From: Nitrospirota bacterium
GTDB lineage: Bacteria > Nitrospirota > Thermodesulfovibrionia > Thermodesulfovibrionales > Dissulfurispiraceae
Reading direction: 5' to 3'
DNA: 47,017 nt
NCBI GenBank assembly: GCA_016936655.1
Contig: JAFGXL010000009.1
Coordinates: forward strand, 1 to 47,017
The notes beneath the pieces are model-generated. The model had not been told where the DNA came from. It ran no database searches and saw only the letters and a list, made by a program, of their open reading frames with translations. Below, one piece after another: positions 1-47,017 of this stretch; position 1 is the stretch's first letter; the number at the start of each line of letters is the position of its first letter. Position numbers and translations under genes: made by a program.

Positions 1-541
1 AGAGCAGCAGAAACATCAAAATTATGAATGCTGTGCCTATATGCGTCATTACTATATATATAAGCCCAGATTTTGCAGAATTGGGGTCGCCTTTGAGAGT
101 AATAAGAAAGTAGGATATAAGGGACATTGCTTCCCAGGCGATTAAGAATGATATGACATTTGCTGATGCCACAACAGCATACATGCTGAGTATAAAGAGG
201 TTAACAAATATGAAGGACATCTGGCCTGCTTTAGCGTCTATATAATAACCCGGGCAATAAAGTATCACACAGAAAGAAACTGCTGATATAATCATGATGA
301 AAAAACCGGATAGCCCATCTGTGCCGAAGCTATAGGTTAGAAATGGGAGCACCTCTACCTGGCTGAATGCATTGCCGGGCAGTCCGAGGCAGAGCGCAAA
401 ACCATAGGCTCCTAGTATAAGTGAACCGACTGCTGGAAAAAGATAGGGAAGTCTTGTGCCCCTTATGACGGGGATCTGGGGTGTCAATGCACCTGCTAAA
501 AAAAACAATGCTCCGATGTATATAAAAATATCAGTTTCCAT
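1..541 (-). CDS. Proton-conducting membrane subunit, hydrogenase-4 component B / complex I-like (N-terminal part)
   Basis: This is an open frame that runs off the left edge; about 180 residues are visible from an ATG at 539-541. The protein is strongly hydrophobic with several membrane helices. The segment around FLIAWEAMSLISYFL, followed by THIGTAFI, is characteristic of the HyfB/HycC branch of the antiporter-like (NuoL/M/N) family. The Glu in WE corresponds to the conserved proton-channel glutamate of that family. Such subunits pump protons in membrane-bound hydrogenase or formate hydrogenlyase-type complexes, or in related complex I-like modules. The partner subunits would lie to the left, outside the window, so the exact complex cannot be named. 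A promoter-like pair lies upstream at 560-587. The ribosome-binding site is weak. Confidence 0.8.
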   Translation of the reverse strand, partial: METDIFIYIGALFFLAGALTPQIPVIRGTRLPYLFPAVGSLILGAYGFALCLGLPGNAFSQVEVLPFLTYSFGTDGLSGFFIMIISAVSFCVILYCPGYYIDAKAGQMSFIFVNLFILSMYAVVASANVISFLIAWEAMSLISYFLITLKGDPNSAKSGLIYIVMTHIGTAFIILMFLLL

Positions 542-559
542 TTTGCAAAGCGTCTGAAT

Positions 560-587
560 TTTATACCCATCTTATCGAAAAAATCAA
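560..587 (-). promoter_or_regulatory. Putative promoter of the HyfB-like gene
   Basis: On the minus strand, TTGATT (582-587) and TATAAA (560-565) are separated by 16 bases. The -10 box lies 18 bases before the ATG at 541. The match to the sigma70 consensus is reasonable, but the region is AT-rich, so chance matches are likely. Confidence 0.35.
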
Positions 588-635
588 ACCGTGTTCAAAA
601 TAAAATATTTATTCGTACTATATTTGAATTATATT

Positions 636-641
636 TATAAT
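636..641 (+). promoter_or_regulatory. Possible -10 box for the copper chaperone gene
   Basis: A perfect TATAAT lies in an AT-rich stretch 35 bases before the start codon. No good -35 box is found 16-18 bases upstream, so this is a weak call. Confidence 0.25.
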
Positions 642-676
642 AATAATGTATTAATTTTAATCATAGGAGGGTATGA

Positions 677-880
677 ATGACTGAAATTACACTACGTGTG
701 GCTGGAATGAGCTGTGGACACTGCGTTAACCGCATAAAAAAAGCTCTGGACTCTATTAAAGGAGTGGCAGCAGCAGATGTGCAGATAGGAACAGTAAAGG
801 TATCATTTGACGAATCTATTGTGAGCTGCGACCAAATAGCATCAGCAATAACAAATGCAGGCTACGAGATATTAGCTTAA
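677..880 (+). CDS. Heavy-metal-associated (HMA) domain protein, CopZ/MerP-like copper chaperone
   Basis: This 67-residue protein consists of a single HMA fold. The metal-binding motif GMSCGHC is at residues 10-16, where the two cysteines bind Cu(I) or a similar soft metal. The remaining beta-alpha pattern (IKKALDSIKGV, then VKVSFDES and ITNAGYEI) is typical of CopZ. The likely role is cytosolic copper carriage to a P-type ATPase or regulator, but no copper ATPase is visible here. The start is fixed by an AGGAGG at 665-670, six bases before the ATG; an earlier ATG at 673 meets a stop after three codons. The gene stands alone and converges on pheT with a 10-base gap. Confidence is high for the fold and moderate for copper as the metal. 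Confidence 0.9.
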   Translation: MTEITLRVAGMSCGHCVNRIKKALDSIKGVAAADVQIGTVKVSFDESIVSCDQIASAITNAGYEILA

Positions 881-890
881 GAGCTGCTGT

Positions 891-2975
891 TTACTGCCTT
901 ACCTGTCCGCTGGTCTTTTCGCTCAGGTGTGATACGAGACTTTTATGCAAAGAATCTATCTCTTGCTCCGTAAGAGTCCTGTCAGCAGCCCTGTAGCGTA
1001 TGCTGAATGCTATACTCTTTTTGCCTTCAGGTATGTTCTGTCCTTGATAGACATCAAAAATATATACATCTTCTATCAGATCAGAACTATATCCTGCAAC
1101 AAACCTTTTCAGATCTGACGCGGCAAATCCTGAATCCATAACCATAGCAACATCCCTGTCTATAGCAGGAAACTTAGGCAGCTGCCTGTATTTTGGCTGC
1201 GTGAAGCTGCATAAGCCGATTGTGTCTATAGAAAACTCAAGAGCTATAAGCGTGGGTCTGGAAGCCTTTATTCCAAGCTTATCAAATACTATCGGATTAA
1301 GCGCTCCGATAAATCCTATCTTCTGTGCGCCTGAATATATGTCCGCTGACTGCCCGGGATGCAGAAACTGCTCTGATGACCTGACAAATGAGCATGAGCC
1401 GAGACCCAGATCTTTTAGTATAGATTCAGCAATTCCCTTTACAACAAAAAAGTCGTTAGCTGATTCAGGGTAAAGCGTCTTTGCCTTCTCTTTGTAATAA
1501 ATTGAGCATACTGAATGTCTTTCATCAGGCAGACTGTCAGCTTCTTTGCTAATAAATATTCTAGATGATTCGAAGATTCTGACATCTCTGTTCCCATGTG
1601 AAAGATTATGCATAAGATTTATCAAAAGCGAAGGGAGTATCATTGTGCGCATACAGGCCTCTTCTGACCTGAGCGGATTTTTGATTTTTACTACACGCCT
1701 TCTTTCGTCATCCTGTGGTACACTGAGAAGATCGAGATCAGATTCTGACATAAAACTCAGATTAAGAGCCTCTGTATAACCTGATTTAAGCAACGCCTGT
1801 TTTATTTCAGATGATATCTGGCTGCTGGTCTCTGACATATGGGCAGGAGAATCTATACCTACAGCAGCCCTAGGAAGAACAGCAGGTATATTGTCGTACC
1901 CGTACATTCTGGCTATCTCTTCAATAACATCATAATCACGAGTCATGTCCTTCCTGAATGCAGGCACAATAACGCTGAAAGATTTATCAGATGTCTCTAT
2001 TTCGAACCCCAGACCTTCTATGCAGTCGAGCATCTGATGTTTCTCGAGAGACAGTCCAAGCACTCTATTAACCTTCTCATACTTAACATCAAGCGAGACA
2101 GGAGTAAACTTTTTGGGATACATATCTATCTTGCCGTACAGCTCACCATCTGCAAGCTCTTTCATAAGATATGCTGCCCTGTCCAGAGCCTTTTTCAAAG
2201 CCTTTATATCGCACCCTCGCTCAAACCTATAAGATGCCTCTGTCTTGAGCCCAAGAGCCCTTGAGGACCGCCTTATTGATGCAGGATCAAAATACGCGCT
2301 CTCTATAAATAGATCTTTTGTGTTTCCATCAACCTCAGAATCCTGTCCTCCCATTATACCGGCTATGCCGATCGGATTTTCCGAATCAAGTATAAGCAGA
2401 GTGTCAGCAGGCGTTTGTCTTTCTACTCCGTCAAGAGTGGTTATCTTTATACCCGTGCCGCCTGATATCTGACCTGCTGAAGCTATCCTTATCCTGTGTC
2501 CCTTTACCTTGCTAAGATCAAAAGCATGAAGGGGATGTCCAAACTCAAGGAGAACATAGTTGGTTATGTCAACAACATTGTTGATAGGTCTTATACCGCA
2601 CTTTTCGAGTCTCTGCTTCATCCAGTCAGGCGAATCTGCTATCTTAACATTACGCACTATTCTGCCGGCATATCTGTTGCAAAGATCGTAGTCGAGTATA
2701 TCAACATTGAAATCAAGATCTCCGGGATGAGCAATCACATCATGAGGAGGCATATTAAGACTGGTCTTATAAAGTGCTGAGAGTTCTCTAGCTATACCGA
2801 TAATGCTAAGACAATCAGGCCGGTTGGGAGTAACATTAACTTCAAGCACGCAGTCATCCTGTATATGCTCAATGCCCTCAACCTCAAGCCCTGTCATTGT
2901 AAGCCTGTGAGCAGCCTCAGAAACAGGAGCATCTATTCCAGCTATCTCTTTAAGCCAATTATATGAGACTTTCAT
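891..2975 (-). CDS. pheT: Phenylalanine--tRNA ligase beta subunit, short form lacking the EMAP/OB-fold (B2) domain
   Basis: Beta subunit of the alpha2-beta2 enzyme that charges tRNA-Phe. The N-terminal MKVSYNWLKEI, the B1/B3-B4 region (VTPNRPDCL at residues 48-56), the B5 region, the class II-like core and the C-terminal FDX-ACB anticodon-binding domain (about residues 600-694) are recognisable. At 694 residues it is about 100 shorter than typical bacterial PheT (about 790-800). The missing part is precise: GLEVEGIEH (29-37) is followed almost at once by VLEVNVTPNRPDCL, where E. coli carries the EMAP-like tRNA-binding OB-fold of about 105 residues. The frame is otherwise intact. It is the last gene of thrS-infC-rpmI-rplT-pheS-pheT, 15 bases after pheS. 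No clear terminator is seen between it and the convergent chaperone gene. Confidence 0.96.
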   Translation of the reverse strand: MKVSYNWLKEIAGIDAPVSEAAHRLTMTGLEVEGIEHIQDDCVLEVNVTPNRPDCLSIIGIARELSALYKTSLNMPPHDVIAHPGDLDFNVDILDYDLCNRYAGRIVRNVKIADSPDWMKQRLEKCGIRPINNVVDITNYVLLEFGHPLHAFDLSKVKGHRIRIASAGQISGGTGIKITTLDGVERQTPADTLLILDSENPIGIAGIMGGQDSEVDGNTKDLFIESAYFDPASIRRSSRALGLKTEASYRFERGCDIKALKKALDRAAYLMKELADGELYGKIDMYPKKFTPVSLDVKYEKVNRVLGLSLEKHQMLDCIEGLGFEIETSDKSFSVIVPAFRKDMTRDYDVIEEIARMYGYDNIPAVLPRAAVGIDSPAHMSETSSQISSEIKQALLKSGYTEALNLSFMSESDLDLLSVPQDDERRRVVKIKNPLRSEEACMRTMILPSLLINLMHNLSHGNRDVRIFESSRIFISKEADSLPDERHSVCSIYYKEKAKTLYPESANDFFVVKGIAESILKDLGLGSCSFVRSSEQFLHPGQSADIYSGAQKIGFIGALNPIVFDKLGIKASRPTLIALEFSIDTIGLCSFTQPKYRQLPKFPAIDRDVAMVMDSGFAASDLKRFVAGYSSDLIEDVYIFDVYQGQNIPEGKKSIAFSIRYRAADRTLTEQEIDSLHKSLVSHLSEKTSGQVRQ

Positions 2976-2990
2976 TCTCTCTCCAAACCT

Positions 2991-3998
2991 CTAGAACTGC
3001 TTTAAAAATTTTATATCATTATCAAAAAATAGGCGTATGTCATCTATGGCATATTTCAACATAGCTATCCTCTCTATCCCCATGCCAAAGGCAAAACCAG
3101 AATATTCATCAGGGTCGTAACCAACATTTTCGAGTACAGCAGGATTAACCATGCCGGCGCCTAGCACCTCGAGCCAGCCTGTTGATTTGCAGACCCTGCA
3201 TCCTGCCTGACCACATAAAAAACATCCGATATCAATTTCAACAGAAGGCTCAGTAAACGGGAAAAAACTAGGCCTGAACCTCACCGCTGTATCTGCTCCA
3301 AACATTTGGTGTACAAACGTCCTTAAAACTGCCTTAAGATTACTGAATGTTATATCCTTATCAACCATTAACCCTTCTACCTGATGAAACATGGGAGAAT
3401 GAGTTATATCTGCATCACATCTGTAAACCCTGCCGGGAGCTATAAACCTGAGTGGAGGCTTCTGCCTCTGCATAACTCTCACCTGAACAGGAGATGTATG
3501 GGTTCTAAGCAATATTTCGTCACTTACATAAAAAGTATCCTGCATGTCTCTTGCAGGATGATCTTTGGGAATATTCAGTAATTCAAAATTATATCTGTCC
3601 AGCTCAACCTCTGGTCCCTCTTCTATAGAAAAACCCATGCGTACAAATATATCAGTTATCTCAGACATTATTCTGCTTAGAGGGTGTTGCCTTCCGAAGC
3701 CTGAAGATTTGCCGGGCAGTGATATATCTATGGATTCAGACAGCAATTTTGATCTTAGGCTGTCAGACTTTAGAGATGCTTCTTTGAAATCAAGCGCTGC
3801 TTCTACAGAGCTTTTGAGGTCATTTACCCTCTTGCCTGCTGCCTTTCTTTCTTCTGCAGCAAGAGCGGAAAGCGCCTTAAGCTCAGCGGTTATTATGCCT
3901 TTTTTCCCTAGATACTTTACTCTAAGCTGTGAAAGCCCGTTAAGGTCTGTTGCTGACTGGAGTTCTTCACTAAAAATATTTGAAAGATCCGCGCTCAT
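2991..3998 (-). CDS. pheS: Phenylalanine--tRNA ligase alpha subunit
   Basis: Catalytic alpha subunit of phenylalanyl-tRNA synthetase, 335 residues, the normal length. An N-terminal coiled-coil arm (about residues 1-90) precedes the class II aminoacylation core. Visible class II landmarks are HPL-RIM, the motif-2 region around the FRPSFFPFTEPS stretch, and the C-terminal motif 3 GFAFGMGIERIAMLKY. The CXXC-like pair around CLCGQAGCRVC lies within the insertion common in this family. The start is ATG at 3996-3998 with only a weak Shine-Dalgarno. A strong hairpin lies just upstream, spanning the rplT stop codon, and could regulate expression. It forms a heterotetramer with PheT, encoded next. Confidence 0.97.
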   Translation of the reverse strand: MSADLSNIFSEELQSATDLNGLSQLRVKYLGKKGIITAELKALSALAAEERKAAGKRVNDLKSSVEAALDFKEASLKSDSLRSKLLSESIDISLPGKSSGFGRQHPLSRIMSEITDIFVRMGFSIEEGPEVELDRYNFELLNIPKDHPARDMQDTFYVSDEILLRTHTSPVQVRVMQRQKPPLRFIAPGRVYRCDADITHSPMFHQVEGLMVDKDITFSNLKAVLRTFVHQMFGADTAVRFRPSFFPFTEPSVEIDIGCFLCGQAGCRVCKSTGWLEVLGAGMVNPAVLENVGYDPDEYSGFAFGMGIERIAMLKYAIDDIRLFFDNDIKFLKQF

Positions 3999-4017
3999 GC
4001 TGGATCAGGCAGTATTG

Positions 4018-4056
4018 TAAAGGCTAAAATCCGGAACTAGCCGGATTAAGCCTTTA
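4018..4056 (-). promoter_or_regulatory. Intercistronic hairpin between rplT and pheS
   Basis: Two nested inverted repeats form one long stem: TAAAGGC (4018-4024) pairs with GCCTTTA (4050-4056), and AATCCGG (4028-4034) pairs with CCGGATT (4041-4047) around a 6-base loop. Together they give about 15 base pairs with a small internal bulge. The structure covers the rplT stop codon. No T-run follows on the minus strand, so it is not a standard terminator. In E. coli this same position holds the pheM leader and attenuator, but no Phe-rich leader peptide is visible here. It may act as an RNA-processing, stability or attenuation element. Confidence 0.5.
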
Positions 4057-4393
4057 CCTGCTCAACGAGTTTTGCGAAGGATTTTGGATCATTAAAAGCC
4101 AGGTCAGCCAATGCCTTCCTGTTTAGTGTTATCTGAGCCTTTTTAAGAGAATTCATAAACTGACCGTATGTCATACCGAATGTTCTTACAGCAGCATTTA
4201 TTCTTGCTATCCATAGTGCTCTGAATTCGCGTTTTTTTAATCTTCTGTCTTTGTATGCTGCAATCAGAGCCTTGTCAACTGCCTGGGCTGCTACTGTGTA
4301 TAGCTTGCTCCTGCCGCCGTAATATCCCTTTGCCCTGTCAAGTACCTTTTTATGGTATCTCTTGGTTTTAAATCCGCCTTTTGCCCTAGGCAT
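4046..4393 (-). CDS. rplT: 50S ribosomal protein L20
   Basis: Large-subunit assembly protein that binds 23S rRNA early. The 115 residues match the family length. The basic N-terminal extension ([16 protein letters not shown]) and conserved [16 protein letters not shown] and [12 protein letters not shown] regions are diagnostic. In several bacteria L20 represses translation of its own operon by binding the leader mRNA; two hairpins around this gene are candidate sites. The start is ATG at 4391-4393, preceded by AGGAGG. It lies 178 bases downstream of rpmI, an unusually wide gap for this operon. Confidence 0.97.
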
Positions 4394-4540
4394 TTTATGA
4401 CCTCCTGTGAATCATCAAATGTAGTCGGCTCGCAGCCTGTTGAGGCAGCCGCCTTTTTCCGTTTTTTCAGAATAGATATTTTAATAAAACAACATGTTTG
4501 CAGTCAAGGATTAATTATAGTATCCACAAATCATGAGGCT

Positions 4541-4563
4541 CCGGGCTGCTTTAAGCAGCCCGG
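4541..4563 (-). promoter_or_regulatory. GC-rich hairpin downstream of rpmI
   Basis: CCGGGCTGCT (4541-4550) pairs perfectly with AGCAGCCCGG (4554-4563) across a 3-base loop. It starts 9 bases after the rpmI stop codon on the minus strand. There is no following T-run, so it is a poor intrinsic terminator. It could be a pause/attenuation site, an mRNA-stability element or part of an L20 operator in the 178-base rpmI-rplT spacer. A weaker GCCT-GTTG-AGGC hairpin lies nearer rplT, at about 4436-4447. Confidence 0.5.
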
Positions 4564-4571
4564 ACGAATTG

Positions 4572-4772
4572 TTAAATCATATAAGGCAGAAGCTTTTTAA
4601 CATTGTCGAGCTGCTGCTCAGGAACAAGTCCGCCATTTTTAAGGCCTCTCATTCTCTTTGCCGGCTTGCCTGTCAAAAGATGGCCCCTGTTGGCCTTTGC
4701 CCTCTTTATCTTGCCGGAGCCTGTAACCTTGAATCTCTTGGCAGCTCCTCTATGTGTCTTTAATTTAGGCAT
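4572..4772 (-). CDS. rpmI: 50S ribosomal protein L35
   Basis: Small basic large-subunit protein of 66 residues, a normal length. [24 protein letters not shown] at the N-terminus and the [14 protein letters not shown] region are the family signature. The C-terminus (VKKLLPYMI) is typical. A good AGGAGG lies upstream of the ATG at 4770-4772. It sits between infC and rplT, the universally conserved IF3-L35-L20 order. It is likely co-transcribed with infC and subject to L20 feedback as in other bacteria, although the operator itself cannot be proved from sequence. Confidence 0.97.
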
Positions 4773-4828
4773 TCTCTCTATCCTCCTTTTAATAACTCTG
4801 CAGTACTACAGAATTTAGTAACCAAAAA

Positions 4829-5329
4829 CTATTTTGAACTTGGAGCCACTACCATTATTATGTGGTTGCCCTCAAGCTTTGGCTGCTGTTCAATACTAAA
4901 CTTGCCTGTAAGCTGGCTAATGATCTTGTCAAAAACCTTCATACCGATCTCAGGCCTCACTATCTCTCTGCCCCTGAAATACATTAGCACTTTTGCCTTG
5001 TCTCCGCCATCAAGAAACCTGCGTATATTTTTTATCTTAAGCTCCAGATCATGTTCTCCAATCTGAGGCCGAACTTTAACCTCTTTAACATCAACCGTCT
5101 TTCTGGCTGTATGTTTTTTGCTGATCTGGTACTTATATTTTCCAAAATCCATGACCCTGCATACAGGGGGAACAGAATTCGGAGACACTTCAACCAGGTC
5201 AAAATCACGCTCTCTAGCAATCTTAAGAGCCTCTGCAATAGGCACAACACCGAGCTGTTTGCCTTCGTCATCGATAAGCCTGACCTCTTTAGATCTTATG
5301 CCCTCGTTGACCCTGATGTCTTTACTTAT
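4829..5329 (-). CDS. infC: Translation initiation factor IF-3, probable ATA start codon
   Basis: IF3 binds the 30S subunit, blocks premature joining of 50S and rejects initiation at non-standard start codons. The N-domain (INEGIRSKEVRLID-like block), lysine-rich linker and C-domain ending VVAPSSK are complete; length is 166 residues from the proposed start. The start is unusual. A perfect GGAGG (5337-5341) lies only 1 base before a GTG (5333-5335) but exactly 7 bases before an in-frame ATA (5327-5329). Starting at ATA gives a protein beginning (M)SKDIRVNE, aligned with other IF3 N-termini. Rare AUU/AUA/AUC starts on infC are known elsewhere and allow IF3 to limit its own synthesis. The GTG would add two residues. 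Confidence 0.93.
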   Translation of the reverse strand: MSKDIRVNEGIRSKEVRLIDDEGKQLGVVPIAEALKIARERDFDLVEVSPNSVPPVCRVMDFGKYKYQISKKHTARKTVDVKEVKVRPQIGEHDLELKIKNIRRFLDGGDKAKVLMYFRGREIVRPEIGMKVFDKIISQLTGKFSIEQQPKLEGNHIIMVVAPSSK

Positions 5330-5336
5330 GTTCACA

Positions 5337-5341
5337 CCTCC
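5337..5341 (-). promoter_or_regulatory. Ribosome-binding site that decides the infC start
   Basis: The minus-strand GGAGG core is 1 base from GTG 5333-5335, too close to use, and 7 bases from ATA 5327-5329, the optimal spacing. It therefore supports the non-canonical start. Confidence 0.6.
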
Positions 5342-5370
5342 GGTTTATTGATAACCGCCAAAGGAGCTTA

Positions 5371-7272
5371 CTAACAACCCAGATTTTTGCTCCCGATTTC
5401 TTTTAATATTATCCCAATAAATTCATCTGTTGTAAATGGGCCGATATTTTCACCGTCTCTCTTCCTGACAGTTATCTTTTTGTCCTCAATCTCTTTATCT
5501 CCCACCAGCACCAGATAAGGAACCTTCCTGAGTGTAGCCTCTCTGATCTTATATCCTATCTTTTCATTGTCCTGATTTATTTCGGCTCTTATGCCGGCTG
5601 ACTTTAGCTTAGATAGAACCTTTAAAGCATATTCAGAATGGCGCTCTGCTATTGTAAGCACAGAGACCTGCATAGGCGCAAGCCAGAGTGGGAATATGCC
5701 TGCATAGTGCTCTATCAATATGCCGAAGAACCTTTCAAGAGAGCCCATTAAAGCCCTGTGTATCATTATCGGTCTGTGGTCAGCTCCGTCGCTTCCCCTG
5801 TATGCGAGGTCAAAACGCTCGGGGTTGTTGAAATCAACCTGTATAGTGCTGCACTGCCATGAACGGTTGAGTGCATCTTTTATTTTTATATCTATTTTTG
5901 GACCATAAAATGCTCCGCCGCCCTCATCAATCTGGTAGGAGAGTCCGCGCGCCTCAAGAGCCTTGCGCAGCGCTGCTGTCGACTTTTCCCATATGTCCTG
6001 GGTGCCGACAAACTTCTCCGGCTGTGTAGAAAGATATATGTCGTACTTCTGAAAACCGAAGGTGTTGAGCACAAAGAGTGTAAAGTTTAGTATCTTCTGT
6101 ATCTCTTCCTCTATCTGGTCTTCGCGGCAGAAGATATGCGCGTCATCCTGTGTAAAACCTCTCACGCGGAGCAGACCATGAAGCACACCTGACTTTTCGT
6201 ATCTGTAGACAGTGCCGAGCTCTGCGTACCTTATAGGCAAATTTCTATAGCTCCTGAGAGAGCTCTTGTATATGCTGATATGGAACGGGCAATTCATCGG
6301 CTTTAGTTCGTATGCCACATTGTCTATCAGCATCGGATCGTACATACTGTCGCGGTAAAACTCCCAGTGTCCGCTCTGCTCCCACAGTTTGAGCTGGGCA
6401 ATATGCGGAGTGAAGAGGATATGGTAGTCAGCCTTTATGTGCTCATCGCGCCAAAAGTCCTCGATCGTCTTTCTCATGATTGAACCGTTTGGATGCCAGA
6501 GTATAAGCCCTGCCCCTATGTTTTCATCAAATGAGAACAGATCAAGCTCTCTGCCGAGTCTGCGGTGGTCACGCTTTTTGATCTCCTCAAGAAGATCAAG
6601 ATATGCCTTGAGATTATCCTTTGTCTCAAAAGCTGTTCCGTATATACGCTGGAGCATTTTATTGTTTGAATCTCCGCGCCAGTAAGCGCCAGCAATGCTC
6701 AGCAGCTTGAACGCCTTGATGCGGCCTGTCCTCTGTATATGCGGTCCTCTGCACAGATCAACAAAACCATTTTCTTCATAAACAGAGACCATCTCAGCGT
6801 CAATACCTTCAAGTATCTCTACCTTGTATGTCTCGCCGCTTTTTCTAAAAAGCTCTATTGCCTCAATCCTGGACATCTCTTTACGCACAAAAGGAGTATT
6901 TGCCTTTATGATCTCCTGCATCTTCTTCTCGATCTTAAGAAGGTCTTCAGGAGTAAATGGCGTGTCCCTGTCAAAGTCATAATAAAAGCCGTCTTCAGTT
7001 GCAGAGCCTATAGCCGGCTTTGCATCAGGGAAGATCTCTCTTACCGCATGAGCCATTATGTGAGAAGTACTGTGGCGGTATATCTCCTTGCCTGCCGTAG
7101 AATCAAACGACATGAGCTCTGCAACAGCATCATCAGATGCCTGCTGGAGCATGCTGAGGTCAACAAGCTCGCCATTGATCCTTGCAGCGATAGCGCGGCT
7201 CGACTTTACAGCGTCCCACACATCAGCTTGCGCAGTTGTAACTTCTTTGCCGTCCGGCAATATGAGTTTAAT
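5371..7272 (-). CDS. thrS: Threonine--tRNA ligase, probable ATT start codon
   Basis: Charges tRNA-Thr. Domains in order are TGS (about residues 1-62), the SAD editing domain with the HSTSHIMAHAV zinc-site region, the class II catalytic core (GLLRVRGFTQDDAHIFC, MIHRALMGSLERFFGIL) and the C-terminal anticodon-binding domain. The first conventional start (TTG, 7258-7260) would delete the first beta strand of the TGS domain. The frame continues upstream as IKLIL before PDGKEV, matching the usual M-IKLxLPDG beginning. No ATG, GTG or TTG lies in that extension. A purine-rich AGGGGGG (7280-7286) is 7 bases before an in-frame ATT (7270-7272). A GTG at 7275-7277 is out of frame. From ATT the protein is about 633 residues, normal for ThrS. 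It is the first gene of the operon. Confidence 0.95.
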   Translation of the reverse strand: MKLILPDGKEVTTAQADVWDAVKSSRAIAARINGELVDLSMLQQASDDAVAELMSFDSTAGKEIYRHSTSHIMAHAVREIFPDAKPAIGSATEDGFYYDFDRDTPFTPEDLLKIEKKMQEIIKANTPFVRKEMSRIEAIELFRKSGETYKVEILEGIDAEMVSVYEENGFVDLCRGPHIQRTGRIKAFKLLSIAGAYWRGDSNNKMLQRIYGTAFETKDNLKAYLDLLEEIKKRDHRRLGRELDLFSFDENIGAGLILWHPNGSIMRKTIEDFWRDEHIKADYHILFTPHIAQLKLWEQSGHWEFYRDSMYDPMLIDNVAYELKPMNCPFHISIYKSSLRSYRNLPIRYAELGTVYRYEKSGVLHGLLRVRGFTQDDAHIFCREDQIEEEIQKILNFTLFVLNTFGFQKYDIYLSTQPEKFVGTQDIWEKSTAALRKALEARGLSYQIDEGGGAFYGPKIDIKIKDALNRSWQCSTIQVDFNNPERFDLAYRGSDGADHRPIMIHRALMGSLERFFGILIEHYAGIFPLWLAPMQVSVLTIAERHSEYALKVLSKLKSAGIRAEINQDNEKIGYKIREATLRKVPYLVLVGDKEIEDKKITVRKRDGENIGPFTTDEFIGIILKEIGSKNLGC

Positions 7273-7303
7273 CGCACTACCCCCCTGAAAAAAATAGGTT
7301 TAT

Positions 7304-7333
7304 ATATTAACCGATAGGCAGGTATATATTCAA
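7304..7333 (-). promoter_or_regulatory. Putative promoter of the thrS-infC-rpmI-rplT-pheST operon
   Basis: On the minus strand, TTGAAT (7328-7333) and TAATAT (7304-7309) are 18 bases apart, about 30 bases before the thrS ribosome-binding site. The boxes match the consensus only moderately. No T-box or tRNA-like leader structure was recognised in the 170-base leader (7287-7458), which otherwise holds nothing identifiable. Confidence 0.35.
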
Positions 7334-7458
7334 TTACCGTAACTTATTACTATGATATGGGCTTGCAGCGCCACAATATCCCTGCCTTATGAACAAAATA
7401 CATTTGACTTGGACATCAAGCGCCTGTTGAATAATAAACGCTCTGTCTGTTTTCTTGA

Positions 7459-7767
7459 TTATGCAACAGAGATATGAAGCTCATCAGCAGGATGAATTGA
7501 TTCGAGCTCTTTTTTGTACTTATTATGAGCCTCTTCAATATCATACAGTGCCTGAAGATTCATCCAGAACTCAGCTGGCACATTGAAAAACTTTCCAAGC
7601 CTCAACGCAGTTTCTGCTGTAACAGATCTCTGACCTTTTATTATCTGAGCAAGCCTCGTCTGCAAAAGGCCTGTCTCCTTGGATAACTTGTAAACTGATA
7701 TACCCATCGGATCAAGGAACTCTTCCTTGATCACCTCACCGGGGTGTATGTTTTTTAACGCTCTCAT
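7459..7767 (-). CDS. higA: HigA-family antitoxin (XRE-type DNA-binding)
   Basis: The 102-residue protein has the HigA/VapI hallmark N-terminus HPGEVIKEEFL. An XRE helix-turn-helix follows (about residues 20-75: VYKLSKETGLLQTRLAQIIKG, then VTAETALRLGKFFNVPAEFWMNLQ), and the usual tail LYDIEEA. It should bind and neutralise the toxin encoded just upstream and repress the operon through the inverted repeat at 8057-8083. It is 13 bases downstream of the toxin gene, the toxin-first order normal for higBA. Outward read-through would run toward thrS. The module is a typical mobile, accessory element. Confidence 0.93.
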   Translation of the reverse strand: MRALKNIHPGEVIKEEFLDPMGISVYKLSKETGLLQTRLAQIIKGQRSVTAETALRLGKFFNVPAEFWMNLQALYDIEEAHNKYKKELESIHPADELHISVA

Positions 7768-7780
7768 AATTAAGCTCCTT

Positions 7781-8068
7781 TCAATGATAATCGATTATTT
7801 CTACATCTATCGCGCTTCCGCTCATCCATTTAAACCATATCCGCCATTGATCATTTATCCTTATGCTCCATTGACCGTCTCTGTTGCCTTTAAGCGCTTC
7901 CAGCCTGTTATTAGGTGGAACCCTCAAAGTATCCAGCGTAGGAGCAGCGGCTATCATTCTCAACTTTCTTCTCGCAATATCATGCAGCTGAGACGGCAGC
8001 CTGATCTTTTTTGAAAACTGCCCCTTCCAGATTAATTCAGCATCATCACCTTTAAACGATACTATCAT
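7781..8068 (-). CDS. higB: HigB-type toxin (RelE/ParE superfamily mRNA endonuclease)
   Basis: The 95-residue protein has the HigB pattern: an N-terminal IVSFKG strand, then LRKLRMI-type helices, LRVPPNNRLEALKG, and the C-terminal GQWSIRINDQWRIWFKW followed by VEIIDYH. The conserved basic and aromatic residues (Arg in SIRINDQWRI, the final YH) are present, so it is probably active. Family members cleave mRNA on the ribosome and stall growth unless bound by HigA. The promoter -10 box ends 9 bases before the ATG and no Shine-Dalgarno can fit. The transcript is therefore predicted to be leaderless. Confidence 0.93.
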   Translation of the reverse strand: MIVSFKGDDAELIWKGQFSKKIRLPSQLHDIARRKLRMIAAAPTLDTLRVPPNNRLEALKGNRDGQWSIRINDQWRIWFKWMSGSAIDVEIIDYH

Positions 8069-8083
8069 TTAGCAATAGTATCG
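8057..8083. promoter_or_regulatory. HigA operator candidate, inverted repeat
   Basis: CGATACTAT (8057-8065) and ATAGTATCG (8075-8083) form a perfect 9-base inverted repeat with a 9-base spacer. The right arm covers the -10 box, and the left arm covers the first codons of higB. This is the geometry expected for autorepression by the HigA dimer. Confidence 0.7.
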
Positions 8084-8105
8084 CAAAACAATAGCATAAA
8101 GTCAA
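8077..8105 (-). promoter_or_regulatory. higBA promoter
   Basis: On the minus strand, TTGACT (8100-8105), a 17-base spacer and GATACT (8077-8082) make a good sigma70 promoter. The predicted transcription start is at about 8069-8071, next to the higB ATG (8068). Confidence 0.7.
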
Positions 8106-8166
8106 GGGCAATATCGGGGTTTTCTGAGCTTATAATTTCTGTGAAATGCGGGAGAGTTTGAGATCA

Positions 8167-8191
8167 AGCGCCCGTCGGGATGACGAGCGCT
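8167..8191. repeat. REP-like imperfect palindrome
   Basis: AGCGC (8167-8171) and CGTC (8173-8176) are mirrored by GACG (8182-8185) and GCGCT (8187-8191) around a GGGAT centre. This resembles the short hairpins left by REP-type sequences. Only one clear copy is seen here, so family membership is unproven. The word ATCAAGCGCC at its left edge (8163-8172) also occurs at 7415-7424 on the other side of higBA. Confidence 0.35.
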
Positions 8192-8244
8192 GTCGCAATT
8201 TAATTCCTATTTAATTGACTACATATTTTTTACCATATAAAAGT

Positions 8245-8451
8245 ATGGCAATTTCTTCAAATATTAATTTTAATCGATGGAACAAATTTTTGAAGACCAA
8301 AATCAAGTACACTGACGAGCCGATGGGCAAAACAAGGGCAGTTAAAGACTTTCTGCCGCCTCCTGATCAACTGGTTCTTAAAGAGGAGCATGTGAAGGTT
8401 ACTATCGCACTTAACAAATCAAGCGTTGACTTCTTCAAGAAAGAGGCATAA
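8245..8451 (+). pseudogene. Truncated CopG/BrnA-like antitoxin remnant
   Basis: The readable part (IKYTDEPMG, VKDFLPPPDQLV, then VKVTIALNKSSVDFFKKEA) matches my recollection of ribbon-helix-helix antitoxins whose strand VKVTLALSKxSVDFFK is followed by a further 20-25-residue helix. Here a TAA comes right after FFKKEA, so the second helix of the DNA-binding fold is missing. No toxin partner is found beside it. The frame can be extended upstream to a TTG at 8215, but that codon is also part of a promoter-like TTGACT (8215-8220) with TATAAA at 8236-8241; the ATG at 8245 is the more natural start. It lies between two AT-rich stretches that share the word GCGCTGTC (8187-8194, 8475-8482), suggesting mobile-element debris. 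It could instead be a very short functional peptide. Confidence 0.55.
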
Positions 8452-8526
8452 AACCATACTTGCCGAGAAAACGGGCGCTGTCCCTATTTAATTTTATTCT
8501 ATTTAATTTATTTAATTCCTCGATGG

Positions 8527-9213
8527 TTAGTTCAGTTTTCCATCAACCATTGTGAGTGTGCGGTGGCACTTTTTTGAGAGAGCTTCATTATGCGTGACGA
8601 TTATGAAGGTGACACTCTTTTTTTCATTCACATCCATCAGCAGCCGGAAGAGTTCATTGCCTGTTGCTGAGTCGAGATTGCCTGTAGGCTCATCAGCCAG
8701 CACAACTTTTGGATCAGTTATGAGCGCTCTTGCAACTGCAACGCGCTGCTGCTCGCCGCCTGAAAGTTCTCCAGGCTTATGCGTCCTGCGGTTGTAGAGT
8801 CCAAGATCAGAAAGAAGAGCTTCTGCCTTCTGTCTTGTCTCAAACGGATCATTTACAGGATTTATGAGCTCAGGCATCATCACATTTTCGAGTGCGCTGA
8901 ACTCAGGAAGCAGGTAGTGGAACTGAAATACAAAACCTACAACTCTGTTTCTGAACTGCGAGAGCGCTTTGCCGGACAGGGAAAACGGCTCCACTCCTCC
9001 GTTGACTCCGAACAACACCTCACCGCTTGTCGGCTGATCGAGAGTGCCGAGTATATGCAGAAATGTGCTCTTGCCCGCGCCTGATGCGCCAACAATGCTC
9101 ACCATTTCTCCAGGCATGAAATCAGCGTCAATGCCCTTGAGCACCTCAAGCTCGCCGGCCCAGGTGTAATAGGATTTCTTTAGTTCTCTTATGGATATAA
9201 GACTGCTGCTCAT
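8527..9213 (-). CDS. lolD: Lipoprotein-releasing ABC transporter ATP-binding protein
   Basis: The 228-residue ABC ATPase belongs to the LolD/MacB branch. Walker A is GASGAGKS, followed by the Q-loop region FVFQFHYLLPEF, signature LSGGEQQRVAVARAL, Walker B VVLADEPTGNLD and a switch histidine in IIVTHNE. The FHYLLPEF stretch after the Q-loop is typical of LolD. It should energise extraction of mature lipoproteins from the inner membrane for delivery to the outer membrane. It is the last gene of lysS-lolC-small protein-lolD, 17 bases after the small membrane protein. No lolA or lolB is in the window. Confidence 0.94.
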   Translation of the reverse strand: MSSSLISIRELKKSYYTWAGELEVLKGIDADFMPGEMVSIVGASGAGKSTFLHILGTLDQPTSGEVLFGVNGGVEPFSLSGKALSQFRNRVVGFVFQFHYLLPEFSALENVMMPELINPVNDPFETRQKAEALLSDLGLYNRRTHKPGELSGGEQQRVAVARALITDPKVVLADEPTGNLDSATGNELFRLLMDVNEKKSVTFIIVTHNEALSKKCHRTLTMVDGKLN

Positions 9214-9230
9214 ATTTAAATTAACAGGAG

Positions 9231-9464
9231 CTATTCGCCCTTGCTCTTTTCTCCAAGCTCCTTCGCCTTTCCGAAAGATTTATCTTTTTTGCCCTTCAGC
9301 TCATCAGCCTTATCAGCAAGACTGTTGATCGCCTCCTGAAGCACGCCTCCCACCTTCTCACCAGCCCATCTCAGCCTGTCGCCGCCGCTGGTAAAGGCGA
9401 TGAAAAAAAATATAATGATCGCAATAACACTCAGACACCCTAATCTTCTCAGAAATTTGAACAT
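9231..9464 (-). CDS. Small single-pass membrane protein within the lol operon, unknown function
   Basis: The 77-residue protein has one membrane helix at about residues 8-26 (LGCLSVIAIIIFFFIAF). A charged, Lys/Glu/Ala-rich helical tail follows (about 35-77) with coiled-coil or amphipathic character. I do not recognise a family. Its ATG overlaps the lolC stop codon by one base (TAATG), so translation is probably coupled to lolC; lolD follows 17 bases later. Its position inside a lipoprotein-sorting transporter operon suggests an accessory or stabilising subunit of LolCD, but that is only inferred from location. No lipobox is evident, although a Cys sits at position 10. Confidence 0.75.
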   Translation of the reverse strand: MFKFLRRLGCLSVIAIIIFFFIAFTSGGDRLRWAGEKVGGVLQEAINSLADKADELKGKKDKSFGKAKELGEKSKGE

Positions 9465-10693
9465 TATTCGTACCTCAGAGGCTCCACAGGATTAAGTCGT
9501 GCAGCCTGGTATGCTGGATAAATGGTTGATAAAAAGCTTATCAGCACTGCTGATATAGAGACAACAGCGAAGTCGAAAAGCTTCACCTTTACCGGCAGCT
9601 TGCTCAGATAGTAGACATCTGCAGGCAGCTTGATAAGCTCGTAATTGTTCAGTATGTGAGAAAGAGCAAATCCGCCGGCAAGCCCCAGTATAGTGCCTAT
9701 GATTCCTATAATTAGCCCCTGAAACATAAATACAAACATTATGCTGGTATTTGTTGCGCCCATGGTCTTTAGGATGGCTATCTCCTTCTCCTTTTCGATC
9801 ACATTCATCATGAGCGTGCTGATTATGTTGAATGATGCCACAAGCACAATGAGTATCAGTATGACAAACATAGCGAACTTTTCGAGCTTTAGCGCTGAAA
9901 ACAGATTCTTGTTCATCTGCATCCAGTCCTTTGCGTAGACCTCAGCTCCATACTTCTGGTTTATATGTTCACGCAATTCTGATGCCTTGTATATATCACT
10001 TAGCCTCAGCTCAATGCCTGTTATACGGTTGCCAAGACCAAAAAACTGCTGCATGACTGCAAGATCAGCCAGCACAAGGTTAGCATCGTACTCGAACATT
10101 CCTATCTCAAACAGTGCAGCTACCCTAAACTGTCTCATTTTAGGCAGCATGCCCAATGGACCTATCTCACCTGCCGGAGAGATCATGTTAATGGTATCAC
10201 CAGGCATTACTCCAAGTATCGATGAAATCTCCCTGCCCAGTATTATCCATGGAACAGTATCGCCAGCGGCAAGACCTTCAAGACTGCCTGCCTTTATATG
10301 TTTGAGTATTTCTGTGGTATTTTTTTCTGATTTAAGGTCAACGCCTCTTACAAAAACACCATGCCCCCTGTTTCCGGAAGATAGCATGATCTGTCCAAGC
10401 ACCATTGGAGATACAGAAGCTACACTGCTCTCTTTGCCGAGAGTATCCAGAAGTTTATTGTAGTTGTCTATAGGTCCGGCAGCTCCAAGCACTACAACAT
10501 GAGCATTGGCTCCGAGAATCTTCTTCTGCAGGTCTTCATGAAAACCGCTCATGACAGCCAGTACAACAAGCAGCGCCATCACTCCAACAAATACGCCACC
10601 TATTGATATGTAGGTATTAAAAGATATGCCTTTATGCTTCTTTCTTGACTTGAGGTATCTCAGAGCGATAAATAGAGAGAACGGCAGTTTCAT
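9464..10693 (-). CDS. lolC: Lipoprotein-releasing ABC transporter permease, LolC/LolE family
   Basis: The 409-residue protein has the MacB/FtsX-type topology: an N-terminal membrane helix (about 23-48, with GISFNTYISIGGVFVGVMALLVVL), a large periplasmic domain (about 50-265) and three C-terminal helices. The ending RLNPVEPLRYE is typical of LolC/LolE. Only one such gene is present, so the transporter is probably a homodimer (the LolF arrangement known in several lineages) rather than an E. coli-style LolCE pair; this is inference because another copy may lie elsewhere. It follows lysS by 2 bases and overlaps the next gene by one base. Confidence 0.92.
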   Translation of the reverse strand: MKLPFSLFIALRYLKSRKKHKGISFNTYISIGGVFVGVMALLVVLAVMSGFHEDLQKKILGANAHVVVLGAAGPIDNYNKLLDTLGKESSVASVSPMVLGQIMLSSGNRGHGVFVRGVDLKSEKNTTEILKHIKAGSLEGLAAGDTVPWIILGREISSILGVMPGDTINMISPAGEIGPLGMLPKMRQFRVAALFEIGMFEYDANLVLADLAVMQQFFGLGNRITGIELRLSDIYKASELREHINQKYGAEVYAKDWMQMNKNLFSALKLEKFAMFVILILIVLVASFNIISTLMMNVIEKEKEIAILKTMGATNTSIMFVFMFQGLIIGIIGTILGLAGGFALSHILNNYELIKLPADVYYLSKLPVKVKLFDFAVVSISAVLISFLSTIYPAYQAARLNPVEPLRYE

Positions 10694-10695
10694 GT

Positions 10696-12177
10696 CTACT
10701 GGTTCTGTTCTGGCTTCATCTGAGGAAAGAGTATTACATCCCTGATAGACATAGCCCCTGTCAGCAGCATAATAAGTCTGTCTATACCTATGCCCTCGCC
10801 TGCTGCAGGAGGCATCCCATACTCTAATGCCCGAACAAAATCCTCATCCATTTCATGCGCCTCTTCATCGCCTTTTGCCTTTGCCTCAACCTGGCTCATA
10901 AAGCGCTGCCTTTGATCTATCGGATCGTTAAGCTCTGAAAACGCATTTGCTATCTCTCTTGCACATATAAAGAGTTCAAACCTCTCTACAAGCTCAGGAT
11001 TATCCTTCTTTCTCTTTGCAAGAGGAGAGAGCTCAACCGGATAGTCTGTAATGAATGTAGGCTGAACAAGATGAGGTTCGACAAACTCCTTAAATATCTC
11101 ATCCAGCACCTTAGTGTGCGAAGAGTCCTTTTTGACATCCAGCCTCTTCTGCATAGCCCACTCAAGAGCCTTAGCCGGGTCAGCAATAACTTCCTGAGGC
11201 ACTCCCTTGCTAACAAAAGACTCTATCATAGGAATCCTTGGCCATGGCGGAGTAAGATCTATTATCTGATCTCCATAAGGAACCTTAAGAGTACCGAGCA
11301 CCTTGTTAGCGATAAAAGCGAACAGCTCTTCAGTAAATGTCATAAGGTAGTTGTAATCTTTATACGCCATGTAGAACTCGAGCATTGTAAATTCAGGGTT
11401 GTGCTTTGTGGAAATGCCTTCGTTTCTGAAGTTTTTGTTCAGTTCAAACACCTTGTCGTAACCGCCGACTATGAGTCTTTTAAGATACAGCTCAGGCGCG
11501 ATCCTCAGAAACAGCTCTAAGTCCAGCGCGTTGTGATGAGTCTTAAAAGGCCTTGCAGCAGCTCCGCCTGCTATCTGGTGCATCATCGGAGTCTCTACTT
11601 CTATAAACCCCTTGTGCTCAAAATAGTCTCGTACAGCTTTTATGATAGCGCTGCGTTTTGCGAATGCCTCTTTCACTTCAGGATTAACTATAAGATCAAC
11701 ATATCTCTGCCTGTATCTGGTCTCAACATCCTTAAGTCCGTGCCACTTTTCAGGAAGCGGTCTGAGAGCTTTGCTCAAAAAAACAAAATCAGAAACCTCT
11801 ACTGTGAGCTCATCAGTTTTTGTTCTGAAAAGAGTGCCTGATACGCCTACAATGTCGCCTATATCCAGTTTTTTGATTAGGCTGAATTTCTCGCCGAGCG
11901 CATCTTTTTTGATATAGATCTGTATTTTGCCTGTGGCATCCTGTATATGGGCAAATGCTGCCTTTCCAAAATCCCTGAATGCAACTATACGGCCTGCAAT
12001 GGATACGCTTACCGGATTTGCTTCAAGCGCCTCCTTGCCTGATGCTGAATGCGCCGCAAATATGCCAGATGCTTCATTCTTCGGGTCATAACTGCCTGCA
12101 TATGGATCTATCTCCATACCCCGAAGATCATTAAGTTTTTTTATTCTCTGTTCTATAAGTTCGTTTATATCTTCCAT
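10696..12177 (-). CDS. lysS: Lysine--tRNA ligase, class II
   Basis: Charges tRNA-Lys. The 493 residues match the family. An N-terminal OB-fold anticodon-binding domain (about 50-160, GRIVAFRDFGKAAFAHIQDATGKIQIYI) is followed by the class II core. Motif 2 lies around FELNKNFRNEGISTKHNPEFTMLE and motif 3 near the C-terminus, GIGIDRLIML. The start is ATG at 12175-12177. A strong promoter -10 box ends only 9 bases before the ATG, so the message is predicted to be leaderless. It heads a tight operon with lolC, the small membrane protein and lolD. It is divergent from tpiA. Confidence 0.97.
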   Translation of the reverse strand: MEDINELIEQRIKKLNDLRGMEIDPYAGSYDPKNEASGIFAAHSASGKEALEANPVSVSIAGRIVAFRDFGKAAFAHIQDATGKIQIYIKKDALGEKFSLIKKLDIGDIVGVSGTLFRTKTDELTVEVSDFVFLSKALRPLPEKWHGLKDVETRYRQRYVDLIVNPEVKEAFAKRSAIIKAVRDYFEHKGFIEVETPMMHQIAGGAAARPFKTHHNALDLELFLRIAPELYLKRLIVGGYDKVFELNKNFRNEGISTKHNPEFTMLEFYMAYKDYNYLMTFTEELFAFIANKVLGTLKVPYGDQIIDLTPPWPRIPMIESFVSKGVPQEVIADPAKALEWAMQKRLDVKKDSSHTKVLDEIFKEFVEPHLVQPTFITDYPVELSPLAKRKKDNPELVERFELFICAREIANAFSELNDPIDQRQRFMSQVEAKAKGDEEAHEMDEDFVRALEYGMPPAAGEGIGIDRLIMLLTGAMSIRDVILFPQMKPEQNQ

Positions 12178-12185
12178 AACTTGGC

Positions 12186-12215
12186 ATTATACTTTTCAGT
12201 TCATAAGCAAGTCAA
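12186..12215 (-). promoter_or_regulatory. lysS-lolCD promoter (predicted leaderless)
   Basis: On the minus strand, TTGACT (12210-12215), an 18-base spacer and a perfect TATAAT (12186-12191). The start codon (12177) is 9 bases past the -10 box, so the 5' untranslated region would be 0-3 bases. Confidence 0.75.
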
Positions 12216-12219
12216 CAGC

Positions 12220-12249
12220 TTGACACATTATGTCTTTATACACTAAATT
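12220..12249 (+). promoter_or_regulatory. tpiA promoter (predicted leaderless)
   Basis: TTGACA (12220-12225) and TAAATT (12244-12249) are 18 bases apart. The tpiA ATG at 12257 is 8 bases past the -10 box. The two -35 boxes of this and the lysS promoter lie back to back within 16 bases, so the divergent promoters may influence each other. Confidence 0.5.
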
Positions 12250-12256
12250 ATCCGAC

Positions 12257-13003
12257 ATGCGGACACCATTCATATCAGCCAACTGGAAGATGAATAAGGG
12301 TATAGAAGAGACCCGCGCATTCTTTAGCGAATTCGTCAGTCTTGTAAAAGATGCCAAGTCAAGAGAGATTGTGGTTGCCCCGCCATTCACATCACTGCAT
12401 ACTGCAGCAGGCATTGCAAAAGATACAAATATTTCCATTGCAGCCCAGAATATGCATACAAACGACAGCGGCGCATTCACAGGAGAAATTTCACCACTAA
12501 TGATAAAAGACGCAGGTTGCTCTCATGTAATACTTGGACACTCAGAGCGCAGGCAGTATTTCAACGAAACAGACCATCTGATCAACGAAAAAATCAAGTC
12601 AGCAAGAAAACATAATATCAAAGTAATATTTTGTATAGGAGAAACGCTTCAGGAAAGAGAAGACGGCAACACCTTCAATATACTTGGCCGCCAGATAACA
12701 GAAGGATTAAAGGATATCTCTCCTGAAGGCATAGTTGTAGCTTATGAACCTGTATGGGCTATAGGCACAGGCAGGACAGCTACACCAGAACAGGCACAGG
12801 AAGCACACGCATCTATAAGGCAGAAACTGAGAGAAATATTTGGTGATGCAGCTGAAAATACGCGCATTCTATATGGAGGCAGCGTAACTGCAGAGAATAT
12901 AAACAGGTTAATGGAATGCGGTGACATTGACGGAGCGCTGGTTGGCGGCGCAAGCCTCAAGCCAGACAGTTTCGCAAAAATTGTCAATTACGATATAAAA
13001 TAA
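12257..13003 (+). CDS. tpiA: Triosephosphate isomerase
   Basis: Interconverts dihydroxyacetone phosphate and glyceraldehyde 3-phosphate in glycolysis and gluconeogenesis. From this start the protein has 248 residues, the family norm. Active-site residues are visible: Asn-Lys in SANWKMNKG, His in GHSERRQYF, Glu in VAYEPVWAIGTG and the phosphate loop YGGSV. An in-frame ATG at 12230 would add nine residues not found in the family and lies inside the promoter spacer, so ATG 12257 was chosen. No Shine-Dalgarno precedes it, in keeping with a leaderless message. secG follows after 25 bases, a common pairing. Confidence 0.96.
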   Translation: MRTPFISANWKMNKGIEETRAFFSEFVSLVKDAKSREIVVAPPFTSLHTAAGIAKDTNISIAAQNMHTNDSGAFTGEISPLMIKDAGCSHVILGHSERRQYFNETDHLINEKIKSARKHNIKVIFCIGETLQEREDGNTFNILGRQITEGLKDISPEGIVVAYEPVWAIGTGRTATPEQAQEAHASIRQKLREIFGDAAENTRILYGGSVTAENINRLMECGDIDGALVGGASLKPDSFAKIVNYDIK

Positions 13004-13028
13004 ACAATCACAAAAGAAGGAGGCAGTT

Positions 13029-13376
13029 TTGGCTACACTACTTATCATAATTCACATAATCACATGTTTTTTCCTGATTATGGTGGTACTTCTGCAGAGC
13101 GGCAAAGGAGCCGAGATCGGAGCAGCATTCGGCGGAGGATCGAGCAACACACTTTTTGGCAGCAGGGGAGCAGCAACATTCCTGAACAAAATAACAACCA
13201 TTTCTGCTGTTGTTTTTATGCTCACATCTTTGGGACTCACAATGGTCGCTTCAAAAAGCGGTTCAGTAATAAAACAGGCTCCTATTGCTGATGACAGAAA
13301 AGCAATTCCGCAGAGCATACCTGCAGCGCCTGTACAGCAGATGCCTCAGAAGCCAGCCGGCCAGCCTGCAAAATAA
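13029..13376 (+). CDS. secG: Preprotein translocase subunit SecG
   Basis: Small inner-membrane subunit of SecYEG. The 115 residues include two membrane helices (about 2-20 and 52-72) joined by the conserved loop LLQSGKGAEIGAAFGGGSSNTLFGSRGAATFLNKIT. The C-terminal tail is Pro/Gln/Lys-rich and presumably disordered. The start is TTG (13029-13031), set by a GGAGG at 13019-13023 five bases upstream. It is likely co-transcribed with tpiA and possibly with the solute-binding protein that follows 14 bases later. Confidence 0.95.
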   Translation: MATLLIIIHIITCFFLIMVVLLQSGKGAEIGAAFGGGSSNTLFGSRGAATFLNKITTISAVVFMLTSLGLTMVASKSGSVIKQAPIADDRKAIPQSIPAAPVQQMPQKPAGQPAK

Positions 13377-13390
13377 ACACCAAGAAGCGG

Positions 13391-15049
13391 ATGAGGGAAC
13401 TAAACTACACAAAGGCATATTTAAACAAACTGTCTAATCCAGCCCTTATCCGCTCTTTTTATTTCTGCTTTTTTTTAATTCTCGTAGTTTCTCAGTTGTC
13501 ATCATGCAGCCGCGAACCCGAAATCAAGTCACCAAACACAATAACAGTGGGTCTTGGAGCTGATGCAAAAAGACTTCTGCCCATGCTCGCTACAGACAGC
13601 GCTTCAGCTGACATAAGCGGCAGGATTTTCAACGGACTAACAAAGTACGATAAAAACCTTAACATTACCGGAGAACTGGCAGAATCCTGGGAGATTAGTC
13701 AGGACGGACTTACACTAATATTCAATCTTAGAAAGAATGTTAAGTGGCACGATGGCGCAGACTTTACAGCCGATGATGTGATCTTCACTTACGAGGCGGT
13801 TACTGATCCAAAAACACCTACTCCTTACAGCAGCAATTATGGGCCTGTAAAAAAAGTTGAAAAGCTGGGAGATCATAAAATAAGGGTCACATACAACGAG
13901 GCATTTGCTGCTGCGCTTGAATCTTGGGGTATGGGTATCATTCCAAAACATATCCTGCATGGAAAAGATTTGCGATCCGCTGATATATACAGATCTCCTA
14001 TAGGCACAGGACCTTATAAACTAAAAGAATGGGTTACTGGACAAAGAATAGTACTTGAAGCATTTGACAGATATTATGAAGGAAAGCCCGGCATTGACAG
14101 ATATGTTGCAAGAATTATACCTGACCAGACAACAAACTTTTTGGAGCTAAAGTTTGGCGGTATAGACTTTATGGGCCTCACCCCCCCACAGTACAAACTG
14201 CAGTCTGACACAGACTTCTTCAAAAAATATTTTCAGAAATTCAGATACCCATCATTTGGCTACACTTATATGGGATACAACATGCTCAGCCCACTATTTT
14301 CTGACAAGCGCGTAAGACAGGCGTTCTCTCATCTGATCAAAAAAGAGGAGATTATTCATGGAGTGCTGCTTGGCTATGGATCTCCTGCAACAGGCCCCTT
14401 TCCGCCTGAGTCATGGGCTTACAATAAATCTGTAAAAGACTCATCATATAATCCAGAGCTCGCTTTTCGCCTTTTAAGCGAAGCAGGCTGGCTAAAGGGC
14501 TCTGATGGTGTTCTACGAAAGGAAAGAGAAAAATTCTCATTCACTGTTCTCATAAACCAAGGCAATGACGCAAGAATGAAAACAGCCCAGATTATAAAAG
14601 AACAGCTCCAGAAAGCCGGAATAGAAATGAATATAAAAGTACTGGAATGGCAGGCTATGCTGCATGACTTTATTGACAAGAAAAAATTTGAGGCTGTGAT
14701 CATGGGATGGGCGCTTTCAAGAGATCCGGATCTGTATGACATATGGCATTCATCCAAGACTAAAGAAGGAGAATTCAACTTCATCTCTTACAGCAACCCC
14801 GAGGTGGATAGATTGCTAATCGAAGGCAGACAGACATTCGACAGGGAAAAGAGAAGACGGGTCTACAATCGCATTCATGAAATACTAGCAGAAGACCAGC
14901 CATATACATTCCTTTTTGTGCCGGATGCCCTGCCTGTGCTGCACAAGCGCTTCAAGGGAGTAGAAAAAGCACCTATAGGCATATGGCATGACTTTATACG
15001 TTGGAGTGTTCCAAATGATAAAAAAATCTGGTATTCTGACAAACCATAA
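13391..15049 (+). CDS. Family 5 extracellular solute-binding lipoprotein (peptide/nickel ABC importer type)
   Basis: The 552-residue protein has a hydrophobic signal segment (about 20-35) and a lipobox LSSC with the acylated Cys at 39. The mature part shows the OppA/DppA/NikA fold: GLTKYDKNLNITGELAESWEIS, the family signature region VKWHDGADFTADDVIFTYEAV, RSPIGTGPYKL, and a late YNRIHEILAEDQPYTFL block. It should be anchored in a membrane and bind a peptide or similar ligand for an ABC importer. No permease or ATPase gene is adjacent, so the ligand and partners are unknown. It follows secG closely. About 230 bases without a gene follow it. Confidence 0.9.
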   Translation: MRELNYTKAYLNKLSNPALIRSFYFCFFLILVVSQLSSCSREPEIKSPNTITVGLGADAKRLLPMLATDSASADISGRIFNGLTKYDKNLNITGELAESWEISQDGLTLIFNLRKNVKWHDGADFTADDVIFTYEAVTDPKTPTPYSSNYGPVKKVEKLGDHKIRVTYNEAFAAALESWGMGIIPKHILHGKDLRSADIYRSPIGTGPYKLKEWVTGQRIVLEAFDRYYEGKPGIDRYVARIIPDQTTNFLELKFGGIDFMGLTPPQYKLQSDTDFFKKYFQKFRYPSFGYTYMGYNMLSPLFSDKRVRQAFSHLIKKEEIIHGVLLGYGSPATGPFPPESWAYNKSVKDSSYNPELAFRLLSEAGWLKGSDGVLRKEREKFSFTVLINQGNDARMKTAQIIKEQLQKAGIEMNIKVLEWQAMLHDFIDKKKFEAVIMGWALSRDPDLYDIWHSSKTKEGEFNFISYSNPEVDRLLIEGRQTFDREKRRRVYNRIHEILAEDQPYTFLFVPDALPVLHKRFKGVEKAPIGIWHDFIRWSVPNDKKIWYSDKP

Positions 15050-15174
15050 CTGGATCAACTGCCAGAAAACCTATCTTCCGAGTTATTCTGAAGTTCATAC
15101 TTTATTACAATCTATATTCCGATCTAACATAAAAAAATGTAGTTTTTTAAATACAATAATGTTAATATTATCAG

Positions 15175-15197
15175 CTTGTCATAATATGCTTGACAAG
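15175..15197. promoter_or_regulatory. Inverted repeat overlapping the lipoprotein promoter
   Basis: CTTGTCA (15175-15181) and TGACAAG (15191-15197) form a perfect 7-base inverted repeat. Its right arm covers the -35 box (15190-15195). It could be a repressor or activator site for the small lipoprotein gene. Confidence 0.4.
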
Positions 15198-15219
15198 ACG
15201 GGATACTTGTGATAATAAT
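15190..15219 (+). promoter_or_regulatory. Promoter of the Ala/Pro-repeat lipoprotein
   Basis: TTGACA (15190-15195) and AATAAT (15214-15219) are 18 bases apart, about 61 bases before the ATG. An alternative -10, GATAAT (15211-15216), has a shorter spacer of 15 bases. The rest of the 230-base gap after 15049 is AT-rich and shows no gene. Confidence 0.55.
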
Positions 15220-15279
15220 TCCATAAACAAGTTTCAACCCATTTTGGCTAACTTATATAACAAGGAGGTGACTCAAACA

Positions 15280-15477
15280 ATGAAAAAAGCTATTGCTCTC
15301 GTACTTTCACTTATGCTAGTAGCAGCTTTCGCACTCGTAGGCTGCAAGAAGGCAGAAGAGCCAGCACCTGCTCCTGCTCCAGCACCAGCTCCTGCTGATG
15401 CTCCTGCAGCTCCTGCTGATGCTCCTGCAGCTCCTGCTGATGCTCCTGCAGCTCCTGCTGATGCTCCGAAAAAGTAG
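15280..15477 (+). CDS. Small Ala/Pro/Asp-repeat lipoprotein
   Basis: The 65-residue protein starts at the ATG at 15280, fixed by a strong AAGGAGGTG upstream. It has a signal peptide (MKKAIALVLSLMLVAAFALVGC) with lipobox LVGC and the lipidated Cys at 22. The mature part is almost only repeats: alternating Ala-Pro, then ADAPAAP units encoded by 21-base tandem repeats. Such tails are probably extended and may act as a spacer or wall-interacting stalk; the function is unknown. It has its own promoter and a strong terminator, so it is a monocistronic, possibly abundant, product. The frame can be extended to a start at 15190, but that codon is part of the promoter. Confidence 0.85.
   Translation: MKKAIALVLSLMLVAAFALVGCKKAEEPAPAPAPAPAPADAPAAPADAPAAPADAPAAPADAPKK
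15394..15468 (+). repeat. 21-base tandem repeat inside the lipoprotein gene
   Basis: Three full units begin at 15394, 15415 and 15436, with a partial unit at 15457-15468; each encodes ADAPAAP. The units look identical, so copy number may vary between strains by slippage or recombination. Confidence 0.9.
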
Positions 15478-15491
15478 TTATGATAAAAAAG

Positions 15492-15536
15492 ACACCGCAA
15501 CCGGATCGCATAGATTCGGTTGCGGTGTTGCTTTTT
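15492..15536 (+). terminator. Strong intrinsic terminator after the lipoprotein gene
   Basis: ACACCGCAACCG (15492-15503) pairs perfectly with CGGTTGCGGTGT (15517-15528), giving a 12-base stem with a 13-base loop. A T-run follows (15532-15536). It begins 14 bases after the stop codon. Confidence 0.9.
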
Positions 15537-15563
15537 AAGCGCTGAACTGGTATATTAACAAAG

Positions 15564-15569
15564 TATAAT
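15564..15569 (+). promoter_or_regulatory. -10 box of the rimP-nusA-recG operon
   Basis: A perfect TATAAT lies between the two hairpins. The predicted transcription start is at about 15576. A clear -35 box is lacking; CTGAAC, 16 bases upstream, is the best candidate. Confidence 0.4.
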
Positions 15570-15579
15570 TTTTCATTTT

Positions 15580-15612
15580 AAAAGAGTGGGTTGCTCCCAC
15601 TCTTTTGTTTTT
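15580..15612 (+). terminator. Terminator-like hairpin in the rimP leader
   Basis: AAAAGAGTGGG (15580-15590) pairs with CCCACTCTTTT (15596-15606) around a 5-base loop and is followed by GTTTTT. It has all the features of an intrinsic terminator. It lies directly downstream of a TATAAT box and 12 bases before rimP. It may be a back-up terminator for the lipoprotein gene, or an attenuator / 5' stabilising hairpin for the operon. Confidence 0.65.
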
Positions 15613-15623
15613 AGACAAAGATA

Positions 15624-16133
15624 ATGATAGATAATATCAGAGAAAAAGTGATGCAAATAGCTGCCGCAGCTGCCCAGGACGAGGGCATCGAGCTAGTTGA
15701 TGTAGAAATCAAAGGCTCAGGCAGGAGACCAATTATCAGGGTTACTGTCGACAAAGAAGGCGGCATAACCATTGGTGAGTGCGAAAAGATGAGCCGCGCT
15801 ATTGAGGCGCTTATGGATGTAGAAGACCCGGTTTCAGGTTCTTATATGCTGGAGGTATCATCACCGGGAATTGACAGGCCACTTAAAAACGCTGCTAATT
15901 TTATAAAAAGCATAGGAAAGCTCGCAAGGGTGGTAACAGCCGATCAGATTAGCGGACAGACCTTCTTTATTGGAAGGATAGTTGATGCGGCTGAAGGATG
16001 GATACGGCTCAAACCTGAGGATCAAGGCAAAAAAAAGCCTGCCTCAAGCAGGAAGGAAGCTGACAACAGCATAATCATTCCTCTTGAGATGATCTCAAAG
16101 GCAAAACTAGAGATAGAAATTAATAAAAAATAG
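15624..16133 (+). CDS. rimP: Ribosome maturation factor RimP
   Basis: 30S subunit assembly factor. The 169 residues cover the N-terminal alpha/beta domain (GIELVDVEIKGSGRRPIIRVTVDKEGG, the ECEKMSRAIEALMDVED block, then YMLEVSSPGIDRPL) and the C-terminal SH3-like domain (about 90-169). It starts the rimP-nusA pair conserved across bacteria. The Shine-Dalgarno is poor (AAAGATA). A terminator-like hairpin just upstream could govern read-through. nusA follows after 19 bases. Confidence 0.95.
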   Translation: MIDNIREKVMQIAAAAAQDEGIELVDVEIKGSGRRPIIRVTVDKEGGITIGECEKMSRAIEALMDVEDPVSGSYMLEVSSPGIDRPLKNAANFIKSIGKLARVVTADQISGQTFFIGRIVDAAEGWIRLKPEDQGKKKPASSRKEADNSIIIPLEMISKAKLEIEINKK

Positions 16134-16152
16134 ATTAGAGGGGGATACGCGC

Positions 16153-17271
16153 ATGACAAAGGAACTTTGCTTTGTTATTGATCAAATAAGCAGGGAAAAA
16201 GGAATTTCACGCGAATCCCTGGTTGAAGTGCTAGAAGCAGCCCTGCTCTCTGCTGCACGCAAAAAGTTCTCAAGCAAATCAAATATAGGCCTTAGAATCG
16301 ACCCAAAAACATGTGAAATAAGTGTATTTGAAACCATGACGGTTGTTGATGAACTCACAGATCCAGAAACAGAGATGAGATCAGCTGAGGCTGCTGCCGC
16401 ATATCCTGGCAAAGTTGCTGGAGATACAATTGAGATACCTATTCCTATGCCTGATTTTGGCAGAATCGCGGCTCAGACAGCCAAACAGGTGATCTTCCAG
16501 AAGGTCAGGGATGCTGAGCGCGAGATTATTTTTGATGAATACAAGGACAAGATCGGCCAGGTGGTCAGCGGCACGGTTTTAAGAAGAGAGAGGGGATGCT
16601 ATTTTCTTAGCGTAGGCAAGGCAGAGGCTGTAATGCCAATAAAAGAGGCCATGCCTAATGAAAACCTCAAAAGGGGAGATATAGTAAAAGCTCTCCTTGC
16701 TGATGTCAGGCACACAATAAAAGGTCCTGCGATTATGCTGTCCCGAACTGACCCCAACTTTATTGTCGGTCTCTTTAAAATGGAAGTGCCTGAGATAAAT
16801 GATGGTGTCGTTATAATCAAAGGTATAGCCAGGGAGGCTGGCGAAAGGACCAAGATTGCTGTAACTTCCAAAGATCAGTCAATAGACGCTGTAGGAGCCT
16901 GCGTAGGAATGAAGGGTACGAGAGTTCAGTCAATTGTAAGAGAGTTGAGAGGCGAGCGAATTGACATAATACAGTGGAGTGAAGACCCAAGACTTTTCAT
17001 AGCAAGATCCCTGACTCCTGCGAATGTAGACAGAGTGGGAATAAATGAAGAGGCTGAACGCACAGCTATGGTAATAGCAGATGATCAGCAGCTCTCTTTA
17101 GCCATAGGCAAGCGCGGCCAGAATATCAAGCTCGCCACAAAACTGACAGGATGGGAGATTGAGGTGATAAGCGAATCAGAATATTCAAAGATGAAGATAG
17201 AGCAAACAGACAGATCTCTTGATGAGGCGCTCAAAATAGAGACCAAGAAGAACAAGAGTAATGAAGCATGA
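16153..17271 (+). CDS. nusA: Transcription termination/antitermination factor NusA
   Basis: RNA polymerase-bound factor that modulates pausing, termination and antitermination. The 372 residues hold the N-terminal RNAP-binding domain (about 1-125), an S1 domain (about 135-200, GQVVSGTVLRRERGCYFLSVGKAEAVMP) and two KH domains (about 205-350, with GACVGMKGTRVQSIVREL and LAIGKRGQNIKLATKLTGWEI). The C-terminal acidic repeats of E. coli NusA are absent, as in many other phyla. In most genomes infB lies downstream; here recG follows instead, overlapping by 11 bases. Confidence 0.96.
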   Translation: MTKELCFVIDQISREKGISRESLVEVLEAALLSAARKKFSSKSNIGLRIDPKTCEISVFETMTVVDELTDPETEMRSAEAAAAYPGKVAGDTIEIPIPMPDFGRIAAQTAKQVIFQKVRDAEREIIFDEYKDKIGQVVSGTVLRRERGCYFLSVGKAEAVMPIKEAMPNENLKRGDIVKALLADVRHTIKGPAIMLSRTDPNFIVGLFKMEVPEINDGVVIIKGIAREAGERTKIAVTSKDQSIDAVGACVGMKGTRVQSIVRELRGERIDIIQWSEDPRLFIARSLTPANVDRVGINEEAERTAMVIADDQQLSLAIGKRGQNIKLATKLTGWEIEVISESEYSKMKIEQTDRSLDEALKIETKKNKSNEA

Positions 17272-19342
17272 CGCATCATCACCTATTCAGTATATAAAGG
17301 GCGTGGGTCCTCACAGGGCCTCGCTCCTTGAACGCCTCGGCATCAGGTCAGTAAAAGATGCCCTCTACTACCTTCCTTTCAGATATGAAGACAGATCGAA
17401 TACACAAAGGATCAACAGACTTACTCCAGACAATCCAGCCACAATAACCGGAAAGATTCTAAAGGCAGAACTAATAACAAAAAACAGAGGCTTTAAAATA
17501 TTTGAACTGACAATAACAGACGGTCAGGAGCTGATGAGAATAAAATGGTTTAACCAAGCTTATCTGAAAAAGACTTTCAAGCCCGGACAGACTGCAGTAT
17601 TTTATGGCATTGTCAAGACAGGATTCAGGGGAATAGGCTTCGAGATGCAAAATCCTGAGTATGAGCTTATCGCTGAAGATGACGATGAAACAGATACAAT
17701 ACATACAGGCAGAATAGTTCCTGTTTACAGATGCACAGAGGGTATCAGCCAGCGCCAGCTGCGCAGCATCATGCATAATGTTGTTGCTTCAGCATCACAA
17801 ATCAGCGATCCTCTTCCACCAGAACTCATAACAAAATACAGACTGCCGTTACTTTCTGAATGCATACTAAATGTCCATTTCCCACAAAACGGTCAGGATA
17901 TGGAAAAACTGAATCAGGGCGCAACAATATTCCATAAAAGGCTCTCATTTGATGAGCTGTTCCAGTTTCAGCTGGGGCTGGCGCTTAAAAAGAGCAGACA
18001 GCAAAAGGAGGCAGGCATCGCCTTCAAGCCGGACATGAATCTTATAAACAGTCTTATAAACGCCCTGCCCTTTCAGCTAACATCTGCACAGCAAAGAGTA
18101 ATAAAAGAGATACTTCAGGATATGAAGTCAGAAAGTCCGATGAACAGGCTCCTGCAGGGAGATGTCGGCTCCGGCAAGACGATTGTAGCGCTAATATCGA
18201 TGCTGGCTGCTGTAGAGTGCGGATTTCAAGCTGCTCTAATGGCTCCGACAGAAATATTGGCAGAACAACACTTCCTAAATTTCAAGAAGTACGAAGATCT
18301 TCTAGGCATAAGAATTGAGCTTATTACATCAGCGACAAAAAATAGGTCATCCGATATAAATAATAAAAAAGAGTCTGACATATTAATCGGAACTCATGCC
18401 CTTATACAGAAAGATATTGAATTTAAGAAGCTTGGACTAATCATTATAGATGAACAACATAGATTCGGGGTTATTCAGAGGGCAGCTCTGCGCCAAAAGG
18501 GAATAAACCCTGACACGCTTGTTATGACAGCTACACCTATCCCTCGTACCTTGTCTATGACATTATATGGAGAGCTTGACTGCTCTGTGATTGATGAGCT
18601 CCCACCTCTTAGGACTCCGGTTACCACAAGGATTTTTGATGACAAATCTATGGACAGCATATATAAACATATTGATGAAGAGACAAAAAAAAGCAGGCAA
18701 GTTTATATAATCTATCCACTGATTGAAGAATCTGAAAAAATAAACCTCAGGGACGCTATTAAAGGAATGAATGACTTCAGCTCAAAATTTCCTGATCTCA
18801 ATGTTGCTCTGCTGCATGGCAGAATGCCTACAATACAAAGAGAAGAAGTGATGAGAAAATTTAAGGCCGGAGATATAAATATTCTTGTGTCAACCACAGT
18901 GATTGAGGTTGGAGTTGATGTGCCTAATGCTACACTGATGGTGATAATTCATGCAGAGAGATTCGGACTCTCGCAGCTCCACCAATTAAGAGGAAGGGTT
19001 GGCAGGGGAGCGGAAAGATCATACTGTGCTCTTGTAGCTCACGGCACTACAGAAGATTCTAAAAAACGCCTAGAGGCTATGCAGCAGACTACTGACGGAT
19101 TCAGGCTTTCTGAGGTTGACCTGCAGATACGAGGACCCGGAGAGTTTTTCGGCACCAGACAGTCCGGAATGCCCGACTTAAAAGCAGCCGATCTGCTCAG
19201 AGACACAAGAATATTAGAAGCAGCCAGAAAAGAGGCTTTAAGCATTGTTGAGCACGATCCAATGCTAGAAAAATATCCAATGCTAAAAGATGCTGTAGAA
19301 GCGCTATGGGGTAAAAAGCTTGAGATTTTGAGCACAGCGTAA
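17261..19342 (+). CDS. recG: ATP-dependent DNA helicase RecG
   Basis: Branch-migration helicase that reverses stalled replication forks and processes recombination intermediates. The 693 residues contain the N-terminal wedge/OB domain (about 1-160; YIKGVGPHRASLLERLGI, then DALYYLPFRYEDR), helicase motif I GDVGSGKT, motif II as DEQH in IIIDEQHRFG, TATPIPRTL, and the C-terminal helicase half (QLHQLRGRVGRG). The TRG-like ending with LQIRGPGEFFGTRQSG is complete. It overlaps nusA by 11 bases, so expression is coupled to the transcription factor operon. Confidence 0.97.
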   Translation: MKHDASSPIQYIKGVGPHRASLLERLGIRSVKDALYYLPFRYEDRSNTQRINRLTPDNPATITGKILKAELITKNRGFKIFELTITDGQELMRIKWFNQAYLKKTFKPGQTAVFYGIVKTGFRGIGFEMQNPEYELIAEDDDETDTIHTGRIVPVYRCTEGISQRQLRSIMHNVVASASQISDPLPPELITKYRLPLLSECILNVHFPQNGQDMEKLNQGATIFHKRLSFDELFQFQLGLALKKSRQQKEAGIAFKPDMNLINSLINALPFQLTSAQQRVIKEILQDMKSESPMNRLLQGDVGSGKTIVALISMLAAVECGFQAALMAPTEILAEQHFLNFKKYEDLLGIRIELITSATKNRSSDINNKKESDILIGTHALIQKDIEFKKLGLIIIDEQHRFGVIQRAALRQKGINPDTLVMTATPIPRTLSMTLYGELDCSVIDELPPLRTPVTTRIFDDKSMDSIYKHIDEETKKSRQVYIIYPLIEESEKINLRDAIKGMNDFSSKFPDLNVALLHGRMPTIQREEVMRKFKAGDINILVSTTVIEVGVDVPNATLMVIIHAERFGLSQLHQLRGRVGRGAERSYCALVAHGTTEDSKKRLEAMQQTTDGFRLSEVDLQIRGPGEFFGTRQSGMPDLKAADLLRDTRILEAARKEALSIVEHDPMLEKYPMLKDAVEALWGKKLEILSTA

Positions 19343-19381
19343 TAAAATTGTTGGTGCGCTCCAGCGCTAATGGAGGTGAAT

Positions 19382-19693
19382 ATGTACCAGAGAATAAAAA
19401 AAGATATCGAAAGCGCGGTAGCGCAGATTAAATGGTTTTCATCCCTGCTGTCTGAAAGGGTCAGGATCGAGATAGCTGTATTCAAATTGATGTACAGATC
19501 TGAAGAAATAAAAAAGCGCAAAGATGAACTGTTGCGCATTATAGGAGCAGAAGTTTATTCAGCCAGAGAATCAACTCCTGATGAATACACTAATACTGAA
19601 ATAAAAAACGCAATAATTGAACTAGAATCTCTGGATCCTCAGATCAGAGAGATCTCAGAAAAGGTTCAGGAGATCAGCAAGGCGGTATCATGA
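19382..19693 (+). CDS. Small predicted alpha-helical protein, unknown function
   Basis: The 103-residue protein starts at the ATG at 19382, four bases after GGAGGTG; a start at 19370 would lack a binding site. Sequence is highly charged, with heptad-like hydrophobics (IESAVAQIKWFSSLLSERVRIEIAVFKLMY, and IIELESLDPQIREISEKVQEISKAV at the end), suggesting two long helices or a coiled coil. There is no signal peptide, membrane segment or cysteine. I do not recognise a family. The stop overlaps the pilD start (ATGA), and recG lies 39 bases upstream. Coupling to a prepilin peptidase hints at a role near pilus or type II secretion assembly, but the link is positional only. Confidence 0.75.
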   Translation: MYQRIKKDIESAVAQIKWFSSLLSERVRIEIAVFKLMYRSEEIKKRKDELLRIIGAEVYSARESTPDEYTNTEIKNAIIELESLDPQIREISEKVQEISKAVS

Positions 19694-20511
19694 CAGAATT
19701 CATAATGCTGCTTGCACTCGGTCTTGCAATTGGCTCTTTTCTGAATGCATGCATATACAGGCTGCCGAGACACATATCACTGATACGACCCGGCTCTTCA
19801 TGCCCGAAATGCTCAAAAGAGATAAAACCCTGGGACAACATACCCGTAATAAGCTATATCCTGCTTCTTGGTAAGTGCAGGAACTGCGGTACAAGCATAT
19901 CTCCAAGATATCCTCTTATCGAAATGCTTAATGCACTGCTCTATATGCTGGCTGTTGTGCAGTTCGGCTTTGGATGGTATCTGCCGTTTATACTGTTTTT
20001 TATTTCAGCAATGATCCTTATAGCCTTTATCGATATAGACTTTCAGATAATACCGGATGTTGTGACTCTGCCCGGAATAATTATAGGTATTGCAGGAGCA
20101 TCTACGCTTGTACCTGATCCTTTCATCACGCCATCGCTAAGCAGTATCAATTTATTTCAGACACAGCTGCCTTATGGTTATCAATTTATAATAACCGGAC
20201 TTCAGAATTCCATATTCGGCCTTCTGCTGGGCGGAGGACTCTATTACCTGATAGCGATACTCAGCAGAGGCGGCATGGGCGGCGGAGATATAAAAATGAT
20301 GGCTATGGTAGGCTCATTTATGGGCTGGAAGGCGGTGCTGCTCACTACATTTTGCGGTAGCCTTGCCGGCTCTTTATTGGGCATATTTCTTATGATATTC
20401 AGAGGCAAGGGCAGAAAGACAAAGATACCGTTTGGGCCTTTTCTGGCTGCTGGCAGCCTTATCACCCTCTTCTTCGGCAACGCAATTCTTACCTGGTATA
20501 TCGGGAGCTAA
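19690..20511 (+). CDS. pilD: Prepilin leader peptidase / N-methyltransferase
   Basis: Inner-membrane aspartic protease that cleaves and N-methylates type IV prepilins and type II pseudopilins. The 273 residues include the N-terminal GSFLNACIYRLP motif, the cytoplasmic zinc-binding domain with cysteines at 38, 41, 63 and 66, and several membrane helices. The two catalytic Asp motifs are IDIDFQIIPD and GGGDIKMM. All residues needed for both activities appear present. No pilin or secretion genes are in the window, so the substrates lie elsewhere. Its start overlaps the stop of the preceding small gene by four bases. Confidence 0.95.
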   Translation: MTEFIMLLALGLAIGSFLNACIYRLPRHISLIRPGSSCPKCSKEIKPWDNIPVISYILLLGKCRNCGTSISPRYPLIEMLNALLYMLAVVQFGFGWYLPFILFFISAMILIAFIDIDFQIIPDVVTLPGIIIGIAGASTLVPDPFITPSLSSINLFQTQLPYGYQFIITGLQNSIFGLLLGGGLYYLIAILSRGGMGGGDIKMMAMVGSFMGWKAVLLTTFCGSLAGSLLGIFLMIFRGKGRKTKIPFGPFLAAGSLITLFFGNAILTWYIGS

Positions 20512-20640
20512 TTCACAAAAGTTTGATTTTATAAGACAAAAAAAGTTATTTTAAATGCCGGATTTTCTATATGAAGGATCTTTCTTACGAAGACCTCTTT
20601 GCTTATCCAGTACTATCAACCAGACATACAGTGAGGAAAA

Positions 20641-22446
20641 ATGGCACACAAACAGATCAGGAACATCGCGATTATCGCGCATGTTGACCATGGGAAGACG
20701 ACTCTTGTCGATGGACTTTTAAAACAGGCCGGCACATTCCGCTCAAATGAGCGTGTTCAGGAAAGGGTTATGGACAGCATAGACCTTGAACGCGAGCGCG
20801 GTATTACCATAATGGCCAAAAACACAGCTGTTGAATACAATGGCGTAAAGATTAACATAATGGACACACCAGGCCACGCAGACTTTGGCGGTGAGGTTGA
20901 AAGAACCCTCAAAATGGTTGACGGCGTGCTACTGCTTGTTGACTCATCAGAAGGACCTCTGCCTCAGACGAGGTTTGTTCTGAAAAAAGCGCTTGAGCTA
21001 AACCTACCGCCTGTCATAGTAATAAACAAGATAGACAGGCCTGATGCAAGGATTCAGGCTGTATTGAACGAAATCTATGATCTGTTCATAGACCTTGACG
21101 CAACAGAAGATCAGCTCGAGTTTCCTGTGGTCTATACAAACGCAAAGCTCGGCACTGCATCAACATCCCTGGATCAGCCATCAGAAAACCTGAAGCCTTT
21201 GTTTGATCTCATCATTAACTATATGCCGGCGCCAAAAGACAATCCAGATGGACCACTCCAGATACTGGTCACAAATATAGATTACAGCGATTATGTGGGC
21301 AGACTGGCTATAGGAAGGGTATTCAGCGGCGTGGTAAGACAGGCTGATCAGGTTATGATGATCCATGACAAAGGAGAGCAAGTAAAAACAAAGGTTACAA
21401 ATCTCTACACATTTGAAGGGCTGCAGCGTGTAGATGCAAAAGAGGTGACCGCAGGAGATATAGTCGCACTCTCAGGAATGGAAGGAATAAACATAGGCGA
21501 CACTATAACATCAATTGAAACCCCTGCTCCTCTTCCAAGAATCAAAGTGGATGAACCTACTATATCTATGGTATTTGCTGTAAACACATCCCCATTTGCC
21601 GGAAAAGAAGGCAAGTTTGTGACCTCAAGAAACCTGAGAGAAAGACTAGAAAAAGAACTTTTATACAATGTATCAATAAAAGTGGATTTTGAAAATACAG
21701 ACTCATTCAAGGTGATGGGAAGAGGAGAGCTCCAGCTCGCTATACTTATAGAAATGATGAGGCGCGAAGGTTACGAAATGTCTGTCTCTATGCCGGAGAC
21801 TATAACAAAGACTATAAACGGAGCGCAGCACGAACCATTTGAACTGCTCGTTATAGATGTGCCTGAGGCATTCGTCGGTGTTGTTACACAGCAGCTCGGT
21901 ATTAGAAAAGGCAGGATGCAGAAGATGCAGAACAATGGCCACGGCAGAGTAAGGCTCGAATTCAGGATACCATCAAGGGGGCTTATAGGATTCAGATCAC
22001 AGTTCCTTACTGACACAAAAGGCACGGGACTGCTCAACCATCTCTTTGACGGATATGAGCCATGGCAGGGCCCTATGTCTACACGTCAGACAGGAGCTCT
22101 GGTTGCTGACAGAGCTGGCAAATCCACAACATATGCTCTATTTCACCTGCAGCCAAGGGGCACCCTCTTTATAAATGACAACACAGCTGTATATGAGGGC
22201 ATGATAATAGGAGAAAACTCTAGAGAGAATGATCTTGATGTAAATGTTATAAAAGAGAAGAAGCTCACAAATATGCGCTCATCAGGTGCTGACGATGCGC
22301 TCCAGCTTATACCACCAAAACTGATGAGCCTTGAACAGGCAATCGAGTTCATCAAAGAAGACGAGCTTGTAGAGATTACTCCGGAATCCATAAGGCTCAG
22401 AAAAAAAGTGCTCGAAGCCAATAAAAGACCAAGATCAAAAAGCTGA
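20641..22446 (+). CDS. typA: Ribosome-associated GTPase TypA/BipA
   Basis: Translational GTPase of the EF-G/LepA group that helps 50S assembly, notably under stress or cold. The 601 residues match the family. Motifs: P-loop [33 protein letters not shown], plus domains II, III and V and the BipA-specific C-terminal domain ([30 protein letters not shown] region). The start at 20641 follows GTGAGGAAAA. The 129 bases upstream hold no recognised gene or clear promoter. A weak hairpin overlaps its stop codon. Confidence 0.97.
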
Positions 22447-22473
22447 GACTGATATTAGTTACTCAGAGGTTTT
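22443..22473 (+). terminator. Weak hairpin after typA
   Basis: CTGAGACT (22443-22450) can pair with AGT-(TA)-CTCAG (22457-22466), an 8-base-pair stem with a 2-base bulge, followed by AGGTTTTA. It overlaps the typA stop codon. The short T-run makes termination doubtful. Confidence 0.3.
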
Positions 22474-22493
22474 AGATCCGTACATATCAGTTT

Positions 22494-22502
22494 TGTTATA
22501 AT
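22494..22502 (+). promoter_or_regulatory. Extended -10 promoter of mtgA (predicted leaderless)
   Basis: TGT precedes a perfect TATAAT (22497-22502), giving an extended -10 element. The mtgA ATG at 22510 is 8 bases beyond it. There is no room for a Shine-Dalgarno. A -35 box is weak or absent, as expected for an extended -10 promoter. Confidence 0.55.
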
Positions 22503-22509
22503 TTTTATA

Positions 22510-23304
22510 ATGAAAAAACTACTTGCACAATCAATAAAGATTTTTATTTTTCTTATTGCCGGCCTGATACTCTGGGTCGGCTTTTACATTTTATTCCCAA
22601 ACGTGTCTGCACTCAAGACTAAAAATCCTGACATCACTTCATTCATGCAATACAGGTTTGAACAAGCTGAAGAAAAGGGTAAAAAACTCAATATCAGAAA
22701 GTCATGGGCGCCGCTGTCATCAATATCTCCTTATCTTGCAAAGGCTGTAATAATAGCTGAAGATGACAAGTTCTGGAGGCATGAAGGCTTTGACTTTGAG
22801 GCTATTCAAAAGGCTATAGAAAATGATATAAAGACAAAAAAAATGAAGTTCGGAGGCAGCACAATAAGCCAGCAGCTCGCAAAGAATCTCTATCTTTCTC
22901 CAGCAAAAAATCCAGTCAGAAAGATCAAAGAAGCTATTTTGACATGGAGGATAGAAAAGAGCCTATCAAAAAAGAGGATACTCGAGATATACCTTAATGT
23001 GGCAGAATGGGGCAACGGAATCTTTGGAGCAGAGGCTGCATCAAGGCACTACTTCGGCAAGCCTGCATCAGCTCTATCTCCTATAGAAGCTGCCAGACTG
23101 GCTGTTGTACTGCCAAATCCTAAAAAACTCTCGCCTGTATCAGATTCCGCATATATACAAAGAAGAGCCAATCTGATCTATTCGATAATGGTCAGAAGAG
23201 GCATAGTATCTGAAGAGTATCAGGATGCTGTTGGTGAAACCAGTACTGAATCAGAAGAAACTGAGGCAGAGGGTACGGAACCCGGCAAGACAGATTCAGA
23301 ATAG
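22510..23304 (+). CDS. mtgA: Monofunctional peptidoglycan glycosyltransferase
   Basis: Polymerises lipid II into glycan strands at the inner membrane. The 264 residues have one N-terminal membrane helix (about 10-30) and a GT51 domain. Its motifs are visible: catalytic Glu in IIAEDDKFWRHEGFD, GGSTISQQLAKNLYLSP, RKIKEAILTWRIEKSLSKKRILEIYLN, and AEWGNGIFGAEAASRHYFGK. No transpeptidase domain is present. A short acidic tail (about 240-264, Glu/Thr/Ser-rich) is extra. It converges on the DgkA-PAP2 gene with a 1-base gap. Confidence 0.95.
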   Translation: MKKLLAQSIKIFIFLIAGLILWVGFYILFPNVSALKTKNPDITSFMQYRFEQAEEKGKKLNIRKSWAPLSSISPYLAKAVIIAEDDKFWRHEGFDFEAIQKAIENDIKTKKMKFGGSTISQQLAKNLYLSPAKNPVRKIKEAILTWRIEKSLSKKRILEIYLNVAEWGNGIFGAEAASRHYFGKPASALSPIEAARLAVVLPNPKKLSPVSDSAYIQRRANLIYSIMVRRGIVSEEYQDAVGETSTESEETEAEGTEPGKTDSE

Positions 23305-23305
23305 C

Positions 23306-24004
23306 TCAGCTTAATATCCAGTAAAACAAAAAAGTGACACCAGCTCCGAGCAGCGCGCCATAAAAAACTTCAGCTTTTGAGTGAATATGTGTGGCCACCC
23401 TGCTCTGCGCAATCATTGTAGCCAAAAGAAAACAGAGCATAGACACCATAAAATTGCCTGTTACAGCTGTGACAGCAGCCCACGATGAAAACGCTATCGC
23501 AGCATGTCCGCTAGGCTTGCCTCCCCTGAGAGGAGTGCCTGTGCCGTAATATGATTTCAGCATAATCACAGCTATAAGAACAATCACTATCGAAAGAAGC
23601 ATGATCTCATGGTTTTGGTGCTTCATAGCAGGAAGTCCGTCTGTGAATATCTTCTGAAAATAAGGATATATCACAATATAACCCAGAAAGGCTGCGCCGA
23701 AAGCAGTGATAAGTACAGCGCCGGCTGCAACATCTTTTGCTATACGCGCATGTTCAGAGTATTGCGGTGACAGAAGGTTTACGACATGCTCTATAGATGT
23801 ATTTACCATTTCAGCAAGCAGAACCAATATTATCGCAACAGACAAGAGCATGAAATCAAACTTGGAGACTCCAAAAAATACGCACAAGAAAAGAACAATA
23901 GCTGCAAAAGCGAGATGATACCTTACATGCCTCTGTGACTTAGCAGCAAATATGATTCCCTCAATAGCATTATTTGCGCTCTGCACCCATTTTCTAAGCG
24001 GCAT
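23306..24004 (-). CDS. Diacylglycerol/undecaprenol kinase fused to a PAP2-type phosphatase
   Basis: The 232-residue membrane protein has two parts. Residues about 1-125 are DgkA-like: ANNAIEGIIFAAKSQRHVRYH, and the key stretch AEMVNTSIEHVVNLLS followed by ARIAKDVAAGAVL. Residues about 135-232 are PAP2-like, with KPSGHAAIAFSSW and SRVATHIHSKAEVFYGALLG. In this last motif the usual nucleophile-helper His is present, and Glu stands where Asp is usual. Together they could phosphorylate undecaprenol and dephosphorylate undecaprenyl pyrophosphate or phosphate, recycling the lipid carrier. It is the last gene of the phoH-7TM/HD-ybeY-dgk order, which is conserved from Firmicutes; ybeY is 19 bases upstream. 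The substrate is inferred. Confidence 0.85.
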   Translation of the reverse strand: MPLRKWVQSANNAIEGIIFAAKSQRHVRYHLAFAAIVLFLCVFFGVSKFDFMLLSVAIILVLLAEMVNTSIEHVVNLLSPQYSEHARIAKDVAAGAVLITAFGAAFLGYIVIYPYFQKIFTDGLPAMKHQNHEIMLLSIVIVLIAVIMLKSYYGTGTPLRGGKPSGHAAIAFSSWAAVTAVTGNFMVSMLCFLLATMIAQSRVATHIHSKAEVFYGALLGAGVTFLFYWILS

Positions 24005-24023
24005 TAAAACACCTCTTTATACT

Positions 24024-24494
24024 TTATATCTCTGTCAGTATTTCATCTTCGAGCTTTCTCATCTCAGCATCATCATATTCGCTCTTTTCATGATCATAGC
24101 CTACAAGATGAAGTATGCCATGAACGATCAGCCACTGAAGCTCTCTCTTCAATGAGACGCCGCGAGCCTTAGACTGCCTCTGCGCCTGCCTCAGATTTAT
24201 CACAATATCTCCAAGATGGCTGGAGCTGGCAGCAGAAATGCTAGCGCACTCTTCAATCATAGAAAAGGAAAGCACATCAGTTGTCTTGTTCTTTTTGCGA
24301 TATTCAGAATTAAGAGATTTCATCTTACTGTCTGCAACAACAAGTATGCTCAGTTCAGCATCAGCAGGTTTTGGATAGCATGAACGCAGCTTCTTTTTGG
24401 TAGAGAGAGTATTGTATATTTTTTCTGCTGTCTTTTTAATGAATGAAGAGCTAAATACAGAACTATTCAGAGTGCTGCACACCTCTACAAGCAT
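24024..24494 (-). CDS. ybeY: Endoribonuclease YbeY (16S rRNA 3' processing)
   Basis: Zinc-dependent single-strand RNase used in 16S rRNA maturation and ribosome quality control. The 156 residues carry the metal motif HGILHLVGYDH (three His) near the C-terminus, preceded by the NSEYRKKNKTTDVLSF block and LGDIVINL. The gene overlaps the 7TM-HD gene by one base and is followed by the DgkA-PAP2 fusion. The N-terminal 40 residues are less conserved. Confidence 0.95.
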   Translation of the reverse strand: MLVEVCSTLNSSVFSSSFIKKTAEKIYNTLSTKKKLRSCYPKPADAELSILVVADSKMKSLNSEYRKKNKTTDVLSFSMIEECASISAASSSHLGDIVINLRQAQRQSKARGVSLKRELQWLIVHGILHLVGYDHEKSEYDDAEMRKLEDEILTEI

Positions 24495-26044
24495 CAGTCA
24501 GTCTCCGGCTGTTTGTTCTCTGGCTGAAGAGCTGGCGGCTGGGTCTTATCGCCCTTTTGCTGCTGAACAGGCTTAAGATCTGCTGTAGGGTATTCTATGC
24601 GCCTGTGGAATATACCTGTAAGAATATATGTAAACCTCTTTTTTATCTCTGATATGTCTTTCAAAGTAAGTTCACACTCGTCAATCTGCCCGTCAAGAAA
24701 AATGTGGTTTATAATCTTCTCTACAAGGGCTGATATTCTTGCAGGAGTCGGATCAGCAAGAGACCTTGATGCAGCTTCAACAGCATCTGCCATCATCACT
24801 ATAGCTGCGATTCTTGTCTGAGGTCTTGGGCCTGGATATCTAAAGCTTTTTGGATCCGGCAGTTCATTTGTTACCTGCTCCACAGCCTTTTGGTAAAAAT
24901 ATGTTATGAGGCTTGTGCCATGGTGCTGCTGGATTATGTCTATAACAGATTCAGGCACACTATGCTGTCTTGCCAGCTCAACGCCCTCTTTGACATGCGC
25001 TATCAATATTTTGCTGCTCATGTTTGGGGTCAGCTTTTCGTGCTTATTTTCTGCCTGCATCTGGTTTTCAATAAAATATTCCGGCATCTTCACCTTGCCT
25101 ATATCATGATAATAGGCGCTAACCTTGGCGAGCATGGGATTTGCTCCGACCGCCTCTGCCGCAGCCTCTGCAAGACTGCCGACAATAACGCTGTGATGAT
25201 AAGTGCCTGGTGCGTTTATCATAAGATTGCGCATTAGAGGCTGGTTCAGATCAAGAAGCTCCATCAGGCTTATATCTGTCTTGAGACCAAAAAGATATTC
25301 TATTAACGGCAGCAGCAGCATAACCACTGCAGATACAAATACTCCGGAAAGAAAAGCGAACATAAAAGCCGGAGGAGCCTGACTGCTAAAAAGATTGCCC
25401 TCAAAAAGCATCAGTACTGATGCTGCCGCAACGCTCACAATACTCACATAAAAGCCGCCTTTGATTATCGAAAACCTCTTTGTCGACCCTATAACACTAA
25501 AAGCTGCTGTAAGACTTCCTATAAATGTGTATATTGAATAAAAAGGCGTATTAAGCCATATACCGCTCAAAAGACTTATAACAAAAGAGAAAATTATAGC
25601 TGTATGGAAATCGAAAATAAGTGTCACCAGCATTGCACCCAGAGGTATAGGCAGAGCGTAAATAAAAATATCGCTGCCAGGAAGATCAAGTCCCTTTTGT
25701 ATAGCTGCAAGAAAATATTCGGCAACCCTGCCGGCAAGCAGAGTGCCTGTAAGAAGCAGCCCCAGCAGCACCAGCATTCTGTAATTTTTAAGATACTGAG
25801 GCTTGTACCTCTTAATGTCCTTGTAAAAAATAAAGAGTATGAATGATGTTATAAAAAGAGTGCCTGTAAAATAGCTGAGCCCCATTTTTCTGCCTATGAA
25901 AAAAGCTACGGCCAGACTTATAGCCACAAGCAGCCAAAACCTGCGTATGTCATGCTTGCCTGAACATAACCTGCTCATCTCGCATGAAAAGAAGTTTTTT
26001 ATTTTGCCTTGCCCTGGCAAGCTACTCTGACCCACGTTTTTCAT
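24494..26044 (-). CDS. 7TM-HD family membrane phosphohydrolase (PgpH-like c-di-AMP phosphodiesterase)
   Basis: The membrane protein has about seven helices (roughly residues 35-280 of this start), then a cytosolic HD domain. HD motifs seen are TYHHSVIVGSLAEAAAEAVGAN, then AYYHDIGKVKMPEYF, IIQQHHG and MMADAVEAASRSL. PgpH of Listeria, the best-known relative, degrades c-di-AMP; the same activity is plausible but unproven here. At about 515-533 residues it is much shorter than PgpH (about 700) and lacks the extracellular 7TMR-HDED sensor domain. The C-terminus ends in a Gln/Pro-rich tail. The start is uncertain: the frame opens to an ATG at 26095; a GAGAGG at 26046-26051 favours a GTG at 26035, and ATG 26044 lies between. 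All these overlap phoH. Confidence 0.85.
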   Translation of the reverse strand: MKNVGQSSLPGQGKIKNFFSCEMSRLCSGKHDIRRFWLLVAISLAVAFFIGRKMGLSYFTGTLFITSFILFIFYKDIKRYKPQYLKNYRMLVLLGLLLTGTLLAGRVAEYFLAAIQKGLDLPGSDIFIYALPIPLGAMLVTLIFDFHTAIIFSFVISLLSGIWLNTPFYSIYTFIGSLTAAFSVIGSTKRFSIIKGGFYVSIVSVAAASVLMLFEGNLFSSQAPPAFMFAFLSGVFVSAVVMLLLPLIEYLFGLKTDISLMELLDLNQPLMRNLMINAPGTYHHSVIVGSLAEAAAEAVGANPMLAKVSAYYHDIGKVKMPEYFIENQMQAENKHEKLTPNMSSKILIAHVKEGVELARQHSVPESVIDIIQQHHGTSLITYFYQKAVEQVTNELPDPKSFRYPGPRPQTRIAAIVMMADAVEAASRSLADPTPARISALVEKIINHIFLDGQIDECELTLKDISEIKKRFTYILTGIFHRRIEYPTADLKPVQQQKGDKTQPPALQPENKQPETD

Positions 26045-26984
26045 ACCTCTCATATGCCATAACAATCTTCTGCACAAGTCTGTGCCTGACAACATCCTTT
26101 TCGGTGAAATAGATTATCTTTATGTCGTCTATATTGTCCAGTATTTTAAGAGCCTCGACAAGGCCTGAAGATCTTCCTGCAGGCAGGTCGATCTGTGTTA
26201 TATCTCCTGTAATAACTGTCTTTGACCCAAACCCCAGCCTTGTGAGGTACATCTTCATCTGCTCGTTTGTAGTGTTTTGAGCTTCATCAAGTATGATGAA
26301 TGAATCATTAAGAGTCCTGCCCCTCATAAAAGCGAGCGGAGCTATCTCTATAATTCCACGCTCTATAAGTTTTGTTGCCTTGTCAATGTCCATCATATCA
26401 AAAAGCGCATCGTAAAGCGGGCGCAGATATGGGCTCACCTTTTCAGCAATATCGCCCGGAAGAAATCCCAGCTTCTCTCCTGCTTCAACAGCAGGCCTAA
26501 CAAGCACTATTCTGGATATCTCTTTAGCCAGAAGCGCGCTTATAGCCATAGCCATAGCTAGATATGTCTTGCCTGTACCTGCCGGACCTATGCCGAATGA
26601 AATATCATATTGGCGAATCGAGTCTATATACCTGCGCTGATTCTGGGTTTTGGGTATGATGAATCTTCTTTTGGAAGATACGGGTATGCTGCCTGAAAAG
26701 AGCTTTTTTATAGATACATCCTCTCCTTCAGCAACAGCCTTCACAGCACTGCTTATATCCTCTGGCCTCAGGCTGTATCCATCTGTGTTTACAGACCTGA
26801 TCTCATCTATCAGTTTTTGTGCCTTTGCAAGGTTCTTTTCTTCACCGCTGAGTATAAGCTTGTTTCCTCTTATGCTTATAGCGACACCAAGCGGAGCCTC
26901 GAGCATTTTGAGGGTCTTGTCAAGGCCGCCGTGAATGAATGGATACTCTTTCTCTTCATCCAGCAGAAGCTCTATCGTATTCGT
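26022..26984 (-). CDS. phoH: PhoH family ATPase, start codon non-canonical or uncertain
   Basis: PhoH/YbeZ-type RNA-associated ATPase, typically paired with YbeY. The P-loop is GPAGTGKTYLAMAMA, with PAVEAGEKLGFLPGD, FIILDEAQNTT and TRLGFGSKTVITGDITQIDLP. The N-terminal KH-like region is present. The first ATG (26904-26906) has no ribosome-binding site, and the frame continues upstream with family-like sequence (IELLLDEEKEYPF, FIHGGLDKTLKMLE) to a stop at 26997-26999. A GGGAGG lies at 26989-26994. No ATG, GTG or TTG occurs in between. Candidates are ACG 26982-26984 (4 bases after the site; used here, giving about 320 residues, a normal length) or ACG 26976-26978. ATG 26906 would give 294 residues. 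Confidence 0.9.
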   Translation of the reverse strand, partial: TNTIELLLDEEKEYPFIHGGLDKTLKMLEAPLGVAISIRGNKLILSGEEKNLAKAQKLIDEIRSVNTDGYSLRPEDISSAVKAVAEGEDVSIKKLFSGSIPVSSKRRFIIPKTQNQRRYIDSIRQYDISFGIGPAGTGKTYLAMAMAISALLAKEISRIVLVRPAVEAGEKLGFLPGDIAEKVSPYLRPLYDALFDMMDIDKATKLIERGIIEIAPLAFMRGRTLNDSFIILDEAQNTTNEQMKMYLTRLGFGSKTVITGDITQIDLPAGRSSGLVEALKILDNIDDIKIIYFTEKDVVRHRLVQKIVMAYERYEKRGSE

Positions 26985-27021
26985 AATTCCTCCCGATTAT
27001 CAGCTGTAGCAGACAAGATCC

Positions 27022-27873
27022 CTACTTATCGATCTTTGTGATGAAATTGTCTATGCCTGTCTTTGCCTTAAGGCCGGCAGCAGCCTTTGAGGCTGATGAC
27101 CATGTTGTGTAGCTTCCTGAATGGACTCTATAGTAGTCGCTGCTGTTTCTTCTGTTCAGAACATAGGCATTGATATTTTTTGCTGCAAGCTTTCTTTTGA
27201 GATTATCTGCTCCAACCTTGGATGGAAACGCTCCAAACTGGATTGTATAGATTCCTTTAGGAGCTGAATACTGCTTAGGCTTTACAGAAGTGCGGGGCTT
27301 GCTGCTCTTGTTTTTCTGCTGCTGAACAACAGGAGCAGTTGTCTGAGCCTGCTGCTCAACATCCCCTCTTATAAGCGGCATCTTCATATCCTGCTGGGTA
27401 TTTTTTAGAAGAGACCTCTCTGGAGCTTGCCTTGTCAAAGGTTCAGGCGCAGGCTTTTGCACAGGCTGTTGAAAAGCTGGCTTCTGAACTGACTGAACAG
27501 GCGAACTATTCTGCTGAGTTCTGCTCTCATTATAAACCGGGGGCTGGCCTGCCTGCGGCACAGGCATGAACACAGGCTCTTTTGGAGCTATCACAGGCTT
27601 AATCGAATCAGTAGAAGCAGGCTTTGGATCTGTTATTGGCGATGGCTGTGTAGCGTTTGCGCTAGCAGGCTCCAGAACGCGCTTTTCATCAGGAACAATG
27701 ACCTCGCTCTTTTTCTGGCTGATCGATTCATCATGATGATCACTGCCAAGGCTGGATATGCCCATAAGGTATCCAACAACCATGCTTATAACAGCTATAG
27801 CCACTGAAGCCAGCACTGCTGTGCTCTTGCTTAAGAGAATAATTGATGTTTTTTCAATGGCTTTTGACTTCAT
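27022..27873 (-). CDS. SPOR-domain membrane protein
   Basis: The 283-residue protein has one N-terminal membrane helix (about 17-40), a long Pro/Gln/Ala-rich linker (about 50-205) and a C-terminal SPOR domain (about 208-283: IYTIQFGAFPSKVGADNLKRKL, then YRVHSGSYTTWSSASKAAAGLK). SPOR domains bind peptidoglycan strands lacking stem peptides at division septa. The likely place is the periplasm, tethered to the inner membrane, in division or in remodelling with the SpoIID-like protein encoded two genes upstream. The start overlaps the queA stop by four bases (ATGA). Confidence 0.9.
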   Translation of the reverse strand: MKSKAIEKTSIILLSKSTAVLASVAIAVISMVVGYLMGISSLGSDHHDESISQKKSEVIVPDEKRVLEPASANATQPSPITDPKPASTDSIKPVIAPKEPVFMPVPQAGQPPVYNESRTQQNSSPVQSVQKPAFQQPVQKPAPEPLTRQAPERSLLKNTQQDMKMPLIRGDVEQQAQTTAPVVQQQKNKSSKPRTSVKPKQYSAPKGIYTIQFGAFPSKVGADNLKRKLAAKNINAYVLNRRNSSDYYRVHSGSYTTWSSASKAAAGLKAKTGIDNFITKIDK

Positions 27874-28928
27874 ATGATAAGCATAGCATCACCATAGGAG
27901 AAAAATCTATAACCCATACCTACGGCCTCTTTATAAGCTTTTATCAGATTTTCGTAACCGCAAAATGCGGATGCAAGCATCAGCGGAGTTGACATGGGAA
28001 GATGAAAATTCGTCAGCAGACAGTCGACTGCCCTGAATCTGTACCCCGGATATATAAAGATTGATGTAGAACCAGAAACATACTCTTCTGAAGCGCTGTC
28101 ATTTATGTCTGACATTTCTGTATAAATGCCGCTCATATAAGCCTCTATCGCCCTGGTTGTTGTTGTACCTACACTAAAAACCCTTCTGCCATGCTCCCTT
28201 GTCTTCTGAATCTTATTGGTAAGATCCACAGAGATCTTGAAAAACTCTGCATCCATCCTATGGTCTTCAACCCTCTCTGCTCTTAACGGCTTGAATGTTC
28301 CAGATCCTACATGAAGCGTGAGCATATTAACATCTACACCCTTGTCTCTAAGTTTGGCCAACAGGTCAGCTGTAAAGTGCAGTCCGGCAGTCGGCGCTGC
28401 TATAGAACCCTGATGCTCTGCATAAACAGTCTGGTACCGCTCCCTGTCATACTCATCAGGAAGCCTTCTTATATAAGGAGGAAGCGGCATGCCTCCATAG
28501 GTATCCAATACATCCATAACATCAAGTGTATTGTCCTGGAGCCTGAGAAGTTTTATCCTGGGGCTTATTGGAGAAACCTTTTCAGTCCATATAACTGCTG
28601 CCACTTTGCTGCCTAGCATTATACTGCCCTTCACATTAGATTTGCAGAGCACCTCCCAAACGCCGGGCTTGTGTGTTTCTTTGACAAAAAGAAGCTCCAC
28701 AATCTTTCCTGACTCTGTAACTGCTGATATTCGGACAGGCATAACTTTTGTGTTGTTTATAAGGAGGATATCACCTTCATCCAGATAATCAGGAAGGTCG
28801 CTAAAAAACCTGTGTTCATGCTCACCGCTTTTGCGCAGGACAAAAAGCCTGGAAAGGTCTCTTTTATCAGACGGTCTTAAAGCAATCAGATTCTGCGGAA
28901 GGTCGAAATTAAAATCACTGGAAAGCAT
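27870..28928 (-). CDS. queA: S-adenosylmethionine:tRNA ribosyltransferase-isomerase (queuosine)
   Basis: Transfers and isomerises the ribosyl moiety of SAM to preQ1 in tRNA, making epoxyqueuosine. The 352 residues are the usual length. Recognisable segments are the N-terminal FDLPQNLIALRPSDKRDLSRL, GDILLINNTKVMPVRI, YGGMPLPPYIRR, QTVYAEHQGSIAAPTAGLHFT and the C-terminal FHLPMSTPLMLASAFCGYENL. It overlaps the SpoIID-like gene by 14 bases. queH, which catalyses the next step, is two genes upstream in the same operon. Confidence 0.97.
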   Translation of the reverse strand: MLSSDFNFDLPQNLIALRPSDKRDLSRLFVLRKSGEHEHRFFSDLPDYLDEGDILLINNTKVMPVRISAVTESGKIVELLFVKETHKPGVWEVLCKSNVKGSIMLGSKVAAVIWTEKVSPISPRIKLLRLQDNTLDVMDVLDTYGGMPLPPYIRRLPDEYDRERYQTVYAEHQGSIAAPTAGLHFTADLLAKLRDKGVDVNMLTLHVGSGTFKPLRAERVEDHRMDAEFFKISVDLTNKIQKTREHGRRVFSVGTTTTRAIEAYMSGIYTEMSDINDSASEEYVSGSTSIFIYPGYRFRAVDCLLTNFHLPMSTPLMLASAFCGYENLIKAYKEAVGMGYRFFSYGDAMLII

Positions 28929-29937
28929 AATGCTCTACTACTGTGCCTGGATAAAATTTTTGAAGTATTTCCGTGTATGTCTTTCCCTCTTTTGCCATAA
29001 GCAAAGATGACCATTGGCAGAGGCCTACACCATGACCATAGCCCTTCCCCTCAAACACAACCCTATCATCCTGTATGCTCATCCTTGTAACGAGTGTGCT
29101 AGGCAGCTTTTCCCATCCGATCTTTCTTCTGAAGTCCTTTGCCGGAATCACAAGCTCTTTGGTTGTGTTTATTATCTTAAGGTCTTTTATTCTGGCAGAT
29201 GCAGTCTGTGAAAGCGTAACTATATCTTTTATTCCGCTTATTTCCAAAGCCTTTTCTATATCTACCAATGGAATTTTTCGCTCCCACATAAAGAAAGGAG
29301 ACAGCTCGCTGTTTGTCTCAACCACCTTTAGATAAGGATACTCCTTGCCGAACACCTCAACAGGATCTTCTGTCATCCCGCCGCTGGTAGAGTGGTAATA
29401 AGCAATTATAGGTTTGCCATCATATGTGATCACTTCACTACGTGTATCATCTACAGCCTTGAGTATGGATTCAGGCACGCTGCCGCCTTTATACACCTGA
29501 TGCAGTACTGATGATGTAAGATGAAAACCAGCAGCAGATTTAGAAGCATTCTGCATCTGGTAGATTGCGTATGTCCTTGCTGCCACAGCCTGTGCCTTGA
29601 GAGCCTCGGCGTCCCAGCTGCTTCCAACCTCACCGACTATAACTCCCTTTATATAATCCTCAATAGGCATCTCGTTGACTACATAAATGCCTCTTTCTCC
29701 TTTATAAATATCTATCCTGCCGGAGAATGTTGCTCTGCCGACAAGCACATGGGCATCTGTCTGAGATCCAAGCTTTTCGAGCTTTTCATCTTTTTTAGGC
29801 AAAAGCGGATTTTTTGGATCAACAATAAGCACCCTTATTTTTATCTCAGTATCATTAGCTGCTGCAGAAGCGGTAGGCAGCAAAACAGAAAGCATACAAC
29901 AAATACCTAAAAGCAGCACGCTTGGTTTTATTGCCAC
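28915..29937 (-). CDS. SpoIID/LytB domain protein
   Basis: The 340-residue protein begins at a GTG overlapping the queH stop by one base (TAGTG). It has a signal peptide (about 1-27). The SpoIID domain is recognised from MPIEDYIKGVIVGEVGSSWDAEALKAQAVAARTYA-like sequence, the HSTSGGMTEDPVEVFG region and GKGYGHGVGLCQW. SpoIID proteins are lytic transglycosylases on denuded glycan; the catalytic Glu in the GEVGSSW region is present. In non-sporulating bacteria the role is wall remodelling, and the SPOR protein two genes down binds the same denuded glycan. The GHGVGLCQW motif fits the active-site groove. Confidence 0.92.
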   Translation of the reverse strand: MAIKPSVLLLGICCMLSVLLPTASAAANDTEIKIRVLIVDPKNPLLPKKDEKLEKLGSQTDAHVLVGRATFSGRIDIYKGERGIYVVNEMPIEDYIKGVIVGEVGSSWDAEALKAQAVAARTYAIYQMQNASKSAAGFHLTSSVLHQVYKGGSVPESILKAVDDTRSEVITYDGKPIIAYYHSTSGGMTEDPVEVFGKEYPYLKVVETNSELSPFFMWERKIPLVDIEKALEISGIKDIVTLSQTASARIKDLKIINTTKELVIPAKDFRRKIGWEKLPSTLVTRMSIQDDRVVFEGKGYGHGVGLCQWSSLLMAKEGKTYTEILQKFYPGTVVEHYAFQ

Positions 29938-30476
29938 TATTTTTTACCTCTCTGCATATATCTTTCCTCTTCTGAATATACACAGCCGCAATACTTCTGG
30001 CTGTAAAAACCCATATCCTTGCCCATTCTTTGTCCCTCTCTGAATCCCGGTCTGAAGTCTTCAGGCAAAAATTCAACCCCATATTTTTCCTGTAGCATCT
30101 TGCCGATCTCTATTATAAGGCTCTGATTTTGGTAAGGACTCACAAGCAGAGTAGTAGTAAAAGCATCTGCTCCGGAAGACTTCGCAGCGCTCGCTGCCTC
30201 CTCAAGCCGGGCTGAGTAGCAATATTCGCATCTCTGTTCTTCTTTGCCTGCTGTATTACGCAAAAACTCCCTCAATCCATATTCATCTTTATAAAGAGTA
30301 TCCAGCCCCCACATCATGTCTAACTGCTTCATAGAAGATAGCCTATTTTTGTATTCAGTAAAAGGATGAATGTTGGGATTAAACCATAACCCGCGCACCT
30401 CAGCGCCCTTCTCTCTCATAGACTTTACAGGATACAAGGCGCAGTTGGCGCAGCATATATGCATCAATACTTTCAT
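29937..30476 (-). CDS. queH: Epoxyqueuosine reductase QueH
   Basis: Catalyses the last step of queuosine synthesis (reduction of epoxyqueuosine in tRNA) with a 4Fe-4S cluster; it is the non-homologous alternative to QueG. Cysteine motifs are MHICCANCALYP near the N-terminus, CEYCY in the middle and YCGCVYSEEER near the C-terminus. The start is ATG 30476, with AAGGGA just upstream, giving 179 residues; a longer frame to 30542 would overlap ruvB and adds unrelated sequence. The gene follows ruvB by 7 bases. With queA two genes on, the operon carries two queuosine steps. Confidence 0.93.
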   Translation of the reverse strand: MKVLMHICCANCALYPVKSMREKGAEVRGLWFNPNIHPFTEYKNRLSSMKQLDMMWGLDTLYKDEYGLREFLRNTAGKEEQRCEYCYSARLEEAASAAKSSGADAFTTTLLVSPYQNQSLIIEIGKMLQEKYGVEFLPEDFRPGFREGQRMGKDMGFYSQKYCGCVYSEEERYMQRGKK

Positions 30477-30483
30477 ATATCCC

Positions 30484-31506
30484 TTAAAAGAGCCCGTTAG
30501 GTATGCTTCTGCCCAGGTGCTCATATGCTGTTCTTGTAGCAAGCCTGCCTCTTGAGGTGCGCTCTATAAGCCCCTCCTGCAACAGATAAGGCTCATAAAC
30601 ATCCTCTATAGTCTCCCTATCCTCACGCAGCGAAGCTGCTATGGCATCAATGCCAACGGGTCCACCGCTAAACTTATCTATGATTGTGAGCAGCAATTTT
30701 CTGTCCACATCATCGAGCCCGAGCCTGTCAACATCCAGAGCTGTAAGAGCATTCCTTGCTATATCAATATTTATTATTCCATCGCCCTTAACCTGAGCAA
30801 AATCGCGCAGCCTCTTGAGCAGCCTGTTGGCTATTCTGGGTGTTCCTCGAGATCTGCCTGCTATCTCGAGTGCAGCATCATCAGTCATCTCTATGCCGAG
30901 CAGTCCTGAAGAGCGGGAAACTATATGCCTAAGGTCATCGGTTGAATAGAAGTCAAGCCTGGCAATTATGCCGAACCTGTCTCTAAGCGGTGAGGTGAGA
31001 AGACCTGTCCTTGTTGTAGCTCCTATAAGAGTAAATCTCGGCAGATTCAGCTTTAAAGTTCTGGCGCTTGGGCCCTGCCCTATGATTATATCGAGCTTAA
31101 AGTCCTCCATTGCGGGATAGAGAACCTCCTCCACAATTCTGGGCATTCTGTGTATTTCATCTATGAAAAGTATGTCGTTTTCTGCAAGATTAGTCAGTAT
31201 TGCAGCAAGATCGCCTGACCTTTCTATAACAGGTCCGGAGGTGGTCTTAATATTTACATTCAATTCATTAGCTATTATGGATGCAAGCGTGGTCTTGCCT
31301 AAGCCGGGAGGACCGCAAAAAAGCACGTGGTCAAGAGACTCTTTTCTGAAACGTGCTCCTGCTATAAAGACCTTGAGATTTTCTTTGAGCTTGTCCTGGC
31401 CGACGAACTCATCAATTGTCCTTGGCCTGAGAGTTAATTCATAAGTAATATCTTCCTGGGCTGCCTCAGGGCTTAATGATCCCGGGTCCCTGTCTTCAAT
31501 CCTCAT
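30484..31506 (-). CDS. ruvB: Holliday junction branch-migration ATPase RuvB
   Basis: AAA+ motor that drives Holliday junction branch migration with RuvA. The 340 residues include Walker [12 protein letters not shown], Walker [11 protein letters not shown], sensor ATTRTGLL and arginine-finger region SPLRDRFGI. The C-terminal winged helix (about 260-335) is complete. It lies 15 bases downstream of ruvA and 7 bases before queH. Order on this strand is ruvC-ruvA-ruvB. Confidence 0.97.
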
Positions 31507-31521
31507 ATTTCAGCAGTCCCT

Positions 31522-32091
31522 TCACTCTTTTGTTAAATATTTTAATGATTCGCGCAGCAAAGTTTCAATGTCTCTCTGGCCTGACGAATATACCTTTTGA
31601 AGAGCTTCAAGCGCAAATGCACGTTTATACCCAAGATTAACAAGAGCAGAAAGAGTATCTTCAAAAACAGCATCGCCCTTTTCCTTCATTGAAGGAAGCT
31701 TTTCCCTCAGCTCTAAAATCAGCCTCTGAGCTGTCTTTTTACCTAGCCCTGGCACCCTGCACAAGAATGCTGTATCCTCAGTTGTTATGGCTCGGTGAAA
31801 ATCATCCGGCGGTATTGTTGAAAGTATGCTCAGCGCAATTTTGGGTCCTACACCTGAGATACCTAGCAGGGTCATGAATATCCTTTTTTCTGCATCTGCG
31901 CTGAAGCCGTAAAGAGTTATGGCTTCTTCCCTCACATGAGTATAAATATGCAAAAAAACCTCGCTGCCCTCATCAGGAAGCGCTGAAAGAAGTGTAAGAG
32001 GAGCATGAACATCATATCCAACTCCTCCTGTCTCTACTATAATGCACTCTGGCCTCTTTGACATAAGCCTACCTCTAAGAGATGCTATCAT
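31522..32091 (-). CDS. ruvA: Holliday junction DNA-binding protein RuvA
   Basis: Tetrameric Holliday junction binder and partner of RuvB. The 189 residues have domain I (OB-fold: MIASLRGRL, GVGYDVHAPL), domain II with two helix-hairpin-helix motifs (LLGISGVGPKIALSIL and LCRVPGLGKKTAQRLILEL) and the C-terminal domain III (about 140-189) contacting RuvB. It lies between ruvC (44 bases upstream) and ruvB (15 bases downstream). Confidence 0.97.
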   Translation of the reverse strand: MIASLRGRLMSKRPECIIVETGGVGYDVHAPLTLLSALPDEGSEVFLHIYTHVREEAITLYGFSADAEKRIFMTLLGISGVGPKIALSILSTIPPDDFHRAITTEDTAFLCRVPGLGKKTAQRLILELREKLPSMKEKGDAVFEDTLSALVNLGYKRAFALEALQKVYSSGQRDIETLLRESLKYLTKE

Positions 32092-32135
32092 CTTTTCTGA
32101 AACCTCCGGATATAATATTTATATTCAGGGTCATT

Positions 32136-32651
32136 TCAATAACCTGCTGGCGGCTTCATATGCACATGGCATATGGCTATGGCCAATGCATCAGCGCTGT
32201 CCGGCGTCAACTGCCTGTTTATAGCGAGCAGCTGCTTAACCATCATCTGCACCTGTGACTTATCCGCCTTTCCATACCCTACAACAGCCTTTTTGACCTC
32301 AAGAGGGCTGTATTCGTGTATATGCAGACCAGTTGAAGCAGCGGCTGCAAGCACAACGCCTCTTGTATGCCCAAGGCTGAGCGCTGCTTTTATACCCTTT
32401 GCAAAAAACATCTTCTCAACTGCAATCTCATCAGGCTTATGTTCAGCTATCAACTCTGCAAGAGATTCATACAGCTCCTTTAATCTAACATGCAGCAGTT
32501 TTGAGGGCTGCATCATTATTATGCCTGAAGAAATATAACTGTACTGATTGGTTCCGACAAATGCTCTTTTTGATGCCTCTTTTTCATCAGGCATATAGAT
32601 AATTCCGTATCCGCATTTGAAGCTTCCTGGGTCAATTCCGAGTATCTTCAT
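32136..32651 (-). CDS. ruvC: Crossover junction endodeoxyribonuclease RuvC
   Basis: Cuts Holliday junctions symmetrically. The 171 residues show the RNase H-like fold with acidic active-site residues in ILGIDPGS (Asp 7), IAVEKMFFAKG (Glu) and TPDSADALAIAICH (two Asp). The start is ATG 32649-32651. A small hairpin TTGCGC/GCGCAA (32658-32663, 32668-32673) sits just before it. 99 bases separate it from gmhA; apart from that hairpin the gap holds nothing recognisable. Confidence 0.97.
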   Translation of the reverse strand: MKILGIDPGSFKCGYGIIYMPDEKEASKRAFVGTNQYSYISSGIIMMQPSKLLHVRLKELYESLAELIAEHKPDEIAVEKMFFAKGIKAALSLGHTRGVVLAAAASTGLHIHEYSPLEVKKAVVGYGKADKSQVQMMVKQLLAINRQLTPDSADALAIAICHVHMKPPAGY

Positions 32652-32750
32652 AGCTTCTTGCGCTGTGGCGCAATGTGAGAGAAATTTTTATCTGTTTTGT
32701 AGAATTCTGAAAAGTTGGGGAGTCCTGAAATGGCAAAGATGCTCTGGCGG

Positions 32751-33335
32751 TCATCTTTTTCTCGGAGCTTCGAAAAGTATCTCCTCTATCATCTGGCAGA
32801 GCACATGGCCGAGCGTGATGTGCGTCTCCTGTATTCTTGGCGTATCCTCTGACTGGACAACAAAGGCATAGTCAGACTTAGAGGCAAACTTTTCACCCTT
32901 AAGGCCTGTAAGGGCTATGACCTTCATGCCCTTCTTTTTTGCAGCATCAACTGCCTTGAGTATATTCTTTGATGTGCCGCTTGTGGATATAGCTATGACA
33001 ATATCATCTTCTTCACCAAGCGTCTTGACCTGCCTGGCGAATATCTCAGAATAGTCATAGTCATTTGCTATTGACGTAAGAACAGCAACATCTGTATTTA
33101 CCGCAATTGCGGGAAGGCCAGGCCTCTCCATCTTGAATCTGTTAACGAATTCTGCAGCAAGATGTGATGCGTCGCATGCGCTGCCGCCATTGCCGAAGAG
33201 TATAAGTTTTTTGCCTCTATCGAATGTGCCTGCTATAAGGTTTGCTACCTCGATAATCAGCGCGCTGTTTTCGCGCGCAAATTTTTCTTTAATCCTCGCA
33301 CTCTCATCAAAGGCCTTTATGACTTTCTTTTCCAT
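32751..33335 (-). CDS. gmhA: Phosphoheptose isomerase (sedoheptulose 7-phosphate isomerase)
   Basis: First step of ADP-heptose synthesis for lipopolysaccharide inner core. The 194 residues form one SIS domain: LILFGNGGSACDASHLAAEFVNRF, AVNTDVAVLTSIANDYDY, the ISTSGTSKNILKAVDAAKKKG substrate loop and the C-terminal QETHITLGHVLCQMIE with metal-binding Glu/His. No other heptose genes are here, so the product may be used by a remote pathway. The promoter -10 box ends 9 bases before the ATG, so the message is predicted to be leaderless. It may head a run continuing into ruvCAB. Confidence 0.95.
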   Translation of the reverse strand: MEKKVIKAFDESARIKEKFARENSALIIEVANLIAGTFDRGKKLILFGNGGSACDASHLAAEFVNRFKMERPGLPAIAVNTDVAVLTSIANDYDYSEIFARQVKTLGEEDDIVIAISTSGTSKNILKAVDAAKKKGMKVIALTGLKGEKFASKSDYAFVVQSEDTPRIQETHITLGHVLCQMIEEILFEAPRKR

Positions 33336-33343
33336 TCGGTTAG

Positions 33344-33371
33344 TTTATCGAAGACATTCAGAATCAGTCAA
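33344..33371 (-). promoter_or_regulatory. gmhA promoter (predicted leaderless)
   Basis: On the minus strand, TTGACT (33366-33371), a 16-base spacer and GATAAA (33344-33349). The ATG at 33335 is 9 bases past the -10 box. No Shine-Dalgarno is present. Confidence 0.5.
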
Positions 33372-33384
33372 GGTATATGATCTG

Positions 33385-33888
33385 TTATTTATTGAATAAA
33401 GGATAAAGCTTTTCATAGGTCGCAACGATATGCTCAGGAATTACGCGAACCTCGCCTAGCACTGTTATAAAGTTTGTGTCACCAGCCCATCTAGGCACTA
33501 TATGTATATGCAAATGCTCTTTAATGCCTGCGCCTGCTGCGCTGCCCAGATTGATGCCTATATTAAAACCCTCCGGTCTGAACGCCTCTTTTAGAAAGGT
33601 TGTGCAGAGGCTGGTCATTCGCATCATCTCATCAAGGGCTGTTGCTTTAAGGTCATCAAGAGATGAAGCGTGCTGATAAGGAACAACCATCAGGTGTCCA
33701 TTGTTGTATGGATATCTGTTCATTATCACAAACACCTCTTTACCCCTGTGAAGAACAAGCCTGTCTTTGTCTTCATTAGCTGATGTTGGTATGCAGAATA
33801 TACACTCCCCCGGCTTTTCAGAGATTATATACTCCATTCTCCAGGGAGCCCATAATGTAGTAAGTTCCTTGGTGTTTGTATCATTCAT
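33385..33888 (-). CDS. HIT family hydrolase (Ap4A phosphorylase/hydrolase-like)
   Basis: The 167-residue nucleotide-binding protein has the histidine triad HLHIHIVPRW near residues 128-137. Upstream are CIFCIP (a zinc-type CxxC often seen in this subfamily), NRYPYNNGHLMVVPYQH and NIGINLGSAAGAGI. The subfamily resembles Ap4A phosphorylases and hydrolases, which dispose of stress dinucleotides. The start overlaps the uracil-DNA glycosylase stop (ATGA). The gene is the end of the operon that begins at nnr. Confidence 0.92.
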   Translation of the reverse strand: MNDTNTKELTTLWAPWRMEYIISEKPGECIFCIPTSANEDKDRLVLHRGKEVFVIMNRYPYNNGHLMVVPYQHASSLDDLKATALDEMMRMTSLCTTFLKEAFRPEGFNIGINLGSAAGAGIKEHLHIHIVPRWAGDTNFITVLGEVRVIPEHIVATYEKLYPLFNK

Positions 33889-34625
33889 ATTTGTTCCTTT
33901 AACATTCCGGTTTTTCTTAAAACTGCCTGTGCATCATACCATGTAAGCCACTTGTCCTTGGGATTTCTCATCAGGTAAGCAGGATGAAATGTTGGCATCA
34001 CAGGAATAACCCTGCTTTCAGTTGTATAGTCAAAGAATTTTCCGCGCACCCTTGATATCGAGAATTTTGACATAGGCTCGCTTCTTGCCATAAGAGCATA
34101 CGTAGCTATTTTACCCATTGAAATTATAACCTCAGGAAAAATAATTTCTATCTGTGCCTCTACAAACTTCATACATATATTCATCTCATCAAGCATCGGA
34201 TCACGATTTGAAGGCGGCCTGCATTTGCATATATTGGCTATGTAAACATCATCCCGAGTCAGCCCCATCTTGTTTATAAGATTGGTTAGCACTCTGCCTG
34301 CCTCGCCAACAAAAGGTCTGCCCTGGCTGTCTTCTTCTCTGCCAGGAGCTTCGCCTATAAACATTATCTTTGCATCAGGATTTCCCTCTCCAAACACAAG
34401 ATTCGTGCGTTCCTCTGCAAGCCTGCACAGCCTGCAATCACCGATCTGAGATCTCAGTTCATCCAGAGCTTTTTGTTTGGAAGACATCTCACCTGAATCC
34501 GTATAGGCTTTTTTCTTTGAAACGCTCTTGAGATCCAGCTTAAAAGGCAGATACTCAATACCGATTGCTTCACAGTATTGCGCCACGAGCTTAAGATCAT
34601 CAGAAGATATAAGTGTATTACTCAC
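33885..34625 (-). CDS. Uracil-DNA glycosylase, family 4 (4Fe-4S type)
   Basis: Removes uracil from DNA. The cluster cysteines are in GDCRLCRL and NICKCRPPSNRDP, plus upstream GEAPGREED and GRPFVGEAGRVL (uracil-binding loop) and the late MPTFHPAYLMRNP block with the catalytic-loop His. About 246 residues. The start is taken as GTG 34623-34625, which overlaps the nadK stop by one base (TAGTG) and follows GGGGAGA; the alternative ATG at 34640 would overlap nadK by 16 bases and has no site. About 50 N-terminal residues ahead of the conserved core are lineage-specific. Confidence 0.93.
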   Translation of the reverse strand: MSNTLISSDDLKLVAQYCEAIGIEYLPFKLDLKSVSKKKAYTDSGEMSSKQKALDELRSQIGDCRLCRLAEERTNLVFGEGNPDAKIMFIGEAPGREEDSQGRPFVGEAGRVLTNLINKMGLTRDDVYIANICKCRPPSNRDPMLDEMNICMKFVEAQIEIIFPEVIISMGKIATYALMARSEPMSKFSISRVRGKFFDYTTESRVIPVMPTFHPAYLMRNPKDKWLTWYDAQAVLRKTGMLKEQI

Positions 34626-35485
34626 TATCTTTCTCCCCATTTCAGCTTTGATCTTATAAGCATGAAATAATCTCTTTCAACAGGAGTAATAAGCCTGGCA
34701 ACATGCGGCGATTTGATTATGTCAATGGTGTCATCCTTTTGGAGAGGAAAGCCTGTCTGACCGTCAAGGGTCAGAAATACGTCTTCATCATCAGCCTTAA
34801 GCCTGAGTGAGACCCTGACAGAATCCGGCAGCACAACCGGCCTGTTAGTCAGGGTATGCGGACATATAGGCGTAAGTGTTATGCATCCTAGCGTAGGATA
34901 CAATATCGGACCTCCAGCTGAAAGGGAATATGCTGTAGAGCCTGTGGGAGTAGATACTATAAGGCCATCAGATTTGTATGTAGTTACATAAATTCCGTTT
35001 ACATAAGTCTCTATATCTATAATTCTTGCAAGCGCTCCTTTGTTGACCACAGCATCATTCAGCACTATGCTTTCTGAAACCTTTTTGCCGGATCTCAGCA
35101 CAGATGCATTTAGCATTATCCGCTCTTCAATATGGTAGTCTCCGCAGAGCATGCGGTCTATCATTTGAATAATATCTGCCTTGTTGACTTCTGTTATAAA
35201 TCCCAGACTCCCAAGGTTGACTCCCAGTATGGGAATGCCTTTTCTGCAGGCTCTTCTCGCAGCCGCAAGCATAGTGCCATCACCGCCGAGCACCATAATC
35301 ACATCAGAAAGATCAGCAATATCATCCTTGTCATATCCTCTAATGCCCAGACTCTCTGCAGCCTGTTTGTCAGGGAATATGCTTATTCCCCTCGTTTTTA
35401 ACAGAGGCAGCAGCTCCCTGAGAATTTCTACAGGCTCTGTCCTGGATCTTTTTGTAATTATGCCGAGATTTTTCATATTAGTCAT
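34625..35485 (-). CDS. nadK: NAD kinase
   Basis: Phosphorylates NAD to NADP. The 286 residues carry the signature MVLGGDGTMLAAAR, NLGSLGFITEV, the NAD-binding SDGLIVSTPTGSTAYSLSAGGPI and the late VLPDSVRVSL region. It is 1 base downstream of tsaE. The nnr gene, which repairs damaged NAD(P)H, is in the same run of genes, so the operon groups NAD(P) supply with repair. Confidence 0.97.
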   Translation of the reverse strand: MTNMKNLGIITKRSRTEPVEILRELLPLLKTRGISIFPDKQAAESLGIRGYDKDDIADLSDVIMVLGGDGTMLAAARRACRKGIPILGVNLGSLGFITEVNKADIIQMIDRMLCGDYHIEERIMLNASVLRSGKKVSESIVLNDAVVNKGALARIIDIETYVNGIYVTTYKSDGLIVSTPTGSTAYSLSAGGPILYPTLGCITLTPICPHTLTNRPVVLPDSVRVSLRLKADDEDVFLTLDGQTGFPLQKDDTIDIIKSPHVARLITPVERDYFMLIRSKLKWGER

Positions 35486-35486
35486 G

Positions 35487-35924
35487 TTAAATATCCGCGC
35501 CTTTTATAATTATTTCTCTCTCATTGTCAGATAAATACTTAATCTCTACAGAAACAGCACCGTCAGGGCGCTGGCTTAGCCTCTCAGCCCACTCTATGAC
35601 AGCGATAGAGTCTGAATCAAGATACTCCCAAATTCCAAGCTCATCAAGCGCAGCATCTCCCTCTATCCTGTAAAGATCAATATGATAAAAGACCGGTTCA
35701 GTTTCATACTCGGCCACTATAACAAAGCTTGCGCTCCCAATATCCCTTGAGTGAATCCCGAGCGACGAGGCAAAGCCCTTAATAAATACTGTCTTGCCAG
35801 CGCCGAGATCTCCATACATACACACTACTGCGCTCTTGCTATTCTGGACAATGTGCCTACCCAGCTTGCTTCCCAATGCCTCAGTTTCTTCAGAAGAAGC
35901 TGATATATATTTGCGTACTGTCAT
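35487..35924 (-). CDS. tsaE: tRNA threonylcarbamoyladenosine synthesis ATPase TsaE
   Basis: ATPase required with TsaB and TsaD to make t6A37 in ANN-decoding tRNAs. The 145 residues show P-loop GDLGAGKTVFIKGFA, a SASFVIVAEYE segment and the Walker B/sensor block HIDLYRIEGDAALDELGIWEYL. It lies 18 bases after the CBS gene and 1 base before nadK. The tsaE-nnr neighbourhood recalls the yjeE-yjeF pair of many bacteria, here interrupted by three genes. Confidence 0.95.
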   Translation of the reverse strand: MTVRKYISASSEETEALGSKLGRHIVQNSKSAVVCMYGDLGAGKTVFIKGFASSLGIHSRDIGSASFVIVAEYETEPVFYHIDLYRIEGDAALDELGIWEYLDSDSIAVIEWAERLSQRPDGAVSVEIKYLSDNEREIIIKGADI

Positions 35925-35942
35925 AAAATACCAGGAACCAAT

Positions 35943-36389
35943 TTATGAACTTACGCCTTTTATGATATCAATCTTGCCTATCATGCCGACTATCTTTTTA
36001 TCCTGCACAACAGGTATATGATGAACCCTCTTTTCTGACATGATTGATGCTATCTCATCAATCGGAGCATCTTCATCAACACTAATTACACCATTGCTGC
36101 ATATATCAGCCACTGTCGCAGCTGTCATCTTTTTTATCTGCTGCTCAACCGCCGGCTGGTTCAGCGTTATAAATGCATCGAATATACGGATGACAGTAGG
36201 TATGTGAAACCTCTTGTTCTGCTCAATAAGATCGTTCTCTGTAACAATACCGAGCATATTCCCGTTATCATCAACTACAGGAGCTCCGCTTATCTTGTTG
36301 TTGATCAAAATTTTTGCAAACTCATTAACTGTTGTGGACGGCTTCACTACAATCACATTCTTTGTCATAATGTCCCTGGCCTTAAGCAT
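35943..36389 (-). CDS. CBS-domain pair protein
   Basis: The 148-residue protein is composed of two CBS motifs (about 1-60: ARDIMTKNVIVVKPSTTVNEFAKIL, then ISGAPVVDDNGNMLGIVTENDLI; and about 85-148: ATVADICSNGVISVDEDAPIDEIA, then VHHIPVVQDKKIVGMIGKIDII). CBS pairs sense adenosine nucleotides or related ligands. No catalytic domain is fused, so it would act on a partner. A good GGAGGTGAGG precedes the ATG. It lies 79 bases downstream of the diguanylate cyclase gene; the partner is unknown. Confidence 0.92.
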   Translation of the reverse strand: MLKARDIMTKNVIVVKPSTTVNEFAKILINNKISGAPVVDDNGNMLGIVTENDLIEQNKRFHIPTVIRIFDAFITLNQPAVEQQIKKMTAATVADICSNGVISVDEDAPIDEIASIMSEKRVHHIPVVQDKKIVGMIGKIDIIKGVSS

Positions 36390-36468
36390 GCCTCACCTCC
36401 GTGTATATGCAGAAAATAGTATGATCTCAAAACCATGCCAAAATCAAATTTATAATATCTCGTTCTTA

Positions 36469-37518
36469 CTAAGCAACAACCACTCTGTTTTTTCCCATGC
36501 TTTTAGCTTTGTATAAGGCGTTGTCTGCTCTCTTGAGAAGGTCTTCAATGTCTTTTTCAATATCGCCGAACAGTCTGCCCTCTGCTGATCCAATGCTTAT
36601 AGTAACCTTCAAATCACCTAAAGTACGCTCCTCTATGTTGCTTCTTATCTTTTCAGCAACTGCATAGACAGTATCTGAACTGATCTCAGGCAAATAAACT
36701 ATAAACTCCTCTCCCCCATATCTGCCGGCAACATCCGAAGCTCTAATAGATGATTTTATTATTTCAGCTACGCTTTTGATAACTTCATCGCCTTTTTGAT
36801 GACCATATGTGTCATTTATACTTTTAAAGTTATCTATATCCATCATAAGCACGCCTATAGTCATCCCGTTTCTTGCTGCCAGATGTGCAAGAGGTAATAT
36901 TGTATTATTAAAACCTCTCCTATTCAGCAGGCTGCTTAATGGGTCATGACTGGTCTTTAGAACCATATCCTTGTTAGTCTCCCAAAGTTTGTTAATCGCT
37001 TCGCCTATAAGCTCCAGCTCAGGGGTTGATTCTCCATGCTGTTTAAGAGCTGAAGTAAACCTTGAAAGATGATTTTCGTAAAAAGTTGCGGAACTTTTGT
37101 ATTTTGGAAGGCTGTTCTTCATAAAGTAGAAGATTGCCTCAAAAGCTGGTTCAAGCACAAAGAATTCGAGCCGAAGCGCGTATGTAAAATAGTCAGCAAC
37201 TCTCCTGAGATCATTAACAGTTTTTGACAGACTGTTTACTTTTTCAAGTGATTTTTTAAGGTTAGAAAGCACAGTCTCTGGATCATCCAGCAGCATAGGC
37301 ATCTCTCCCTTTTCTGCAAGACTCATAAGCTCTTCCCAAAAAGATACATGAACAGATTCTTCCTTGGACATGCTCATCCAGAATTTTTTGAGATGAGTAT
37401 CAGCGCTCAATTCTGAAAACTTTTTATAAGTACCAACAGCAGCTTTATCCAGCTCAAGACAAATCGATATAATTTCTTTTGTAATCTGCTGATCTCTTGT
37501 AAAGCCCACCGTGCCCAT
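36469..37518 (-). CDS. Diguanylate cyclase with ferritin-like (rubrerythrin-like) N-terminal domain
   Basis: The 349-residue soluble protein probably makes cyclic di-GMP. Residues about 190-349 form a complete GGDEF domain: DPLSSLLNRRGF, metal/base site MMDIDNFKSINDTYGHQKGDEV, GGEEF at 267-271, and the inhibitory I-site RASD at 258-261, so product feedback is likely. Residues about 10-155 are all-helical and look like a four-helix ferritin-like bundle. Candidate iron ligands are Glu22, Glu54 with His57 (an ExxH), Glu118/Glu123/Glu127, and Glu148/His150; the last pair departs from the expected ExxH spacing, so metal binding is not certain. A GGAGGT precedes the ATG. No membrane segment is present. 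The pga operon, a classic c-di-GMP target, lies 2.5 kb away. Confidence 0.9.
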   Translation of the reverse strand: MGTVGFTRDQQITKEIISICLELDKAAVGTYKKFSELSADTHLKKFWMSMSKEESVHVSFWEELMSLAEKGEMPMLLDDPETVLSNLKKSLEKVNSLSKTVNDLRRVADYFTYALRLEFFVLEPAFEAIFYFMKNSLPKYKSSATFYENHLSRFTSALKQHGESTPELELIGEAINKLWETNKDMVLKTSHDPLSSLLNRRGFNNTILPLAHLAARNGMTIGVLMMDIDNFKSINDTYGHQKGDEVIKSVAEIIKSSIRASDVAGRYGGEEFIVYLPEISSDTVYAVAEKIRSNIEERTLGDLKVTISIGSAEGRLFGDIEKDIEDLLKRADNALYKAKSMGKNRVVVA

Positions 37519-37566
37519 AAAACCTCCATTTATTTCAAGGTAGTTGCCATCTTTAGCTTTATCTGG

Positions 37567-38250
37567 CTAAAGAACCGCTATAAACCCTCCCTGCCTTCCT
37601 GCTTCTTCCTTAAGAAATCTGTACGAAAAATATTTATCCGGATTGCAGAAGGTGCATTCATCTATAACTTGAATATGATCCTTATTCATTCCTGACAAAA
37701 TTGCCTGCTGCCTGTTGGCGCTCTGAAGGTCAATATAGTACTTACCGTCCCTTTGCATACAGTAGTCTCCATCTCCTGTTGCTGCGCTTACAGCATCTAT
37801 AACATCTATATCCACAGTATAGCAGCACTGTCTTATACAAGGACCTATAGCCATCAATATGTCCAATGGATCAGACTGAAAATCAATCTTTAATAAATCT
37901 ACTGTCTTTTTCAGGATTGATGCAGCAGTGCCGCGCCACCCTGCATGCACAGCAGCAGCAACATGCCTTTTTTTGTCATAAAGCAGTATCGGAACGCAGT
38001 CAGCAGTTTTTACACCTAAAAGTATATCTTTTTGACCTGTCACAACAGCATCACCTACCAGCTGCTCCATGTTATTTATGATTGTTATTATCTTGTCTGT
38101 ATGCTTCTGGATGGGAAGATACATGCGATCTCCAGACAGTCCTGATACTTTTGAAAGCATAGATAAATCAGATCCTGTATATTTGCCTGTAAAAAACGCC
38201 CTCACCTTATGACCGCTAAGAATTTCAGGCTCAATAATATCGTTTTGCAA
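37567..38250 (-). CDS. pgeF: Laccase-domain protein PgeF (peptidoglycan editing factor/YfiH family)
   Basis: Zinc-dependent enzyme of the DUF152/YfiH/LACC1 family. Members have purine nucleoside phosphorylase-like activities, and in E. coli the family prevents misincorporation of L-Ser into peptidoglycan stem peptides. The 227 residues show QKHTDKI, DAVVTGQKDILLGVKTADCVPILL, AAVHAGWRGTAASIL and IGPCIRQCCYTVD, giving the His/Cys/His metal set. The start is TTG 38250, four bases after GGAGG. It follows nnr by 17 bases. Confidence 0.93.
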   Translation of the reverse strand: MQNDIIEPEILSGHKVRAFFTGKYTGSDLSMLSKVSGLSGDRMYLPIQKHTDKIITIINNMEQLVGDAVVTGQKDILLGVKTADCVPILLYDKKRHVAAAVHAGWRGTAASILKKTVDLLKIDFQSDPLDILMAIGPCIRQCCYTVDIDVIDAVSAATGDGDYCMQRDGKYYIDLQSANRQQAILSGMNKDHIQVIDECTFCNPDKYFSYRFLKEEAGRQGGFIAVL

Positions 38251-38267
38251 TTATCCTCCTGTTGCTC

Positions 38268-39815
38268 TTATGCGATATCCATCATGCAAAATGTCTGCGG
38301 CAGGCATTCTATTATGTCAGATGCTATAAGGCTATACTGAGTATAAGTATCAGCAGCTATATCCCCTGCAAGACCATGGATAAATGCGCCAGCTGTTGCA
38401 GCATGAAAAGGAGCAATACCCTGTCCAACAAATGCAGCTATTATGCCGGTCAGCACATCTCCAGATCCGGCTGTTGCCATACCGGGATTGCCTGTCGGGT
38501 TAATAAATGATCTCCCATCCGGATCAGCAACAATAGTGAACGATCCCTTAAGAAGCACAACAGCGCCTGTCTTTTTAGCCAATTCGCTGGCTGTTGTTAA
38601 ACGATCCGATTCTTTGATGTCGGCAGCAGCGCAGAGTCTCTTCATTTCTCCGGGATGAGGCGTCATAACTATCGGAGATCTTGATGACTGGAAAAGTTCT
38701 GACAGATCCTTTTTTTTAGCGCATACGTTGCAGAGGGAGTTAAGACCGTCAGCATCTATCACAAGCGGCACAGGAGACATTGATACAACACCAGACACAA
38801 GGTTCTCTGTCCCTCTGGATACTCCAATACCAGGGCCTATAGCTATAACATCAAGACTGCTGCTCGCAAATTCGAGCATATTTTTTAACGCACCATCTGA
38901 AAGCAAGCCAGAGCAGTCTTCAGATAGTCCAATAATCATCTCCTCAACAACTGAGCTTTGATAATCACTAACCAGTGACGCAGGCACACCTATTGTCACC
39001 AGTCCTGCACCGCTTCTTAGACAAGCGCGGCCTGCGAGTCTTGCTGCTCCTGTCTTACCCTTGGAGCCGGCAACAACAAGCACATGCCCATAATCGCCTT
39101 TGTGAGAATTTCTGGCTCTCTTACTAAAAAGTCCAGATATGAAATTCATGTTGGAAAGTTCGACAAGTATATTTTGATCTGATAAAAGCTCTTCAGGAAA
39201 TCCTATGTCTTCGACCAGAAGTTCACTAGTGTATTGATCACCTGGATATAGAAAATGTCCACGCTTTGGCAGACCGAATGTTACTGTATGATCTGCTTTA
39301 ACAGCAGCACCCTTTATACTGCCTGTGGCTGCAGATATTCCGGACGGAATATCTGCAGCCACTACAGGAGAATCTGAAGCATTTACAAGTGATATTACAT
39401 CAGCAATATATCCGACAACTTCTCTCTTAAGCCCTGTGCCGAATATAGCGTCAACAATTACGCAATCTGACAGATCATTCTCTTTAAGCGCTGGACAGAA
39501 CTCTATCTTGATTCCTGACTTTAATGATGCCTTATACTCCCTTAAGCAGTCTAAACTCATCATCTTTTTGCTGAACAGCATCACAACCCTAACTTTGTGC
39601 TTTTTAGACCTTAACCTACGAGCCGCTACAAGACCATCGCCACCATTATTGCCGCAGCCGCAGAGCACTAGAACATTCCTAGATGGATAGTGATGGTGAA
39701 CATGATCAGCAAGAGCTGAGCCAGCCCTGGACATCAACACAGAGCTCTTAATCCCATAGTCTTTAACAGCAGACATATCAATTGCTGACATCTCAGAAGA
39801 AGTGGCAATCTTCAT
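38268..39815 (-). CDS. nnr: Bifunctional NAD(P)H-hydrate epimerase / ADP-dependent NAD(P)H-hydrate dehydratase
   Basis: Repairs hydrated NAD(P)H. The 515 residues include an N-terminal epimerase (YjeF_N, about 1-210: VLVLCGCGNNGGDGLVAARRL, VDAIFGTGLKREV, ADIPSGISAATG) and a C-terminal ribokinase-like dehydratase (about 225-505: KGDYGHVLVVAGSKGKTGAARLAGRACLRSGAG, MTPHPGEMKRL, and the catalytic NPTGNPGMATAGSGDVLTGIIAAF). An AGGAGGCAGG precedes the ATG. It heads the run nnr-pgeF-DGC-CBS-tsaE-nadK-udg-HIT and is divergent from pgaA. The 176-base divergent gap is very AT-rich with many TATAAT-like words, so no single promoter is called there. Confidence 0.96.
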   Translation of the reverse strand: MKIATSSEMSAIDMSAVKDYGIKSSVLMSRAGSALADHVHHHYPSRNVLVLCGCGNNGGDGLVAARRLRSKKHKVRVVMLFSKKMMSLDCLREYKASLKSGIKIEFCPALKENDLSDCVIVDAIFGTGLKREVVGYIADVISLVNASDSPVVAADIPSGISAATGSIKGAAVKADHTVTFGLPKRGHFLYPGDQYTSELLVEDIGFPEELLSDQNILVELSNMNFISGLFSKRARNSHKGDYGHVLVVAGSKGKTGAARLAGRACLRSGAGLVTIGVPASLVSDYQSSVVEEMIIGLSEDCSGLLSDGALKNMLEFASSSLDVIAIGPGIGVSRGTENLVSGVVSMSPVPLVIDADGLNSLCNVCAKKKDLSELFQSSRSPIVMTPHPGEMKRLCAAADIKESDRLTTASELAKKTGAVVLLKGSFTIVADPDGRSFINPTGNPGMATAGSGDVLTGIIAAFVGQGIAPFHAATAGAFIHGLAGDIAADTYTQYSLIASDIIECLPQTFCMMDIA

Positions 39816-39991
39816 AACCTGCCTCCTGTATAAAATATAATCCGAAATAGAATCTGACCAGAGAATACTTTTATAATTAATGTTAATAAGTTTTTAAGCG
39901 ATAATATTATATAGCATATATTTCAACTATTTTTGTTAATATATAAAATTATATTTTTATGTAATGTGATTTAATTTGAGGGATCCGATAC

Positions 39992-42889
39992 ATGTTCTGC
40001 AGAAAACTATACGCTGAATTATACAATTCTGCTGTTGCACAAATATGCGCTGCTTTTATAGCTTTATTTTTCTTCTCGATTACTGATGCACATTCCCAGC
40101 AGTTTCAAAATCAGTCAGAAGCAGATACTGCATATGAAGATTCCCGCAGCATGATTGCAAAAGGCGACTATCAAGGAGCTATAACAAAACTCAAGCAATT
40201 CATCACTGATCCTGCCAAGTATCCTAAGCCGGTCTCTGACTATATCGTGCTGCTTTTGTGGACAGGAAGCACAGATGATGCGATAAAAACTTATGAAAAT
40301 CTGCCTGATGGATTCCCAAAAACCGCATTTCTTTTAAGAAATGTGGCAAAAGGATACTATGATAAGCGGAGACCTCAAAATGCTGTATCACTATACAAAG
40401 CTGCTCTTGCAGACACACCTAATGACACTGAGGCGCTCAAAGGGCTTGCTCTAAGCCATATTGAGCTGGGGGATTATGAAAGTGGGTCGGAACAACTTAA
40501 AAACCTGATTACCAAACTTCAAAATGATTCTGATATAAGAATCTTATACAGCACTACTTTATTTAAAGCCGGCAGACACTACGAAGCTATACGATCTTTC
40601 AGGGCAGCCGCCGAATTGTCCCCGGCAAATGCTGAAAATATATACAGAACCAGAGATGCCCTTGTTCAGCGCCTTGCTGATAATGAAAGAATGGAACTCC
40701 TAAAAAAACTCGCTCCATCAGACAGCAACAATCCGTCAGCTGACTATATTGTCATGCTGGCTGCAACAGGACAATACAGCAAGGCTATATCAGAATTTCA
40801 TATGTCAGAAATCAGAAAGAACAACGCTCCTCTTGATGTGCTCAACTGGGTTGCATGGTCTTATTTTAAAATCGATGCAAAGGACAGAGCAAAACAGATT
40901 TTTTCGCAGGTGCTCTCATCACATCCTGAAAACATGCAGGCTACTATAGGCATATCATACTGCCTCTCATCCGAAAACAACAGCAATAAGGCTTTAGAAG
41001 TATTAAGCCCGCTGCAATCAAAATACCCTTACGACATAGATGTTCTTTATGCCAAGGCATATGCTTTTGAACGTTCCGGCGAGTTTATCAAAGCTGTTAA
41101 TGAGTATGACAGGATACTATCAATAGATACTCAAAACATAACAGCAAAGAGGCTGAGACTTTATGCATTATCTGATATTGGAGCTACAACTCCTGCCCTG
41201 CAAGAAACCATCAAGACATTTCCGGATGACAAACTACTGATTGAATCTATAACCGGCAATGCAGCAGTTGACAGGCTGAGATGGGCAGAAAATGAAAAGG
41301 CCATATCCTTACTAAATGAACTTAGAAAAAATCCCGGCAACAGACGCGCTCAACTCGACTACCTTGCTGCATTGTTTGAAAGCAGGGAAACTTCGGAAGC
41401 CATCGAACTATATAAATATCTTGAGAGGCAAAACATTGATCTCCCTGTCTGGATTATTGAGTATGCTGCGGGAGGTTATCTTGATCAGGAGCAGCCCGAC
41501 AGAGCTATGTATCACTACTCAAAAGCTCTAAAGCTTGAGCCGTCATCTTACAAAGCGAGGCTCGGAATGTTTCAAACTCTCAGCATAATGCGAAGATGGG
41601 ATGAAGCTGAAGCGCACTTATCCTCGCTCGAAAAAGAGATATCCGCACCAATAGTTAATGAAAAGCCTAACTTCGGCAAGCTTTCACTTGCTTATGAGAG
41701 AGGATGGTTCCTTATAAGCCAAGACAGGCTGAGTGAAGCAGAAGAACATTTCATGGATTTATACTCAAAAGCTCCAGGCAACACAGAGGCGAGAAACGGG
41801 CTTGCTCATGTGTTTTACTATAGGGGATGGCCACGCAAGGCTTACGAAGAGTTCTCAATAATTTCTAATCTCGAGCCAGAAGAACTCGGCTATAAAACAG
41901 GCCTTATAATTTCAAAAAACGGGCTTGACCAAAAAACAGAAGCAAGGTCTGAAGCTCAAGAAATGCTCTCCAAAAATCCAAAAAGCAGAATTTTGAAAAA
42001 TCTAGTCAGAGATCTAAAGGTGCAGGATTTAGATGAGCTTACAGCCAGCCTAAGCGTAACGAGTGAAGAAGGTGGATTTGGTGATACACAATACTACCTT
42101 TCTTACTCGCATGCTTTTACTCCATATACAAGGGCATATGCATTCCTATACCACGAAAGAAGCCGCGACAGCAACCAGACAAATAACTTTAAACGCGCAG
42201 GATTGGGAATATATCACATTTTTAGCAGATATCTGAGCGCTACACAGCAGCTATCTCTAAATTATGACGATTCTAAAGATATCGGGTCGTTCACATCATT
42301 ATCGTTCACGCCTGATGACCACTGGACATTTTCCGCATCATTTGACAGCTATACTTCAGATGTACCTTTTCGCGCAAGAGTAACCGGCATTTCGTCAAAA
42401 AAGTATGACTTTGGCATTTCATATCGTGTAAGCGAACTTAGCGACTATAGCCTATCGCTAACGAGGTATGACTTTTCAGACTCAAACAAAAGAGACATGC
42501 TGAACCTTGGACACAGCAGACAGATATTTCAGCAGAATGACTGGAAAATGCGGCTCTTTTTTAACTTCTACACATCCAGAAACTCTCTTGATAATGCTGA
42601 ATACTTCAATCCTGATTCAGACTGGAAGTTTTCACTGACCCATATGACAGAACATACACTAAGAAAAATTTACAGGCAATCATGGATACATAGGCTTTAT
42701 ATAACATCTGGACTTTATAAACAAAACGGATACTCGGGCAAACTGGACAAAGCTATAAGATACGAACATGACATCTCGTTTTCAGACACTCAATCTCTTG
42801 TTGTCGGAGCATCCTATGGACAGAATCATTATGATGCCAGCCCTACTAATTCATACACATTTTATATAAACTACAGAGGCCGCCTATGA
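39992..42889 (+). CDS. pgaA: Poly-beta-1,6-N-acetyl-D-glucosamine export porin PgaA (TPR + outer-membrane barrel)
   Basis: The 965-residue protein has a signal peptide (about 1-35, ending AHSQ), a long array of TPR helices through about residue 680 (repeated A-x-x-x-Y/F patterns, e.g. DYQGAITKLKQFI, DYESGSEQLKNLI) and a C-terminal barrel of about 270 residues with alternating aromatic strands, ending YTFYINYRGRL. PgaA exports poly-GlcNAc through the outer membrane; the periplasmic TPR part binds PgaB and de-N-acetylated polymer. It is longer than E. coli PgaA (807), mostly through extra TPR. GAGGG precedes the ATG. It is first in pgaABCD and overlaps pgaB by four bases. Confidence 0.92.
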   Translation: MFCRKLYAELYNSAVAQICAAFIALFFFSITDAHSQQFQNQSEADTAYEDSRSMIAKGDYQGAITKLKQFITDPAKYPKPVSDYIVLLLWTGSTDDAIKTYENLPDGFPKTAFLLRNVAKGYYDKRRPQNAVSLYKAALADTPNDTEALKGLALSHIELGDYESGSEQLKNLITKLQNDSDIRILYSTTLFKAGRHYEAIRSFRAAAELSPANAENIYRTRDALVQRLADNERMELLKKLAPSDSNNPSADYIVMLAATGQYSKAISEFHMSEIRKNNAPLDVLNWVAWSYFKIDAKDRAKQIFSQVLSSHPENMQATIGISYCLSSENNSNKALEVLSPLQSKYPYDIDVLYAKAYAFERSGEFIKAVNEYDRILSIDTQNITAKRLRLYALSDIGATTPALQETIKTFPDDKLLIESITGNAAVDRLRWAENEKAISLLNELRKNPGNRRAQLDYLAALFESRETSEAIELYKYLERQNIDLPVWIIEYAAGGYLDQEQPDRAMYHYSKALKLEPSSYKARLGMFQTLSIMRRWDEAEAHLSSLEKEISAPIVNEKPNFGKLSLAYERGWFLISQDRLSEAEEHFMDLYSKAPGNTEARNGLAHVFYYRGWPRKAYEEFSIISNLEPEELGYKTGLIISKNGLDQKTEARSEAQEMLSKNPKSRILKNLVRDLKVQDLDELTASLSVTSEEGGFGDTQYYLSYSHAFTPYTRAYAFLYHERSRDSNQTNNFKRAGLGIYHIFSRYLSATQQLSLNYDDSKDIGSFTSLSFTPDDHWTFSASFDSYTSDVPFRARVTGISSKKYDFGISYRVSELSDYSLSLTRYDFSDSNKRDMLNLGHSRQIFQQNDWKMRLFFNFYTSRNSLDNAEYFNPDSDWKFSLTHMTEHTLRKIYRQSWIHRLYITSGLYKQNGYSGKLDKAIRYEHDISFSDTQSLVVGASYGQNHYDASPTNSYTFYINYRGRL

Positions 42890-44850
42890 TCGCTAAACTA
42901 ATATGCCTGATATTCATTTTAATAGGTGCAATTTTTTGTTTTTGCCCTGATGACCTGTCTGCCGACAGCAACAAATTTATAGTTCTTTGCTATCATGCTG
43001 TTGTCAAAAACCCGGATCCAAAAGATCCATACACACTGCCATACAGTATTTTTGTGAAACAGATGGAATATCTTAAAGCCAACGAATATAATCCGGTGTC
43101 GCTTGATGAAATACTAAAATCAAAAAAAGGAGGAAATCCGCTCCCTGAAAAAGCAGTTCTGCTCATGTTTGACGACGGCTATATATCTTACAAAGACTTT
43201 ATACTCCCTCTCCTTGAAAAATACGGGTTTCCATCTGTGCTTGCTGTTGTCGGAAACTTTGTTGGTTATCAACCCAAAGATCTTCCTGAACCCGTAATGA
43301 CATGGAATCAGATAAAAGAGGTTTCAAAAAACAGTCTCGTTGAGATAGCTGCACACTCTTATGATATGCACAAAGCTATAAGATATACGCCGCAGGGTAA
43401 TGTTGCAGCTGCTTTCAATGTAAAACTTTTTGATAAAAACAAAAAAACCATAGAAACTTCTGAAGAATATGTTAAACGCATTGAAGAAGACTTCAGCAAA
43501 CAGCAAGACATATTCGAAAAAGAGCTCGGATTCAAACCGAGGGCTATGGTCTGGCCATATGGCAAATATAACCAAGCTGCTATTGATGCTGCAATGAGAT
43601 TCGGATACCAGTTCGCATTCACCCTTGAAAACGGCTGGGGCACAACTGAAGACCTGTTCAAAATTAAAAGAAATATGCTGCTTACAGAGCCACTTGATGA
43701 ATTTCTTAAAAGCCTTAAGGCAGAATATGATCCAATGAGGGAATTCATAAAGATGATCAAAAACCCTCAGGAAGACAAAAAGCTGATCAGAGCTGTTCAA
43801 GTAGATCTTGATCTCATATACGATCCTGACCCTGCACAGGTGGAAAAGAATCTCGGAAGGCTGATAGACAGACTTGTAGAGATGAGAGTAAATACAGTAT
43901 TTCTTCAAGCATTTGCTGATCCTGACGGCAACGGCAATATCAAAAGCGTATATTTCCCTAACAGGGTGCTGCCTGTAAGGGCAGATATCTTCAGCTATGC
44001 TGCACACCAAATATACATTCGCGAGATACAGGTTTATGCATGGATGCCGACACTCAGCATCGAACTTCCTGACAAAAAACTGAATGAAAGCCTGAGGGTC
44101 AGGGCATTCTCAAATGGCAGCATCAGCCCTAGCACATCATGGTACAACAGGCTTTCTCCATTCAGCGAAAAAACGCTCAGAGCAATCCGCATGCTGTATG
44201 AAGACCTCGCATCAAACAGCCAGATAGACGGGATCCTGTTTCAGGATGACGCATACCTGAATGATTTTGAAGATTTTCATCCTGATGCTGCTGATTTGTT
44301 TAAAAATACTTTTGGCAAAGAGCTCTCATATGAAACTTTGAAATCAGATTCAGCTCTTTTCAGAAAATGGACATCTCTAAAAACAAAGACCCTTACAAAA
44401 TTTCTTGATGAGCTAAAAGGCGCTGTAAGATACTGGAGACCTGAAGCAAAATTCACCAGAAATATTTACGCAGAAGCTGTACTGAATCCTTATGCGGAAG
44501 AGTGGTATGCACAGAATTACAAAAGCTTTCTACAGAATTATGATTTTGTCACCATAATGGCATATCCACAGATGGAGAAGGCTAACGATCCGCTCAAGTG
44601 GCTAAATACACTTGTTCAGACAGTCAGGAATTATGACGGAATCAAGAAGACGATATTCAAAATACAGACATATGACTGGGACAAAAAAGTGTGGATAAGC
44701 GACTCTCTTTTAAACAGCCAGCTCCGTACGATACTTAAAAATGGCGGTCTGCATCTTGCATACTACCCTGATGACTATACAATTAACAAACCTATGTTAA
44801 ATAAAATAAAACTCGAAATGTCCACAAAGACATACCCATTCGGCCCATGA
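42886..44850 (+). CDS. pgaB: Poly-beta-1,6-N-acetyl-D-glucosamine N-deacetylase PgaB (deacetylase + glycoside hydrolase)
   Basis: The 654-residue protein has an N-terminal signal segment (about 1-26), then a CE4 polysaccharide deacetylase domain (about 30-290) with FDDGY (95-99) and HSYDMH (His157, His162) metal motifs and a WPYGKYN loop. The C-terminal GH153-like domain (about 300-650) begins RAVQVDLDLIYDPDP and has GILFQDDAYLNDFED acids. PgaB partly deacetylates poly-GlcNAc, needed for export, and the second domain can cleave the polymer. In E. coli it is a lipoprotein; here AIFC at 15-18 is a poor lipobox (Phe before Cys), so anchoring may differ. Both ends overlap neighbours by ATGA. Confidence 0.95.
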   Translation: MIAKLICLIFILIGAIFCFCPDDLSADSNKFIVLCYHAVVKNPDPKDPYTLPYSIFVKQMEYLKANEYNPVSLDEILKSKKGGNPLPEKAVLLMFDDGYISYKDFILPLLEKYGFPSVLAVVGNFVGYQPKDLPEPVMTWNQIKEVSKNSLVEIAAHSYDMHKAIRYTPQGNVAAAFNVKLFDKNKKTIETSEEYVKRIEEDFSKQQDIFEKELGFKPRAMVWPYGKYNQAAIDAAMRFGYQFAFTLENGWGTTEDLFKIKRNMLLTEPLDEFLKSLKAEYDPMREFIKMIKNPQEDKKLIRAVQVDLDLIYDPDPAQVEKNLGRLIDRLVEMRVNTVFLQAFADPDGNGNIKSVYFPNRVLPVRADIFSYAAHQIYIREIQVYAWMPTLSIELPDKKLNESLRVRAFSNGSISPSTSWYNRLSPFSEKTLRAIRMLYEDLASNSQIDGILFQDDAYLNDFEDFHPDAADLFKNTFGKELSYETLKSDSALFRKWTSLKTKTLTKFLDELKGAVRYWRPEAKFTRNIYAEAVLNPYAEEWYAQNYKSFLQNYDFVTIMAYPQMEKANDPLKWLNTLVQTVRNYDGIKKTIFKIQTYDWDKKVWISDSLLNSQLRTILKNGGLHLAYYPDDYTINKPMLNKIKLEMSTKTYPFGP

Positions 44851-46108
44851 AGTCAGCAATACTTTCTATAGTTCAGTTTATTAACGATTTTGTATATATA
44901 TATCCTCTGTTCATGTCATTTGCATGGATATTTGGTGCGATACTGTTTTTTATAAGACGAGAACGGAGCAATCAATATGCACCAAAACTAGACAGCTATC
45001 CGCTCTGCTCCATCATAATTCCATGCCACAATGAAGAAGACAATATAAAAAAACAATAAGCTGGCTCGCCACAGCTCAGAAATATCCTGATTTTGAAATT
45101 ATAGCTGTTGATGACGGAAGCACAGACGCTACCGCATATATACTTCATGAACATGCTCTTAAGTATAAAAATGTCCGCATTGTTTATCTTAAGGAAAATC
45201 AGGGCAAGGGAGCTGCATTGACTGCCGGTACGCTTGCAGCAAACGGCGATATAATAGTAACTATTGATGCTGACGCACTGCTGGATCAAGACGCTCTCAC
45301 ATGGATTGTATGGCACTTTAACCAATCATCGAGGGTAGGAGCTGTAACTGGCAATCCAAGGGTACTTAACCGCACAACACTGCTAGCAAAGATACAGACA
45401 GGAGAATATGCAACCATTATCGGGCTTATTAAGCGTTCACAGAGGATCCTCGGCAAGGTGCTGACTGTTTCAGGAGTTATCGCAGCATTCAGAAGACAGG
45501 CTCTGGAATCTGTAGGCTACTGGGATACAGATATGGTTACTGAAGATATATCAGTAACATGGAAACTAGAACGGAGGTTCTGGGATGTCAGGTATGAGCC
45601 AAAAGCTATAACCTGGGTGCTTGTGCCAGAGACAATCAAAGGGCTTTGGCGCCAGAGGTCAAGATGGGCTCAGGGAGGAATGGAGGTATTAAAACGTAAT
45701 ATAGATATTTTTGCAGACTGGAGACAGCGAAGGCTCTGGCCTGTATATATAGAGTACCTATTCAGCGCTCTTTGGGCATATACTTTCTGGGCTCTAGTTT
45801 TCCTCTGGATAGTCAAAGCTGCTACAGGATTTGACTTCGGCATTGTACTTGTACCGCCTGTTCCTCCCCAATGGACAGGAGCAATGCTGGCGCTAACATG
45901 TCTGATACAGTTCAGCATAAGCGCATATATTGACCACTTTTACGACAAGAAACTTTTTAAATATCTCTTTTGGGTAATTTGGTATCCATTCATATACTGG
46001 ACTATAAGCGCGCTTACTGTAGTATATGCAACACCTAAAGCGCTTATGAAAAAAAGAGGATCTCGAGCTATATGGAAAAGTCCAGACAGAGGATTGGGAA
46101 TTAAATAG
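44847..46108 (+). CDS. pgaC: Poly-beta-1,6-N-acetyl-D-glucosamine synthase PgaC, interrupted by a -1 frameshift at an A7 run
   Basis: GT2 synthase that polymerises UDP-GlcNAc at the inner membrane. The first frame (44847-45059) covers the N-terminal membrane helix and SIIIPCHNEEDNIKK, then Gln and stop. After a -1 shift at 45047-45053 the second frame runs uninterrupted to 46108: TISWLATAQKYPDFEIIAVDDGSTDAT, ENQGKGAAL, TIDADALLDQDA, TEDISVTW, RQRSRWAQGG, and C-terminal membrane helices. Joined, the protein is about 420 residues with every catalytic motif. The shift falls in the middle of the conserved N-E-E-x-N-I-x-x-T-I motif, so the two pieces are one gene. The cause may be programmed slippage, a lesion or a sequence error. 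It overlaps pgaB by ATGA and abuts pgaD. Confidence 0.85.
45047..45076 (+). promoter_or_regulatory. Possible -1 frameshift signal in pgaC
   Basis: A run of seven A (45047-45053) is read in frame as the last A of ATA followed by AAA AAA, i.e. a slippery A-AAA-AAA heptamer. One codon later the zero frame stops (TAA 45057-45059). After a 5-base spacer, AGCTG (45059-45063) can pair with CAGCT (45072-45076). A -1 slip restores Thr-Ile-Ser-Trp, the family consensus. The stem is short, so stimulation would be weak. Confidence 0.45.
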
Positions 46109-46564
46109 ATGGGTAAAGAGATAAAAATAATTGAACGGCCTGATCTAAAAAGCGGAATCAGAAATGTTACAGAAACAGGAATAACAGCATTTATGTGGGC
46201 TGCATGGATATATCTGCTTATGCCAGTTCTTAATATACTGTTATGGATAGTAGGAATTCGAATATTCTATATAGAACTTATAGAAAAATCAGGCTTTGCC
46301 CGTGTCCTTGATATGATTTATAACATCGGCTGGATAGCTGCAGTTGTATTTATCTCATTCTGGCTCTGGGGATACTATAATCTTAAGCGATATGGAAAAT
46401 TACAGAGGCGTAAAAATCTTGAACACAGATGTGACCAAAAAATATTAGAATCACTAGGCATATCTCCGGAGCTTCACCAGCTTATGCTGACACAAAAGGA
46501 GATAGAATTTCAGTGGCGCATCGACTCCATCAATGCTGCTGAAGAGGAAACCAGACTTAGTTAA
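46109..46564 (+). CDS. pgaD: PgaD-like accessory subunit of the poly-GlcNAc synthase
   Basis: The 151-residue inner-membrane protein has two membrane helices (about 28-50 and 70-92) and a charged cytosolic tail with a coiled-coil character. E. coli PgaD shares this layout and, with PgaC, forms the cyclic di-GMP receptor that switches the synthase on. The ATG immediately follows the pgaC stop (TAGATG), so translation is coupled. It completes the pgaABCD order. The last 8 bases overlap the 3' end of the convergent receiver-domain gene. Confidence 0.85.
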   Translation: MGKEIKIIERPDLKSGIRNVTETGITAFMWAAWIYLLMPVLNILLWIVGIRIFYIELIEKSGFARVLDMIYNIGWIAAVVFISFWLWGYYNLKRYGKLQRRKNLEHRCDQKILESLGISPELHQLMLTQKEIEFQWRIDSINAAEEETRLS

Positions 46565-46979
46565 GTCCTGTCTGCATATACCAAGGGGTATCTTCCGGTT
46601 TCTTGATGCCAAAAAGCTTGTATATGTTGTCGCAGAGCTGATCTGCTGTAAAAGGCCTTATAAGAACTCCGCTTGCTGTCTTGGACTGTATCATATCAAC
46701 TATCTCCGGCTTAGGCGTCTCTGTAGATACGATCAGGAGTATCTTCAAAAAAGGCTTTTCCGCTTTTATTGATTTGGCATATTCAACAGTAGATTCCTTG
46801 CCAAGGTGAGAGTCTAGGATTATTACGCAGTTTTCTGTCATATCTCCAAGCAGCATGCCCAAATGCTTGGTATCATCAGCATACCTTATCTTTATCTGCC
46901 TCTCAAATTCCTTAAGCGCAAAGCTGATAGGATTTACAAGATCTTTTTTTACACAAACAAGTACATTCTTGCGCGACAT
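46557..46979 (-). CDS. Degenerate response-regulator receiver domain protein
   Basis: The stand-alone CheY-like domain has about 140 residues. The strand-Asp motif is kept (VIILDSHLG, Asp at position 57 counting from ATG 46982), but the acidic pair normally near residues 12-13 is replaced by KKD, and the conserved Lys of KPF is Arg (LIRPFTADQL). Phosphorylation chemistry may therefore be weakened. No output domain is fused. Two consecutive ATGs exist (46982 and 46979); the second has better spacing from GGAGG. A TATAAT lies at 46994-46999, so a promoter may run off the window. Convergent overlap with pgaD (8 bases) is notable. Partner kinase unknown. Confidence 0.8.
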   Translation of the reverse strand: MSRKNVLVCVKKDLVNPISFALKEFERQIKIRYADDTKHLGMLLGDMTENCVIILDSHLGKESTVEYAKSIKAEKPFLKILLIVSTETPKPEIVDMIQSKTASGVLIRPFTADQLCDNIYKLFGIKKPEDTPWYMQTGLN

Positions 46980-46993
46980 CATGCCTCCAATGC

Positions 46994-46999
46994 ATTATA
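46994..46999 (-). promoter_or_regulatory. -10 box of the receiver-domain gene
   Basis: A TATAAT on the minus strand lies 12 bases before the ATG at 46982. The expected -35 box would fall at or beyond the right edge, so the promoter cannot be completed. Confidence 0.35.
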
Positions 47000-47017
47000 T
47001 CTAATATTATAACTTAA

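Follow-up and report, generated by a model that had tools for sequence, protein, structure and literature searches.

A gene on the minus strand of the window, by which we mean the whole 47,017-nt stretch of Nitrospirota DNA analyzed here, encodes a 349-aa diguanylate cyclase (36469..37518) whose N-terminal domain is, almost certainly, a ferritin-like four-helix bundle fused to a GGDEF domain. As a whole, the protein is best explained as a soluble cyclase that takes a metal or redox input through this bundle and probably feeds production of the biofilm polysaccharide PNAG, a reading to which we assign a probability of roughly 0.45.

The cyclase gene and its GGDEF domain

The open reading frame runs from 37518 to 36469, begins with ATG, and has a GGAGG ribosome-binding site closely 5′. 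Its GGDEF domain (residues 190–345; 36484..36951, minus strand) was identified by Pfam PF00990 (E 1e-43, 149 bits against a cut-off of 23.8), TIGR00254 (7e-49) and an own-genome search, and a GGDEF-type fold was also matched by the full-length model in the structure search. The motif RASD-x5-GGEEF at residues 259–272 retains both the RxxD I-site and the GGEEF active site (A-site), as the preliminary description of this DNA had reported, and the Asp positions of c-di-GMP cyclases (DIDNFKSINDTYGHQKGD) were found in the translation; judged from its sequence, the protein is very likely an active cyclase. The genome (2.0 Mb in 42 contigs, 97% complete) contains 14 GGDEF matches and three PilZ matches. 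Because an ortholog from the same genus (genome G019) is 61% identical to the window protein across the N-terminal part, the fusion of the two domains is not an artefact; the closest named relative comes from a Nitrospiraceae MAG (L031).

Ferritin-like fold of the N-terminal domain

Since full-length fold searches were swamped by GGDEF domains, the N-terminal domain was folded separately, with AlphaFold2 pLDDT values of 93 for the full-length protein and 91 for the domain alone. The bundle spans residues 8–161 (37036..37497, minus strand), with helices at 8–37, 41–69, 107–121/124–136 and 138/143–161 and a crossover at 80–98 (124–133 and 143–161 being alternative limits), giving the antiparallel arrangement of two hairpins joined by a long crossover that characterizes ferritin-like proteins. 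All 50 of the 50 matches listed by VIA-align were structures of the ferritin superfamily, led by 3ezu (Z 14.4; 2.8 Å over 143 residues) and TM1526 (1vjx, Z 12.6; 3.1 Å over 144), followed by ferritins, bacterioferritins, Dps and YciF at Z 10–11. Because scores of Z 10–13 fall in the tool's warning range for helical bundles, the case for the fold rests on the uniformity of this list together with the sequence evidence. Foldseek returned a single match below 0.001, again 3ezu (7.8e-4).

Profile searches gave the same result. A profile built from the cyclases only (A2) matched 3ezu (9e-61), 1vjx (2.5e-5), EncFtn (9e-4) and EncB (7e-3) in the PDB, and with stand-alone relatives added, the match to 1vjx reached 2.1e-8, followed by symerythrin, designed diiron proteins and ferritins. 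By hhalign, the N-terminal domains of the cyclase family aligned with rubrerythrin-like proteins (A5, 3.2e-6) and with EncFtn (A4, 6.4e-6). The Pfam Rubrerythrin model PF02915 was matched by 13 of 31 N-terminal domains (E up to 0.01), and one relative (L059) passes its curated cut-off with 26.8 bits against 22.8; the window domain, at 15.1 bits, falls below that threshold. The preliminary description had read the N-terminal half as all-helical, ferritin-like and fused to GGDEF, and the structure prediction and fold search that it proposed as a check indeed yielded a ferritin-like bundle and not another fold.

Hemerythrin and CZB are metal-sensing helical bundles that both occur on diguanylate cyclases (PMC8846402), which makes one of them misread as ferritin-like an obvious alternative. 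This explanation is largely refuted and very improbable: neither family's Pfam models matched at E values up to 10, and the structural and profile matches were ferritins, EncFtn, rubrerythrin and symerythrin. Both identities were rejected on these grounds.

A putative metal site

By hhalign, the candidate site reads D / ExxH / E / YxxH, with all positions on the minus strand. D24 (37447..37449; D, E or N in the family) aligns with the Glu that rubrerythrin-like proteins carry in helix A, and their ExxH is matched by E54 and H57 of the helix-B motif E54-S-V-H57 (37348..37359). In the second half, an alignment of residues 100–164 with the rubrerythrin-like protein L066 places E118 (37165..37167) on the helix-C Glu, H150 on the His, and Y147 on the Glu of the second ExxH, so that helix D carries Y147-x-x-H150 (37069..37080) with Tyr where the canonical Glu stands. 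L066 (1498–1950, minus strand) is a stand-alone protein of 151 aa with the full E/ExxH/E/ExxH set, and it aligns in turn with TM1526, bridging the sensor domain to that structure. As the second hairpin gave no alignment with the bacterial rubrerythrin-like profile A5 (E 0.13) and aligned with the closer stand-alone relatives (A6) alone, the assignment of E118, Y147 and H150 rests on this bridge. Measured against a canonical diiron site, the first helix pair thus has the expected E and ExxH by alignment, with Asp24 for Glu, while the second has E118 but YxxH in place of ExxH.

Among 54 relatives, E118 is conserved in 52, H57 in 49, Y147 in 45, H150 and D/E24 in 40 each, and E54 in 33, and the mean conservation of these six positions was beaten by none of 100,000 random polar sextets. 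The acidic and His residues listed as ligands in the preliminary description were therefore only partly the right ones: E54, H57, E118 and H150 were retained, E22 gave way to D24, and E123 is Glu in the window protein yet usually His in relatives. E22 and E148 are not conserved (entropy ranks 80 and 66 of 152) and were rejected as ligands. The second motif had correctly been called imperfect; it is not Glu148-x-His, however, but Y147xxH150, a form shared by most of the family.

All five ligand positions are kept in 21 of the 50 fusion-family sequences (the window protein and 20 of 49 relatives), which are spread over relatives in Nitrospirota, Planctomycetota and Desulfobacterota, with deep branches in several phyla among them. 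In the other 29 the set is eroded; since many of these keep an intact GGEEF, the combination of this fold with a cyclase does not always require metal. Erosion affects a Geobacter/3EZU clade (E,T,H,Q,Y,Y at the six positions), a clade with N24, a DNHEYF clade and a trio carrying Y24, M54 and N150. In this trio (L056, L063 and L065) the GGDEF motif is degenerate as well, and these proteins are possibly c-di-GMP receptors or pseudo-enzymes. A further group (L084, L086–L089, L091–L095, L097 and L098) has NxxH for ExxH, several members also with F150 and K/Q53, and an intact GGEEF.

On a tree without a resolved backbone, the simplest reading of this pattern is an ancestral metal site that was lost repeatedly. 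For the window protein, we infer from the site alignment that metal binding is plausible, at about even odds: its own ligand set is complete, as are those of 20 of the 49 relatives, yet several clades show erosion.

Distribution of the family and its relation to 3EZU

Scanning genome contigs with the single N-terminal domain found nothing, while an alignment-based scan found 12 loci. The family is sparse. It occurs in 6 of 396 genomes (E 1e-10) from the phylum of the window, in 13 of 395 from that of G402 and in 31 of 389 from the order to which G406 belongs. The search for the same fusion in related genomes that had been suggested beforehand thus recovered it, both in the same-genus ortholog and across the fusion family. 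In six other proteins (L057, L059–L062 and L064), the N-terminal domain precedes a short C-terminal module that is rich in Cys and resembles a zinc ribbon (CxxC...CPxC), with no GGDEF domain; the two of these modules searched against Pfam (L057 and L059) had no match. Because it is joined to this module too, the ferritin-like domain appears to act as a portable input domain.

The best structural match, 3EZU, is a GGDEF protein of Geobacter sulfurreducens (NP_951600.1; JCSG, 2008) that is homologous to the window protein over residues 12–348 (E 1.8e-60). For GSU0542, which we take to be the locus tag of NP_951600, no paper was found in the open-licence literature, nor was any account there of the 3EZU N-terminal domain or of a ferritin-like cyclase sensor, although fold databases may well class the domain. 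A JCSG survey lists 3EZU among proteins whose function is unknown and shows it with an unidentified ligand (PMC2954221), and another paper included its GGDEF sequence among those aligned (PMC4215984). The two proteins share domain order, full-length homology and the fold of the N-terminal domain, and differ in that 3EZU has an eroded metal site (T54, Q118, Y150), a DGDEF-type motif and the unidentified ligand. The preliminary description, which knew of no described ferritin-like cyclase, consequently needs qualification: the fusion architecture has been in the PDB since 2008, while its reading as a ferritin-like sensor is apparently new. The sensory domains for c-di-GMP reviewed in 2022 (PMC8846402) include hemerythrin, globin, CZB and others, but none that is ferritin-like.

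The 3EZU ligand also bears on the main rival explanation, in which the bundle holds no metal and forms a pocket for a small organic molecule, built around H57, Y147, R/K116, W61 and, in most relatives, H123, and the metal ligands are relics. Across the family, H57, Y147, R/K116 and W61 outlast E54, D24 and H150, lineages without the full site retain an intact GGEEF, and 3EZU itself, which lacks the full site, was deposited with that ligand, although the survey text does not give its position (PMC2954221). Set against this, E118 is present in 52 of 54 relatives, the lineage of the window and other deep branches retain the complete ligand set, and the usual H123 is Glu in the window protein, which gives it a carboxylate-rich core. 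For these reasons taken on both sides, we regard a metal-free pocket as somewhat unlikely.

Proposed signaling and comparison with known sensors

Between sensor and cyclase lies a signaling helix (residues 166–190, TPELELIGEAINKLW...; 36949..37023, minus strand) that forms one continuous helix in the AlphaFold2 model and is 84% identical to the ortholog, compared with 60–62% elsewhere in the protein. The sensor's job is probably metal, oxygen or redox sensing; that the window cyclase itself answers to O2, redox state or iron is a more tentative proposal. The fold, the order of the domains, the intact motifs of the cyclase, the pattern of conservation and the gene order are computational results; metal binding, this signal, the direction of response and the tie to pga are what we infer. 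Under the metal/redox reading, the input would be a rubrerythrin-type bundle in which D24, E54, H57, E118 and H150, with Y147 close by, bind iron (one ion or two) or a related metal. How the site is loaded or oxidized would be passed on as a movement of helix D and of the signaling helix. That movement would set how the GGDEF domains are arranged in their dimer, and thereby the synthesis of c-di-GMP. A search for cytochrome bd found none, which we counted against a metal- or redox-sensing cyclase.

Compared with TM1526 (1VJX) and other rubrerythrin/ferritin-like diiron proteins (PF02915), the window protein has the same two-hairpin four-helix bundle with aligned E and ExxH positions, but its helix-A ligand is Asp, its second ExxH is YxxH, and a GGDEF output is fused to it. 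Functional parallels are the Vibrio cholerae hemerythrin-GGDEF protein VcBhr-DGC and Bhr-HD-GYP, in which a helical non-haem iron module governs c-di-GMP turnover (PMC8846402), as we propose here; these hemerythrin systems differ in fold and in their His-rich ligand set. Escherichia coli DgcZ (CZB-GGDEF) likewise has a metal-sensing helical N-terminal domain on a cyclase (PMC8846402), in its case a zinc His3Cys site on another bundle, and the window protein has no sequence match to CZB.

Gene neighborhood and the pga operon

The cyclase gene lies in the co-directional row nnr - pgeF - cyclase - CBS - tsaE - nadK. In its immediate neighborhood no iron or oxygen-stress genes were found, the nearest being these housekeeping genes and pga. 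Such surroundings are in keeping with another explanation, that the ferritin-like domain serves dimerization and stability only and that cyclase activity is constitutive or set by protein partners or by expression, as is the loss of ligands in several lineages that keep the cyclase. We consider this unlikely, because conservation at the site far exceeds that of other polar positions and the domain also occurs on the Cys-rich module, which fits a portable input domain.

The pgaABCD operon for PNAG (39992..46564, plus strand) starts 2.5 kb upstream of the cyclase, divergent from nnr. It was identified by TIGR03939, TIGR03938, TIGR03940 and TIGR03937, the last with a match 5.6 bits below cut-off on a truncated frame, and its gene order is conserved in G019. 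In the window, pgaC (44805–46108, plus strand) is in two frames, split at an A7 run near 45050, and is a single open frame in the same-genus relative; the split may be an assembly error, a pseudogene or slippage. At the pgaD end, a small protein (46557–46982, minus strand) that looks receiver-like by eye and has no NCBIfam match is 93% identical in the same-genus genome, above every pga gene.

The whole arrangement of cyclase and pga recurs in G019, the only other genome of the genus, and in none of the remaining members that were examined. Among the 31 family genomes, PgaB is present in two, the same two that carry the close form of the cyclase, and absent from a third with a distant cyclase; co-occurrence within the genus is one phylogenetic event and therefore weak evidence. 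In E. coli, the PgaCD synthase needs c-di-GMP, and DgcZ feeds PgaCD and PNAG synthesis. The same output is proposed for the window cyclase: in this genus, PgaCD of the neighboring operon would be the consumer of its c-di-GMP and the PNAG matrix the product. From a gene order seen in one genus only, PNAG as a main output is possible, at somewhat less than even odds. The most specific form of the proposal is a new class of c-di-GMP input in which a non-haem iron site with Tyr among its residues would detect O2, peroxide or ferrous iron, switch the cyclase and, in this genus, drive PNAG production; this we hold to be rather doubtful.

Implications

About 50 natural relatives would allow intact and eroded sites to be compared within one family, and the 3EZU structure would gain both a family and a testable function. 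If the site does hold metal, sensing would be added to storage and catalysis as a role of ferritin folds.
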